Source: Thamnidium elegans (lineage: Eukaryota; Mucoromycota; Mucoromycetes; Mucorales; Mucoraceae). Taken from it: a stretch of DNA of 64,000 bases. The position numbers and the translations under genes were made by a program. Each line of letters starts with the position of its first letter. The stretch's first letter is position 1. Under the pieces are notes generated by a model. It was not told where the DNA came from, made no database searches, and saw only the letters and a list, made by a program, of their open reading frames with translations. The stretch is taken from assembly GCA_025201345.1 (NCBI GenBank), contig JAIXMG010000031.1, positions 310,001-374,000 on the forward strand. The letters are read 5' to 3'. Below, one piece after another: positions 1 to 64,000 of this stretch.

Positions 1-1329
1 CGGGCCTAACGATTGTCTATATAATAGGCAATCGAATGGCTCGTTATTAAAATAAAATAAAAAATTTTTAAAAAAAAAAAATCTTGAGATTCTTTTTTAT
101 TTATTATTATTTAAAGTTTACAAGTATATCTATCTTAATCATACGCATGTTTGTTTCTAGCTATAGATGTAATTATATTATAATTATTTGAAGTAAAGTT
201 CAGTTAGATAGAACGCGCAGTACTATATGTAGTTGTTTACAATGGTTGCTATGATGATAGGGATCATGTTGATAAGTAATAAAAATATAAAGCGAATAGA
301 AAAAATAATCTGTATTTCAAATTTCGCATGGTTCACATGATAGTTGGCACTATCCTTTATTAAAATACCCCCCGGATGTCTTCCGGTTTTAAGTAAATCA
401 AAAAAAGGTTGGCGTGTTAAATCAATGACAAAAAATTGGAACAACAAGCTACAGTAGCGGCTCTATTTAAGGGTGGCCAAAATTCTCAGAAAATCCACCC
501 TTAAATCGATTATTAGCGATAATAGTGGTGTTAAAGCGGGGGACGGAAGAAGGCGTTCTGGAGAAATCCACCCTTAAATAGAGCCGCTACTGTAATTCGC
601 TACATCGATAAGAGAAAAGGGTGTAGTTGTCCATGCACGATTCACATGATAGCTGGCGTCATTCTTCATCAAACCTTAGATCTATGATAAAGATAATAAG
701 TTAAAAAACAAGCCGTTTCGTCTACTGATAAAGAAAAGAGAGAGAGAGAAAGTAGGCGTGGTTATATACACAGCTAATAGTTAAATCAATATATCGATAT
801 GTTACATGTTACATGTTATCTTCTATAAACGCAATATAAGAACCCAAGTGATCGGTACGATCAAACTAAAGCGTCCTTTTTTTCTCTCTCACGATTCCTA
901 AGATAACAATCCACCAATAAAATTAAAGCAAGCTTACAAGTAGTATACAAACATGATTTTATCTATATATTACTTTGATTCCTTTATTACTCTCTCGCAA
1001 TGATATAATATAAATATCATCCTCAAATACGGCATTTACAAAAGGTTATTTTTTGTTATATTTGTTATGAATACTAATATAACAATGTATACATGGAACC
1101 AGAAAGTCGGTAAAAACAAACTTCCTGCGTTATGCAAATATATACATATCTTGACAGCGCTGACTAGTTAAAATAAATACAATGAATGGAAGTGAATGAC
1201 TATGTCATCGACGTAAACAATAATAACGGAATAACATTACAAAAGTCTGAAAGTAAAGGTGAAAAATTTATTCATATGCTACAACTGCAAAATTGTTAAT
1301 CCTAATCGATTAAACTCGACTTTGAAGTC

Positions 1330-1351
<22 letters not shown>
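1..1351 (+). repeat. Left arm of a long, apparently perfect inverted repeat
   Basis: Position x in this arm is the reverse complement of position 3935-x in the right arm. Every stretch I compared, including both ends and the 74-codon open frame at 223-447, matches exactly. The arm ends inward in a pure A tract whose length differs between arms (27 A here, 22 T on the right), the only difference I saw. The arm starts exactly at base 1, so it may continue to the left. It carries a 141-bp MITE and no convincing gene. It could be a very recent foldback duplication, a hairpin chromosome end, or an assembly fold-back. Confidence 0.93.
452..592 (+). mobile_element. 141-bp Tc1/mariner-type MITE, copy 1
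   Basis: The ends are inverted repeats of about 25 bp beginning CAGTAGCGGCTCTATTTAAG, and TA lies immediately outside both ends (450-451 and 593-594). A TA target duplication with CAGT-type ends is the signature of Tc1/mariner elements. The interior has no coding capacity but repeats part of the end sequence (a CACCCTTAAAT block near 510). It is therefore a non-autonomous miniature element. Confidence 0.85.
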
Positions 1352-1361
<10 letters not shown>

Positions 1362-1948
1362 AAAAATACCTTTTTTTTTTGTTTTTGTCTCCAAAATCGC
1401 TAATGCGCGTAGTTGTATTTATGTCATGATTTATAAAAGTTATAGTTAAAAGTAACCATTGTCATTATAAAATTTATACTGGACAGTTGGGTGACATATG
1501 AATTCGTTGTGTTATGTATAAAGTATTAACTCGTGTTTATGCTTAGTGTATCAATGGCTCAGAATACTCCAGCAAATCAAGTGCTGTCTAAGCCAAACAA
1601 TTTGTAATGTTACATACATACCAAACGCTTATAAATTTGGTCCTGAAATAATGATTCTGATATAAATGACCCATTGTTCAAGTTCTGGTGTCTTGGCAAC
1701 AAAACCAACATTTCAAAAAAATCTTTACAGGAAAAAAACTGTTTCATGTATGCTTTATTTTTTTTAGCGTCTTTGATATCGAGATTTACGTTTATAGATT
1801 CTATATCTCGCAGGAAGGAGGGTAAAGAAACATTTTTTATGTGTCAACTTTCGTTTCTTCATATCTCTGTTTTCTTTTTCATTAGCAACGGTATCAAGTA
1901 CCTCGCTATATGATCGCTTGTGTGATAGTAGTATAGTAACTTTTGAAC

Positions 1949-2305
1949 TCATTGGGCTATTTTTTTGAATAGTTGACCAAGATTTTCTGGCGCAGCTGGT
2001 TGTCCAAATGAGTTAGTATCCATAGTTTTATATTGGTGGCAAATGTTTATATTACCTGATGGAGTAGAAGAAAACATACTAAGTGGTTGTACTTCCGATG
2101 CGTAGAAGACAGTATTTAACAGTGCGCACTGACCAGATTTTACTGTTAAAATTGGTCCTTCTCTTGCTGGTCTTCCAAATGGTGTTATTTCTATTGTACT
2201 GGTGTATTTGTCGTTTGGTTCGTTATATTGCTTTGGTATGTTAGAATAAAATAACGTACCGTAAGCTGATGCAATATAAAATTGTTGGAGAATAGTACTT
2301 AACAT
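1949..2305 (-). CDS. Hypothetical 118-aa protein in the inverted-repeat loop
   Basis: Single open frame from ATG at 2305 to a stop at 1949. I do not recognise the product. Composition is normal for a protein (few low-complexity runs, Gly/Pro spread through a middle segment such as PFGRPAREGPILTV), which makes it more credible than the lysine or phenylalanine frames made by homopolymers nearby. There is no signal peptide or membrane segment. It is the only candidate gene enclosed by the 1.35-kb arms, so it could be cargo of a foldback element. It may also be a lone exon of a longer decayed gene. Confidence 0.35.
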   Translation of the reverse strand: MLSTILQQFYIASAYGTLFYSNIPKQYNEPNDKYTSTIEITPFGRPAREGPILTVKSGQCALLNTVFYASEVQPLSMFSSTPSGNINICHQYKTMDTNSFGQPAAPENLGQLFKKIAQ

Positions 2306-2307
2306 GT

Positions 2308-2390
2308 GCAGAAAAAAAAAAGAGGGGATAAAGAAGTGTAAAAAAAAAAAGAAGAGATAAAGAAGTGTAAAAAAAAAAAAGAGAGAGAAT
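2308..2390 (+). repeat. Three-copy tandem repeat, about 28 bp
   Basis: An A-rich run followed by a G/A-rich segment ending AAAGAAGTGT recurs about three times with small differences. It lies just upstream of the start of the 118-aa frame. Confidence 0.7.
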
Positions 2391-2583
2391 AATTTAACTA
2401 AAAAAAATCATACACGTGATTTTTTTAATTTTAGTATCGCACGCAAAATCGAAATTTTACAAAGTGTGTTTTATTTATATTAAAATTTACTATACGTGTA
2501 AATACACATACCGTATAACTTCTTTGTAATTACTTTAAACGATTATGAATATTCATACTTCATTAAATTTTCAAAGTAAGGAC

Positions 2584-3934
2584 TTTTTTTTTTTTTTTTT
2601 TTTTTGACTTCAAAGTCGAGTTTAATCGATTAGGATTAACAATTTTGCAGTTGTAGCATATGAATAAATTTTTCACCTTTACTTTCAGACTTTTGTAATG
2701 TTATTCCGTTATTATTGTTTACGTCGATGACATAGTCATTCACTTCCATTCATTGTATTTATTTTAACTAGTCAGCGCTGTCAAGATATGTATATATTTG
2801 CATAACGCAGGAAGTTTGTTTTTACCGACTTTCTGGTTCCATGTATACATTGTTATATTAGTATTCATAACAAATATAACAAAAAATAACCTTTTGTAAA
2901 TGCCGTATTTGAGGATGATATTTATATTATATCATTGCGAGAGAGTAATAAAGGAATCAAAGTAATATATAGATAAAATCATGTTTGTATACTACTTGTA
3001 AGCTTGCTTTAATTTTATTGGTGGATTGTTATCTTAGGAATCGTGAGAGAGAAAAAAAGGACGCTTTAGTTTGATCGTACCGATCACTTGGGTTCTTATA
3101 TTGCGTTTATAGAAGATAACATGTAACATGTAACATATCGATATATTGATTTAACTATTAGCTGTGTATATAACCACGCCTACTTTCTCTCTCTCTCTTT
3201 TCTTTATCAGTAGACGAAACGGCTTGTTTTTTAACTTATTATCTTTATCATAGATCTAAGGTTTGATGAAGAATGACGCCAGCTATCATGTGAATCGTGC
3301 ATGGACAACTACACCCTTTTCTCTTATCGATGTAGCGAATTACAGTAGCGGCTCTATTTAAGGGTGGATTTCTCCAGAACGCCTTCTTCCGTCCCCCGCT
3401 TTAACACCACTATTATCGCTAATAATCGATTTAAGGGTGGATTTTCTGAGAATTTTGGCCACCCTTAAATAGAGCCGCTACTGTAGCTTGTTGTTCCAAT
3501 TTTTTGTCATTGATTTAACACGCCAACCTTTTTTTGATTTACTTAAAACCGGAAGACATCCGGGGGGTATTTTAATAAAGGATAGTGCCAACTATCATGT
3601 GAACCATGCGAAATTTGAAATACAGATTATTTTTTCTATTCGCTTTATATTTTTATTACTTATCAACATGATCCCTATCATCATAGCAACCATTGTAAAC
3701 AACTACATATAGTACTGCGCGTTCTATCTAACTGAACTTTACTTCAAATAATTATAATATAATTACATCTATAGCTAGAAACAAACATGCGTATGATTAA
3801 GATAGATATACTTGTAAACTTTAAATAATAATAAATAAAAAAGAATCTCAAGATTTTTTTTTTTTAAAAATTTTTTATTTTATTTTAATAACGAGCCATT
3901 CGATTGCCTATTATATAGACAATCGTTAGGCCCG
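2584..3934 (-). repeat. Right arm of the long inverted repeat
   Basis: This is the reverse complement of 1-1351. The arm stops at 3934; the hairpin-rich block continues to the right of it. It contains the second copy of the MITE (3343-3483) and the mirror of the 74-codon frame (3488-3712). The loop between the arms is about 1.23 kb. Confidence 0.93.
3343..3483 (-). mobile_element. 141-bp Tc1/mariner-type MITE, copy 2
   Basis: This is the mirror copy of the element at 452-592, with TA flanks at 3341-3342 and 3484-3485. It was duplicated together with the inverted-repeat arm rather than by separate insertion, since flanks and interior are identical. Confidence 0.85.
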
Positions 3935-4306
3935 TTATAAACAACATCATTTCGTTGTCAGGGTAAAAAAACCCTGACTGATGTTCTTTTGACAACTCTT
4001 TTGCTTCAACAGCAAAAGAGTTCGTTGACTTCCAACCAGTGTTACAGGCTGGTAGAAGCGGGGAGGGAGGAGAAGAAGGGGAAAGAGGCGGGCAAGAAGG
4101 CAAAGGACAGACTGGGAGAGGGCGAGAAGAGACAGGACAGGAAGGTTGAGGAGAAGGAGGAGTGACCATCAAACTTTTTGGCTCTTCAGCCAAAGGACAA
4201 ACACCAGGAGGGAGTGCTTCTTTTAACAAATCCCTCGGAGAGAGGGATTTACAAACCTCCACAAGGAAGGTTTTTTGCCAAGCTTGGCCGGAGGCGACAG
4301 TTGGCA
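3901..4306. other. Array of about eight small hairpins around a polypurine tract
   Basis: Successive short inverted repeats are visible: 3901-3925 (CGATTG/CAATCG), 3957-3978 (GTCAGGGT/ACCCTGAC), 3994-4022 (a perfect 12-bp stem with 5-nt loop), 4029-4058 (CTTCCAACCAG/CTGGTAGAAG), 4177-4194 (TTTGGCT/AGCCAAA), 4228-4250 (AAATCCCTC/GAGGGATTT), 4253-4273 (AAACCT/AGGTTT) and 4276-4306 (TGCCAA/TTGGCA, enclosing GCCAAGCTTGGC). About 4058-4163 is almost pure G/A. Base composition is far richer in GC than the surroundings. A 140-codon minus-strand frame (3885-4307) also spans it; I do not recognise that product and half of it is the proline/serine-rich translation of the polypyrimidine strand. A structured RNA or a hairpin-type mobile sequence seems more likely than a gene. 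Confidence 0.7.
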
Positions 4307-4393
4307 CAAAAGTGCAGTAGCTTTTAGTATCCCAGAAAGACGAACCAGCTAGAAAATAATAAAGAGTTCAAGGTTATTATTTATTTTTAAATG

Positions 4394-4433
<40 letters not shown>

Positions 4434-4669
4434 ACTTACGACAGGCTGGAAAAAGGGAGGTTGTACTGTCGCTAAACAGCGAGATAAACGACGAGCCAAA
4501 GAGTGCAATGAAGGTTAAAGGTAACATTTTTTATAATATGAAAAGTAAAGCAAAAAAAATGGAAGCAAGTAGAAAAAAAAAGGTCTTATACCAAAAAAAA
4601 AAACAAAAAAAAAAAATGGAATGACCTCATCACGAAATTTTTTCTGTTTACTTTGGTAATGTAGCAAAT

Positions 4670-4701
<32 letters not shown>

Positions 4702-4717
4702 CATTTGCGACACAGCA
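4307..4717. other. Non-coding AT-rich stretch with long A tract
   Basis: Contains a run of about 37 A at 4394-4430 and a (TA)n run at about 4678-4700. Lysine-rich frames here are translations of the A tracts. No gene seen. Confidence 0.7.
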
Positions 4718-5286
4718 AAAACTCGAACTTGACCACATATGCTCATGTTTCAACATGATTTGCCATATAGTTTATGGTAGACGTGGTATTTACTTCAAAC
4801 CCCCCCCCCCTCTAGTTTGAAGTGCATACTTTTCTTTTCTTTTTTTCTTCTTTTTTTTGTGACATGAGTCTTATCTCTAGCCAGTAGTTTTTAAAGAGGG
4901 GAAGGGAGTAGCGAAATAATCCTACTGGGTGCTAAGGTAGGTAACTGTTTGGTTGTAAACAAATTCTATAAAAAAATTGTAGGAGGATCTAGATCATTAT
5001 AAACAATCTCAAAGGGAACAACCAATGATTAAGAATAAATAAATAAAAACTGGGTTTTCTTCACAGTGGGAATACTTGGATACCAAATTTGATTAGTATA
5101 AAAATACCAGTGTTTACTACAGCTAGTTTTTTTTTTTTTTTTTTTTTTTTTTTGACTTCCGTTATCTTTATTTTAACGAACTTTCTTCATATATGCATTG
5201 ATTCAGGAAGTTTGTGAAACAAGATAAAATCAAACTCTACTCCTTACTTTCCCTTTTCATATATATCTACAGTTAAAACGACTTAT
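4718..5286 (+). repeat. Left arm of a diverged inverted duplication
   Basis: Read on the minus strand, 6345-6760 aligns with this arm along its whole length with substitutions and indels. Shared blocks include GAACTTGACCACATATG near the outer ends, CCCCCCTCTAGTTTGAA, TAGTTTTTAAA followed by GAGGGGAAG, CAGTGTTTACTA and ACAGTTAAAACGA at the inner end. This arm has extra sequence (roughly 4965-5060 and a T tract at 5131-5153) that the right arm lacks. Confidence 0.8.
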
Positions 5287-5409
5287 GACATATATATAAA
5301 CACTATGGGAACAGTGAAGTAACCCCATTAGTTAACAAGATGACGAAATATTAATTTATAAAGTACGAATTTTACGCCACTTACAAACAACAGTCGTAAT
5401 GTATATAAC

Positions 5410-5441
<32 letters not shown>

Positions 5442-5694
5442 GTAGCTACCAATTTCTTTCTTTTATTCAATTTAATTATCAGTATTCAAATGTCTTTTAT
5501 TAACACAATATCAACAGAAACCATGCTTGACTATATAGCATCAGAAAAATTTAGAACATGTTTGTTTCTTTTACAAACATGTTTCTTTATTTTTATTTTA
5601 AAAACCATTGAAATGGTTTGTTTAAAATCCTCAGGGTAATTATTAAATATATATCGATATATATCACGCACTATACTAAAAACAAAAATATTAC

Positions 5695-6084
5695 AGTTCT
5701 CGTATTGAAGAACTTGAGAAAGATTTGTTCAAAACCGAATTGTATCTTGGATCCTTTGTTAAGGAGTTTCAAAACATGAATGATACAATTGTCAAAAGCC
5801 CACGTAGAGTGTATATGCTGGAGATCGAGGTAGAACTAGCAAGAGGAGACAAGAAAATCGCTGATAATTACATCAAAGATTTGTTAAAAGATCGTTCGAT
5901 GTTGGAAACCGAAGTAAGCGGTTTGTCTAAAGACATGAAAAACTTGATCGCAATCAAGTTGTCTATGGAAAAGAAGAATGCTGAAGAGAAGCATAAAATT
6001 GCCAATCGCAATTTTGTTACAATTAATAAATTAAAAGAAGAAAACTCAAAGCTCAGAAAGTATATAGCCGATGACTTTGTTTAA
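5695..6084 (+). pseudogene. Coiled-coil protein fragment (3' exon only)
   Basis: The frame reads open from just after an acceptor-like TTACAG at 5689-5694 to a stop at 6084. The first ATG-initiated version starts at 5725. The translation is rich in Glu, Lys and Leu with heptad-like spacing (for example LEKDLF at the start, INKLKEENSKLRKYI at the end), which indicates a coiled coil. In the same frame a stop lies just upstream of the acceptor, so an upstream exon is required. I found no start exon, and the piece sits in the centre of an inverted duplication. It is best read as the terminal exon of a broken or captured gene; the parent family is not identifiable from a coiled coil alone. Confidence 0.5.
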
Positions 6085-6344
6085 TTTCTTCTTTTGTAAA
6101 ATAAACTCAATTTTTTTTTTCTTTTAGTAAAGCTTTTAGTTAGGTTTGTAGTAAACTTTACTACAGTATCTTAGCTCAATTATGATATATTCTGTTACTA
6201 TTGCTGTAGATAATGTACTTGCAATAAACATTTTTAAAAATAAATAAAAAAACATGACTTTTTTTTTTACACATCCATTCTCGGGAAAGCATGTGCTTAT
6301 CATAACGGAAGCGTATATATATATATTTATTTTATATTAAAACT

Positions 6345-6635
6345 AGATCGTTTTAACTGTGGATATATACGGAAATGGAAAGTGGAGGTAAAATTGAAGT
6401 ATTTTTTGTGTCACAAACCCCCTAAATTAATGCATAAATGAGTAAAGTTGGCTAGTAAACACTGATATTTTTTATACTAAAGTCACCCGTATCTATTTAC
6501 TCCAAACAATTAAACTTGATTAGTTTTCAAATATTCCCATAGTTACAGGAAAGTACTACCTTACCACCCGGTAGGTTCATTTCGATGCTCTCTTCCCCTC
6601 TTTAAAAACTATTAGCTATAGAATAAAACTCACGT

Positions 6636-6675
<40 letters not shown>

Positions 6676-6760
6676 AAGTATGCATTTCAAACTAGAGGGG
6701 GCTTTCTTTGAAGTGAATACTTGTACAAGTCATTTTAAAAGGTAGACATATGTGGTCAAG
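6345..6760 (-). repeat. Right arm of the diverged inverted duplication
   Basis: Inverted partner of 4718-5286. It includes a run of 36 A (about 6637-6672) at the position where the left arm has a T-rich run, so the homopolymer predates or re-expanded after the duplication. The centre (5287-6344) contains a coiled-coil gene fragment. Confidence 0.8.
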
Positions 6761-7741
6761 TTCAAATTTTTTCTTTTTTGTGTAAACATTTAAGTCGTTA
6801 TTACATAATATGGCTTTGTCATTGCTTGTAATAGCAATTATAATTTCCAATAACGGGTGATACTTTAGTTTACTTTTATTGATCTTACTATCCTTTGATG
6901 AAACTAATAAACACTGCTTTGCCCAAAATGCACATGGTATTTCTCTAAGGAATGGAAGTTCTTGGTGTACCGAGCTTAGTTCAATATTGCTCTCATCAAG
7001 TTGTTGGGCAACAATAATCACGCAGATAGGCGCGATATTATACAGTTCGAAAACGTTGGTGCATTGTTGGATGATTTAATTAAATTTTGCGTCGTCAAAA
7101 GTCTCAATAGTGTTGATAACTACGGGAGACAACTTATTTGGACAGTAAATACATGTTTATGTATAAGCTCTAAAATATGAACCTTTTGGTGCTTTAACAA
7201 GACTTGCAGTTATATTGTTAACGATTTATACGTCAGTCAAAATAATCTTGCTAATCAAGTCAATTCCAGGACAATACTCAGTTGGTACAGCAAAATTATG
7301 AAAATGTTGATCTTCGTCTAAAATATTGCTATAGATGTTAGAAAGAGAAAATACTAACATTTCTAAACTATAATCAACTTACCAGCATAACCACACATTG
7401 ATTTCTCACAAAAACACCGTATTACTTTGGTGAAAGGAACTGAGAGAAAAGAATATAACTGGTTATCTACGACTCTAAATTTCTTATCCGTATCCGTATG
7501 TCGTCATTCGATAATTGGTGTTCTAATTTTCTGTCAAATATTTAACATTGAAGAATTATAAAACATATAAATGGTCATATAATTATCAATGAATAAACGA
7601 CATCTTTAAATATCTGAAATAACTTCGTCTAGTTAAATAGATTATCTACTCTAAATTATTTATCTCTTATAATCTTTCCAGACAAACATTAGGCGATCCT
7701 TTAACTACCGACTACAATCTTATTTTACGCCGATGCGATAC

Positions 7742-7775
<34 letters not shown>

Positions 7776-8285
7776 CCTTTTCTCTTAAATCATTGCGTGA
7801 CAGTAACAAAAAAGGTACGCAAATACATACTAGATTCATGAATACTCCCTAACGTAAAAGTATTTATATTACAGTATAAGCACAGCCCTAATTAGAAAAA
7901 TGGTTTTAACAAACAATCAATGAAGGGATTAATGCCAGATACGGCCGAGGAGTTATGTTTCATTTGAAAAATAAACGTCGTTTGGCAAAAAAAAAAAAAA
8001 TTGTATCCATATAAAAAAAAAACTGACTTTTAATTCAACTCACACTGAGCTGGGCCTCGTTATGCGATTAAATAAAGTTTTTATTCTATTTTTTTTTTTT
8101 TTTTTTTTTTTTTTTGACCAGTGAGCCAGTAGCACTCAAGTGTGCCGTATTACCTTAGCCAGTTTTGAAGATGTAATGTGAATAAAAACCCTCCCATGAG
8201 AGAAGAGGGGAAAAGAGAAAGAAAAGAAAAGAGAAAAAAAAAAGAATACTAGGAGTATACAAGAAACCAGAGGAGCCTCGTTATA
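6761..8285. other. Gene-poor stretch
   Basis: Contains a 109-codon minus-strand frame (6692-7021, overlapping the inverted repeat) and a short open plus-strand piece after an acceptor-like sequence near 7036. Neither is recognisable. Pure T tracts lie at about 7743-7775 and 8091-8115. Probably decayed repeats. Confidence 0.55.
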
Positions 8286-8455
8286 ATGGATAATTGCAGA
8301 ATTCATCACTCTGCATTTGTTGTTGACGCTATCAATAAGAGAGGGTATAAACCTTTGTTCACGCCCCCCTTTACTCTCCTTTTTTGAACCCTATTGAAGA
8401 GTGCTGGTCAAAAATAGAGAGTAATATCAAAAGGAACCCACTTGGTAACGCCAAT
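8286..8455 (+). pseudogene. IS630/Tc1-type transposase relic (DDE C-terminal part)
   Basis: Translation in one frame gives MDNCRIHHSAFVVDAINKRG followed by KPLFTPPF. After a frameshift at about 8382 a second frame gives LNPIEECWSKIESNIKRNPL. These correspond to the second catalytic Asp block (MDNCRIHHS) and the NPIE(x)CW block around the third catalytic position of IS630/Tc1/mariner DDE transposases. The match is from remembered family motifs. The N-terminal half and the C-terminus are missing and the frame is broken, so it is inactive. Confidence 0.75.
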
Positions 8456-8721
8456 TTGGCCGGGCCCAAAAAGATAATCATTTACTAACAAATTGCCAAT
8501 CATTTTCTAGTTAAGTGACATTTACTTTCAGGTAACCGCCAGAACGGATAAAATTTACCAGCCGCACTGTATATGTTTTCTATCAACTAGCTACGACCTT
8601 ATTTAAGATAACGAATGTATTCTTCAGTCTATGACTTCGAATACAATACATAATACCCTCTCTGTATTGTCAAAATCTACAAATAAGGCATTTTTAAAAT
8701 CCAGTCTAACTAGTCACCTAT

Positions 8722-8765
8722 CTTCGTTGCGCTCTGGGGTGTCGTCACCCCAGAGTGCAGCGAAG
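8722..8765. other. 44-bp GC-rich hairpin
   Basis: A 20-bp stem beginning CTTCGTTGCGCTCTGGGGTG pairs with CACCCCAGAGTGCAGCGAAG across a 4-nt TCGT loop, with two mismatches. It stands out from AT-rich surroundings and may be a decayed element end or a miniature hairpin insertion. Confidence 0.85.
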
Positions 8766-8840
8766 TAGGCGGCTATTAAAGTTTGTTACATAAGATCTCA
8801 CATAGTAAATGAATATTCAATAGAATGCAATATGTAGCGT

Positions 8841-8976
8841 ATAAAGTGTCGTTTGTAGTGAATGTAATATGTAACGAGTAAGATGTAATTTGTAGCGTAC
8901 ATAATGTAATATGTACTAAACTGAAGATCTTTTCTTACATAATGTAATATGTACTAAACTGAAGATCTTTTCTTAC
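8841..8976 (+). repeat. TGTAAT-type tandem repeat with an exact 38-bp duplication
   Basis: Degenerate units of the form TGTAATATGTAGCGTA recur from about 8841. The segment 8901-8938 is repeated exactly at 8939-8976. Confidence 0.85.
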
Positions 8977-9157
8977 ATCCTGTTCTGCATTTAAATTTTC
9001 GAAGTGCTGTATTATTTCGATCGCGCAATAACTTGTATCTTTCGAAAACTTCAACCTTGTCACCAAGATCTATCGCTATTTCTTTAACTGACTTGAACAA
9101 TCTAAAATAAAAAATTAATATGGAAATGTAGTTGTGGAGTTTGATACTTCTTTTCAT
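8954..9157 (-). pseudogene. Relic C-terminus of a repeat-family ORF
   Basis: The end of this frame (VFERYKLLRDRNN, then CRTGCKKRSSV) resembles the end of the minus-strand frame at 18135-18398 (IFERDQLLNDNE, then CRKPCKQRSK). The two DNA sequences also align loosely. This suggests two decayed copies of one repeat-encoded protein of unknown function. No start or full domain is preserved. Confidence 0.4.
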
Positions 9158-11000
9158 TTTACATACTTTAACGTATTGTAAAGATCGTTTGGATCGTTTG
9201 TTAAACTCGCGTAGTCAGTTACACATATACAAATATTTTTAATACTACCAGCAAAAAAAGAAAGCATGTCTATTATGCAAGGAGATATGAAATATCGTTA
9301 TCCGCTTAATAATACAGTTATAAATATTACCTTGAGTGTTTCCAGAACAATCAATTAATTCTAATTCAGAATAGTTACTATTATAATCTCTTTGAGTTGT
9401 AGGTGAAGAGGGAAGTGTTGAAAACGAAAGCAAATATTTTTTTTACAAAAGCATCTCTTCTTTAGCCTTGTGATCATCAGATTTAAAAGGCGTGTCTTTG
9501 TTTCATCCGATTTTGGTATCAGTGATTTCCTAACTATACAGCTGTAACAAAGCTGTCTTTTTTTTTTACATGCTTTCGGAATCACCTAGTAGACGCGCGT
9601 AAATTTTCTAGAAAAAAAAATGAATTGGTTAAGTTATTTTGCTTTCGAATACAAATCTAATATCAATTTGGTTACCTTTTACGCTTCCATTAAAAATCCA
9701 GATAGACTGATATATACGAGCGATATATCTAGCCTTTTGATTACTATTTAAAATATGTAATTACAACTTTATTTGACAAGTACCAATTTACTAACTACGA
9801 ATAAAACTGTACCTAGTTGATTTTTCCTTATAAAAGATGTTCATGATACATACTGTTACAGAAATAGCCTATTTAGAATAACGCAATAATTATAAACAAC
9901 TGTTTATTATTATTTATCAGGTTCTGCCTCATTCAAATATTACTGCAAATATCTTGGCCTATTTATTTCCATTAAGGGTCATTTTTTGTTATGTTTGTTA
10001 TGAATAACCCCCTATTCTTGTCATTATCTGATTCAACCGCCATTCAACTCTTCTCCTTTATATAAATAACTACTCTTTCTTTTCAAGTAATAAGCACTAT
10101 CTTGGTTTTTAAGACTTTTATCAAAATTTCTGACTCGTTTATTAACAAATATATCGGAGACCTACCTTTGATTGATAAACAAGTTCCTGTTTCTCTTCTT
10201 GTAGAGATGGTTCTGAAATATGCATTTGCTTGGTTCATCCAACGAGAAAATTTGCAATTTGAACATATAATTTGAACGTTTGACAATATTTTTTGTACTT
10301 GTTCATAAATTTGCTTATTAAAAAGTGGTCATAATGATGCAGCTCGGTATTCGCGGGATCCTCTCCAAAAAATAAAATAAAATACGTTTTGCTATATTTA
10401 TAATTGATTGCTTTGAATAGTTATCTGTATATACTAAGAGTAAGTAAACTATTGGAATAAAAAGAAGTTACTCTAGTTTTTACTTGATACTTCATTTATT
10501 GAAACTGAACTTTTTTCGTAATCGGTAATATCAATTTCTTCTATTCAAAAAATCAAAATCAAAATCAAAATAAAGCAATTGGCAACGCTGTTGTTAATAC
10601 ACTCCCTGTGATATTTGAAGCTGTTAACTTTGGACTTTCAGGCGGTGAGTCAGGGTATTTATGTTTTATATTTAAATGGAACTTTTTCAATCTTAGTCTT
10701 AGCTAATACAACAGGCTCCATAGAATTTGCTCAAATACAGTCTTTTTCAATAATAATATAAAAAAAAATGTTGCATGGTTCTATTTACACGGTTTATTCT
10801 GTTTACTCATAAAAAGGACTAATGCATGAATTAAATAAGTACAATATGTGTATATATTCTAATATAATTGTGTATGCGAGAAGTTTAATTTATGATAAAA
10901 TATATATTTTATCAGATAACTTATTATTCCATCAGCTTTTTTCTTTTTTTGTACAAGCAAAACATCTTTTTATATAGTATGTGTACATCTTTTAAAAAGG
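9158..11000. other. Gene-poor AT-rich stretch
   Basis: Only short frames (up to 74 codons) occur and none is recognisable. A Cys-containing frame at 10083-10286 (IICSNCKFSRW) may be a decayed repeat. (AATCAAA)n-like repeats lie near 10548-10572. Confidence 0.5.
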
Positions 11001-11415
11001 GCTTTTCCCTGTGGTATGGTGGTGTCGGTTCAAACGGATATGGTTCACTTTTTTAATCGTCCGTGTAATTTGACCACGTATCAAGAATTCCCCAAAAATT
11101 ACTGCATCTTAAAAAGGAAAGTATTTATGTAGTATATCGTTGACTCATTGAACCGCTCAGTATAGACAATCGTGGAAACTGCTACCTTTACGCATATATA
11201 CTCAAACCAGCGGTAAAACAGCTTGTACGGTCGGAAGGCAAGTCAAGAAGGGTTAAAGGAGCAGTTGTCTGCCTAAATCCTAAATATCCAAGACAAATAT
11301 CAACCTGCTCCACCACAAGGAACCGAGATCAGAATGATGCAAGGAACATCACATTAATTGAGTTCAGTTCACTCGTTTCCCTCACCCTTTCCGAAGAGGA
11401 TCATATAAATCAAAT
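11001..11415 (+). pseudogene. Fanzor-like (TnpB-related) nuclease relic A
   Basis: One frame, interrupted by at least three stops, reads LWYGGVGSNGYGSLF, then RGNCYLYAYILKPAVKQLVR, then RVKGAVVCLNP and STTRNRDQNDARNI. In TnpB and Fanzor proteins the C-terminal RuvC/zinc-ribbon region ends in an NRDxNAARNI block that carries the last catalytic Asp, preceded by paired cysteines. That block and the VCLNP zinc-ribbon half are clear. The second zinc pair is damaged (Tyr where Cys is expected). The N-terminal half is absent. Assignment rests on family motifs only. Confidence 0.6.
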
Positions 11416-11860
11416 AAGTGTGTTGAGAATTAGCTCCAAAATTTTCTAAATACACATATACTGATATATTCATCCGTAAGTTCAACTTATCTAATTTCTT
11501 CCTAGCGTACCAGTTTGGCGGTTAGAACTCCGATGTATCCGGCAACTGATAGTCCTTGTGTTAAATCACTTGGTATGATTGGCTAATACTCATCGTTGAC
11601 ACAAATATAAGCATTTTATAATATTATTAAATTCATTTTAACAATAGCTATATATTAAACAGATGTTTACTTTACATAATTCTGCAGCTGCAGTAGACTA
11701 TTAGCTTATATAATTAAGCCAAATAATGCAAATATTCTTTTTTTCTCTCTAAACAAGACATGAAACACAACTATGGTTTCATCTCCGCTATGGAATCACA
11801 CAATCTTTTTAATTAGTTGACATCTCTTTTCCTTTTCTTTTCCTTTTACTCATTAAAATT
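11416..11860. other. Upstream region of DUG2
   Basis: AT-rich, no gene seen. The last 60 bases before the start codon are C/T-rich (repeated TTTTCC), as is common upstream of fungal start codons. Confidence 0.5.
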
Positions 11861-14800
11861 ATGGACTCACCTTTTTTAAGAACTGAAAGTCCAACACCAT
11901 TAGGTAAGAGACAAAGTTTCCCCGAGGAATTAAGAGAAAATGACTAATAATTGATATTAGGCAGCTTGTCTCAGTTGACAAACTCTAGACCTCTGCATCC
12001 TACGCGCTGTATTCATACTATTTCACAAGAAGACAATAACTCGGTATTATCCCTTGTAGCCAGTCAACGATATTTATTCAGTGGAAGTCAAAGTTCTCAA
12101 ATTCATGTAGGTTTATTCTTTTGTCGAGTTATATGTAATCTCAACTTTGCCTTTTTTTTTTTTTTTTTTTTTTTTTGTGGTTATTTAGGTTTGGGACTTG
12201 CAAACTTTTACTCTGGTTACTGTTTTAAAAGGTCATCGCGGTAGTGTTTTGGGTTTAAAATTATCAGAAGATGAACAATACTTATTTAGTAGTTCAGGTA
12301 AAGTAAAAATTAGAGACTAGATCAAGAAAGAAACTAATACAAGATATACATATTATTATTTTTTTTTGCCGGGGAATATTAGGTGATGGAACCGTCAGAG
12401 TATGGAATACAGAAACATTGAAATGTGCATATCTCATCCAATCGTGCCATGATGTAGGCGATATTTTCTCTGTTGTCTATTCAGATATTACCAATAAGAT
12501 CTATTTTGGGAGTCAAAATACTAGTATTCAATGGTACGATTTTGCGGATCCGCAAACGCATGGAGCCATCAATTCAGATATTCCTTTAATTCCTGAGTCA
12601 CCTCGTAAATTAGGAACCACCATCAACTTTTTTGAAGATGGCGAAGAACATGACGAAGAAGATAGAATACAAGCTGAATTGGATAAGGATGTGATTAAAT
12701 GTGTTATTCGTGAAAAGAATGTATGTAGTAACGCTCATGATGGTTATTTGTATTGTTTATTACATGCAAAGGATATACCTAATATGGAAGGCGAAGTCTT
12801 GATTAGTGGTTCTGGTGATGGTGATGTTAAAATTTGGGCTATTGAATCAAACGGTATTAAACATGTTCATACATTAAAAGGTAATCCTGATAAAGGTGTC
12901 TTGTGTTTAGCTTTATCAGAAGATGGTTATTTATTCTGTGGTGTACAAGGTGGTGACGTTCAAATATGGGATTTAGAAACTCATCAAATGATTCGATCTG
13001 TGATGGCTCATACAGATGATGTCTTGGCCGTCTCAATTAAAGGCCCTGGATTTGTCAGTGCTTCAGCAGATGGCTCTATCAAAATTTGGAGTGAAGGCTT
13101 TCAATTCAGAGAAAGTTTATCGGACCATCAAGGCATTGTCTTGTCTTCTACTACCAGTGGCAATTATCTGATTTCTGGAAGTAATGATCATACAATTAAA
13201 TTTTGGGATATACCTTCCTATTCAAGCCCTTCATTTGAACCGTTTAGAAGATCCAGTATAGGTTTACAAGAGGCTCCCTCAAGCGGTAATATATATAAAT
13301 ATATATCTATTGTGTTTTAATTTTTTTCTTATGTAAATCTTGTATTTTAGATACAATGCTATATGTACTGGAAAAATGGATTGCTATGCGTACAGTAAGT
13401 GGAAACCCAAAATATATGGAGGAATGCAGACGAGGTGCTCGTTTCCTCAAGAACATTTTACAACAATTAGGCGCTGTTAGTCGTATGGTAAGTTTCTTTT
13501 TTCTTTTAAAATAAATAAATCAATTAAACCAATTGATATAGATTCCTGGTGCCTGCGGTCGTAATCCTTTAGTGTATGGTAAATTTATTGGAAAGCGTTC
13601 TTCTAGTGAAAAATCTATCCCTACCGTCTTGATTTACGGTCATTACGATGTCATTGCTGCTGAAAATGAGCAAAATTTATGGGGTACGGATCCATTCAAT
13701 ATGACTGGTAAAAACGGGTACTTGTATGGTCGCGGAACCAGTGATAACAAGGGTCCTATTCTCGCTTGCATTTTTGCAGTCAACGAATTATTAAAGGAAG
13801 GCCTTTTAGATGTCAATGTTATTTTCTTGATTGAAGGTGAAGAAGAAAGTGGTAGTGTAGGATTTTATGAAGCTGTAAATCAAAATAAGGAACTGTTTCA
13901 AGATGTAGATATGGTTTTATTAAGGTAAAAAAGAAAAAGAAAAAGAAAAAAAACCTCTTGTTTGTTTTGGTTCTTAATTATTTCTTTTATGTAGTAACTC
14001 ATACTGGCTTGGTGAAGATGTGCCTTGTATTACATATGGTTTAAGAGGTGTAATTCACGCTACTGTCTCTATCAGCAATAAGCGAGCTGATCTTCATTCA
14101 GGCGTTGAAGGCGGTGCTGTGTCCGAACCATTAATTGATTTGATTCATGTTCTTGGAAAACTCGTTGATAATAATAAAAAAGTTCTTATACCTGGTAAGT
14201 TTTTTCTTTTAATTCGATACTATACATATGCTAAAAAAAAAATAGGATTTTATGACAATGTACGTCTTATTACTGAATCCGAAGAAAGACTTTATGATCC
14301 TATTGTAGAATGGATGAAAACTTCCGAAACAGCTCAATCAAGTACAAGAGCACATCATTCTACTATCGTTTCTTCTAACGATTGTAAGCAAAACTGTGGT
14401 AATGAAACTCAGTGCAAGATTTTAATAGCAAAAGATGAAGAACTAGATGCCGAAAAATTAAAGCAAAAATTGATGGCACGCTGGAGATATCCTACCTTGA
14501 CAGTACATAAGATTGATGTTTCCATTAATAACCCAACCATTATTCCTCGTAATGCCAAGGCGGCTGTGAGTATGCGTGTTGTACCTGATCAAACAATTAC
14601 AGATATTTGTGGACAATTTGAAAAATACGTACAAGATGTATTTTCACAAAATAATTCCGATAATCGAATTTCAATTACAATTGAAAGTGCAGCTGAGTAT
14701 TGGCTAGGTGACTTGAATAGTAAATATTTTAAGGCAGTAGAAAATGCCATTGCAGAAGAATGGAATATGAAACCACTTTATATTAGAGAAGGTGGCTCTA

Positions 14801-14976
14801 TTCCTGCAGTTCGTTGGCTTGAGAAATTTTGTAGTGCACCTGCTATTCATATTCCTTTCGGACAATCTTCGGATCAAGCACATTTACATAACGAACGTAT
14901 TAGATTACTTAACCTTCATGCTGGTAGACGTATTGTTAAAAGCTTATTAACCGCTTTACCCAACTTGAAAGATTAA
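11861..14976 (+). CDS. DUG2: Glutathione degradosome subunit Dug2 (WD40 + peptidase M20)
   Basis: Exons: 11861-11903, 11961-12106, 12189-12297, 12383-13285, 13351-13487, 13542-13924, 13995-14194, 14246-14976 (883 aa; yeast Dug2 is 878). The first ~400 residues are WD40 repeats (for example ISGSGDGDVKIW, VSASADGSIKIW, ISGSNDHTIKFW). The C-terminal half is an M20 metallopeptidase with the metal ligand motif GHYDVI (about residue 480), the bridging-Asp motif YGRGTSDNKGP (about 510) and the catalytic EGEEESGS (about 543). WD40 fused to M20 is diagnostic of Dug2, which with the amidotransferase Dug3 cleaves glutathione in the cytosol. All introns have GT-AG ends; intron 2 contains a 25-T run. The last intron is 51 nt with no in-frame stop, so retention would add 17 residues. 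Confidence 0.93.
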
Positions 14977-15213
14977 ACCTCCCTATATTTAAAAAGTATT
15001 AGAAACTATAATAAATTAAAAGATAATGATGTTAATTCCAAATATAAAAAGGGTATCGTTTGATCATATTTGGAACAGGTTTAAGTATAGTTTTGAACCA
15101 AAATAACGTGTATAAATTATTCGCGTTTTTTTTTTTTTTATTTTTTGAGATACATAGTTGACCACAATTGATGAGAGAAAAGATATAATACCGATACATA
15201 CGTGGACAGTCAA
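14977..15213. other. DUG2 3' flank
   Basis: AT-rich, with AATAAA-like motifs just after the stop (for example TATAATAAATT at about 15008). Nothing else seen. Confidence 0.5.
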
Positions 15214-15399
15214 ATGTCCGAAATCGAGGAAGGTGTAATAGTGTCTTCATCTAGTAATCAGTCGAATATATGTATGGAGCAACAACAGACAGCACCCGAA
15301 CCTTCAAGTAGCGATCAACTAAACTACACTATAGAACAGCATCAAGAAACAGCTAATTTTAGTAATACAAGTCCCTCTAGTATAGTAACCCATCCATAA
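15214..15399 (+). CDS. Small Ser/Gln-rich hypothetical protein, 61 aa
   Basis: ATG at 15214 opens a 61-codon frame rich in Ser, Gln and Glu (starting MSEIEEGVIVSSSSNQ). It has no recognisable domain. It lies downstream of DUG2 in a repeat-rich zone, so it may be the first exon of a decayed mobile-element gene. Weakly supported. Confidence 0.25.
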   Translation: MSEIEEGVIVSSSSNQSNICMEQQQTAPEPSSSDQLNYTIEQHQETANFSNTSPSSIVTHP

Positions 15400-15698
15400 A
15401 TAATTAAATTTGTAAAATATATTAAAAAACGATGCGATCTGCAGTAAAGCATATAATTATTTCTTTTTAACATTAACGACGTATTACTTTTCATGTATCT
15501 TTAAGATGCATACATTGCAAGCAGAAGGCATTTTCGGGAAGATAAACCACCATATTTACGTTTCTTTTCTTCCTTTTTTTAGCACCTGTAAAGCCTTCAA
15601 TAAAAAATAACATTTTCAAGGGGAAAAGAAGGAAAATATAACCGTAAAACATCAGCCCAAAAAAAACACCACACCACATCAGCCAAATAACAAGACAA
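15400..15698. other. Intergenic
   Basis: No gene or repeat recognised; AT-rich leading into the minisatellite. Confidence 0.45.
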
Positions 15699-15870
15699 TA
15701 CCAAACAAGGAGGGACTTTTACCAGCAAGTAAATAGTTTTACCAGCAACGGAGGATATTACCAAACAAGTGAGGACATTACTAGCAAGGAAATACATTAC
15801 CATACAAGTAACGACATTTACCAAGCAAGAAAAAAACATTTATCAAACAAGAAAATATATTTAGTTAACT
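15699..15870 (+). repeat. Degenerate ACCAAACAAG minisatellite
   Basis: Units of roughly 20 bp built on ACCAAACAAG / TTACCAGCAAG / GAGGACATT recur about eight times with substitutions. The same words occur at 60148-60225. Confidence 0.75.
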
Positions 15871-16169
15871 ACCAGCGAGATAAGTCTTATCAAAGACCAG
15901 TCCTTAGTTCAAGTATACCATAATATAACCCAACTTCAGTGGCAGAAGTATAACAGTAGAAGAAACTCAACCAGTAGAAAGTAATCATTTGATACGGAAG
16001 TACCACCAAGAAGCCATTCACACATAAAAGGACTATCAGTATAAGAAGATAAGTTATCATATGATATACTATGAATGTTTTAGTATAAAGACCATCAAGT
16101 AAAGTATAATACGTTCTATATTCTTACCATGTATAATTATAAATGATAACGCATAAAGAAAAAAGAAAA

Positions 16170-16600
16170 AAAAAGGGGGCCTGTAAAAATGGTACTTCTA
16201 AGGCTGCAACCGGTTTCTATGAGACTCTAAACCAATAAGTTGTATATTATTGTAATTTCTAGTGCGATAATATAAAAAAAGGGAGGAAACTCTGCTCTTT
16301 TTTTTACATTACAAAAATAGTGGACTTCTGCCATTTTTTTTAAAGGAAATGTATGAATGATAGTTGGTTTGTGCTATATCTATCTGTCTTCTTTCATAAT
16401 GTTGTAATTTATAGTGCGAAGATATCATTTATTAAAAAAAAGGGGAGGGGGAATTCTGTCATTTTCTTATTACAATAGACAGCGATCAAAGCTTCCCATG
16501 ACAATCTTAACCAATGAGTTGTATAGTGCGAAAATATTGTTTATTTTTCAGAGGGAGAAAACCCTGTTTGCCTCTTACAATTATTCTCGATTCAATATAA
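16170..16600 (+). repeat. Degenerate tandem repeat, about 110-150 bp unit
   Basis: Three diverged copies share TTGTAATTTCTAGTGCGA(T/A), an A-run followed by GGGAGG(A/G), CTCTG/TCTGTC and a T-rich tail, with ACCAATAAGTTGTATA at the unit borders (about 16230, 16395 and 16510). Confidence 0.65.
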
Positions 16601-16764
16601 TGACTATAAATAAAATTAGTATTAGAGAGTTGTGTAAATGAGGTGCATGCAGTAAATGGCGTCGGTTATAAAAAAGCTGGTACGAAAAGCTGATGCGCGT
16701 ATCTTTCTAGACATTTGTAGTTAGTTAAACTTTTATTTATAAATAAAAAAAGCTACTTAGAAAG

Positions 16765-17300
16765 TAAATATGAAAGCTTATAATTGATTATAAAAATAGC
16801 GAAGGGATCAATAACGTATTTATCAGAAGAATATTGCAGGTCTTTGCATAGTCGGCGGATGTTAGACGCTTTTTGATATACTATCACGAGCAATTATATA
16901 ACTCTGAGTAAAAAAATAACCATTGGTTTTTATAAATAAACTACATCATTCAAAACCCGGATTTAAATATACTTGAAAACCTTTAGCACATTCTAGATAG
17001 AGAAATTGGAAAGAAAAGTAATAAATGTACTAATTTGAAACGATTGCATACCTTTATCCATGAAGAACAGGGCAAGGCATTTGTTTAAAATTTACAAGCA
17101 GTATGCCCGAAAGATGTACGACTGTAAAAAAAGCCAATAATGACCATACACCAAATATTAAAACATAAATAAAACTTAACACTCATTAGTTGTATATTTC
17201 AGTAAAACTTTATTATCGAGTTTCTTGATTCAAAGATGTTATATCATATGGATAATTGTAAAAAGTGACGATTACTATTTGACTGGAGTAGTATATCGTA
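16765..17300 (+). repeat. Dispersed repeat family R1, copy 1
   Basis: Closely related to 45525-46360 in the same orientation. The core (16925-17130) shares long exact blocks, for example TTTATCCATGAAGAACAGGG and ATGCCCGAAAGATGTACGAC. The 3' part shares GTAAAAAGTGACGATTACTA. Only short frames exist, so it is a non-coding repeat or a decayed element. Confidence 0.88.
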
Positions 17301-17344
17301 TAAGTCAAGTAATCTAATGTCGGTATAACTAATTCTGGCTCGTA

Positions 17345-17495
17345 TTACTAATTACAGTGGCTCCAGTCTCAATTGGTCACTTTTTTTTTTTTTTTGAAAA
17401 ACTTGGTCACTTTTTAAGTTTCAATTGGATACTTTTTTGAGCCTCAATTGGTCGCTTTTTTGAATCTCAATTGGTCACTTCTTTGAGATCTAGCA
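17345..17495 (+). repeat. CTCAATTGGTCACTTTTTTGA minisatellite
   Basis: About five units of 25-30 bp built on CTCAATTGGTCACTTTTTTG, one interrupted by a T run. It lies directly outside the left end of the composite element at 17646. Confidence 0.85.
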
Positions 17496-17611
17496 TTTTC
17501 CACAATCTCAATTCACGCAAAAACCAAAGCCAATTTGCATGATTCTTTTGGTGCCGTGGGTACTGTAGGTGCGGTAATAAACGTAGCCATAAAGTATTTG
17601 TGTAAGAAAAA

Positions 17612-17638
17612 TGGACCGGTTCAAAATAGACCGGTCCA
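17612..17638. other. Palindrome next to the 17646 element end
   Basis: TGGACCGGT and ACCGGTCCA are inverted around a short AT-rich spacer. The same TGGACCGGT word is part of the terminal repeat that starts 8 bp later, so this may be a second binding site or a nested end. Confidence 0.7.
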
Positions 17639-17824
17639 ATATTAACAGTGCTAAAAATGGACCGGTCTAAAATCAGCAGAGAAAACCGTGATTTGTTGAA
17701 TAAGTTATGTTTTGTCGGAGCTTTTGTTTTATAATTTCAATCCCAATATACCTGTATGGCATGGACATAACAAGAGAGCAAGCAATATGTATTTTTTTTC
17801 TGTTGAGAATACACTCAATTTAAT

Positions 17825-17995
17825 ATGGCGATACTTTTAAAAAGAATGGACAGTTTTGAAGATGTCGATATCTTCTTCGACGAAAATCCATGCAAGCCTT
17901 TTTTACTTACTAATACACAAATTGAATCTGAACATCTGAAATATAAGAGATACAGCACCTCAAAAACCCCTCCAAAAACAATTTTCACAGATTAA
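17825..17995 (+). CDS. Short hypothetical ORF in the composite element, 56 aa
   Basis: Begins MAILLKRMDSFEDVDIFFDE and ends at a TAA at 17995. Acidic first half, no known domain. It may be the first exon of the protein whose fragments lie downstream, but those are on the other strand. Weak. Confidence 0.25.
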   Translation: MAILLKRMDSFEDVDIFFDENPCKPFLLTNTQIESEHLKYKRYSTSKTPPKTIFTD

Positions 17996-18134
17996 TGAAT
18001 ACAAACTTGGAAAGCCCTTATCCGTATTTTAAATATTCTTGACTCTGGATGCTTTATTTATTTTAAAGAATGCGAAGAGCACATATAAAAATAAACTGAT
18101 GTTTATAATAAATCAATTATAGAAAATGGAACCA

Positions 18135-18398
18135 TTATTTTGACCTTTGTTTGCATGGTTTTCGACAATCAAATAACTTCATAACTTCGTTATCATTCAA
18201 TAGCTGGTCTCTTTCGAAGATCTTGAAGTCATTTTCATAAAAAAAATGATCAATGGTTATATTTTCGGTTTTCTTAGGGACCACGGTGCAAATCTTTCGG
18301 ACCATGGGGGAGTGTACATAGGGTAACTTGGATCGGGCGCCTCCTGGTCCGAAAAAAATAACTATATGCACTCCCGTGGTCCGAGCGTTATCAAACAA
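18135..18398 (-). pseudogene. Relic ORF sharing its C-terminus with 8954-9157
   Basis: The last 30 codons resemble the relic at 8954-9157 (FER(D/Y), LL.D.N, CR..CK.RS). The first 40 codons are the translation of the internal inverted repeat and so are probably not original coding sequence. Confidence 0.35.
18263..18388 (+). repeat. Internal inverted repeat, left copy
   Basis: About 120 bp that is nearly the exact reverse complement of 19151-19269. Shared blocks include GGATCGGGCGCC, GTGTACATAGGGTAACTTGG and GGTCCGA words. Confidence 0.88.
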
Positions 18399-18581
18399 AA
18401 CTAAAACAGAGTTGTTTAATTGATATTCGTTATTTTATTTTTGTTATTTTATATTACTTATACACATCATAAAATATTTAAAATTATTTTTTACGTTTAG
18501 CATTCATACTATACTTCGTATCTTATCATCTTTCTCTGAAAATATAAAGAAAATAAGGTAGTTTATTAAGAGGAAAAGTTA

Positions 18582-19001
18582 TTATTTTTCATCGGAAGAT
18601 TCGATTACAACAAGCTCGTCTTTTTCTGCATCAAAAGTCTTTCCTTCTGTATGTTTGGGAAATTGCCCAAAGAGATTCCATGTCGATTTAAACAATGTAG
18701 CATAGGATTCGTCTACCTGGAAGTACATATGGCTAACAGAAGGATATGACATACGCCTATGGCCGAACTCGACAGCTGCCCAGTGCGCATTTTTTATATT
18801 TTGAAGGTGATGTGGCCGTACTTTTACTTTTGGTTTTATAGTAACCTTAAGTGGCAAAATAGTGAGTGGTTCGTAAAGATGGCTTTTATTCCCGGCGTCA
18901 GGATATGTACATACAGGTATGTTGTAAGTATCTGCAACTGCTTGAACACAGCCAAGATAGTCAAACCAAATAGACATGCTCGTTCTTCTATACTCATACA
19001 T
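18582..19001 (-). pseudogene. OTU-like cysteine protease C-terminal fragment (repeat-encoded)
   Basis: Open frame of 139 codons. It contains CVQAVADTYNIPVCTYPD, then LPLK, then HHLQNIKNAHWAAVEFGHRR. A hydrophobic segment, a variable spacer and then LQ(x)nHW(x)(A/S)V is the layout of the C-terminal part of OTU-type proteases carried by eukaryotic transposons, the His of AHWAAV being the candidate catalytic His. The catalytic Asp-Gly-x-Cys region is not present, so this is a 5'-truncated piece. A second copy of its last 48 codons lies at 53020-53160 and keeps the reading frame. The family call is from motif memory. Confidence 0.45.
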
Positions 19002-19150
19002 ATCTGGCTTGATGCTCCTTTCTAGGCTGGCAACGTCGAAACCAAAGCATTTACATACATACTCTTTTTGGATTCACACTCTATGAGCATATCTTTCTTG
19101 ACATCCCTTTTAAACTTTTGTTTTGACGCAGTTCAGGGACCAAAACTTTC

Positions 19151-19269
19151 TCGGACTGTGGGAGTGCACGTAGTTATTTTTTCGGACCACGGGGCGCCCG
19201 ATCCAAGTTACCCTATGTACACTCCCCCGTGGTCCGAAAGATTTGCGCCGTGGTCCCTAAGAAAACCGT
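19151..19269 (-). repeat. Internal inverted repeat, right copy
   Basis: Inverted partner of 18263-18388. The pair flanks the OTU-like gene fragment, so they could be the ends of an element nested inside 17646-19659. A shorter related sequence occurs at 52840-52910. Confidence 0.88.
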
Positions 19270-19360
19270 ATTGTAAATGGTGGTGCACCAAAAAAAATAA
19301 AAATAAAAATTACGTCATAAATTGACACTGGTGGTGTACCAAGAATTAACTTTTTTTAAT

Positions 19361-19603
19361 TTAATTGGTTATATCTTTGGTTGCTTCTACTTCTTCTTTA
19401 TTTGCCACGTATAGTCGGTACTCGTCTGGCGTTCCGTATATATGATTGGTGTATTGTAGAAACGGGCGACGGGGATCGATCGTATAACAAATGTCTACTT
19501 CCTCCATTTCCTCTATTCTTTTCAAATATTTTTCGACATTTGGTTCGGTATATTCCTGACCATAAAAAATGCAAGCAGCTTCTTCTTTTGAAGCAAATAT
19601 CAT
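19361..19603 (-). CDS. Hypothetical 80-aa frame near the right end of the composite element
   Basis: Acidic frame (KYLKRIEEMEEVDICYTI in the middle) with normal amino-acid composition, starting at ATG 19603 and ending close to the internal inverted repeat. Not recognised; possibly the N-terminal exon of the OTU-like gene or unrelated cargo. Confidence 0.3.
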   Translation of the reverse strand: MIFASKEEAACIFYGQEYTEPNVEKYLKRIEEMEEVDICYTIDPRRPFLQYTNHIYGTPDEYRLYVANKEEVEATKDITN

Positions 19604-19659
19604 TTTTAAGGAAAGAGAGGATTTCCATTTTTTTTAAGACCGGTCCATTTTTAGCACTG

Positions 19660-20107
19660 TCAATACAATAAATTATTCTGACAGTTAACAACGTGTCAAG
19701 CTTTTACTACAAGGCAAAATATCCAATTTTAGCTATGATACGACGCAGTAAAACTAATTATATCTCACTTATAGACATATTTTTGTTGTCCACTACTAGA
19801 AAATAACTCGCTTTACAGTAGTTTCAGCGGTTACATCACTGAAGAACCATCAATGAGACTGCCCTGAAGCATTTCTGTACAAGTTTTTTTTTTATTGAAA
19901 TTTTCTTCCGGCACTGTCTTTCCCCCCACAAAATTAACATCCCGAGATATTTAACGCCCCGCGTATGCTAACCATATTTTGGTTTTGGGTTCTTTTTCGC
20001 CGAGTGTGTATATAAAAGAAAAAAAAAGGGCGTGCGCATTTAAAAAAAAAGTCTCTCTCTTGTCTCTAATAGGTATGTGATGTATGTGTGTGTGTGTGTG
20101 TGTGTAT
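19660..20107. other. Intergenic with (TG)n
   Basis: A (TG)n run at about 20083-20105 abuts the stop codon side of the mitochondrial carrier gene. Nothing else recognised. Confidence 0.6.
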
Positions 20108-21497
20108 TTATACAAATTTTGTTGGTGGCCATTCATCCTTTTCTCTCAAATCGGCTTGCAAATGCAATACTTGTTCATATACAACAAACATAATTGCACT
20201 TTGAAGACTAGTCCAAAACACTCTTGGGCCAATACCTCTAAATAAACCAGCCAATCCTTGATTTTTATAATTCCAAACCATACCGTCAATAATACCATTA
20301 TAATGTTTTACAGGAGGTTCAATTAATAATTTAGTACTGGCTGATTTGTTGTTTCCAGATTGTTGTGTTTGCAATAAAGTTTTCATGACGTCTAATGGGG
20401 TAGTAACAGCACCTGCAATAGCACCAGCTAATGAACCTGTAATCATATCGACGCCAATAGGTATATGTTGGCCATTGTATTTACGTTGAGCGATCTTTTT
20501 AAATTGTTCTAATATAAGATATGAGTAACATTTTTTAATTAAAAAACGAGTAGTAATTTTACCGTAGCAAGCAAATTGAATAGCAGAATAAGGTACATCT
20601 CTTAAAATGGTAGCTCTAAATCCATGAAATAATGCGCCGAATCCATCGTATCTAACAATCTATTATAACAATGATAAAGTTAGTTATTATAAATGGTATT
20701 TTCGCAGTCAGCTTACCATTTTTGTGGCATGCCATGTATTTTTATAATTGTATCCACTAACAAAATGAGGATTATTGTATTTTCCTTGCAATTGTAATCT
20801 AGTTTTTAAAACTTCGGAAGGAACATAAATAATTGAACCAGTCAGATCACCCAAGGAACCAGCAGTTAAATGAGAAATAACTTCAGGGACATTTGCTTCA
20901 TTTAAAGTTCGTTTGGTTAATTCATAAACAGCAAAATAAAGTGTCGTACCAGGGACTATATAAATAAAAAATAGTCAAAAAAAAAAAATACAAATATAAA
21001 TAGTTTTTTGACAGCTTTACGTGATCCAATCATGGCAGGAGATACACCAGCATATAATCCTCTCATAACGCCTTCTTGTCTAAATATTAACTTGTATGCT
21101 TGTATCATACTTGAATACTTTTGTAATCGGCTATAAGGTTGTCCCTGTAATCTTGTCTTGACAGTATCAACACTAATTAAAATTAAAAAAAAAAAGCTTA
21201 ATATGCAAGATCGACAATTACATAAGCTAGATTTTTTATACGAAAAAAAAAATATATATATACCTGTGCATAACAAAATCAGCTGTGGATCCACCAATAC
21301 CACCTGCTATACAAGCCTATATAGGAGTTAGTCTATCAATAGTAGCTTGAAGGTTTTCCTCCAAAAAAAAAAAAAAAAAAACTTACGTCAAAGTAGGGGG
21401 GGTATTTCGCACCTCCGTCCATAATAATGGAAGGAATGACAAATGGGAATGTTGACTGCCTAGCATTATTATTACCAGACTCGGTAAGTGGATTCAT
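20108..21497 (-). CDS. Mitochondrial carrier family protein, Mme1 (YMR166C)-like
   Basis: Exons (minus strand): 21387-21497, 21264-21316, 21021-21172, 20717-20955, 20563-20659, 20108-20508 (350 aa). Three ~100-residue repeats typical of the SLC25 family are present. The signature sites read HSVDTVK (repeat 1, Ser instead of Pro), PSEVLK (repeat 2) and PLDVMK (repeat 3). The HS(V/L)DTVKTR variant and SEVLKTRLQLQGKYNNP resemble yeast Mme1, an inner-membrane Mg2+ exporter; SAM-type carriers are the main alternative. The start MNPLTESG is chosen because the longer frame upstream is a phenylalanine run from a T tract. Intron 1 carries a long homopolymer and intron 2 begins with a GTATATATATATA run. 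Confidence 0.88.
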
Positions 21498-21706
21498 AAA
21501 ATGGTCAAAAGCTTTAAAAGAAGAGAGAGAGATAAAAATATATGTAGCCTGCCAAAAAAAAAAAAAAAAAAAAAAAAAACTCAAGGTTATCAGGGTTCGT
21601 GACTGCCTTCTTTTTGCGTCATTTTTTTTTTATACATTTTTTTTTTCCCTAAATAAAAAAAAAAGTGCTTTTTTATCCTTTTCTTTACTTTTCTTAACCA
21701 AGTAAC

Positions 21707-23744
21707 ATGTCAGCCGCAGTAGCTAATGACGTTCCTGTAAAGGATAATGTAGTAAAAAAGTCGCAACTAAAGCAAAAAAAGAGAAATAAAAAGAAGACCA
21801 GTAAACAACGTCGTGATGAAGAAGCAAAACGTAAAGCGGTAAGTTTTTATTATAAAAAAAATTGTTGCTGTCGCGCATTACTTATTTTTTTTTAAATTAT
21901 GTAGGAAATAGAACAACAAATAAATAAAGAAAAGGACGTTTCACTTGATAATGTTGAAATTGAATATGTTGTTCAACCAGTTGATGTTTCAGCTTTAAAG
22001 AATATGGATGGCATGTCAAGTCTTGATGAGAATACACTTCAACAATTTTCTGATATCTTTAAACATTTCCAAACTGGTAAACCCGATGAAGACGAAGAGG
22101 TTAGTTCTTAATAAAGTGAACATTCAATGATTTTAGTCATCAACTAACTTATCATTATTAGGAATTCCCTGTTCATGATAATCAAGAACAAACCGAGGAT
22201 AATGATGGTGAATCTAATGATGAAGAAAAAGAGTCCGATCTACCTTTGTCAAAGAAAAAATTGAAAAAGATTCAACGCTTAACAGTAGCCGAATTAAAGC
22301 AACTGGTAAAGAAACCTGAAGCAGTTGAGGTATAGTATATATAAATCATGCATTTTTGCGAAAAAAAAATTGATTTGATTTTTTATAATTGATAAAAATT
22401 ATTATATAGTGGTGGGATGTTACAGCTACAGATCCTAGATTATTAGTGGCATTAAAATCTTATCGTAATACAGTTCCTGTTCCTGCGCATTGGAGTCAAA
22501 AGCGTAAATACCTTCAAGGAAAGCGTGGTATTGAAAAGCCACCATGGGAATTACCTGGTAAGTTGACAAAATTTTGATTTGTAAAACATTGCAGGGACTC
22601 AATTACCTTTGTATGTGTAGACTTTATTAAGGATACAGGTATTATGGAAATGCGTGACGCAGTCAAGGAAAAGGAAAGCGCAGCTGGTTTAAAAAGTAAA
22701 ATGAAGGAGAAGGTAGCACCCAAGATGGGTAAATTAGATATCGATTACCAAAAATTACATGATGCATTTTTCAGATTCCAAACCAAATCGAAATACACAA
22801 TGCATGGTGAACTTTACTATGAAGGTAAAGAATTTGAAACCAAATTAAAGGAACAAAAGCCTGGCCAATTATCAGAAGAATTGAAGGAGGCATTAAATAT
22901 GCCACCATTAGCACCACCTCCTTGGCTAATTAATATGCAACGTTATGGTCCTCCACCTAGTTATCCTAGTCTCAAGATTGCCGGTTTAAATGCACCGATA
23001 CCCGAAGGTGCTCAATGGGGTTATCATCCTGGTGGATGGGGTAGACCTCCTGTTGATGAATTCAATAGACCTCTTTACGGTGACGTATTTGGCGTAACTC
23101 AACCTAATGCAGTACCACCTGAGATTGTTGAACCAGTAGATAAAAAGATTTGGGGTGAACTTGAATCAGAAGATGAATACGAAGAAGAAGAGGAGGAGGA
23201 GGAGGAAGAGGAAAGTGAAGCAGAAGAAGAGGAAGAATCAACTGAAGCAGATAATACTGACCTTGCTGATGGTTTAGTGACACCTTCTGGTATGTCATCT
23301 ATTGCTTCTGGTTTAGAAACACCAGATCATATTGAACTTCGTAAAGATCGTGTTAGAGATGAAGATGAAGGACCAAAACAATTATATCAAGTATTACCTG
23401 AAGTACAAAAGAATATATCTGGATTTATGGGTTCTCAACATGGATATGACCTTAGTACTGTAGATAAACCAATCGCTAATGTTCCACCTGGAAGATCCCA
23501 ATCTTCAAAACGTAAAGTGGGTGAAAATGTGGATGTGGCTATTGATCCTAGTGAATTGGAAAGCGGTTTAGATGAAGCTACTTTACGTGCTAAATATGAT
23601 GCTCAAATGAAGGCTAAGAAGCCTGTAGGTGTTGGAGAAGAAGATTTATCGGATATGTATGCTGAACATGCTAGTAGACAAGCAAAGAAAGCGAAGACAC
23701 AAGATAGTCGAAAGGAAGGAAAGAAGAAGGAATTCAAATTTTAG
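21707..23744 (+). CDS. CUS1: Splicing factor 3B subunit 2 (SF3B2/SAP145/Cus1)
   Basis: Exons 21707-21838, 21905-22099, 22162-22329, 22410-22557, 22621-23744 (588 aa; S. pombe Sap145 is about 600). Lysine-rich N-terminus, then the conserved block WWDVTATDPRLL...VPVPAHWSQKRKYL (DUF382), then the proline-rich PSP region PPPSYPSLKIAGLNAPIPEG followed by WGYHPGGWGRPP. Near residue 330-350 there is an almost pure Glu/Asp stretch. This is the U2 snRNP SF3b subunit that contacts SF3B4 and the branch-site region. Divergent 5' neighbour is the carrier gene, about 210 bp between starts. Confidence 0.96.
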
Positions 23745-23779
23745 TTATATTTTTGTGTGTGTAAAAGAAATAAATATTT

Positions 23780-24571
23780 TTATAAAACTACGAAACTCGA
23801 TATAATAAAGAATCCGAATACAAGTAAACAAATGATGACCTAAAAAAAAAAAAATACTTAATATATATTATAATCGTCTTTTGTATATATATATATACCA
23901 TGGCTTTTAAAGTTAATGGCTCTACAAACCCATTCATTAATTCGCCAAATACTTGAGTCGCTATCTTGGATTTTCCTATAAACTGAGGTTGCAAGTTTCT
24001 ACATGTAAATTTTAAACTGTTAAGGATAAAAAAATATTATGCGTGAGTAATTTTTTAGTGAGGTTAATTTTTTTTTAAAAAAAAAGGATATCTATCCCAT
24101 TCATCACAAAATGTCTGCCAATAAGTTCCTTTTAAGTCAGGTCCACAATCGTTACTTATGTAGTTATAGTGGCATGTTCGTGTTTTATCTTCAAACTCTG
24201 TGCAGAACGAAATATGAGTACCTTTTTTTTTTTTTTTTTTTTTTTTTTACCTCTAAGCTCAGAATCATAACGATCTTGAATCTCTTGCGTACAGGATCGA
24301 ATCAGTTGATAAAAGATGAAGAGTATTATTAAAATACCAGTTGCGTGTAGGACTAACTTGATGTAACTGTAATAAGGAAACTGTAAAAAAGGGGGTCAAG
24401 TTTATTTTTGGTCATGGTGAGGAGGGTATTTTCTTACGTTGATAATATAATGGGAGCGTCAGGAGAAGCTAAAAACGAAGTATAGTTTCTGAACGAAGTT
24501 TTTATTTGCATTTCTTTTTCATTCGTATTTTGTATCTTTCTCTTCTTTACTGGACGGTCGTTACAAGACAT
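23780..24571 (-). CDS. BRL1: Nuclear-envelope protein Brl1/Brr6 homologue
   Basis: Exons (minus strand): 24438-24571, 24251-24366, 24092-24197, 23899-24004, 23780-23839 (173 aa). A first membrane segment (about residues 49-66, VLHATGILIILFIFYQ) and a second at the extreme C-terminus (155-173) flank a lumenal domain with four cysteines, C92, C101, C114 and C120, in the Brl1/Brr6 pattern (C...YISNDCGP...FCDEWDRC). Then comes GKSKIATQVFGELMNGFVEP, the conserved block before TM2. Brl1/Brr6 act in nuclear pore assembly and membrane homeostasis. Intron 3 is an AT-AC, U12-type intron that splits the codon of R119, just before C120. Intron 1's acceptor had to be the second AG (TTATTACAG), since the first gives a stop. 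Confidence 0.9.
24005..24091 (-). other. U12-type AT-AC intron in BRL1
   Basis: Read on the minus strand the intron begins ATATCCTTT at 24091, has TCCTTAAC at 24026-24019, and ends TTTAC at 24005. The U12 consensus is /ATATCCTTT at the 5' site and TTCCTTAAC at the branch. Branch A to intron end is 15 nt, within the usual U12 window. No GT donor exists near the exon end, and using AG acceptors nearby puts a TAG in frame; only AT-AC joins DEWDR to C120. Confidence 0.85.
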
Positions 24572-24729
24572 GTTTTATTTATTTCTAGCGAAAAAAAGAC
24601 ATATTGTCGCACTAATTTAATTTTATGTCATATATTTGCAAGAGAACTGCCGTTTGACTAGTAAATTACACAAAAACAATTTTTTTGGCCACTTAATAAC
24701 TTAATTTTTATTTGTTAAAGTTTTTTTTT

Positions 24730-25415
24730 TTATTCGCTGCATGGGAACTCTGATAGTCCTAGTTCATCTTCTTCCTGTAAGTAATAGTTTTCGTTATTAT
24801 TATAATGCTGTTGCTGTTGTTGAAAGGGGAACTTTTTTTGCTCTAATACAACTAAACGATCTCTTAAATCCATACAAGCATTTTCCCATCTCATTTTTTC
24901 CTCCCATATTTCACGTAATTTTTTATAAGCCAAACCAGTAATAACATCAAAATGATCTAGTGCATTTTCTAGAGCTGCTTCAGCTCTTTTCGCTCTGTTT
25001 TCCAAATCAAAGTCATCTTTTGAAGTTGAAGTAGGTTTGTTTGTTATTGTTTGTATGGAAATATTAGATTCAATTTCAGTTTGTACTTGCATATGCCTAA
25101 TGTTTTTCTTTTGATCATTACGTAAATGATCATTATCGAGAGAATGTGTGATAGCTAATGCTCGTACATGTTCAGCAGCTAAACCTGTAGCTACTTGATC
25201 CCCCGGTAGTTGATGGTTAATTAATTTCATACGTTCTAACCTTTGTAATAATGCAGATTCTATTTCATCCATTTCATCTGATTTTGAAAGGTATTCATCG
25301 TTTAGTTTATATAGCTTACTATTAATCGAATTTGAGTAATGAAGAGAGCCACTGTATAAGCTAGATTCTCTCTTTTTATTTGGTAAGATGGGTTCTCCTT
25401 TGTTGCTAACGCTAC

Positions 25416-25446
<31 letters not shown>

Positions 25447-25959
25447 ATTGATGTTATTATTATTATTATTATTACGTGACACAAATGAACTTGTTTCAAA
25501 AGAAGGAGATCTACTATTGCCTGCACTTCTTGATACCATTTTTTGTGGTTTAATTTCAATATAGTTTTTTCTTGCATTACTACTAGTACTAGTATTTAAT
25601 TCACTACCATGATAAGAAGTAGGTGCGGTATATGTTGAATTTATTGTTACTGGTAAAGAAATAGTGCTTGACGGTACAGATTTAGCTGAAATAGATGGTG
25701 TAGGTACAGGTGGTGGTGCAGGTTGATTTCTTTTTTGCTTTCTTATTCTTGCGAATATATTACTTGATCTTTCTGGTACTGTACGTTGAAATTCTTCTGG
25801 GCTTGTTGTCTTTAAAAATTCAACTAATGCTTGTGTACCAGTCATTATCTTTTTACCGCCATTTACTTTTTCATCAAGTAAATCATCCATATCATCTTCA
25901 TCTATATGATAAATACTAACTGCTCTTGGATTCTTTGGTTGAAAATTAGACTTGTTCAT
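24730..25959 (-). CDS. Hypothetical Asn/Ser-rich protein with C-terminal coiled coil
   Basis: Intronless 409-codon frame. The N-terminus is acidic (IDEDDMDDLLDE) and followed by TGTQALVEFLKTTSPEEFQR, a motif I associate with uncharacterised fungal proteins but cannot name. Residues ~85-190 are proline/serine-rich, with a poly-Asn run from a GTT/ATT microsatellite at 25413-25475. The C-terminal third (NRAKRAEAALENALDHFDV and on) is a predicted coiled coil ending in a short Gln run. No membrane segment. Likely a fungal-specific regulatory or scaffold protein; function unknown. Confidence 0.75.
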
Positions 25960-26088
25960 ATTGTTTATTTAAAGTAAAAAAAAAAAAAGAGGAAAGAAAG
26001 AAAGCACAAAAATATGAGAATTTAGGGGGTAATTTTTATATTTTTTATTAAGGAGAACTTCTTTTTCAAGGTTAAATCACGTGTATAC

Positions 26089-28952
26089 TTAGTTTGAAGA
26101 AGAGAATTGAAAAGGTCTTGGTTTTTTAGTTGGTGATTCTTCGTCTAAATCAATTTGCATTGGTTTTAAACCTCTCTTGTTGCTTGATTTATTTAAAAGT
26201 GAGAGATCATCGTCTAAAGCAGAATGACTTGAAGTATAAATACTAGGAAGCTTAGCAAAAGAGTCTGCTAAACTAGAAGGCGTAGGCAACTCATCATTTA
26301 TAAATTTTGTTTCCTTGACATGCGTCATTTTTTCTGCCAAGTTGTTTTGTCTGTGAAATAATGCGATACGAATTGCTTTATCTACTGATTCAGGTGTATG
26401 AAGTATACCACATAAATCTAATGATTTTGCTATCTTTTCTGCTTTACAAGCTAAATTAATCAACTTTAATAATGCAACATCCATACCCATATAAGCTTCA
26501 CTAAAGGCTTCTTCAAAATCTTCTAATGTATTGGTTGATTCAGCTTCATCGTGTTCGTGTCTATTACATGTCTCTATACGTAATTGTTCTTCTTCTAATT
26601 TTCCTACTTCTGATAACATATCTAAAAGAGGTAATTGTAAAGGAATATCTCTAATGGGTGGACGAGGGAAAAACGGATAAGGATTATTTCCGCGAAGGAT
26701 AACACACATAAGTTTATCACGTAATACACCAACAGGCCAATATTTTTCAGTCTTGTTTTGTTGACTAGCATATAATTTACCATCAAATACAGGAACCCAA
26801 CGTCCTTGATAAGGTCTACGTTGATCTTGTAAAACCCTCAAAATACTAAAAGAATCAAAAGTAGCAATTTGATTTGTTTCTGTAAATCCAACCCAATGAA
26901 GGTCTGCATCTGTTGTTAATTGTACATCATCTTTTTGTAATACTTCATTTGAGTCTGTATTAAGTAACATATATTTCAAGTTTTGTTGATTATTATATCC
27001 AGGTCCATTTGAGTATACAAAGCATGCTAAATCAGTTTTGGCTGTAACAGAAACAATATTCTCCAAAGAAAATATATATCTTTGGATACCAGTAGTTGTA
27101 AAAATACGAACATATCCTAATGAAGTAGTAGCGATAACAGATATACGATTGATAGCTACACTAATAATATCTTCTCCGGGAAGCATATGATGTGTCCAAT
27201 CTTTATCTTGTCCCCAATTATTTGGTCTATAATATAAAATGGAATTTATTGGTTTTGTTTCTTGTTCTTCTTCATCATCTTCATCATCACTATCATCTTG
27301 CTTCTTTTTTTTATCTTTTACAGCTTCTTTACTTTCTACTGCATAAACTGTACCAGTTTGACTAATAGCTGCCATTGTAAAATTAAATACATCAGTAAAA
27401 TAAAAATTACGGTATTCTGATTGATCATGAAATTCTACATTAATAACCGAATGTTCCTGTTCATATATAGTTGAAATAACACCAATTAAATTATATGCCA
27501 TATATCTACGTTCACCTTGAGCTGGTTCAAAAGAAGAATTCTCTTCAGGTTTATGATAAGGGGTTTCTCCAGGTTGAAATGTAGTAGGTGGTTGAAACGC
27601 CATTTCTATTTTACGTTGAATTTGATTCACACCTTGAGCTGCTCTTGCGTTCAAGAATTGTTGGCTTTTATTGTTAGCAGCAGCAACAGTAGCAGCAGCA
27701 GCATCTGCTGATTCTACGTAACCAGCTCCATCATCATCAACAACAAAATCACCTTCGCCTTCTTCGTCCTCTAATCCAAATAACTCATTCATGTCATCAT
27801 CGTCCATTTCCATTTCGTTATCCACATCCACATCCATTTCAGTTTTACGTACCATGGCTGGGTGAGGATAATTACTATTATTATTTGGAATAACATCATC
27901 CCAAAATCGAAGTTGACCATATAAATCAGTGATAGCTAATTGATTCAAGGTAGGACTCCACGCTAATCCAGTAATGGAAGTACTATTGACTTCAGATCTC
28001 ACTTGTAATTTCGTCTTTGTATCCCATACAACTAATATATTGTCTCGACTTGTCGTAGCCAAATAATAACCATTGGGAGACCAAGCCATTGTAATAATCT
28101 CCTGTGTATGTCCTCCTTCTAAAGTATATAATGAAGTCCACATACGACTGGAAAATACACGGATGTCATGGTTAAGGCCCGGGAAAGAAAAGCATGTATT
28201 ATCAGGACTCCAAGCTACCGTGGTTTGAAGAAGAGAATCCATACTTGATTTATAAGTTATGCCTGATAATTTCTTAAGCACTTTAGGTAAAGGTTCTGTG
28301 GGTGCAACACTCCAGATCAAAATATCGCCTTGTGTATCAGAAGATATTATATAATCACCTTTTCTATCATAACAAACTGATTTCACTGTTGATGTATGAC
28401 CCTTTAACTGAACTATCTTTGAACTGTCCGCAACTAAAACTACACGAATATCATTATCACTACAGATATATGCGAATTAATACAAATTGTGATTTTTTTT
28501 TTTTTTTTTTTTTTGGACACTTACTCAGTGGCAATAGCAAGCTTGGTACCGTTAGGATTATACGCTATATCTCTTACAGGAACAGTACTTCTAACAAGAA
28601 TTTTTTCAAAACTATTGTCGTTACTGTACAATAAGACCAAACCGTCTGTACCACCACTAGCAAAACCAGTGCTAGAAGTAGCAATACAAGTGACATCCTC
28701 GGTATGATTAACTACATTGGCAGCGACATAGCCTTGTGTTTCTGGATCTGTGTCATAAATTTTTAAGCCGGTGGCGTCTGAACCTCCAACAATCAACTGC
28801 CTACGAATATAAAAAAAGGGATGTTTTGTAAATGTATTTACTTTTAACAGAAAAAAAATAGGTATAGGCACTTACTTTCCGTCATACTTGTAACAAACAA
28901 GAGTTTTACCATCGGAAAAACTTAGTATAGTTTTTAAATCATCGAAGGGCAT
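26089..28952 (-). CDS. CTF4: Replisome adaptor Ctf4/Mcl1/AND-1 (WD40 + Mcl1_mid)
   Basis: Exons (minus strand): 28876-28952, 28525-28800, 26089-28459 (907 aa; yeast Ctf4 927). The N-terminal ~330 residues are WD40 repeats (for example GGSDATGLKIYDTD, ATTSRDNILVVWD). Then come an acidic linker (MEMDDDDMNELFG) and the SepB/Mcl1 middle beta-propeller, recognisable by FEPAQGERRYMAYNLIGVI, FHDQSEYRNFYFTD, WTHHMLPGEDI and the helical C-terminus. No HMG box follows, unlike the vertebrate protein. Ctf4 trimers tether polymerase alpha-primase to CMG helicase. The gene starts close to the trailing KIN17 gene; intron 2 has a 22-nt homopolymer. Confidence 0.93.
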
Positions 28953-29168
28953 GATGGTAGACTAAAGAAGAAGAAAAAAATAGACACATTGAAAAGCGCG
29001 TAATTTTTTCTTGCAAAAAAAAAAAAGAGGAGGGGGCGTGATCACAGTCACTTTACTTATATTTTTGCGACCACAAAAGTAGTACAGCTCTAATGCAAAT
29101 CAGCATAATTTTCTTTCAAGGTATAAAAAACTAGAACATAATATTTATTATTTAAATACAAATATAAT

Positions 29169-30084
29169 TTATGCAGTAACATCCTTCATCTTTTTGGCAT
29201 CGTTATCAAAGCTATCTTGTTCTGTAGGAGCTTCTTTACGTTTCATTGTCATCATTCCACCAAATTTAGGAGCAGAAGTTGTTGTTGTAGATTTTTTAGC
29301 AAGAGCAGATAGTCCAGTACGTTTCTTTAAGCCGCCCATCATCATTTTATTTCCAGTTAATTTTGGTGCTTCTGCAGCAATAGTAACAGGTTTCATGGAT
29401 AAACTAAGTTTAATGGGTTGCTCGCCTTCTCTCTTTAATTCTGTTACTTTTTGTTCTTCAATACCACGTTCTTCAGCAGACTTGGAAGCTTTTTCAATTT
29501 GTTCTCTTAATAATTCTAATTCTCTCTCTTCGTCATCTTTTTTAGCTCTATCCATTTTTTGAATAGCAGCTTGTCTTGCTAATGCCTTTGGGCTATTATC
29601 GATCCAAGTAATATGTAATCCTCTTTCAGTTTCGTCTACACGAAGAATACCATCTCTACCCATTTGTTTACAGAATTCACTTAGAGAGTTCCAACGAGTA
29701 GCGTTCATATGAATATGTTCTTTATGTGCAATATATTCTTGATACACTTTATTAGCAAATACTCTCTTTGTACCATGTCTACGAGAAAGTAAACCAAGAA
29801 ATTCCTTTTTAAAGTCGTCTGAAAAATTATGAACAAATCGTCCCGGATTAGCTGCAACTAAAAGCATTTGTCGTTGATGTGATTCAGACATGACATGACA
29901 TTTAAAACCGTTTTCATCTCTGCATTGTCGTTCACAGGCTTGGCAGTAAAATCTTAACTTTTGAAGACCTTTGGACTACGTGAGAATAAAAGTGTTAACT
30001 AAAAGTCAGGGTATTTTGTTAATTATTTTTTACCTTCATACGGTTGCCAATGGCCTTGGGGGACATGAATTCTGCTTTTGCCAT
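29169..30084 (-). CDS. KIN17: DNA/RNA-binding protein Kin17
   Basis: Exons (minus strand): 30034-30084 and 29169-29975 (285 aa). MAKAEFMSPKAIGNRMK is followed by a C2H2 finger (C28, C31, H44, H50) and the Kin17 winged-helix domain (residues ~52-160, with HMNATRWNSLSEFCKQMGRD and LHITWIDNSPKAL). A Glu/Lys coiled coil and basic tail follow. Animal Kin17 (about 390 aa) has a C-terminal tandem SH3/KOW region that is absent here, as in many fungi. Implicated in DNA repair, replication and as a spliceosome-associated factor. Confidence 0.95.
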
Positions 30085-31532
30085 TTTTTTTTTAGATTCT
30101 TACTAATTAAAAGAGAAAAAAGAGAAAAGGAAAAAAAGGAAAAAAAAATAGATATGGTTTAATTGTGGCTATCATTATTCAATCGGCTATTGAATAATTA
30201 TAAAAAAAAAACGTCAATATTCTTTGGAAATATTTCTCTGGAGATGGCTTCTTTGATTTAAGCTCCCTTTTGTTACATTTGTTAAATATCTAAATATATG
30301 TAGTTTAAAGTGACCTTAGAGGTATTAAACTCGCTAATATCCACAACAACAGAATGAAAGGTTTTTCATCTTAATTCAAACTCATTTAGGAGTATTCCAG
30401 TGGCACCGTAAGTGTGTCCTTGTTCTTCATTCCCGTCGTCAAAGGCAATGAGAGGAACGGTATCTGGTTTTTAAAAAGAAACTCTTCTTCGACCACTTGG
30501 TTGGTTTTTTATTTTTATTAAAGCTCTAGATTATTTAACATTAATATACTCTTAAATTATTTCAGTGTTATGGTTAGCATGTGCGATGGACTAAATCAAA
30601 TTGCTTCGGCCACTTTGGATTTACTTTGGAACCTAATTAAAAGGCACACGTAACAGTAATATCTTGCCATAATATATAGCAGACCCTTTGAGTTTAGTAT
30701 GTTCCAAAAATAAAGTGTACACACATAATTATTACGTATAATTATAAATAACTGCTTAACTATCTCGTATACTTCTTTAACTTTGTTGGGATGAAGTATA
30801 TTATTCTACCCTTAACGTTCTCTACGATTTGATAAGACAAGAATTTTTATTTGTAACTCCTTAGCCCATGATCAGTTGTGATATGGAGTACCAAAAGTTT
30901 TGTTGTATTATCATAACTTTGTCAGTGAATAAAGCTTGATGTTCAGGTCGTAATACAGATCATTATGAAAATCGACAATTGGGTTGGGACTGAAATTAAT
31001 TTCTATTAAATTCTAAATAGAAATATTGATTTAGGACTGAATATCTTAAGTCCTGAGTAAGATCTGAAGGAATGATTTGGAAATTTGTTGTATCTACGTA
31101 ATATATGTTAATACTAATTGAATAACTAGGATAACTGGTTTACATAAACAATTGTCACATTATTTATAACCTACAAACCTCTATCTTATATCTTTTAGAA
31201 AGATAACAGGCATCGCTGCTGTTATAATTAACCTTCTGAAGACACTATTTCTATATTCAAATTGCTCATATATGAATGGTTTGCTAATACTGTCTAAGTT
31301 TTACATCTTATGATAAGCGTCCATTAAAATCCAAAGTCTGATAATTTTCTGTTATTATATTTTATTTTTTGTATTTTGATATTTATTTTTATTTTATAAC
31401 CGCCAATATCACAAAATTATTTTAACCCTTTCAGAAATTAATTAGTCCTGAACATTTACCTATCGTTACTTATATATATTTTATTTATTTGCTGGTGATT
31501 TAATGAGATATAATTTATATATTATACGCTTA
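30085..31532. other. Gene-free AT-rich stretch
   Basis: About 1.4 kb without a credible frame. A few short coding-like patches exist on the minus strand near 30390-30460 but no exon structure can be built. Confidence 0.55.
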
Positions 31533-31905
31533 TTATTCTCTTGTTTTTCTTTTTCTTGGTTTTCCGCGGCGAGAGCTTAGAGTAGCAACAGGAGAAGCAG
31601 AAGCAGAAGCAACAAGATGAGCAGAAGAAACAGGAGGAACAGCAGCAATTGAAGGAGTAGTAGAAACATCAACAGGAGGAGTGGTATTAGTTGCAATAGT
31701 AATAGCAGCATTGACATCCGTCTAGTACTCAAAAGAGCTAAAAAATTTTAACGTTAAAGTTCATTTGTTGATCTTGAGATCCTGTTTGGTGCTTATCCTA
31801 AATATAAAAAGTGTAATTTAGTAAAGAGTATTGTTAAAAGTTGTTATAATATTATCTGCGGCGGTTTGAACATATTTGGCATCAAGTAGATACTCTTTAA
31901 AAACA
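31533..31905 (-). pseudogene. Decayed paralogue of the small gene at 53166-53626
   Basis: Two 3' exons read cleanly on the minus strand: 31753-31797 (DKHQTGSQDQQMNFN) and 31533-31721 (a Ser/Thr/Ala/Pro-rich tail ending RRGKPRKRKTRE and a stop), with GT-AG borders between them. A piece upstream (about 31835-31905, reading LLDAKYVQTAADNIITTFNN) resembles LLKRSYQNVENIYRLLKNLL of the 53.2-kb gene but runs into a stop before any donor, and no start codon exon is visible. The layout, helical part followed by Ser/Thr-rich tail and basic end, is the same in both loci. Confidence 0.5.
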
Positions 31906-32773
31906 AATTAGTAAACCAATGCGAAAAAATTGTTAGAAAGAAAAAATACTTTGCTTTAATTTATTATAAAAAGTGCTGTAACTACTATGGCGACATTTTT
32001 ACTAACTATGTACTTGTTTTGCTTTAATGATGACTAGTTAGTTAAACGTTGCTCAGGATAATTGATATCGTCGGTTGTGTTGTTATGTCATGATAAGGAT
32101 GGAATAACCTATCTTTTCTTTTTAAAAAAAGAATTACTTATTGCTTCGCAAAGGTATTCTATAGACAAGTTGGTAACTGCGACTTGCATTTCTCGACAAG
32201 TTTTATTTTTATTCAAAGTAATAATAAAAAAACATATTGATATAAAGATATTCTTTCTAGTTTTTAAAAACATATATGGAGACATATCACACATAAATTA
32301 AGTATCTGCTTTATGAAAATGTTCTTTATATCCAATTTCTTATAAGTAACCATTCTTTTATATGACATCGTTTACACGTTGGGCTACTCAACGTAGAAGA
32401 ATATGCGAAATTATAGCACGGTAAAGTATACAGCCATATATATTACTACGCGTTATATCTAACCGTACCTCACTTATAGACGTATTATTACGGCTCGTTA
32501 CAAATTAAACCAGCCCCTTGGTGTTTTCTTTTACTGAAATTTGCTTTTATTTTTGGTCCCTTTACGTTATTATTTTAATCATGGCAGTAGGTCTATCTAT
32601 TCCTATCGTCCGGCTTTTGTGCTTTTTTTTTATTCGATATGGTATTGAGTCGGCGCGAAGATTAGGTGATTATGTAACATGAACCAAGTGACTGCAGAAA
32701 AAAAAAAAAAAAAAAAAAAGCTAAAAAAAACCAAGCATGCCGTATTTGCTTTCACGCACGAAGAAAAATAGCG
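31906..32773. other. Intergenic
   Basis: AT-rich, overlapping 60-80-codon frames on both strands at 32062-32301 are not convincing. A pure A run at 32698-32719 lies just upstream of the TFIIB-like gene. Confidence 0.5.
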
Positions 32774-34169
32774 ATGAAATGCCCAAACTGTGAAGGAGAC
32801 GAAACAGCCATCAATGAAATTGATGAATCAATTTGTTGCATCAATTGTGGTAATGTGCTTGAAAGTTCTCAACTAGTGATTGGGATATATGAAGGCACGC
32901 AAACTAATGTGCCAGTAAATAACGTAAGTATTTGGTAGAAAGAAAGAAAAAAAAAAGCTAAACTGGTTTTAATGATAGTAATAGTACATGCATATATATT
33001 AGACTATAGGGCCATGGAAACATGATGAATGGTTTGTTAGAATAGCGTCGTATTTTGGAATTGGGAATAAATTAATTGAAGAATGCAAAGTTAAACTTGC
33101 TGAAGCTGGACATATATTACCACAGAATTATCCAAAAGAGGTTGCTGTCGGAACAGTGATTCGATTTGCTAATTTCTTACTTCCAAAATGGATGTATGAT
33201 GATTACATAGCGGCTTTCCCTTTACCCCTTTACAAACCTGCTATTATCAAGACATTCTTGGTATTAGGTGGTGATAATTATTCATGGGTGAAATCTACCA
33301 AAAATCAATTTGACTATACAATTGAATTCATATATCCGATCATTGTGGAACAACTATTTATCAGTAAACCACCACCGCTGTTTAATGTTGATACGTTAAA
33401 GATAAATACATATAGATTATTACATCTAGGAGGAGAGTATGGTTTAAATTATGGTCTAAAGTCTAGACCGTTAATTATTGCAGTGTCATGTGTATGTGCA
33501 TTACATTTACGTACCAAGATCCCAAACAAGTACATTAGTGGTAGAAGTCCGAGAACAAAAAGAAATTCGTCCAAATTATCGAACAGTAAATCTAATTATT
33601 GTTTTAGTTGGAGCTTTAAAGCGTTTGCACTTATTTCATTTTGCAGTGAACGATTTTTAAGAAAATGCTATTCTATATATTATCGATTTGTAACATTATG
33701 TGTTCAAAAGTTTAACTGGTTGCCACAACCTATCGATTCAAAAGAAGTATTTTTTCACTTGGAAGATGTATTGACATTATTTTCAAAGTCTGAAAAAGAA
33801 GAAGAACCAATGATGAAATTGCCAAGGGAGTTATTCTATCCAATTTCTTTTGTTGAAAGCATATTAACGACAAAAGTTACAATCGATAGTTTAAAGCAAG
33901 CAAAAGAATACTTACGTGATGATCATCTTAGTGATACGAAATTAATAGATAAGGAATCAATTACCTACTGCTTCTATAAGTTATTAAAAGAAGGATATTC
34001 AGAGAAACAATTATATCTTTTGTCTGTATTTCAAATTAGAAACTTGTGCTGTATTATTGATTACAGGTTAACGTTTGAAAATATACACGACAAGAATAAT
34101 GACTTGAACAGAGAACTTATTGCGGAAGATGATATGTGTGATGAAGAAATTAATTTGTACAGGGAATAA
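32774..34169 (+). CDS. Divergent TFIIB-family zinc-ribbon protein (Brf/Rrn7-like)
   Basis: Exons 32774-32923 and 33003-34169 (438 aa if the second exon is uninterrupted). The N-terminus is a zinc ribbon, MKCPNCEGDE...CCINCGNVLE (CxxC...CxxC), the usual start of TFIIB, Brf and Rrn7 proteins. The body is mainly helical, and GLKSRPLIIAVSCVCALHL resembles the second cyclin-fold helix of that family. The assignment beyond TFIIB-type is uncertain. Around 33510-33650 the main frame becomes Ser/Lys-rich while the +1 frame looks more protein-like, and a CTAAT...TTTTAG acceptor-like sequence sits at about 33590-33608. A missed intron or a frameshift is possible. Confidence 0.6.
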
Positions 34170-34254
34170 TGTTACACCATATATTGTAATAAATAATTAA
34201 AAAAAATTTTACTTCTATTTTTACCCTTTTAACTTTTTACTTATTTCTAAATAA

Positions 34255-35799
34255 ATGAATAGTCGACTGCTCAAGTTTATTTCTATTACACTACTTGTAG
34301 TTAGTATATGTTTTTTATTTAGTTATCTATTAGAGTTAGAACAAAAAAACACACTGTTAAAGGAACAAGAAGATTATGAACAACAAATAAAAGAAAAATT
34401 AGCTCTTGAAGAGCTGGAAAAAGAAAAAGAAATTAAAAGGGTTGCCAGAATATTAAATAATAGAGCTGTTATTGAACCTGAATTAACACTGGAAAATACA
34501 AGAGATTTAATCGATTCTTATTATATTGCTGTGCCTACCCCTGCTGAACCATGGAAACCTGAAACGCTTGACTTACTCAACTCACCTATTGGTCAAGCAA
34601 TTCAAGCTGATCTTTTTACTGTCCCTGAATTTATACCCAACTTCAAGTCACTAACAACACAAGAGAGATTATTCAAATCTTTATTTCAATACTTTGATCC
34701 TATTATCGCTGAAGGTGTTATCGATGTCTCAAAGCATCAAGATTATAAAGAAACTTGGTTATTATATACTCGTTTAGAACGTATACTATTTCCTTGGATT
34801 AGACCAAACTGGAAATCTGCTTTTGATATAAATTTATCTTCTTCAAACAGTAAAGGTATTGTAATGTGTGTTGGTGATGGTCAATTCATGTATGCTTCTA
34901 CTTCTGTCAAAGCTATTCGTGAAATATTAAAATCCGATTTACCAATTGAAATCTTTTATATCGATGAAAACGACTTATCCATCGAAAATCGTGATTATTT
35001 TGATGCTATACCTAACGTAAAGACTAAATCTATTGATACTTATATCAATAACGCCTATACAAGACTTGGTGGTTGGTCTATTAAACCCTTTGCCATTTTA
35101 GCTAGTAGTTTTGATGAGGTTATGATGATGGATGCTGACGTGTTTATGTTTAATAAGCCTGAAACATTTTTTGAAGATAAAGGGTATCAAAAGACTGGTG
35201 CTTTATTCTTTTTGGATCGTACTTTATTTGATAACTTTTATGAAGGTAAAAAATGGCTAAGATCTTTCTTACCTACTTATAGTACCTATCTTGAACAATC
35301 AAGATGGTGGAAAACTACCTCTACTCACGAACAAGAATCTGGTATTGTATTGATGGATAAGCGTAAGGTTTTATTTGGCTTATTAGCTACCTGTAAAATG
35401 AATGATAAAAGCGAAAGAGACAAGATTTCTTATAAACACTCACATGGTGATAAAGAAACATTTTGGATTGGATTTGAAATGATAGCTACACCTTATTCAT
35501 TTGTAAAGTCCTTTGGAGCTGTTATTGGTGGATTAGGTGATGCAGGAGCAGCCGAAAATGTATGTGGTAATCAACTTCACTTGGATGCAAATAATAAACC
35601 AATGTGGTGGAATGGTGGACTTTTACGTGATAAAAATAAGTGGGAAGATAGATATATGACATTTACTCATTTTGCTCAAGGTGAAGATTGGGAATTTGAA
35701 ACCTCTTGTATTAAAGAAACCGATAAAATTACGGAATTAACAAAGCACGAAAGAGATATCGGTACCAAATTAATAGAAATGGATAAAGAAAATAAATAA
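34255..35799 (+). CDS. Alpha-1,3-mannosyltransferase, Mnn1/Mnt family
   Basis: Intronless, 514 aa. Type II membrane topology: a short basic cytosolic tail, one membrane anchor at about residues 8-26 and a coiled stem (EQEDYEQQIKEKLALEELEK). The lumenal domain has the Mannosyl_trans3 (GT71) hallmarks: KGIVMCVGDGQFMYA, LPIEIFYIDENDL, LGGWSIKPFAILASSFDEV and the DxD motif MMDADVF. It would add terminal alpha-1,3-mannose to N- or O-glycans in the Golgi, using GDP-mannose and Mn2+. Its stop codon lies 16 bp from the stop of the convergent Kre2-like gene. Confidence 0.92.
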   Translation: MNSRLLKFISITLLVVSICFLFSYLLELEQKNTLLKEQEDYEQQIKEKLALEELEKEKEIKRVARILNNRAVIEPELTLENTRDLIDSYYIAVPTPAEPWKPETLDLLNSPIGQAIQADLFTVPEFIPNFKSLTTQERLFKSLFQYFDPIIAEGVIDVSKHQDYKETWLLYTRLERILFPWIRPNWKSAFDINLSSSNSKGIVMCVGDGQFMYASTSVKAIREILKSDLPIEIFYIDENDLSIENRDYFDAIPNVKTKSIDTYINNAYTRLGGWSIKPFAILASSFDEVMMMDADVFMFNKPETFFEDKGYQKTGALFFLDRTLFDNFYEGKKWLRSFLPTYSTYLEQSRWWKTTSTHEQESGIVLMDKRKVLFGLLATCKMNDKSERDKISYKHSHGDKETFWIGFEMIATPYSFVKSFGAVIGGLGDAGAAENVCGNQLHLDANNKPMWWNGGLLRDKNKWEDRYMTFTHFAQGEDWEFETSCIKETDKITELTKHERDIGTKLIEMDKENK

Positions 35800-35815
35800 A
35801 AACTTTTTATTTTTT

Positions 35816-36135
35816 TTAATAAAATCTTAAACAACTATAACCATCATTATCGAAATTTTGTTCTGGGCGACATGTACACTTTGAATATAATGATTTTTCA
35901 CTAGGACAATGCGTAAAATAATCTGCTACTTTATACCCAATATCGTTCCAAAAGTGAATATCTTGCTTTGTTAAAAACATAACTGCTCCCATCGATTGAA
36001 TAATTGGATCCCCCCATCTTTCATAAAATATACCATTCTTTTGATCCAAATAATTAAAAAATTGTTGATATTTTTCTCCTCTATAAAAACTAACATCTGC
36101 AATCTAATTAAAAAATAATTAATTACCAGTAAACG

Positions 36136-36179
<44 letters not shown>

Positions 36180-37105
36180 TGGAAATTATTCCAAAAATGA
36201 CAACCGTTAAATGTATTGGATTCATCTAAAATAAAATGCCACAGTGACTCTGGGTTACCACTTGATTGAATCCAATCTTGATGCTCTTTTGCAAAGTTTA
36301 ATACTGTTTGATACAAGGTTGGGATTGTTTCTCTATATTCATACAATGCCACCGAAAATGATGTTGTCTTTTTATTTTCAAACATATATTGAAAAGGGTC
36401 TGTGTCCACTGGACACAAGTACTCCGTTCCTGCTTCGAATCTCCAGCTGTAATCTAATTCTTGCATCAGAGCATGTCTATAATTATTATTTAGTTACTGA
36501 TATATATATATATATATATATGTATCAAATCGACTTTTTTTAAAAATATAATACCTATAAATTGTACCAGCCATAAATCTAGATTGAAATCGATAGTCTT
36601 CACTATTACCAAACATGGTAGTGTTTAAATCGTTACGAGCTTGTGCTGCTTTTTGTAAATCTGTATTTTCGTTATATCCATATAAATCACGCTGTACTCG
36701 TTCAAACCGAACGGTAGATTTAGTGAGTGAACTAGCTAATTCCATATACTCTTCAGAAAGTTCTTGATCTGTATAAATAATATAAGGATAATTGTGCTGT
36801 TTATTAAACTGATCTTCTAGATTGCGAATGGTAAAACGTAATTTAGTAAGAGAAGCTGAATCGCTCTTGACAAAGGTAACAAATGCAGCTCTAAACCTAT
36901 CGTGGGGAAATGATAAATTGGTTGGGTTATCATATTGCCAAGCAGAGGTACTGTAAGCAAAATAGTCATCGTCCCATGTTACTCCTAGTTGTGTTGTAAT
37001 GGGATTGTCGTTATGTATAGTCGAGGTCGAAAATAAATATATACCTGTCAGTATCACTATAGCAACTAATATAATCCTGGTAACTGGTTTATTTGAATTT
37101 ATCAT
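35816..37105 (-). CDS. Alpha-1,2-mannosyltransferase, Kre2/Mnt1 family (GT15)
   Basis: Exons (minus strand): 36555-37105, 36179-36476, 35816-36103 (378 aa; yeast Kre2 442). A Golgi signal anchor at about residues 9-26 is followed by the GT15 domain. Its hallmarks are RAAFVTFVKSD, YPYIIYTDQELSEEY, YRFQSRFMAGTIYRHALMQE, YSWRFEAGTEYLCPVDTDPF, CHFWNNFQIADVSFYR and FYERWGDPIIQSMGA...FLTKQDIHFW...DIGY. It extends O- and N-linked mannose chains. Intron 2 contains an A run of about 40 nt directly after the GTA donor; intron 1 contains (TA)11. Confidence 0.94.
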
Positions 37106-37732
37106 TTATAGTAACCAAAAAGAGAGAAAGAAAGCGACTCTGTTTTTTTAATAATAAAAAAAGTATCCTTAAGGGTGCATATTACCTGGTTCTTTTACGA
37201 TTGTTACTGCAGATCCCCTTGGTAACTCAATTTTTTTTAACTTTTGTGCGACCTTTAATTAAACTAAATAAAAGAAAAAAAAATACTCTCCATGGAATTT
37301 ATTTTTAAAAATATAAAATCTAATAAATGTTCCTTTGTTGTGTGTTGTCTTCTTTTACACGTTCTGTTTTACTGCTGTATACTTTATTATGTAACGTGAT
37401 TATATGTATGGTGCGTGTGTTTGATTTAATTTAAAGCTCCTCTTCCCCTTCTCTATTTATTGAGGGAGTGTTTTTTTTTGGCTGTTCATGTATGACATTT
37501 TTTATTATTTTTGCGCTACCACAAATAGAGTATAAAAAGGGCTTCGCTTATCTTTTATCTTTTATCTTTCTTTTTTGTTATTGTTATTTATTCCATCTTT
37601 TCTTTTTCTTTTATTGTATAAAAAGTAGTTTTTTTTTTTTTTTCCTTTTTACTGTATATTTCTTTTTTTCGATTTTAAATACAAGTCGTATATTACTTTA
37701 TAAAGTAGACTATATAAAAAAAAAGAAAGATC
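37106..37732. promoter_or_regulatory. Bidirectional promoter between KRE2-like and H+-ATPase genes
   Basis: 627 bp between divergent start codons. TATAAAAAGG at 37531 is followed by about 140 bp that is almost pure C/T (37545-37680), the arrangement seen in strongly expressed fungal promoters, and by a second TATAAAAAG at about 37617. The ATPase start codon follows at 37733. Confidence 0.55.
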
Positions 37733-38697
37733 ATGTCTATAAATAAACCAAACGAAACTATTCCGCTTACAGCAATGGCCGAAAAAGAATGGAAAGACCA
37801 AGTCTCTCCAGACCTTGAAATATACTTGGATACACAACCTACATACGGATTAACCGATACGCAGGTTACTGATAGGTTATCAAAGTTTGGTCGGAACGAA
37901 TTACAAGAAATTAAAAAGAGCAAAATTAAGCATTTTTTATCTTTTTGTAAATATTTATCTATACATGTAATATATATTCCATGGTATTTACTTTATTCTT
38001 ATTTTCTAGTTACGGGAGCTATTGCCTATCTCATGGAGATTTCAATTATACTAACTGCCATAACTCAAGACTGGGTAGACTTTAGTATTATTTTAGCCAT
38101 GTTAGTGATCAATGCCTTGATTGGATATAGCGAAGAAGCTAAAGCTGATTCTGCAGTAGCAGCATTAAAGAACAGTCTCGCCTTACACACACGATGCTGG
38201 AGAAATGGAAAAATCATTGAAATCAATGCGATTGAACTTGTCATTGGTGACGTTATTGTTATACGATTAGGCGATATTGTGCCTGCCGATGTACGTTTAT
38301 TAGGTATTGGTGCTACGGGTGAAGAGATTGACGGTGACATTCAAATCGATCAAAGTGCATTAACAGGTGAATCTTTACCGATACGTAAACGTAAAGGAGA
38401 TCTGGTTTATTCTTCCAGTACTGTGAAACAAGGACAACAACTTGGTATCGTTATCCGAACAGGGCCCAATACATTTATTGGTAAAGCTGCAAATTTAATA
38501 TCAATCACAACTGATGCAGGGCATTTTCAAAAGGTTGTCAATTATATTGGTAACTTCTTGATTGCCTTGTCTGTATTATTAGTTTTAATTATTTTTACGT
38601 ATGATTTGGTCGAGAAGAAAATTCAAAATGGTGCTGTTACAAAAGATGATGTTTTAGGAGCTTTGAAAGAAATGGTTGTATTAGCAATTGCTGCGTA

Positions 38698-38731
<34 letters not shown>

Positions 38732-40719
38732 TATATTCTTTACTAATAACACATCTTGAGTATGCAGTATTCCTGTAGGTCTACCAACTGTTATGTCGGT
38801 AACAATGGCTATCGGTGCAAAACAACTGGCAAAAAAGCAAGTAATCGTAAAAAGATTAACTGCTGTAGAAGAACTTGCTTCAGTTTCCATTTTGTGTAGT
38901 GATAAGACGGGTACGCTAACTTTAAATGAACTAACATTTGACGAACCTTATCTTGCCAAGACTTATACGAAAAGTGATATTTTATTGTATGCCTATCTTT
39001 CTTCTGAACCTGCTACAAGTGACCCTATCGAATTTGCCATTAGAAATGCTGCTACAAGAGATCACCCTTTAATTACAAGTGAAAAACATGAAGCAATGGG
39101 ATATAAAGTAAAGACTTTTAAACCATTCGACCCCAATGAAAAAATGTCCCGTGCTACCATATTGGAAAATTCCACACAATCTACTTTTAAAGTAGCTAAA
39201 GGTGCTCCTCAAGTCATTATCAATCTTGTAAAGCGTTACAATAGGGACTCGATGCATGAAGCAGAAGATGTTGTTCTTGAATTTGCTAGTCGTGGATTAC
39301 GTGCATTAGGCGTTGCTCGTACAAAATCAACATCTATTATAGATAATGGTGAAGAAGAATGGGAACTTGTAGGTATATTTAGTTTGATTGATCCTCCTCG
39401 TCATGACTCTGCAGAAACCATTAAAGATTGTGCTGAGTATGGTATTTCTGTCAAGATGATTACTGGTGACCAAACAATTATTGCAAAAGAAGTAGCGCAA
39501 AGATTAGATATGGGTCAAAATATTTTAGACGCCAATTCTCTTGTTGACCCCTCGAAAACAGATGACCAAGTAGCGTTACAATGTCTTGAAGTAGATGGTT
39601 TTGCTCGGGTTATTCCTGGTAATATATATATATATATATATATATACTTATATTTACTAGGGTTAAACCAGTACTAATTAATTTTTATACTTAGAACATA
39701 AATACAGAGTAGTAGAATTATTACAAGGAAAGGGTTACTTTGTAGCCATGACTGGAGACGGCGTTAACGATGCACCTGCATTGAAAAAAGCTAATGTAGG
39801 TATCGCTGTACATGGAAGTACAGACGCTGCTCGAACTGCTTCGGATATAGTATTACTTTCTCCTGGTCTGTCCGCTATTATTGATGGTATCAAAACGTCA
39901 AGAGCTATTTTTCAACGCCTTCAATCCTACGCTCTGTATCGTATCTCTTCAACCATTCACTTTCTAATTTTTTTCTTCGTCATTACTTTAGTCGAAGATT
40001 GGCAAATGCCACCTATATTTTTGATTTTAATTTCAGTATTGAATGATGCGGCTACAATGATTATGACAATAGATAATGTAACCATTTCGAAGAATCCTAA
40101 TGTTTGGAGGTTAAGATTGTTGGTAGTTTTGTCTACTGTTCTAGCTGTATTCTTGTCTTTGTTTTCATTTGCACATTTCTATATATTTAAAAATATCATT
40201 CAAGTAACAGAAGGTCAACTTTACTCTGTCATGTATCTTCATATTTCCGCAGGTATATATATATATATATACATATTTGTAGATATAATATTTCTTTATT
40301 TATAATATATTTATATAGCACCTCATTTTATCATCTTTTCTACACGTACTGAAGGATTCTGGTGGAATAGTTTACCCTCTTTGGCATTCACTGTAGTTGT
40401 TCTTACCACGCAGATAATAGCGCTCGTTTTATCTGTTTATGGATTTGTTGGAGATGCTAAAGTAGAAGGCATCGGCTGGGCTCAAGGTTTAATTATTCTT
40501 GCTGTTGCACTTGTTACGTTTGTCTTGGTAGATTTGGTAAAGGTACTCACAATCCGTCTCTGGAACAGAAACCACCCTACCAGTGTTATTGTAAAACACA
40601 GACCTACACTTAAATCATTAACACAGGGCAAAACATTGTCTATTGGAAAGAAGCCTACTCGTGCTCAAAAATTCAACCAAGAACATCATTTGGATTGGAG
40701 TGAAGGCCGGACTTATTAA
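37733..40719 (+). CDS. PMA1: Plasma-membrane H+-ATPase (P-type, subfamily IIIA)
   Basis: Exons 37733-37946, 38010-38694, 38768-39618, 39695-40252, 40319-40719 (902 aa). Motifs: actuator LTGES (about residue 205), IPVGLP in M4, phosphorylation site CSDKTGTLT (about 345), nucleotide domain KGAPQ, hinge TGDQTIIAKEVAQRL and MTGDGVNDAPALKKA (about 603), then the M5-M10 segments. It pumps H+ out using ATP and sets the membrane potential. Intron 1 (63 nt) has no in-frame stop; splicing it gives FLSFFTGAIAYLMEI, matching the family, so it is probably removed. The stop codon TAA is part of the TTAA target site of a piggyBac element that follows at once. Confidence 0.94.
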
Positions 40720-40919
40720 CAAGTACTTTTCAAATCAGCCCTATAGGGCCGGTCATGTTTCTAACAATAAATTATGGAGAATAGGGTTTTTATCTATCAA
40801 AATGTAATATATATATTTAATAAACCTTCAAAAATATTACCGAACTTTTTTTTCAAATTTTTTTATTCTTGAATTCTTGTTTAATTTACCATTACAATTG
40901 AGACATCACAAAAATTAAA

Positions 40920-41597
40920 ATGCCAAAAATTAATTCCATGATCTCGGTTGATGCACGCATCTCTGTATCCAAACAATTTTTAACGCGTACTGAAGTTTCT
41001 AGGCTTTTAAAAGACAAGTACGACTTCTCTATTCCTGGACTTCGTCTTCATGGAGTCATTATTGGTTCCATTATCGGTACCAATGGAGATGTAATGTGGC
41101 AGATTGTATTTGATGACGTTCCTGACAGAAACTTCTCTTTCCCGGGAATTACGATTAAATACGAAGGTCCTAGAAGATCTACTAGATCAGCTACCGTCCA
41201 TGAACATATTAATTTGGATTATCCAATCGAAGAAGATAGTGACAGTAGTGATAATGGTAATGAAGAAGAAGAAATTATTGATATTGCAACTTCAGCTGTA
41301 AGTAATAACTGGAGAATGGATCATGTAACGATTGACGCTCGTAACATCAGTCAATCATACAGATGTTTAACTTCGAAGTTCAACCTTTCGAATAAATTAA
41401 CTGCTTCTCCTGCTGATTTTTTCCTGTTCTTCTTGCCGATGGATCATATCCGCAACGTTGTTATTCCCAACACTAACGCTCATGCATCCACTATGATACA
41501 TAACTGGATTGATATCACGTTTGCGGAGTATATGACATGGATGGCTCTTCTTATGACTATGACTGTAATGGTATATGCTGATAAGAAAGCCTACTGA
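40920..41597 (+). pseudogene. PiggyBac transposase N-terminal part, truncated
   Basis: 225 codons without interruption. The end (PADFFLFFLPMDHIRNVVIP, then TNAHA, then EYMTWMALLMTMTVM) matches the start of the DDE_Tnp_1_7 domain, where the host of TN.yA and a helical block precede the first catalytic Asp. The frame stops at DKKAY, just where the family usually continues with Trp. The following catalytic region is missing, so the product cannot cut DNA. An acidic stretch (EEDSDSSDNGNEEEEII) precedes the domain. Confidence 0.85.
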
Positions 41598-41650
41598 CAC
41601 ATGGGTCCTAGTCTCTTCTTTCCTATTTTAAATGCAGGCTTGCACAGTCT

Positions 41651-41914
41651 TTGCTCAAAAAGGTCAAGGATTTCGAGAATTATGAAGAGGCAGGGCCTAT
41701 GAATACAAGAAGCCGAACTTCTGATGAAGCCCACAGGTATGTAGTTCTTGCCCAATATCCTGAAAGAAAAAGATTGGTATGTGGAACATGCAAGGAGAGG
41801 GGTGTAAAACCTTCTCGGGTTTCTAAAAGATGCGCATGCAACCTTAATGCCATGTGCCAAAAATGCCATCAGCTACACTTTGCTCAAGAAATGAATAATA
41901 ATATGTCCATGTAA
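41651..41914 (+). pseudogene. PiggyBac transposase C-terminal zinc finger, detached
   Basis: Translation ends with CGTCKERGVKPSRVSKRCAC, then NAMCQKCHQLHF: the cysteine-rich C-terminal finger typical of piggyBac transposases, which binds the terminal repeats. It is out of frame with the N-terminal ORF and separated from it by about 50 bp, at the point where the catalytic domain has been lost. Confidence 0.85.
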
Positions 41915-42551
41915 TCATTTATAAAGGTATAACCTATTCATTTTTTAAAAAAAATATATTGCTACAGCCTTTTTTTTTTTTTTTTTTCTGTTTTTGTAAT
42001 AGGCCCTATAGGGCCGATTAATTTTTTCGAAAAACTGACCAACTTTGTGATGAAATATTTGTGAGGCAAGTGTCCTTCTTTTTTTATAAAAAATTGTGAG
42101 AATGTATAGAAGATGTGGAAGTTAATGTTTTAATAAACATATTCCTTTAAAAAATATTTATTATCGTAAAAAATGATTTTTTGTGACCGGCCCTATAGGG
42201 CCGATTTGTCGTAAAAGTACTTGTTAATAAATAATATTTATTTGTTTTCATATTTTTATTACAATATTTTATCATTATTGTTGTCAGTTTCATTGTATTA
42301 TCAGACACAGAAAAGGCTTAACAGGAATATTGTGAGGGTATCTGGTTTTTCCCGACTTTTAACATTATCCACAATAAAAATAAGCCCTTTGAGGCTAATA
42401 ATATATTAAAAGCACAAAAATAGTCTTTTAAACTCCTCTTTTTTTTTTTTTTTTTTGCTAAATCCTTAAATTGGAACAACTGTATTCTTTTGTTTTTGTA
42501 ACGAATAAAACAAAAATAGCTTCAAAAAAGCAAGTGATTTTTTTTAAAAGT

Positions 42552-43854
42552 ATGGATGCCGAAGAACCTTCAGGTATTAGCTTTTTTTTTCTTCATGAGG
42601 CAATAAGCAGACAAGTTTACTAAAAAAACATTGTTGTTTCATGAAGGTTTCCGTAATGCACCTGTAACCAAATTCCTGGTGCCTATTGTAGGCGGTTGCT
42701 CTGCTTTAGCTCTCGCATTTAATGCTAAACCTCAAATGGCAACTCAACTTTCATATTTGATGAGTCATGGACAGGTAAAATATAGTCAGATATATATATA
42801 TATATATATCTATTATAGAATCAAAGATATTGATATAATGATAGTTCTGGAAGTTATTTACTAGTCATTGGGCATTCGGTAGTATCGGAACAACAGTAGC
42901 TGGAACTTGGTTAATCTATAAAATGAAAATTGTGGAAAGACGATATGGAAGTTCTAAATATGCGGTAAAGTTTGATAGGACCAGTAACTTTTTCTTTTTT
43001 TTTAAAAAAAAAAAGTATAGGTTATTAATTTTTTAAGATATAGGCTCTAATTTTTATATCATTTGTCGCGTCCACGTTACTTCAAACAGGTGCTTTAGTC
43101 GCAGGATCTCAATTTGGTTATATAAAGTCAATTGCCAGTGGACCGTAAGTTTCTTTATATTTGTGGTTTGATTGATATCAACTGATGTATATGTATATAG
43201 TTATGCTATTATTTTCTCAATTATATACCAGTTTCAAAAAATTGTACCAACTAGTTATCATGTAGGTATGTTGGGTTTCAATATTACTGATAAATCATTC
43301 GTCTTTATCGCAACCGCTCAGGTATAAAAAAAAAAAAGAGAAAAAAAAGAGAAAAAAAAAACAGAAAAAAAAAGGATAAAGTTTTGATTGAGTAGTAGGG
43401 AGAGCTAAAACATTCTTTTTACAAGTTGTTATTGTCTAGTTCATCAGCATCTATTATACCTTGTTTGTGTGGATTAGTGGTAGGAAGTATGTACGATAGT
43501 ACTGGTATCAAGGCATGGCGTTTCCCTAAATGGGTACGTTCATTCTCTAGTAAGTATATTTTGCCTGCATTGGCTGAGAAAAAGAGAAAAAGATGGAGAG
43601 CGGCAACAGCAGCAGCAGCAGCAGTAGCAGCAGCATCAACAGCTACTAGACAACAAGTAAACGAAGTACCAATTAGAAGGGCACCAGTTCCCCCTATTAA
43701 TGAGCACGATATTGATACTATATTTTCCATGTTTCCCAACTATTCTAGACAAGATATTAAAAACGCACTTATAAGGTCTAAATCCGATTTAAATCGTGCA
43801 GCAGAAATCTTGTTGACAACAGAACCTAGTGCCAGTAGTAGTGGTCAATCATAA
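42552..43854 (+). CDS. DSC2: Dsc2/UBAC2-like rhomboid pseudoprotease with UBA/CUE domain
   Basis: Exons 42552-42573, 42647-42774, 42854-42964, 43044-43144, 43201-43321, 43426-43854 (303 aa). Several membrane segments are visible. The rhomboid-like region reads SHGQLFTSHWAFGSIGTT and KIVERRYGSSKYA (fungal/animal UBAC2-type ERxxGSxK motif). The C-terminus is a three-helix ubiquitin-binding domain (INEHDIDTIFSMFPNYSRQD...NRAAEILL). Dsc2 is part of the Golgi/ER Dsc E3 ligase; UBAC2 acts in ER-associated degradation. The acceptor of intron 2 is the GGAAG before TTATTTACTAG, since the more obvious CTAG breaks the frame. An alanine run (43605-43635) comes from a GCA repeat. Confidence 0.85.
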
Positions 43855-43902
43855 TAAATAATAATAAAATAAAAGAGGGGGCGATTTTTTTTTTATTATT
43901 AT

Positions 43903-44955
43903 TTAGCCAATAATATTACGATGCTTTCCTTCATCGTGCGTAAATGAGAAACTTGAACCAAGTTTATTTGGATTAGCAGCCACAAGGGGTCTTTGTGAAG
44001 GTGGTTGAAATGTAAATATATTACGAAGAGCAGGAGCGTTTGGGTCGGCCCGACGAGTAGGTTGTCGCACTTGATCTTTAGGGTCGACAGGACCAAATAT
44101 TCTCCCTGCAGCTAAGTACAAAAATTAATATAAAAGTATTGATATAAAGAGTATATAATACTTACGGAATTGATTCTTGTCTTGTTCCTGTTGAGTCTAT
44201 ATAAAAAAGATATATTAGATATATATATATGTATATAAAAATGGGCGCAGTAGTAAAAGAGATTTACCTTTTGATGATCAGTATTGACGGGTTGATCGTT
44301 TAATCCAATTAACTGCACAGTTTTAGGAGAACAAAGTGTATCAACTTGTTCTTTGCCAACTATAGGCCATTTTACGTTACTAGAAATTACTTGTAATTGC
44401 TTTAATACACAGGCTTGATCCCAAAGGTATCGAATCGATTCAATTTTATGCTCCTTATTAAAGCTAACAGAGGTAGTCTAATCAATAATAATATATATAT
44501 ATGGTTTAATAAATTAGTCTAAATGTGTATTATAATATATTTGTACTTGCAACAGGAAACTTTATTGTTGAATTCATCTAAAATAAAAATAAAAGGTTAG
44601 CCAATGAAAAAACGAGTTTAATAGTTACATATTTAATTACCAAAAATCTTTCTTCGATATGAGGAACAAGCCATTTACATTCACCACTATGAAAGTGAAT
44701 TGACCAAGTTACTTCTTCAATTAACTTGTTTGAGCCAGTAACTGTGTTGTAAACTTCTTCTTGTACAGGGTTTACTTTTTCCGAGAACTGATTACTTAAA
44801 AAGAATTTACGTATCTGTGCGCTACCACGAACACCTACCGAAGTAGGCACATACATAATAACTGCATCTTCTGCGTACAAATCAACGGCTGTACGCTTAT
44901 TTTTAAAAGCACTCCATGTTTGTTCAACTGAATTTATTGTAGCTGATGACAACAT
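43903..44955 (-). CDS. NTF2-like fold protein, fungal
   Basis: Exons (minus strand): 44641-44955, 44554-44577, 44268-44477, 44166-44196, 43903-44111 (262 aa). The first part, VEQTWSAFKNKRTAVDLYAE followed by GVRGSAQIRKFFL and SIHFHSGECKWLVPHIEERF, then SIRYLWDQACVLKQL, has the order of an NTF2/SnoaL-like domain. The C-terminal ~90 residues are disordered, with GRIFGPVDPKDQV. Exon 2 is a 24-nt micro-exon with a weak GTTGCA donor; it is inferred from frame and from FPTTSVSF in the joined product. Function unknown. Confidence 0.7.
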
Positions 44956-45524
44956 TTTTAGTTTAATAAGAAACGGAAAAGGAAGAGACTTTTAATAAAT
45001 TGAAATAAATTTGCAATTTATTAAGTCGTGTATGACAAGGCATGCTCCTTTTTTTTTTAATGATAATAAGGAGATTGAACTTTAACCCAATCAATGAAAA
45101 TTTTAATCCATAGATCATTTTATCTGCAAAGTTACATGTTGACTGTATGAGTCAGTCCCTAAAAGTTGTGAATTATTAAAAATTGTGTATTTCTCTATTT
45201 TGAGTTTTAAAGGTAACGTTTTAGTTTCAATCAAATTATAGAGTTCTATTGTATTTTAGTGCGTAAAAAAAAAAAAATCTCATTTTATCTTTTACCATCA
45301 TTATAGAATTTTAAGCCTATCAAAGTATCAGTTAATATACGCTACATCCTTAAATTTTTCGCTGTTGCTTCTTTGGTGTATTGAATCTAATACTTTAGGG
45401 AAAATGCTTTACTTTGTATGGAATACCTGAGTTTTACGGTAATAAAATAAACGCGTCAAAAAAAAATAGAAAGAAATCAATGCTATATTATAGAATAAAA
45501 GTGCCTTTTTTTTAAAAAAAAAAA
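44956..45524. other. Intergenic
   Basis: AT-rich, no frame of interest, no repeat recognised apart from A/T runs. Confidence 0.5.
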
Positions 45525-46360
45525 AAATATGAAAACCTACAATTGCTTATAAAAAGTAGCAAAAGGGATATACAGAACGAAGAGTCATACAGAACAAAGA
45601 GCCAGGATGAAAAGACAGAAGAGACAGAACGAAGAGATAGAATGAAGGAAATAAAGAAATAAAAAGGTTAGTAACTATAAGAAAGAATGAAACGAGTAAT
45701 TCGAGCTTACCGCCTTCCATGATAGGATGAGATGTACCTCGGGTAGGCACGAGCGATGACAAGGTCCGAATAGTTGGTGGTGTAAGTGTTATAAGCGGTG
45801 TAAGTGGTGAAAGTATACATGCGTAGAAGTACGTCAATGGTCTGCCTTAAAGTTTGATGTGTGTATCAAAGTATAAAAACAATAAAGTATTTTAATTTAG
45901 GCGAATTGTTACTACGTGCCTTTGCAGACTATACGTACAACTCTGATTAAATAGAAATCATTATTTTTTATAAATAAACTACATCATTCAAACCCCGGAT
46001 TTAAATACACTTGAAAACCTTTGGTATATTCTAGGTAGAAAAATCGGAAAGAAAAGTAATAGATGTACTAATTTGAAACGATTGGATACCTTTATCCATG
46101 AAGAACAGGGCAAGGCATTTGTTTAAAATTTACGGGCGGTATGCCCGAAAGATGTACGACTGTAAAAAAAAAAAAAAAAAAAAAAAGCCAATAATGGCTA
46201 TACACTAAACATTATATATTTCAGCAACTTATAAAATTAAAAAGTTATTTTGTTAAAATTTTATTATCAAAGCTCTTAATTCAAAGATGCTATATCGTAT
46301 GGATAACTGTTTTTGTTCGTAAAAAGTGACGATTACTATTTGATAGGAGTAGGATAACTG
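45525..46360 (+). repeat. Dispersed repeat family R1, copy 2
   Basis: Same orientation as 16765-17300. It contains an inserted (C/A)GAACGAAGAGA-type degenerate minisatellite at 45565-45665 and a 22-A run at 46162-46184 that copy 1 lacks or has short. Confidence 0.85.
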
Positions 46361-46947
46361 CTTTAAGACAACCAAGGTCGTCATATTCTTCACTATGGAA
46401 ACTAGAATGACCAAATTATTCCCGCAGTAAAATATAACTAAATCGTTAAAAATGATTTCGGAGGGTAATATATAAAAAGCACGTATCTGTGCGTTACCTT
46501 CAACAATTACTAAAGTAGAAAGACACATATATCCTCCGTACACAAGAATAAAATAAAAAAAAATAGCCCCCAATTGAAGTTATTATATTTCTTATTTAAA
46601 ATAAATAAAAAAGAGAGGAATAATTTAATGAAAAATGGATTTGGCAGTTTATTAGCAGTATGCGATAAGGAAAACATGCTCTTTATAAATGTATGCATAT
46701 ATGTATATGCTTTTTTTTTAAGTGACAATAAAAGGAGATTGATATCGTGGCGTTTCTCCCCGATAAGGGGGTGATATTACTGTTTCCACGGTAAAGTTTT
46801 ATGATAGTGAGCAGGCAGGACAGCACCTTTCAAAGGGTCTTTTCGATTCGTTAAACACTCTTTTGGGGTTGTTATCCTTGTACTATTGGATAATGACGAC
46901 TTTTTTTATTTAGACAACAGTTAGAGTTTTAATATATATTTTTATAT
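46361..46947. other. Intergenic
   Basis: Short overlapping frames on both strands only; nothing recognised. Confidence 0.5.
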
Positions 46948-47817
46948 TTATTTGTTTACCTCATTATGATGATGATGATGATGTTGTTGTTGTTGTTGAT
47001 ATTGTTGTGCAGTAGATAGTGACATTGTTTTTTGCATTCTTGGTCTTCCAGTAGAAGATTCAGAAGAGGAGCGTGAAGTAACTGAATTTGCGGTACTATT
47101 AGCTTTTTTCTCGCTTTGGCGATGGTGATGGTGATGATGTTTTCTCTGAATAGGTAAGATAGCATTATGTACGGTGATTTCACGTCTACCTGGGCTACGG
47201 CGTAATTGTTGTTGCCCTTGTTGTTTATCAGTTGTATTATTAAAAGACGAAGATCGAGCACGATTCGTGTGGTTAACACGTGATGGCGCTAATATAGGCG
47301 AGTTTACAGACCTTGTTGTTGAAATGGGATAAAGTACAAAATTGGGAGTTGGAGAATGAATTGGAGACGAAGGTGATACCATAGAATGACCACTTGATTT
47401 CTTATTCGGTGTAATAGGTTCCGAAGTTCCGCTTTCATTAGTACTACTGTTACGTTTTGTGCATTGATCACTCTTTTGAGAATAGTATCCATCATCATCT
47501 TCCGTGATAATATCCTTAATTTCACTTTCAACGTTTAATAGACGCGCTATATTGTCTAATATAAATAATACAAACAATAAAGTCCATTTGGTAATTGATC
47601 TGATAGAGAAAGTAAAGTATTGATATACTGAACAAGGCTTCTCACCAGCAGAAATACTAGGTAAATTGGACAATAATTGGACCGTAAATGCTTGTATTTG
47701 AAGTAAACAAATAGTTGTAATAGATGGAATACGCAAACTTGATTTTTTCTTTTCTTCAAATAAGTCTTGTCTTACTTTATCATATAAAGGTCTATTCATA
47801 TGTGTTTGTTTAATCAT
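46948..47817 (-). CDS. Hypothetical Ser-rich protein with Gln/His repeats
   Basis: Exons (minus strand): 47646-47817 and 46948-47555 (259 aa). Start MIKQTHMNRPLYDKV; longer versions read into a phenylalanine run. Conserved-looking N-terminus (PLYDKVRQDLFEEKK, LLSNLPSISADNIARLLNVE), then a long disordered Ser/Thr/Pro region and poly-His/poly-Gln runs from CAT/CAA repeats. The proposed intron (GTGAGA...TATTAG, 90 nt) has no in-frame stop, so the unspliced frame is also open. A CTAG before the start suggests a 5'-UTR intron. No known domain. Confidence 0.65.
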   Translation of the reverse strand: MIKQTHMNRPLYDKVRQDLFEEKKKSSLRIPSITTICLLQIQAFTVQLLSNLPSISAGEKPCSVYQYFTFSIRSITKWTLLFVLFILDNIARLLNVESEIKDIITEDDDGYYSQKSDQCTKRNSSTNESGTSEPITPNKKSSGHSMVSPSSPIHSPTPNFVLYPISTTRSVNSPILAPSRVNHTNRARSSSFNNTTDKQQGQQQLRRSPGRREITVHNAILPIQRKHHHHHHRQSEKKANSTANSVTSRSSSESSTGRPRMQKTMSLSTAQQYQQQQQHHHHHHNEVNK

Positions 47818-48203
47818 TGCTAGTAAAAAAAAAAAAAAAAAAAAAAAAAGATAGATAGAAAGGGAAAAAAGAAAAAAAAGTAGCCTATTTTTGTACTCCA
47901 AAACATTAAAGGGGGTGTGAACTTAACGTTTTTTGTTGGAAAAAGATACGTGCACCAGGTTTTTAAATTGCCGACAATAAAATTGAAGCAATCACTTTTT
48001 TTTTCCAGAGCCTTTTTTTAGGGATCATTGGGACCACGTCGGTGTGTATATTAACTGCGAGAGATTTAATTTTTTAATTTTAAGTTTTCTTTCTCTTTTT
48101 TACTTACATTAATAATACATTATAATATTTATAAACGAAAAGAATTAATTCAAAGATATTATAATTATTATTTTTTGTATGTATACATTACCTCCGTATA
48201 GTA
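47818..48203. other. Intergenic
   Basis: Promoter side of the Gln/His-repeat gene, with a 25-A run at 47826-47849. No gene seen. Confidence 0.55.
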
Positions 48204-51200
48204 TTACTCGCCATCAGCGGTAGGCTGTGTAGCGCTCCTTTTAAGGAAGGCTACAGCTTTGTTGTTGAATTGCTCAGTATTGAATTGACTGGCTTTAGAA
48301 GAAAAAGCAGGGAAAGTAACCCCGAAAAGAAGCATGGCAAGTCCTGATAAACCTATTGCGAAGGAGGACAACGCATCACGACCATGTGTTGCTTTTCCGG
48401 CTTTTACTGCGACGCATTCTTCATTGTAGCAAACAAACGCACCATTTACAGACTTCTTTTTCGTTCTAGAATTGGTAGTTGTAGTGCTAATAGGATGAAA
48501 TAATTTTTTGAAACAAAAAATACAAGTCTGAGAGGAATTATGTTCATTTGTTATACAAACAGAACTATAAAGACTATGCTTTTTTGGCTTCCATAGCCTT
48601 CCTTGTCTTGCATGGCCTTTGATAGTTGATCCTATTCCGTATCCCCTATCACCGACAAACATTATCAGAATAGACTTACTGCCAGAAGTAATATAATTAC
48701 GCTCTTTTGAACGAAGACTATCTACATATTTTCTCTTTTGTAACTCATACCTTCTTCTTCGCTTTATTTGTTTTTGACTGGAGTAAAATGCTCGAAGTCT
48801 TGCACTTGGTTCTTTTCGTTTCTTGTAAAAGGTTTCAACATCATTAATGTTTCTGAAATCTGCCAATTTTTTTTCTTTACTTAATTTTTTTTCCAGATCT
48901 CGAATTTCTCTTCCTAAAATAGTCTTCTTTTTACTTCTTTGTAACTGCTCCCTTACTTTTCTTTGCCACTACCGTAATCGATATCTTTTGAGTATACCTT
49001 AAAAGTAATAGGTAGTTTCAAGTAGGACGAATCTTTGATGTTAATAGGTCCTAAATATATTTTTTTTAATAAAAGTATATCATTCTTCGAAATCTAAACT
49101 TACCAGTTTCTTTCTGATTTAAAATGCTATATCTATTGTACAGATCTAGAGTAAGCTCAAATCTTTTTAATTAAAATCTTCTAGTTTCTGTCATAGTACA
49201 AAAGCCGTTGTCTGTTCCCGAGAAAGTAACTTCGTTCGATTCAATCAATTCTTTATCTACGGTAAGGTTTTCCGTCTTATCAAGACACTTGTAATTGTTT
49301 TTATTGATAACACGTTTCTTTAATTCCGGAGATACTAGATGCGATTCTTGGTTATCAGTATACTTCTTTTTCTGGTTTTTATTAGTGATTTCACGCCCGA
49401 CAAGAGAAGCCGTATTATTAGCTACTTTTTTAATAATAGAACCTGTTATTCGTACGGTCTTTACTCCTGGTAATAGCATCATGTTGTGACAAAACTTTAA
49501 ACCATACGAAGATGCAACTTCGTGAAGTTTATTCATGTCGAAAAAAGAACTAAATATAGCATCTTTCAATTTTGTTGCTGTTTCGTGGCAAACTATAGCA
49601 TTTCCTTCGAAGTCGTAAAGCTCCATGGGGTGTTGAAGGCTTTGTGAACTAAACATCGAAAATAAAGAGGGAGCATAGAGGTAGTAGTGATGTGCGAGAC
49701 TTTTCGTATCCCGTATATTGCATGATATCATTGGCCATTAATTCAAATGGAAGTAGATACGCTACGTTATTCCACTTCAATTTCTGGGGAACATACGATA
49801 TTAAGAAGTCTGCCGATAAACAACATACTTGGATTTCTTTTTGTGTGAATGTAAGGCGTGAGATATCATTAAGTTCCGTAGCTGTAATCTTTTTTCCGTG
49901 ATACTTAATAATAGCTTGGCGTATAGTAGATCTTAGCATAGTTAAGCGCCTTCTTGTTGTATCCGTATTCAATTCAGTTGCCAATTCATCCTCTCTTTCA
50001 ATAGCTCTTTCAGCTATTTTAGGATTTAGAACCTCAAGAACTTCTAATTCTAAATTTGAAGTGTCATCATTAGGATCATTATTAGTGGAAGGAAAATTAG
50101 TAGCGGCGGCTCTCTAAAATATAATTTAAACGTATAAATATTAATGATAATATACAGTAATATATTTAAAATATTTATCTCACGCTTTAATACATTAGAA
50201 TACGTTTCTATTCTAATATTGCATTGTGCTGCTTTATTCGTCCATTTTTGTTTGTTTTCTATGTTGCATTCTGACTTTTTTATATACTTGTTATATTTTT
50301 TATTTTCATTTTTAAACAAGCGCCTTTTACCATTATATGATTTATTGATGATACTGATATGATTCAAGGGCGTTGTTTGGTCTTTTCTTATATTCATTTT
50401 CTTCTTTTGTTCGACTTCTGTCTTTTTTTTATAGCAAGATATAACTTGTACTTTGTTTCGCGCTGAGGAGCCAGATGAATTTTTAATAGTACATCTATTA
50501 AACGATTTAATACTTTTGTAGTTCTTTTTCCGTCCGACCACATATTTTCGAAATTTGCCATGTATGTAGATAACGCTATTTTCATGACATACGGATCAGT
50601 AATAGTTACATCATTTAAATTTCTAGGCATAATCTTAACGAATGATGCGTGGAAAGGATGGATTTTCATTGAGCCTTCTCTTATTCCTTGTGGGCCGAAG
50701 TAAGTCGAATGGATCAATTGAAGGTGAGATTAGTGAAAAGACGACTAAATTCCCGTTCTTCTACTTTAGATATCATACAACTATGATCCAAAGGAGATGG
50801 TAAAAAATCATTGCCATTTTCTTCCAGTTGATAATTTACTAGAAGAATTTCTTGTATCATTGGGCCATTTCTTTGTCGAATTACGATTTCACTACTGTCT
50901 TTTACGAGAGTGGGGCTCTTCAGTAACGTTATCATTTGATATACTTGCTTGCTAAAATCAATAATATAATCTGTAGCTGAAGTCTGTTTTTCTTCCAGAG
51001 TTTTTATGAACGCTTCTTTTATGTCTTTTGGTAAATCACTTCTGAGTAAACTTAATAAAGACGCACTAAAAATTCTAATATCTTCGTCTTCTTCATCGTC
51101 TGCTCCGTCTTTTTTATTGTTCACTGCATCTTCTAAAGCGTTATCTAAAGATATTTCTATTTGATCAATTGCTTTAACTGGAACTATAGTCTTGGAAGAA

Positions 51201-51271
51201 GAAGCACCAAAAGGATCTTGCTGAACAGTAATCAGAGAGGAACTTTCAGTTTCTTTTCCCTTACCCTTCAC
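48204..51271 (-). pseudogene. Fanzor-like RNA-guided nuclease homologue, decayed (copy B)
   Basis: Successive minus-strand frames (50714-51271, 50394-50717, 50050-50541, 49649-49984, 49171-49731, 48204-48866) give one protein in order. The N-terminal ~450 residues are helical and lysine-rich. The C-terminal part has the three RuvC blocks of TnpB/Fanzor: VTFSGTDNGFCTMTE (first Asp), SSVCITNEHNSSQTC (Glu, then CxxC), and FVCYNEECV...THGRDALSSFAIGLSG (second Cys pair and last Asp). IMFVGDRGYGIGSTIKGHAR lies before the Glu block. Catalytic residues and zinc ligands are kept. Disabling changes: an in-frame TAA at 49171-49173, frameshifts between the frames near 50715 and 49700, and a stop or altered intron near 48950. 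It is therefore an old insertion. Confidence 0.72.
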
Positions 51272-51903
51272 ATCCTTTTTGTAACCAGTAGCAATTTTGT
51301 CAAAATCACTATCGACAAGATCAAACTAGCGCTGTAAGGGAGTCTTTTCAGCTCTTTTCCTTTACAGAAATATCTCTATTTCTGTAGCACGAACACCTAT
51401 CCTTTGCTCTGCATCTGTTATCGTCCCCTATCCAATCTTTTCTTGTTTAAGCAGTTATTTTTTAGTTCCTCTAAATTACTTTTAGAGTCTATGCAATTAT
51501 TTATAGATTTAAAAAGGTGTTCTTGCATTCAGTTTGAAAAGCTTCCATAAGCTCCTCTTCGCTATATAATCCCTTGTATTTCTTGCTATCATTTTCGCTC
51601 TCTGAGTCAGAATCGGAAACTATATTCCTAGTTCTCTTGCAACCTTTCTATCTCCAGGTAGGAACTTTGTTCACGTTTAAATTATTGTATTCAATATTTC
51701 ACTGTAGTTTTTTTTTTCTCATTATAAAATAAAGAGATTCCTTGCAAGGAAAAAGAAGAAAAAAAGAAAAAAAGAAAAAAAGAAAAAAAGATAAAAGGGT
51801 TTTTCTGATTAATTTTCTCCATTGATATTTTCTGATGCCTTCACAAGTTTAGACAAAAAGGTTTAAGTTGTTTATTAAAAGAATACAAAAAGTAGAATTT
51901 TTT
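51272..51903. other. Degraded upstream extension of Fanzor-like copy B
   Basis: The minus strand still reads as protein-like pieces broken by many stops, probably the original N-terminus. An (AAAG)n run lies at 51750-51790. Confidence 0.45.
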
Positions 51904-52340
51904 TTAATATTTAGTGACGTCGCCTTTGGCGGCTATAACTGTCCTACATCTATCTGGTATACTTTTATACAATCTTTGAACATACTCAACACTCATTTGG
52001 TCCCAACCTGTCTTAAATTCATTTATCAAAGTTTCAAGATTATAAATGGAGGGCTTCTTGGCTTTTAATTTACGAGACAGCTCGCTCCATGCGTGCTCGA
52101 TGGGGTTGACGTCTGGGCTTTGGGCAGGCCAGTTATCTACCAGGATCAATTCGTGCGTATCTTGGTAGATATAACCATCCCCTTCAATATCGGGCAATTG
52201 AGTAAGGAAAGGGACTTAGCACTTTAGGGGAGTCATAATTACCATGTATTCTGAATCTTGATTGATCGGACCAAATGCTTGATAAATACCAATCTATCTC
52301 GGGTAGACACTGCAGTTTCTTTTTCAAAAAAACATCGGTT
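51904..52340 (-). pseudogene. Tc1/mariner transposase relic
   Basis: The frame 51904-52197 contains DNWPAQSPDVNPIEHAWSEL, the DxxxxSPDxNPIE block around the last catalytic residues of Tc1/mariner DDE transposases, followed by the helical C-terminus. Upstream in another frame lies SDQSRFRIHG, corresponding to the first catalytic SDESRF block (Glu changed to Gln). The region between is partly deleted and the DNA-binding domain is gone. Confidence 0.82.
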
Positions 52341-52839
52341 GATATCTTTCACTTCCTTTCCTATATAGCCATCGTTCAAAGTGTTTTTTTCACGATCATC
52401 GTAATCATTTCACTTTTTTTGAGTCACCTTCTTAACATGCATGTCCAAGAAGGCTTTGACATGCTTACCTCTTGGGTGAGATGTCTATTAATACCAAGAG
52501 CCTATTGTTCATTATAAAGACTAACTAGTGCTTTGATGTAAGAGAGGATACATTCTTTGCCTAATTCATATTTTTTTCGTCTCTTTTTTTTTTTTTTTTT
52601 GTAAATCATATCATACTTTTTTTTTATGTAATGCTAGGATTGTGATACTGATCATTATATTGTAACCTATCTATTCATGCTTCATATGATATGTCTTAAA
52701 AGAAACATTAAAAGTAAGACAACTTAGATCATATTTTTTGTCGTTTTATTGGCTAAACTGCGTTTCAATGGTGGACTCCGTGTCTCCAAAATACCTTGGG
52801 AGTTGGAGACACACTGTCCACCACTGGTCCACTTTTATT
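52341..52839. other. Intergenic or decayed transposon
   Basis: The minus strand may carry further decayed mariner sequence up to about 52500. No intact gene. Confidence 0.45.
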
Positions 52840-53160
52840 CGGGTACCGCGTGATCCAAAAAAAACTACGTACACCACGTAGTCCGAGCGTTATCAAATAA
52901 AACTAAAACATTATATTTAGTATTCATACTATACTTCATTTTATCTATCTTATTTTCTTTATATTTTTTGAGAAAGATAATAAAATACATAGCTTATTAA
53001 GAGAGAAAAAAAAAGTTATTATTCTTCGTCGGGAGATTCGATTACAGCTAGCTCGTCCTTTTCTGTATCAAAAGGCTTGCCTTCTGTATGTTTGGGAAAT
53101 TTCCCAAAAAGATTCCATGTCGATTTAAACAATATAGCATACGAATCGTCTACGTGGAAG
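52840..53160 (+). repeat. Second copy of the 18.3-18.7-kb repeat
   Basis: Matches 18350-18725: the ACTACGT...GTCCGAGCGTTATCAAA block, then ATTCATACTATACTTC, then the 3' end of the OTU-like frame. On the minus strand the last 48 codons of that frame are kept with conservative changes (for example FKSTWNLFGKFPKHTEGK) and a stop. The copy ends at 53160, six bases before the stop codon of the small gene at 53166. Confidence 0.85.
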
Positions 53161-53165
53161 TACCT

Positions 53166-53626
53166 CTATTTACGAGTACGGTGGATGGCAACACGGGGAC
53201 AAGGAACAGAAGGAACAGCAACAGCAGCAGGAGAGATAGTACCAGCGAAAGAAACAGTGGAGGTACCATCACTTGTAATTGTGGTATCAGTAGCGGTTGG
53301 TAAAGAGTCTGAATTATTATAACGTGTATATTCACTATTGTTTTCCTATGGGAGTCAAACTAATTAATACATACTAGACACACGCAATAAAAATAACTAT
53401 TTACTTCATATAATTGAACTTCAAGTTTGGATGATGAGCTACATATTAAAAGGTTTTTTAGTAGTCGATAAATATTTTCTACGTTTTGGTAACTTCTTTT
53501 AAGAAGGTGGAAGATAGATACGTTTTTATGTAGATGATCTAAACTAGCCGCGCTTGTTTTACCTAATCCTTCTATTTCTTTTATTTTCTCTGAGGTTTCT
53601 AGGAGAGCATCGTTTTTTTTAGGCAT
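53166..53626 (-). CDS. Small helical protein with Ser/Thr-rich tail, 133 aa
   Basis: Exons (minus strand): 53405-53626 and 53166-53345, with a 59-nt GT-AG intron. Residues 1-75 are helical (MPKKNDALLETSEKIKEIEG, then LDHLHKN and SYQNVENIYRLLKNLL). The tail is Ser/Thr/Ala/Val-rich and ends basic (VAIHRTRK). The helical part has a spacing reminiscent of small DASH/Dam1 subunits such as Dad2, but I would not call it. A decayed paralogue with the same layout lies at 31533-31905, so this may belong to a mobile or amplified family. Its 3' end touches a dispersed repeat. Confidence 0.5.
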
Positions 53627-53929
53627 TTTGAATATAGTCGAAAAAAAAAATGAATAAGCCATCAGTGACACAGATGCATTTACTATACTATGTAGTTATC
53701 ATGAGTACTATAAAAAGAGAAGACATAATGGCTAATGATCGTACCCATAGTGATATTGATGTACTAAAAAGAATTTTTTTGATCTATCCACCAATACCTA
53801 TAAATTAAAATCGGAAATAAAGCTACTTAAGCAAGCACAATATATCAAACGAGCAGCCATAAGGTTCAGCAAAGATATTAGTCAAAAAAAAAAAAAAATA
53901 GCCATGGATTAGTTCATGCATCCAACATT

Positions 53930-54720
53930 TACTTAGACACCGATATTGACGGAAATGATTTCACATTTTCCGGGATGGATAACGACATCGTATCAATGAC
54001 GAACACAGTTGGATTTAGCTCGGATATGTTTAGATTCTATTTAAAATTATCAAGCTTTGGGTAGTTTGGAAGATACTATCAATGCTGATGACATTGTCGA
54101 GAAGTATAAAAATAAGAAGTAAATATCTAAATTTACCAAAAAGCCGTATCGTAAAATCCGAATAAATAAAAATACGTAGTGGTAATTGGAAACGAAATAA
54201 AAGTCTGGAAAGAAAAAAGAAGAAGGGCACCTTAGAACGAAGAGACATCTGTAGAATAGAAAAAGAAATGTCGAAGAATTCATTGAAGCGCTCAACAAAC
54301 GTTTCCGGCTGAAAATCTATCTATGAAGAGCAGTATCAACATAGAAATCAATTTCGTGCTCTCTATTTTTCTAAAAAATCAAATACGAAAAACCAGATCT
54401 GCAGACACACGACTAAAGGCTAGTAGGTTAAACATTTGCAATGAAGAAAGAAAAATTGCTATGCAGAATGGAGGAGTCAAGTTTAGCTCAAAACTTAAAC
54501 CAAGCTTAATTATGTTTATAGGAGATAGAGGCTTTAGTTTCGGCTCAAGCATAAAAGGTCATTTGAAGTAAGGGGAAAGTGGAAGCAAAGCATACACAGT
54601 CAGTACACAAATGCAGTTATCACAAACGAAAATTTCACTTCCCAAACCAGTTTATATTATTATTCCAAATTAGACTATCCTGTGCATAATTATACAATTA
54701 TAGCAGTTTGGATTCTTAAT
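53930..54720 (+). pseudogene. Fanzor-like nuclease relic C
   Basis: FTFSGMDNDIVSMTNTVGFS at about 53970 corresponds to the first RuvC block (SGTDNGFCTMTET of copy B). The frame 54323-54571 gives KSADTRLKASRLNICNEERK and LIMFIGDRGFSFGSSIKGHL, matching the middle block of copy B. After a frameshift near 54570 comes GKWKQSIHSQYTNAVITNEN followed by FTSQTSLYY, the Glu block, in which the zinc CxxC has become Ser/Tyr. The last Asp block is missing. Several stops interrupt it. It runs opposite to copy B and is more decayed. Confidence 0.62.
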
Positions 54721-55418
54721 ATATATTGCTCACTTTTTTCGGTATAAAAGACGAATGCCTCAAATAAGAGTCCTTGTACTATCGAATTATTGTTCTGTAT
54801 AAATAGCCTCATTTTGTTTGACAACTTTCCACCATCTTGATCACTTTTTTCAACTTAAGATAAAAACACTTCTTTGAACAGTATATTCTTACAAGTTAAA
54901 TGTAGCATTACAACCAAGTTCTTGAGTAAATATATATCTACTTAAAAGGTACGTGTATGTTACCAGAGCGTGAACTTCCGATAGGTACCGGTTTCTTCAT
55001 ACTCCGGCTTCCATTCATACCAGTTACAAAAGACGTAACAGTAATTATATTTTTATTATTTTGGTTTGATGTATTTATCTATGTATGAGTAAAAGAATAT
55101 ATGTTTGAGTTCGGTCTAGTAACTTATCGTTTCGCTAGACACGTTAATCCAATGAATATTGGAAAAAATGAAATCGCGTTATAAACATTTTTTACTTATA
55201 TTAATAATCCGCAGTAAAAAAAATTCTTTCTTTTAGTTTTACGGATGATAAAAAGAATAAGGATATGTAAATTGTTGTCTTTGACGCTTAAGAGGAAAAA
55301 TAGAAATTTTTATTAAATGCCAAAATTTCATCATCACTTTTTTATTTACCATATTTAGGATGTTACAAGATTTAGATTTTTTGTTAACCAACAAGGTACA
55401 TAATACATATATCTGCAC
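54721..55418. other. Intergenic
   Basis: AT-rich with no recognisable frame; 3' flank of a decayed nuclease on one side and of the small membrane protein on the other. Confidence 0.5.
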
Positions 55419-55628
55419 TTAATTTTGTTTTTTATTAAGCACCAATTCACGTTCTTCTCTTAACGCCTTAAGTTGCTGCTTTAACTTTTCAATATCTTGT
55501 TCTGTCATAGCAGGTTTTTCTTTCTTTGCATCATTACGCTCTCTTAATTCTGTTCCAATATAATATCCAACTGGAATAGTAACTAACGCAATGGCAGGAT
55601 AAATGTTGTTCTTGATGACTGAAAGCAT
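55419..55628 (-). CDS. Small single-pass membrane protein, 69 aa
   Basis: Start MLSVIKNNIYPAIALVTIPVG; the longer frame upstream is a phenylalanine run. One membrane segment (about residues 8-25, ending GYYIGTELRER) is followed by a charged coiled coil (EQDIEKLKQQLKALREEREL). Size and layout resemble small mitochondrial inner-membrane proteins, and the divergent neighbour 170 bp away is an ATP synthase subunit, but I cannot assign a family. Confidence 0.65.
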   Translation of the reverse strand: MLSVIKNNIYPAIALVTIPVGYYIGTELRERNDAKKEKPAMTEQDIEKLKQQLKALREERELVLNKKQN

Positions 55629-55800
55629 AATATGTATGGAGAAAAAAAAAAAAAAAAAAAAAAGGTTCGACGTCACTAGGCGGCTGACGCTGAAGAAAAA
55701 AAAAAGATGAGAAAAAAAAATTGTCCCCCCGCCATTTCTAACAAGTAGGACCCCTCACGTTTTCTTTGGTTTTTTTTAACAAAATACACATTTTTTCATA

Positions 55801-56218
55801 ATGGCTTCAAAGATTATTGGTTGTGCTCAAAACACTCTTAACAAGCTTTGTGGTAAAGAATATTTGTTAGAGAAAGATAAAAAACACATGTGTATATTTT
55901 ACTAACGATTTTAAAAAAAACATGACAGCTCTTCAAAAGCCTTTCGTCTACAACACCAAGGTCGCTGTCGAAGTCGCTAAGCAAGTCTATGTTAAGGAAG
56001 GTATGTCTTTCCCTACTGGTACTCAATTCTCTCAAGCTCAACAAACCCTCCAGAACTCTTTAAAGATCAACAACCTCAAGAACTTGACCTTTACTGATGT
56101 TGCAAAGAGTGGTGTCGTTCTCGCTGAAATCTATACCTTTTTCCTTATTGGTGAAATTGTTGGTCGTAGAAACTTGATTGGTTATAATGTCAAGTCTGAA
56201 GAATCTCATGAACATTAA
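55801..56218 (+). CDS. ATP20: F1Fo-ATP synthase subunit g
   Basis: Exons 55801-55852 and 55929-56218 (113 aa; family about 100-115). Conserved features: YNTKVAVEVAKQVYVKEGM after the N-terminal helix, and the C-terminal membrane helix with the GxxxG-like segment IYTFFLIGEIVGRRNLIGY. Subunit g sits in the mitochondrial inner membrane and supports ATP synthase dimers and cristae. Codon use is strikingly C-ending (GTC, AAG, CTC) compared with neighbours, as expected for a highly expressed gene. Confidence 0.95.
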
Positions 56219-56492
56219 ACTATATACGCACTTTATATACAACTAACTATTCTTCATGACGATAAACTTGTGATGTATTTAACGCCTTTTTTTGTTTTTT
56301 TCCTTTTTTGCAACTTGCCAACAAGTGAATATACAACTATTAAAAATAATAATCAATGTAAAGAGATATTATACATGTAAAAGAGGGAGAGGGAGAGAGA
56401 GATTGTATGTGTTTTAAATGTGTCAAATTAAGTATTGCTTTTTATTGTATTTGTACATGTTTTATTTTAATGTTAAAAAAAAGGTTTATATT
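56219..56492. other. Convergent 3' ends of ATP20 and DRS1
   Basis: 274 bp with T-rich and GA-repeat stretches (GAGAGGGAGAGAGAGA at about 56384); polyadenylation regions of both genes. Confidence 0.5.
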
Positions 56493-58980
56493 CTATTTTC
56501 TACCACCCTTCTTTCCTTTACCACTAGTCTTTGGTGTTCTCATTTGAGTGAGACGAGTAGGTTGTGAAGATTTTTTGGCAGCTCTAGCGGCCATCTTTTG
56601 ACTGCGACCATCTTCCTCGGCATCATCATCTTCCATAGCTTGCATACGTCTTCTCTTTTGACGACTCATACCATCATATTTACCACGCTTCTCTTTAGGC
56701 TTTTCATCGGTTTTATCTTCTTTAGCGCCAGAATTGGATTTATGATCTTCTTTGCCAGCAGTTTGTCGTTGCTTCTTTTCTGTTTCAGTTTGGAACCAAG
56801 TTCTAGCAGGTCTAGCATAGATTTCGGCACCATGATGAAGCATATTTTCCGATTTTTTAAGTTGCATCTCTGCGTTACGAATAGCACGTTCTTGCTTTTC
56901 TTCTGCTAAGACTTCTTTAATTTGAGGGCCCAAGCTTTCAACCTTTTGCTTGTATCTTTGAACAACTTCATGATTGACAACACGATTCTTTACTTGCGCA
57001 CCGGCAGATGATTTGATAGCCATCTTTAACATTTTACGATCAGCTTCACCCACAAGAGTAACGGAACGACCATTACGACCAGCACGAGCAGTACGACCAA
57101 CACGATGAAGATATTGAGCAAATTGTGTAGGCATATTATAGTTAATAACAGTTTCGATACCCTTGATATCAAGACCTCTTGCAGCTAAATCGGTAGCAAG
57201 TAAATAATCGACTTCATTATCTCTGAATCTTTCAAGAGCTTCTAAACGTTGTTCTTGAGTAAGGTTACCATGCAACTCGGCAGCAGAAAGACCCATTAAA
57301 CCAAACAAAATCTTCATTTGATGTGCAGCTGCTTTTGATCTGAAAAACACAATAACCTTTTCTTTGAATGTTTTTCTACATAATGCAAGTAAAACTGCAG
57401 CACGATCGGATTCACGTGTTTGACGAATACGGACAAATTCTTGAATAAGACGAGAGGCGGCTTGATTACTAGGATCAACAAACAAACGTACAGGATTGTT
57501 TAAAGACATACGAACCAATTGATCAACGTTATCTGTCATAGTAGCAGAGAAGAGCATAGTTTGTCTACCTCTAGGACAAGCCTTGATAATTTCTCCTAAC
57601 TCGTCAGCAAAACCATCTTCCAACATACGATCAGCCTCATCCATAACTAAAATTTCACAGGCATCAAGATGGAAGCCAGTAGAATTACGAACATGATCAA
57701 TTAAACGGCCGGGAGTAGCGACAACGACATCAGGCTTCAACTTTAATTCTTGTTCTTGAGTCTTGACACTTAAACCACCGACACAAAGGGCAAATGTAAT
57801 ATCGGTATAATTTGCTAATTTAACTGCAACACTGTGTACCTGAGCTGCTAACTCACGAGTAGGACAGAGAATAAGAACACGAGTAGAGGGAGTTTGTCTA
57901 GGTCTATACAAGAGACGTTCCAGGATAGGAACAATAAAAGCTGCTGTCTTACCGGAACCAGTTACGGCACCACCACAAATATCTTTACCCATTAAAGCAA
58001 TAGGAATTGTACGAGCTTGAATATCAGTAGGCTTAATGAAACCAACATTAGATAAACCCTTAAGGATAGGGCGAGAAAGGTTTATGGAAGCAAAAGACTC
58101 GTGATTTTGTCTCTTTTCATCAGATTCATCAGCGAAATATTCCTTCTTACGCTATAAGATTAAAAAGCATGTTAATTTATATTTCTAGGTCTATATATAC
58201 TTTTTGTAAAGTAACTCGCCTGCTTTTCAGCTTCATCTTCGACTACTTCTTCGTCGCTGTTAGCTTCAATATCCTCTGCTTCACCATCCGTAAGCTCTTC
58301 TTCCGTATCGCTATCAGAATCTTCTTCGTCGTCATCTTCCTCAATTCTTTCAGCACCAGCACCAAAACCATCGAGGGCCAAATCCTCTTCATTTTCGTCA
58401 TTTTTTTCTTCCTCTTCCTCGTTATCATCGTCCGAAGCGGCACCGACAAATTCAGAAGTCTCGTCCTCTTCATCTTCAGATGCGGATTCTTCCTTTGCTT
58501 GAACTTGCTTGGCCTTTTTCTTTTGATCCTTGAGATCTTGTCTCTTTTTAGCAATAATATCGTCAATTGAAGTTCTATCAGCATCACCCTAATACAAAAT
58601 AATAGTATTTAGAATCTACAGTAAAAATAGAAATCATTTTTTATTATTATTACCTGTTTTCCCTTTAACATACCACGAGCAGCAGAGAAATCCCAATCTT
58701 TTCTACCAGCTATACCACCATCCATAGAAAATGTAAACTCAGAGTCAAAATCATTCTCTTTATCTGCCTTCTTTTTCTTTTCAATATCAGATTTAATAGT
58801 AGCTTGGATTCCTTGCTTCTTTTCACGGTTTGCTTGCTTTCTTAATTTTTTAGCCATTTTTTTATCGATAGGCTTTTTTGTGACAACTTCCTCTTCTTCT
58901 TCAATTTCTTCTATGGGATCTTCAACTACAATATCCTGATCGTCCTCGATCGTCATTACGAAATCATCGTTCTTTCCCAT
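56493..58980 (-). CDS. DRS1: DEAD-box RNA helicase Drs1/DDX27
   Basis: Exons (minus strand): 58654-58980, 58220-58588, 56493-58151 (784 aa; yeast 752, human DDX27 796). The N-terminus is acidic. Helicase motifs are in order: Q motif KPTDIQARTIPIAL, Walker A TGSGKT (about residue 297), PTRELA, TPGRLIDH, DEAD in LVMDEADRM (about 402), SAT in LFSATM, and ATDLAARGLDI and HRVGRTARAGR (about 590). The C-terminus is basic (KGKKGGRK). Drs1 acts in 60S ribosome assembly in the nucleolus. Intron 2 appears to use a GC donor (CAG/GCGAGT); the nearby GT donors cause a frame stop. Confidence 0.95.
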
Positions 58981-59233
58981 TTTGTTACTTTTTAGATCTA
59001 ATAAAGGATAACTAAAAAAAAAACAAAAAAAAAATGTTGGCCATTTTTTTTTTTTTTTTGGATTCGTTAAAGCGGTCACTTGAACGTCACGTATATATAT
59101 GTGTATATTTTAATGAAGCAGAAAGTATTTAAATCAGAAGAACAGTAGGATTACTACCAATTTAAGGAAAATAAATACATAAATTTGGGAATTCTTGGTA
59201 TGCCTTTTTTGCACAAAAAAAAGAGAGTTTTTT
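58981..59233. other. Upstream region of DRS1
   Basis: AT-rich with A/T homopolymers; nothing recognised. Confidence 0.5.
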
Positions 59234-59606
59234 TTACCTGTAATAAACTAAATCCTCTACAGAGGAAATCATGTTTGGTACGGCAATTAAAATAACTTCA
59301 TCACTTTCTTTTGACGCATCCGTATCCAAGCCAGAGGTCCAGCGTACACAGTAATTTAATGTTTTGAAGACATTTGCACCGATCGGCCTGTAAGATAAAC
59401 AGAATACTGCTAAAAAAGAAATCAGTCTGGAACCAGTTACGTATCTATCATATGCGATCATTTGGTAACTCTAATGAAATATATATTAATATATGTTAGA
59501 TATAACTATCAGGATGAGAAATTACTTACGCGTTCATAAAACACCCCAAAGATGAACACATTAAAGCAAGCGATATAAGCATACTTAGTTCAATGCGGAC
59601 TAACAT
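59234..59606 (-). CDS. Hypothetical small membrane protein, 103 aa
   Basis: Exons (minus strand): 59530-59606 and 59234-59468, joined at GTAAGT and a TTAGAG acceptor. Residues 1-27 form a hydrophobic segment (MLVRIELSMLISLALMCSSL) followed by YQMIAYDRYVTGSRLISFLA. The stop lies at an AG/GTAA that also looks like a splice donor, so more exons may have existed. The DRY-like motif alone is not enough to call a receptor. Could be a truncated gene. Confidence 0.35.
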
Positions 59607-59619
59607 AATGTTATTTAAA

Positions 59620-59860
59620 TGCACCAGTCTTGAGAGGAGGAAATAGAAACACCGGAGGTCTCGAATACGGCACCAGTCTTGAGCCAATAAGAGGAGAAAG
59701 TATTTTGTAAATAGTGATGAACACTAACCTTGAAGAAACACACAACAAGTTAAGCCATAACAGAGTCACAGGTTTAAAAAAACCTTGAATTTTAAGTGAA
59801 CACCGGCCTTGAAAAACATACCAAGTCTTGAAGAAGTACACCAGCTGTGAAAAGGCCGGT
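59620..59860 (+). repeat. Degenerate CACCAGTCTTGA minisatellite
   Basis: About ten loosely spaced copies of (C)ACC(A/G)G(T/C)CTTGA(A/G) with variable spacers, ending in GGCCGGTC. It follows the start codon side of the small membrane gene. Confidence 0.7.
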
Positions 59861-60147
59861 CATCACATTTTTTGAGCACAATAATAGTAACACGAGATGC
59901 CTTGATTATCTTGAATAACCATACAAAAGTAGAAGGAAAGGTTTACTTTTTGTGACATCTTGTAGATACAATACTTACTTTCGACTTCCTTTCTTCATAT
60001 GAGCAGAACCTCGCGCTTCTAATAAACAAAATCTATTTAAAGTATCTAAAGTAATAAAATACATATACATACCTATTATAAATCAAAATAAATGATACAT
60101 AGAAAGAAAGGGAAAGAGGCAACTTTTTTCTTTCAAAAATAAATAGA

Positions 60148-60225
60148 GGACATTACCAATACAAGAATACATTTACCAGTAAGACACTACCAAACAAGAA
60201 AATGTATTTACCAGCAGGAACATCT
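60148..60225 (+). repeat. Degenerate ACCAAACAAG minisatellite, second locus
   Basis: GAGGACATTACCAATACAAG, TTACCAG(T/C)A and ACCAAACAAGAAAATGTATT recur, the same words as at 15699-15870. Confidence 0.7.
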
Positions 60226-61234
60226 GTATACAACTTGAATTATTCTAGCTTTAAATGTATCGGTACTTTGTAACTTTTGGCATTTAGTTCAGACTTTTTA
60301 ATAGAGCTCAGAATTGCTCATCAATTGGTATGAGCAAGGCAACATTATCCACGATAAGAGTCTACGAATTTAAGGATAAAAATAGTTTTTTTTTTAGCAT
60401 TGGCCGAAAAAGGAACTAGGATATTTCTGGAAATAATAATTAGCTTACCATCCTTCTTTTTCTTTTTAGGAAGTTGTGATTACCTATAATGACGAAACAC
60501 TCCAGTAGCGATCTGTTTAATTGGAGTCGTAACAGAGATGGATACTTGTATAACCCAGTAATCACAGCATGGAATCCATTTTTGATGATACAACATGCAT
60601 GAAACAGTTTATTATTTACTAAATACCATTTCTACTAGCAGTCCGCATTCCTGGACCTAGATTTTCCATTACTCCCACTCAATTGACTGCGATCACATCT
60701 CGACTCAATCCTTTCGGTCATAAACTCGATGCCGAATTTCAATAGGAAGATAACTAATTTTTTTTTTTGCACGCTCTAGTTACACACTCAGAAAAGAAAG
60801 TATGGCTTACTACTTTTTTTTTACGTACCTTTATAAAGTGTTAAAAAAAAGTAGCTTTAACTTTAGAATATTACATCCGGGTGGACCACATTTGGACGTT
60901 CGTAACAAGCGCTCTTATGCATGATGGTTGCTTTGAACCGTATCCGTTTGTATGGACATAGAGAAAACAAAAATGCTAAAAAAAAATGGAATAATATAAG
61001 TTAGCTTTTTTACATTCCCCAAAGTTTCAGTTAAGTTATGTTAGAAGTGGAGATGGTTCTCTCTTCGGACCTCCAGGTTGAAAGTACTAGTATAATTCGT
61101 TGTGCCTCAGGGCCGTAAGAGTCCCCTTACAAAATATGACATATAGAGGACTTTGAGTAAAAGAGGTGTAAATCTCCCTTACAAAATAATAATAATATTT
61201 ATTTACAATAGGAAAAGTGATTAAAGTTAACAGA
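60226..61234. other. Gene-poor stretch with a coding-like relic
   Basis: Plus-strand pieces at about 60505-60600 (SSDLFNWSRNRDGYLYNPVI) and 60633-60741 (AVRIPGPRFSITPTQLTAIT) read like protein but are not in one frame and are unrecognised; probably a decayed mobile element. The rest is AT-rich. Confidence 0.4.
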
Positions 61235-63418
61235 GGAAAGGATGTTACAAAGCCTGTTCAGCAGTAATTCTTGTGTCTTTGTTTAAATCAAGAGCCTTTT
61301 CCAACAAATCCAGGGCTTGACGGAAATCGTTGGGATCCCAATTGACAATATTTTCCTTGTTTAAATGCTCTACAAGTTTTTTCCAAGGTATTTTAGCTGC
61401 AGGCAGGTGGATATTGGTATGAAAAGTTCGCTCTAACGATAATAAAAAGGTATTATTAGTACATAAATTTTTTTATTTAATTCCCCTGTCTACTTTACCG
61501 TAATTCTAGTCGCATTGCTTCATTTCTCGGGAGCCGTATACTTGCGCTAATTCCATAATAGCATCGAAATCTTCATTTAATATAAAGAAAGAGTATCTAC
61601 CAGTCATAAAGCATGTTAAAATAACACCAGTTGACCATACATCAACAGCTAAGACAAAAAGTAAGCATACAAAATAAAAACAATAGAATATTATAAGATC
61701 TTACCGCAGGTTTGTTTAGTGACTTTAAATAAAACTTCGGGAGCTCTGAAGCCTCGGGTTCCAGCACGACTTGCTTGAATCGGACGACGTACATCATTTC
61801 TGACAAATCCCATTGGTCTAGATTCTTCAACAGGCGCTGCTGTAGGATTAGAGGCAGCATTGGCTGCACGATTTTCTTTGTTTGAGAGAGTTGTCAATAC
61901 AGAAATGGAAGACTTGGATGGTATACGATTAATTGCGGCATTTCTACAAATTTGAGTAAACATATCGCCGTGAGATCTTGCTTCGAGTCTTGCATCCTGC
62001 TCTTCCAATCTTTTCCTTTCATCTACAAGCTATATATATATATATATAAAGAAATAGTAAAAAAAAAACAATTATAATTATCATTATTTAACATGCCTCA
62101 ACTAAACCAAGATCAATTACAAATCCCATCTTCTTTCTACAACTATACAAGAAAATTGTATGGTTTGATATCTCGATGAATAATACCAGCCTTGCTTAAT
62201 TCATTTAAAGCAGTAAACATACATCTAAAGTAAGTTTTGATTTCGGCCATATCCATACCTGAAAAGATAGATTTAAAGTTGTCGTTATGGATATATGGCA
62301 TAACTACAAATACCCGATCTTTTTATCTAAATGCTGTAATCAAAGGTAATATGCATGGTTTACCAAGAAATTTACGCAGCTATTCAATTTCATTAGCAAT
62401 ACGATGCGGACTACTAGTATCATAAATTCTCTTCAAGGCAGTAAATTGGTTCACTGGCTTGGATGATTGCTGTTGTTTTTCGTCTTCTGTACTTGACAAT
62501 AAATGCTCCCATTCTTGATTTTGATAATAACCTCGTCTTATATATAACGCCTTGTATACTGTACTGAATGTTCCTTCTCCAATTTTAGAGATCAACTTGT
62601 AGTAGTTGGGTAAACATTTTACAGTTTTCATTAATTCTGCAATTTCTTCGGCTTCTGCTTGAGTTTCTGATGTTCTAGTGACATCATCCCTTGAACCAAA
62701 TGATCCAGCAACCTCATATTCTTTTACACGAGTAGCGTCCCTTTGTTGTGCAGGAAGAGGTGCGGTATCATTTGATGGTACTGAGAGAGGTGTGACATCC
62801 TTTGGTGGTGCTCGAAGAGATGTGACATATTTTGATGGCGTTGAGAGAGGCGTGGCATCCTTTGGTTGTGTATAAGGAGGAGTGAGAGCTTGTTCCTTTG
62901 ATCGAACAGGTGTAGAAGTATAACTTCTTCGCGGAATAAATGAACGAGAATGATTTGAACGCTTTTGTCCATCAGATAAATGCTCTCTTCTTTGTTCATT
63001 CAAAAGTGTTATTTGGTATTTTGGTTGGCGAGTAGGTGAAGGAATATTCATACCTTTATCTTCAGAAAGTTTCGTAGACTTATTCTTTGAACAAGGCAAT
63101 TCTAATTCGTCTGCCTTTCGCTTAGGGTTTCTAACCAAACTAGCATTTCTAGGCTTTATGTAAATGTTTGACGTTAATGAGCTTGACAATGGAGAGAAGG
63201 GAGGCCCAGTAAACATGGGTTCTGTTGAAGCATGTTGAGTAGAATCATGTTTGGGTGGGGACGGGATATAAGGTGTAGGTGAACTAGCACGGAAATAATT
63301 GATGCAGCGTTGTTGTTATGGGGGGATAAAGTTTAATTTCATCATCGTCTTCTGGTAATTTTCACTTCGTACCCGATGCTTGTACAATTGGAATGCCACG
63401 ATTATCTGTTGAGGACAT
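61235..63418 (-). pseudogene. CDC7: Cdc7 kinase (DDK catalytic subunit) pseudogene
   Basis: All parts are present in order with splice sites: the N-terminal disordered region, KIGEGTFSTVYKA (Gly loop), ALKRIYDTSSPHRIANEIE (Lys), MPYIHNDNFKSIFSGMDM, HRDIKPYN, the activation loop, GTRGFRAPEVLFKVTKQTC, VDVWSTGVI, and MKQC in the C-lobe. KRIY.TSSP and PYI.ND are specific to Cdc7. Disabling changes: TGA 18 codons after the start, TAG at 62380-62382, TAA at 62323-62325, a frameshift after NFL near 62145, DLG instead of DFG, a one-base loss after MKQC near 61520 and a TAA at 61245-61247. No active kinase can be made from this copy. Confidence 0.88.
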
Positions 63419-64000
63419 TTTGTCCTTTGAAAAAATATTTTTTTTTTTTTTTTTTTTTTTGTAAAAAGTAATTTTTATTAGTTACACCTTAATGAGCGGT
63501 AGAACTAGAAAAGACGAGGGGCTTTAAATAAGGGAGGAGAAAAGGGGGAAAGATATATACTAATCTTTTTTTGAATGGAGTAGTCTGTAATATTCCTAAG
63601 CTGAGTTATAAACGAGTTTGTTCTTATTGGGTAAGAACGCAAAAGTGAAATATAAAGTAAATTGAATAAAGAATAGAATAATGTTTTATTGTTAAAAGAT
63701 ATTGGGATATTTATACTAAATGGGTATTCGCTTGGGATAATATATATGGAAAATAAATGATATGTCTAATTATAATAAAAGGGCTTTGCTTGTAGAATAC
63801 CAATAATACGAGAAAGAAACTTGCACCAATAAGAATATAGAATTATATTCTATATTCTTTAACCAATCAGAAATAGCTCAACCTATTACACCTGTTGGAA
63901 TTGAAGTAAATTAGACGATAAATTATCGAGATAAAACTTAGAGAAATTTATTAATTAAAAATAAAACTAAAGAATTCTGCTAAACTAAATAATAATCCCT
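63419..64000. other. Upstream of the CDC7 pseudogene to window end
   Basis: AT-rich with a T run at 63440-63461 and an 11-bp-stem palindrome (AATATAGAAT...ATTCTATATT) at about 63833-63857. No gene seen. Confidence 0.55.

What the first reader, a model, noticed from the sequence alone, without database searches (positions are those of the whole stretch)
24005..24091. U12-type AT-AC intron in a fungal Brl1/Brr6 gene
Seen: the intron starts ATATCCTTT, carries TCCTTAAC 15 nt before its end and ends in AC. Known: these are the minor-spliceosome consensus sites, and minor introns are rare in fungi, lost from ascomycete models and reported for some early-diverging lineages. Inference: this locus is spliced by a U11/U12 spliceosome. 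The join restores the frame and the fourth conserved cysteine of the Brl1/Brr6 domain; no GT-AG alternative does. A minor intron in a nuclear-envelope biogenesis gene could couple it to minor-splicing efficiency.
Basis: partly seen in the sequence, partly recalled or inferred. Interest (0 to 1): 0.85.

Follow-up and report, generated by a model that had tools for sequence, protein, structure and literature searches.

The report
Minor-spliceosome intron in a fungal gene
A mould gene for a nuclear-membrane protein holds a rare kind of intron that ordinary gene finders tend to miss; the genome carries the RNA parts of the rare splicing machine that should remove it, and several related moulds seem to share the intron, so it is a well-supported new case of something already known.

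Summary
Minus strand 24091-24005 is an 87-nt intron (ATATCCTTT...TCCTTAAC, 14 nt, ending AC) in a five-exon Brl1/Brr6-domain gene. Of 16,587 frame-keeping border pairs for this join, it gives the top-scoring protein (262.6 bits; best GT-AG 191.6; unspliced 156.4). A public Thamnidium elegans protein is identical over 173 aa. The genome has one match each for U11, U12, U4atac and U6atac (U12 and U4atac under Rfam's cut-off), with fitting pairing segments. The AT-type motif pair occurs 21 times against 1 for a reversed control; five other AT-AC joins restore Pfam domains. New here: relatives' protein models break at this intron. Mucor velutinosus and one unnamed contig end soon after ...DRYPF, Parasitella parasitica reads through it, and Mucor flavus skips the exon. 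One relative (P0009) appears to lack it. So it is probably a minor intron shared within Mucorales, where the class is already reported. No RNA reads and no relatives' DNA were available; the proposed regulatory coupling is untested.

The parts
24438..24571 (-). exon 1 of the Brl1/Brr6-domain gene (ATG at 24571)
   Evidence: the spliced translation equals P0001
24251..24366 (-). exon 2; flanked by GT-AG introns 24437-24367 and 24250-24198
24092..24197 (-). exon 3: carries domain cysteines 1-3 (C92, C101, C114)
24005..24091 (-). AT-AC U12-type intron, 87 nt, phase 2
24083..24091 (-). 5' splice site ATATCCTTT; can pair with the U11 5' end and with U6atac
24019..24026 (-). branch-site motif TCCTTAAC; can pair with U12 GUAAGGAUAA; 14 nt before the intron end
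23899..24004 (-). exon 4: starts with the base completing the split AGA codon, then the fourth cysteine (C120)
23840..23898 (-). last intron, GT-AG (major type)
23780..23839 (-). exon 5, ends with the stop codon TAA

Best explanation
24091-24005 (minus strand) is a genuine minor-class (U12-dependent) AT-AC intron. U11 would recognise AUAUCCUUU, U12 would pair with the branch site UCCUUAAC, U4atac would deliver U6atac to the 5' site, and the AC 14 nt after the branch motif would be the 3' site. Splicing joins AG|A and so restores the fourth cysteine of the lumenal disulfide domain of a Brl1/Brr6-family membrane protein. Shown: the motifs, the frame and domain restoration, snRNA gene matches with fitting pairing segments, and peptides of relatives that fit the same intron. 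Inferred: that the minor spliceosome performs the reaction in the cell, and that the intron was present in a common ancestor of at least Thamnidium, Mucor velutinosus and Parasitella and was lost, or never gained, in some relatives. It is most likely an inherited constitutive intron with no special regulatory task.
For: Donor exact and branch motif TCCTTAAC exact. Top of 16,587 border pairs, tied only with two slid versions that give the same protein. Public protein identical over 173 aa, longest contig 445,984 bp, the length of C25. Pfam Brr6_like_C_C 98.3 bits on the spliced protein. U11 67.9, U6atac 59.5, U12 47.6, U4atac 46.8 bits; major U4 is a different gene, 99.3 bits. Paralogues C56 and C23 encode NWEKC and EWANC without interruption, the spacing that the AC join gives. 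Relatives' models break at the same codon with the donor peptide YPF (P0008, P0010, P0012), and P0010 also shows ILN...TC as expected from the branch site and AC|ATGT.
Against: No RNA reads. U12 and U4atac lie under Rfam's gathering scores (53 bits each), and a re-scan with clan competition labelled the U4atac locus U4. The U11 search, run at E up to 10, also rang in 3 of 14 control genomes, none over the cut-off. No minor-specific protein was found among the two families sought. Conservation in relatives rests on peptides, not on their DNA. P0009, apparently genomic, is continuous here, so the intron is not universal. The first base of the 9-nt branch consensus is A here instead of T.
Confidence: 0.95

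Rival explanations
1. The same donor is used with the AG at 24017 (AT-AG), adding four codons (D-SLKFT-C instead of D-R-C), as main or alternative product.
For: Keeps the frame; 250.2 bits, best of the AT-AG class.
Against: 12.4 bits lower than AT-AC. The AG follows TCCTTAAC directly, while 10-23 nt follow the motif in the 12 introns measured. It breaks the W-x-x-C spacing kept in two paralogues and in the six listed relatives that are continuous through the site (P0002, P0003, P0004, P0005, P0007, P0009). The public protein uses AC.
Confidence: 0.03
2. An AT-AC intron removed by the major (U2) spliceosome.
For: U2-type AT-AC introns are known in other organisms (recalled); a major U4 gene is present too.
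Against: Full 9-nt minor donor and 8-nt minor branch motif with pairing to U11 and U12; genome-wide enrichment of just this motif pair.
Confidence: 0.03
3. Not spliced: a broken gene or assembly error, with the motifs by chance.
For: Without splicing the frame stops soon after DRYPFFLKKN.
Against: The motif pair is expected about once per genome by the control; splicing restores the domain; relatives have the gene and several show the intron.
Confidence: 0.01
4. One reading: retention of this intron sets the level of the protein, coupling nuclear-envelope biogenesis to minor-splicing capacity.
For: Retention in T. elegans would end the protein before the fourth cysteine. Human AT-AN minor introns have relatively high basal retention, and CENATAC loss affects genes enriched for nucleocytoplasmic transport (PMC8280824, abstract).
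Against: Two other family members are uninterrupted at this site; the P. parasitica model reads through the intron in frame (81 nt), so retention there need not truncate; a relative seems to lack the intron (P0009); no expression data.
Confidence: 0.07

Closest known systems
U12-type AT-AC introns of Mucorales (Rhizopus oryzae, Phycomyces blakesleeanus; PMC2846911, passages with part of Table 2 seen)
   Same: Same order of fungi; EST-based cases (by one method Phycomyces 9 AT-AC and 8 GT-AG, Rhizopus 1 and 2; by the other 8 and 12, 1 and 3).
   Different: Different species; the passages seen name no genes, so overlap in genes is unknown.
Minor introns of Rhizophagus irregularis (PMC10639083, passages and section 30 seen)
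   Same: Fungal minor introns with all four minor snRNAs reported.
   Different: 205 predicted there from annotated introns; here 13 curated candidates from a strict, incomplete motif search.
Minor spliceosomal RNAs of Lichtheimia corymbifera (PMC4133162, two passages seen)
   Same: The paper reports an atrophied third stem and a shortened last stem of U12, the latter at least for all basal fungi; the U12 match here is 106 nt.
   Different: U4atac was not found in Lichtheimia; here a candidate exists and pairs with U6atac.
Brl1/Brr6 family (Pfam PF10104)
   Same: Four-cysteine domain, 98.3 bits against a cut-off of 25.
   Different: The search for Brl1, Brr6 and intron gave two papers, neither about this by title and abstract start (listing only).

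Membership tests
U12-type (minor) intron | 5' splice site RTATCCTTT | tested here: met
   ATATCCTTT, exact
U12-type (minor) intron | branch site TTCCTTRAY close to the 3' end | tested here: met
   ATCCTTAAC, 8 of 9 (A for the first T), 14 nt before the end; consensus recalled
U12-type (minor) intron | AT-AC or GT-AG ends that restore the reading frame and product | tested here: met
   top of 16,587 border pairs; two ties (TA-CA, AT-AT) give the same protein by sliding
U12-type (minor) intron | genome has U11, U12, U4atac and U6atac | tested here: met
   one match each; U11 and U6atac over the gathering score, U12 and U4atac under it but with fitting pairing segments
U12-type (minor) intron | minor-specific proteins (65K, 48K, 35K, ZRSR2, CENATAC) | tested here: inconclusive
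   PF14968 not found here or in any of 14 control genomes; PF05253 not found here, found in 1 of 14 controls, an archaeon; the others not searched
U12-type (minor) intron | splicing in RNA, dependent on U12/U6atac | not testable with these tools
   no RNA reads held; the public protein has the join, but its basis is not stated
Brl1/Brr6 family (PF10104) | domain with four conserved cysteines between two membrane spans | tested here: met
   98.3 bits; C92, C101, C114, C120; membrane spans read by eye only
Brl1/Brr6 family (PF10104) | PAL motif at the tip of the helix bundle (PMC13043894, passages) | tested here: inconclusive
   window gene has CGPDL near that place; paralogues have LPAI and VPAI; read by eye, not aligned to yeast

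The most novel reading that the evidence does not exclude
The surviving minor introns of this mould are mainly of the AT-AC subtype: 11 of 13 curated candidates found with strict motifs, whereas GT-AG is the majority among minor introns in most species (PMC10639083). This lineage may then keep a minor spliceosome largely for AT-AC introns, with the Brl1/Brr6-domain intron as a member whose retention tunes nuclear-envelope biogenesis.
Probability: 0.08. Interest if true: 0.6.

Novelty: new member of a known kind. Interest (0 to 1): 0.36.

Why it matters
It adds a well-supported AT-AC minor intron, probably shared by several Mucoraceae, in a nuclear-envelope gene. Protein models of this gene in related moulds are damaged at just this site: truncation, read-through and exon skip. 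That fits annotation that expects GT-AG introns. It also gives a mould with four recognisable minor snRNA genes and about a dozen candidate targets, a small system in which minor-intron loss and AT-AC specificity could be tested.

Tried and rejected
Rfam gathering scan of the window: no match.

Motif census. Of the 21 AT-type matches, ten have coherent coding on both sides of an AT-AC join: L009, L011, L013, L015, L017, L018, L023 (the window gene), L024, L025, L029. Six of these are backed by Pfam; the other four rest on my reading of the frames. Three are copies of one repeat by their sequence (L012, L020, L021). Two are ambiguous (L014, L016). Six do not look like introns (L010, L019, L022, L026, L027, L028). 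The output was cut: L019-L022 were seen only as matched strings, and L026 only in part. One search has 65 rows (control 17), the 21 included; of the other 44 I viewed eight in context: L081 fits an AT-AC intron by eye, L082 is unclear, L051 was rejected because a GT donor inside the match reads better with its protein, and L036, L040, L041, L046, L048 do not look like introns. Of the 5 GT matches (control 4), L030 was confirmed by Pfam, L032 is unclear, and L031, L033, L034 do not look like introns. One search has 34 rows (control 10), those 5 included; of the other 29 I viewed two: L058, confirmed by Pfam, and L074, unclear. The loose counts exceed their controls for GT as well as for AT, and many rows look like coding sequence, so the reversed pattern is an imperfect control. 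The 13 curated introns are the ten, L081, L030 and L058. L081 was not found because of my typing slip.

An AT-AC excess over Phycomyces (9 against 8 by one method) is not established: the numbers are small and strict motifs favour near-consensus introns.

CENATAC (PF14968) and U11-48K (PF05253): no match, no conclusion. I ran no structure prediction. Relatives' DNA could not be read: I know of no collection here that holds fungal genomes other than the window's own. Literature searches (listings, with passages read of some) showed no paper on a minor intron in a Brl1/Brr6 gene or on minor introns in Thamnidium; they cover only the held open library and those terms.

Full report
What was checked. 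The window is bases 310001-374000 of contig C25 in a 34.1-Mb genome. The minus strand at 24091-24005 reads ATATCCTTTTTTTTTAAAA...TTATCCTTAACAGTTTAAAATTTAC, 87 nt. Around it lies a five-exon gene: exons 24571-24438, 24366-24251, 24197-24092, 24004-23899 and 23839-23780; the three other introns are GT-AG. The spliced protein has 173 residues. It matches Pfam Brr6_like_C_C at 98.3 bits and is identical over its whole length to a public protein of Thamnidium elegans (Mucorales, Mucoraceae). That protein's longest contig, 445,984 bp, has the length of C25. I take the organism to be T. elegans on that basis. Whether the public model rests on RNA is not stated.

Border test. I spliced exons 3 and 4 with every border pair (introns of 30-199 nt) that gives more than 120 aa, 16,587 pairs, keeping the three GT-AG introns as read, and scored each protein with a profile of five relatives (P0002, P0003, P0004, P0005, P0007). 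AT-AC 24091-24005 is top with 262.6 bits; TA-CA and AT-AT one and two bases further score the same, because sliding gives the same protein. The best AT-AG is 250.2 (24091-24017), GC-AG 219.7, GT-AC 209.3, GT-AG 191.6; unspliced 156.4. The relatives were found with the spliced protein as query, so this is not fully independent. But the two other family members in the same genome (C56, C23), read from uninterrupted DNA, have NWEKC and EWANC, the same spacing as EWDRC of the AC join.

Machinery. Searches of the own genome gave one match each: U11 (67.9 bits, gathering 39), U6atac (59.5, 33), U12 (47.6, 53) and U4atac (46.8, 53). For U12, U6atac and U4atac none of 14 control genomes rang; for U11, searched at E up to 10, three rang, none over the cut-off. 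The U12 match is short (106 nt); the Lichtheimia paper reports reduced U12 stems in basal fungi (PMC4133162, two passages seen). In a re-scan with clan competition the U4atac locus was labelled U4 (41.6 bits). A separate major U4 gene exists with 99.3 bits, and 19 of the first 20 nt of the candidate pair with this genome's U6atac, so I read it as U4atac. The 5' site can pair with the U11 5' end and with U6atac, and the branch site with GUAAGGAUAA of U12. Two protein families sought were not found (CCDC84/CENATAC and U11-48K zinc finger); without a eukaryotic positive control these say little.

Genome-wide frequency. ATATCCTT followed after 11-71 nt by TCCTTRAC occurs 21 times; the pattern read backwards, once. 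The GT version occurs 5 times against 4. With a looser branch motif the counts are 65 against 17 and 34 against 10; many of those rows look like coding sequence, so these excesses are not all introns. Of the 21, ten join coding frames across an AT-AC intron. Besides the window gene, five of these joins fall inside Pfam matches: DCP2 box A, importin-beta N-terminal, prefoldin, RNB and LSM12. Two GT-AG cases were confirmed in the same way: WAC and cornichon. In the 12 introns measured, 10-23 nt follow the branch motif (L013 has 13 if its AC is used). This excess is the strongest sign, short of RNA, that the motif pair is functional here. The AT-AC share (11 of 13 curated) looks high, but the search was strict and incomplete.

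Relatives. The profile search gave 12 proteins at E up to 0.001; all 12 were read and aligned. Three break at the intron with the donor's own peptide: P0008 (Mucor velutinosus) ...CDEWDRYPFYNNLI-end; P0012 (source 'lgn', which I take to be Logan; 97% identical over 21% of the query) ...CDEWDRYPFIFKKK-end; P0010 (Parasitella parasitica) ...CDEWDRYPFFLKKKK...VCVILNSSNTCRQFQ... In T. elegans AG|ATATCCTTT in the same phase also reads R-Y-P-F. All three peptides can be encoded with ATATCCTTT at that phase, and P0010 also with TATCCTTAAC and AC|ATGT at the right places, giving an intron of 81 nt. P0006 (Mucor flavus, 96 aa) joins ELR to GKSK and so drops the four-cysteine exon; in T. elegans the same protein would arise by joining the intron 2 donor to an AG inside exon 4 (read by eye). 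P0002, P0003, P0004, P0005, P0007 and P0009 are continuous through DRC. P0009, from a 2,482-bp contig (source 'jgi'), seems to read into introns at both ends yet is continuous at DRCR, so the intron is probably absent there. P0002 and P0004 come from contigs of 1,219 and 930 bp without any introns and could be cDNA. P0011 does not reach the site. I did not see the relatives' DNA, so donor and branch site in them are inferred from peptides.

What it is. A minor-class AT-AC intron, probably shared by several Mucoraceae, in one of three Brl1/Brr6-domain genes found in this genome. Minor introns in Mucorales are known: Rhizopus and Phycomyces (PMC2846911, passages), with counts repeated in PMC10639083 (passages). 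The kind is not new; this instance and its traces in relatives were not found in print within the held library and the terms searched. Mutating all four cysteines is lethal for yeast Brr6 and inactivates Brl1 (PMC8449258 and PMC13043894, passages), so correct removal of this intron should matter for the protein.

What is not shown. Splicing in RNA, dependence on U12 and U6atac, and any regulatory use. The coupling idea has weak support and some evidence against it: two uninterrupted family members, apparent absence in a relative, and an in-frame intron in Parasitella.

Noticed in passing
P0006, P0008, P0010, P0012: Protein models of this gene in related moulds are damaged exactly at the AT-AC intron: exon skip, truncations and a read-through. 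A search for proteins that end soon after the peptide of a minor donor could find hidden minor introns elsewhere.
   Followed up: partly
window 22644-23744 (+): The convergent neighbour matches PSP and DUF382, the domains of SF3B2/Cus1 (name recalled), an SF3b subunit shared by both spliceosomes (recalled). Probably coincidence.
   Followed up: partly
L012, L020, L021, L047 (around 1501): A repeated element holds ATATCCTTTATAACATTTG(G/A)ATAACCC...CCTTAAC; in L012 it follows the stop of a frame with a TnpB/Fanzor-like zinc ribbon (CSTCDTRWNRDHMASMNI, recalled likeness). Not an intron.
   Followed up: no
L025 and L081: Two genes with similar exon ends (DWVPPERLYAI, EWVPPDRPAMI) each have an AT-AC minor-type intron at what looks like the same place: perhaps a minor intron kept through gene duplication.
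   Followed up: no
L001 (C56) and L002 (C23): Two further Brl1/Brr6-domain genes; by eye they have introns near the flanking GT-AG sites but none at the AT-AC site, and carry LPAI/VPAI where the window gene has GPDL.
   Followed up: partly
L005 1606-1501 (-): U12 snRNA match of 106 nt with a much reduced 3' part and GGAUAA where the Rfam consensus has GGAAAA; the window intron's branch site (TTATCC) matches that change, though most other curated branch sites do not.
   Followed up: partly
window 26089-28386 (-): Ctf4/Mcl1-type gene (Mcl1_mid, Ctf4_C).
   Followed up: no
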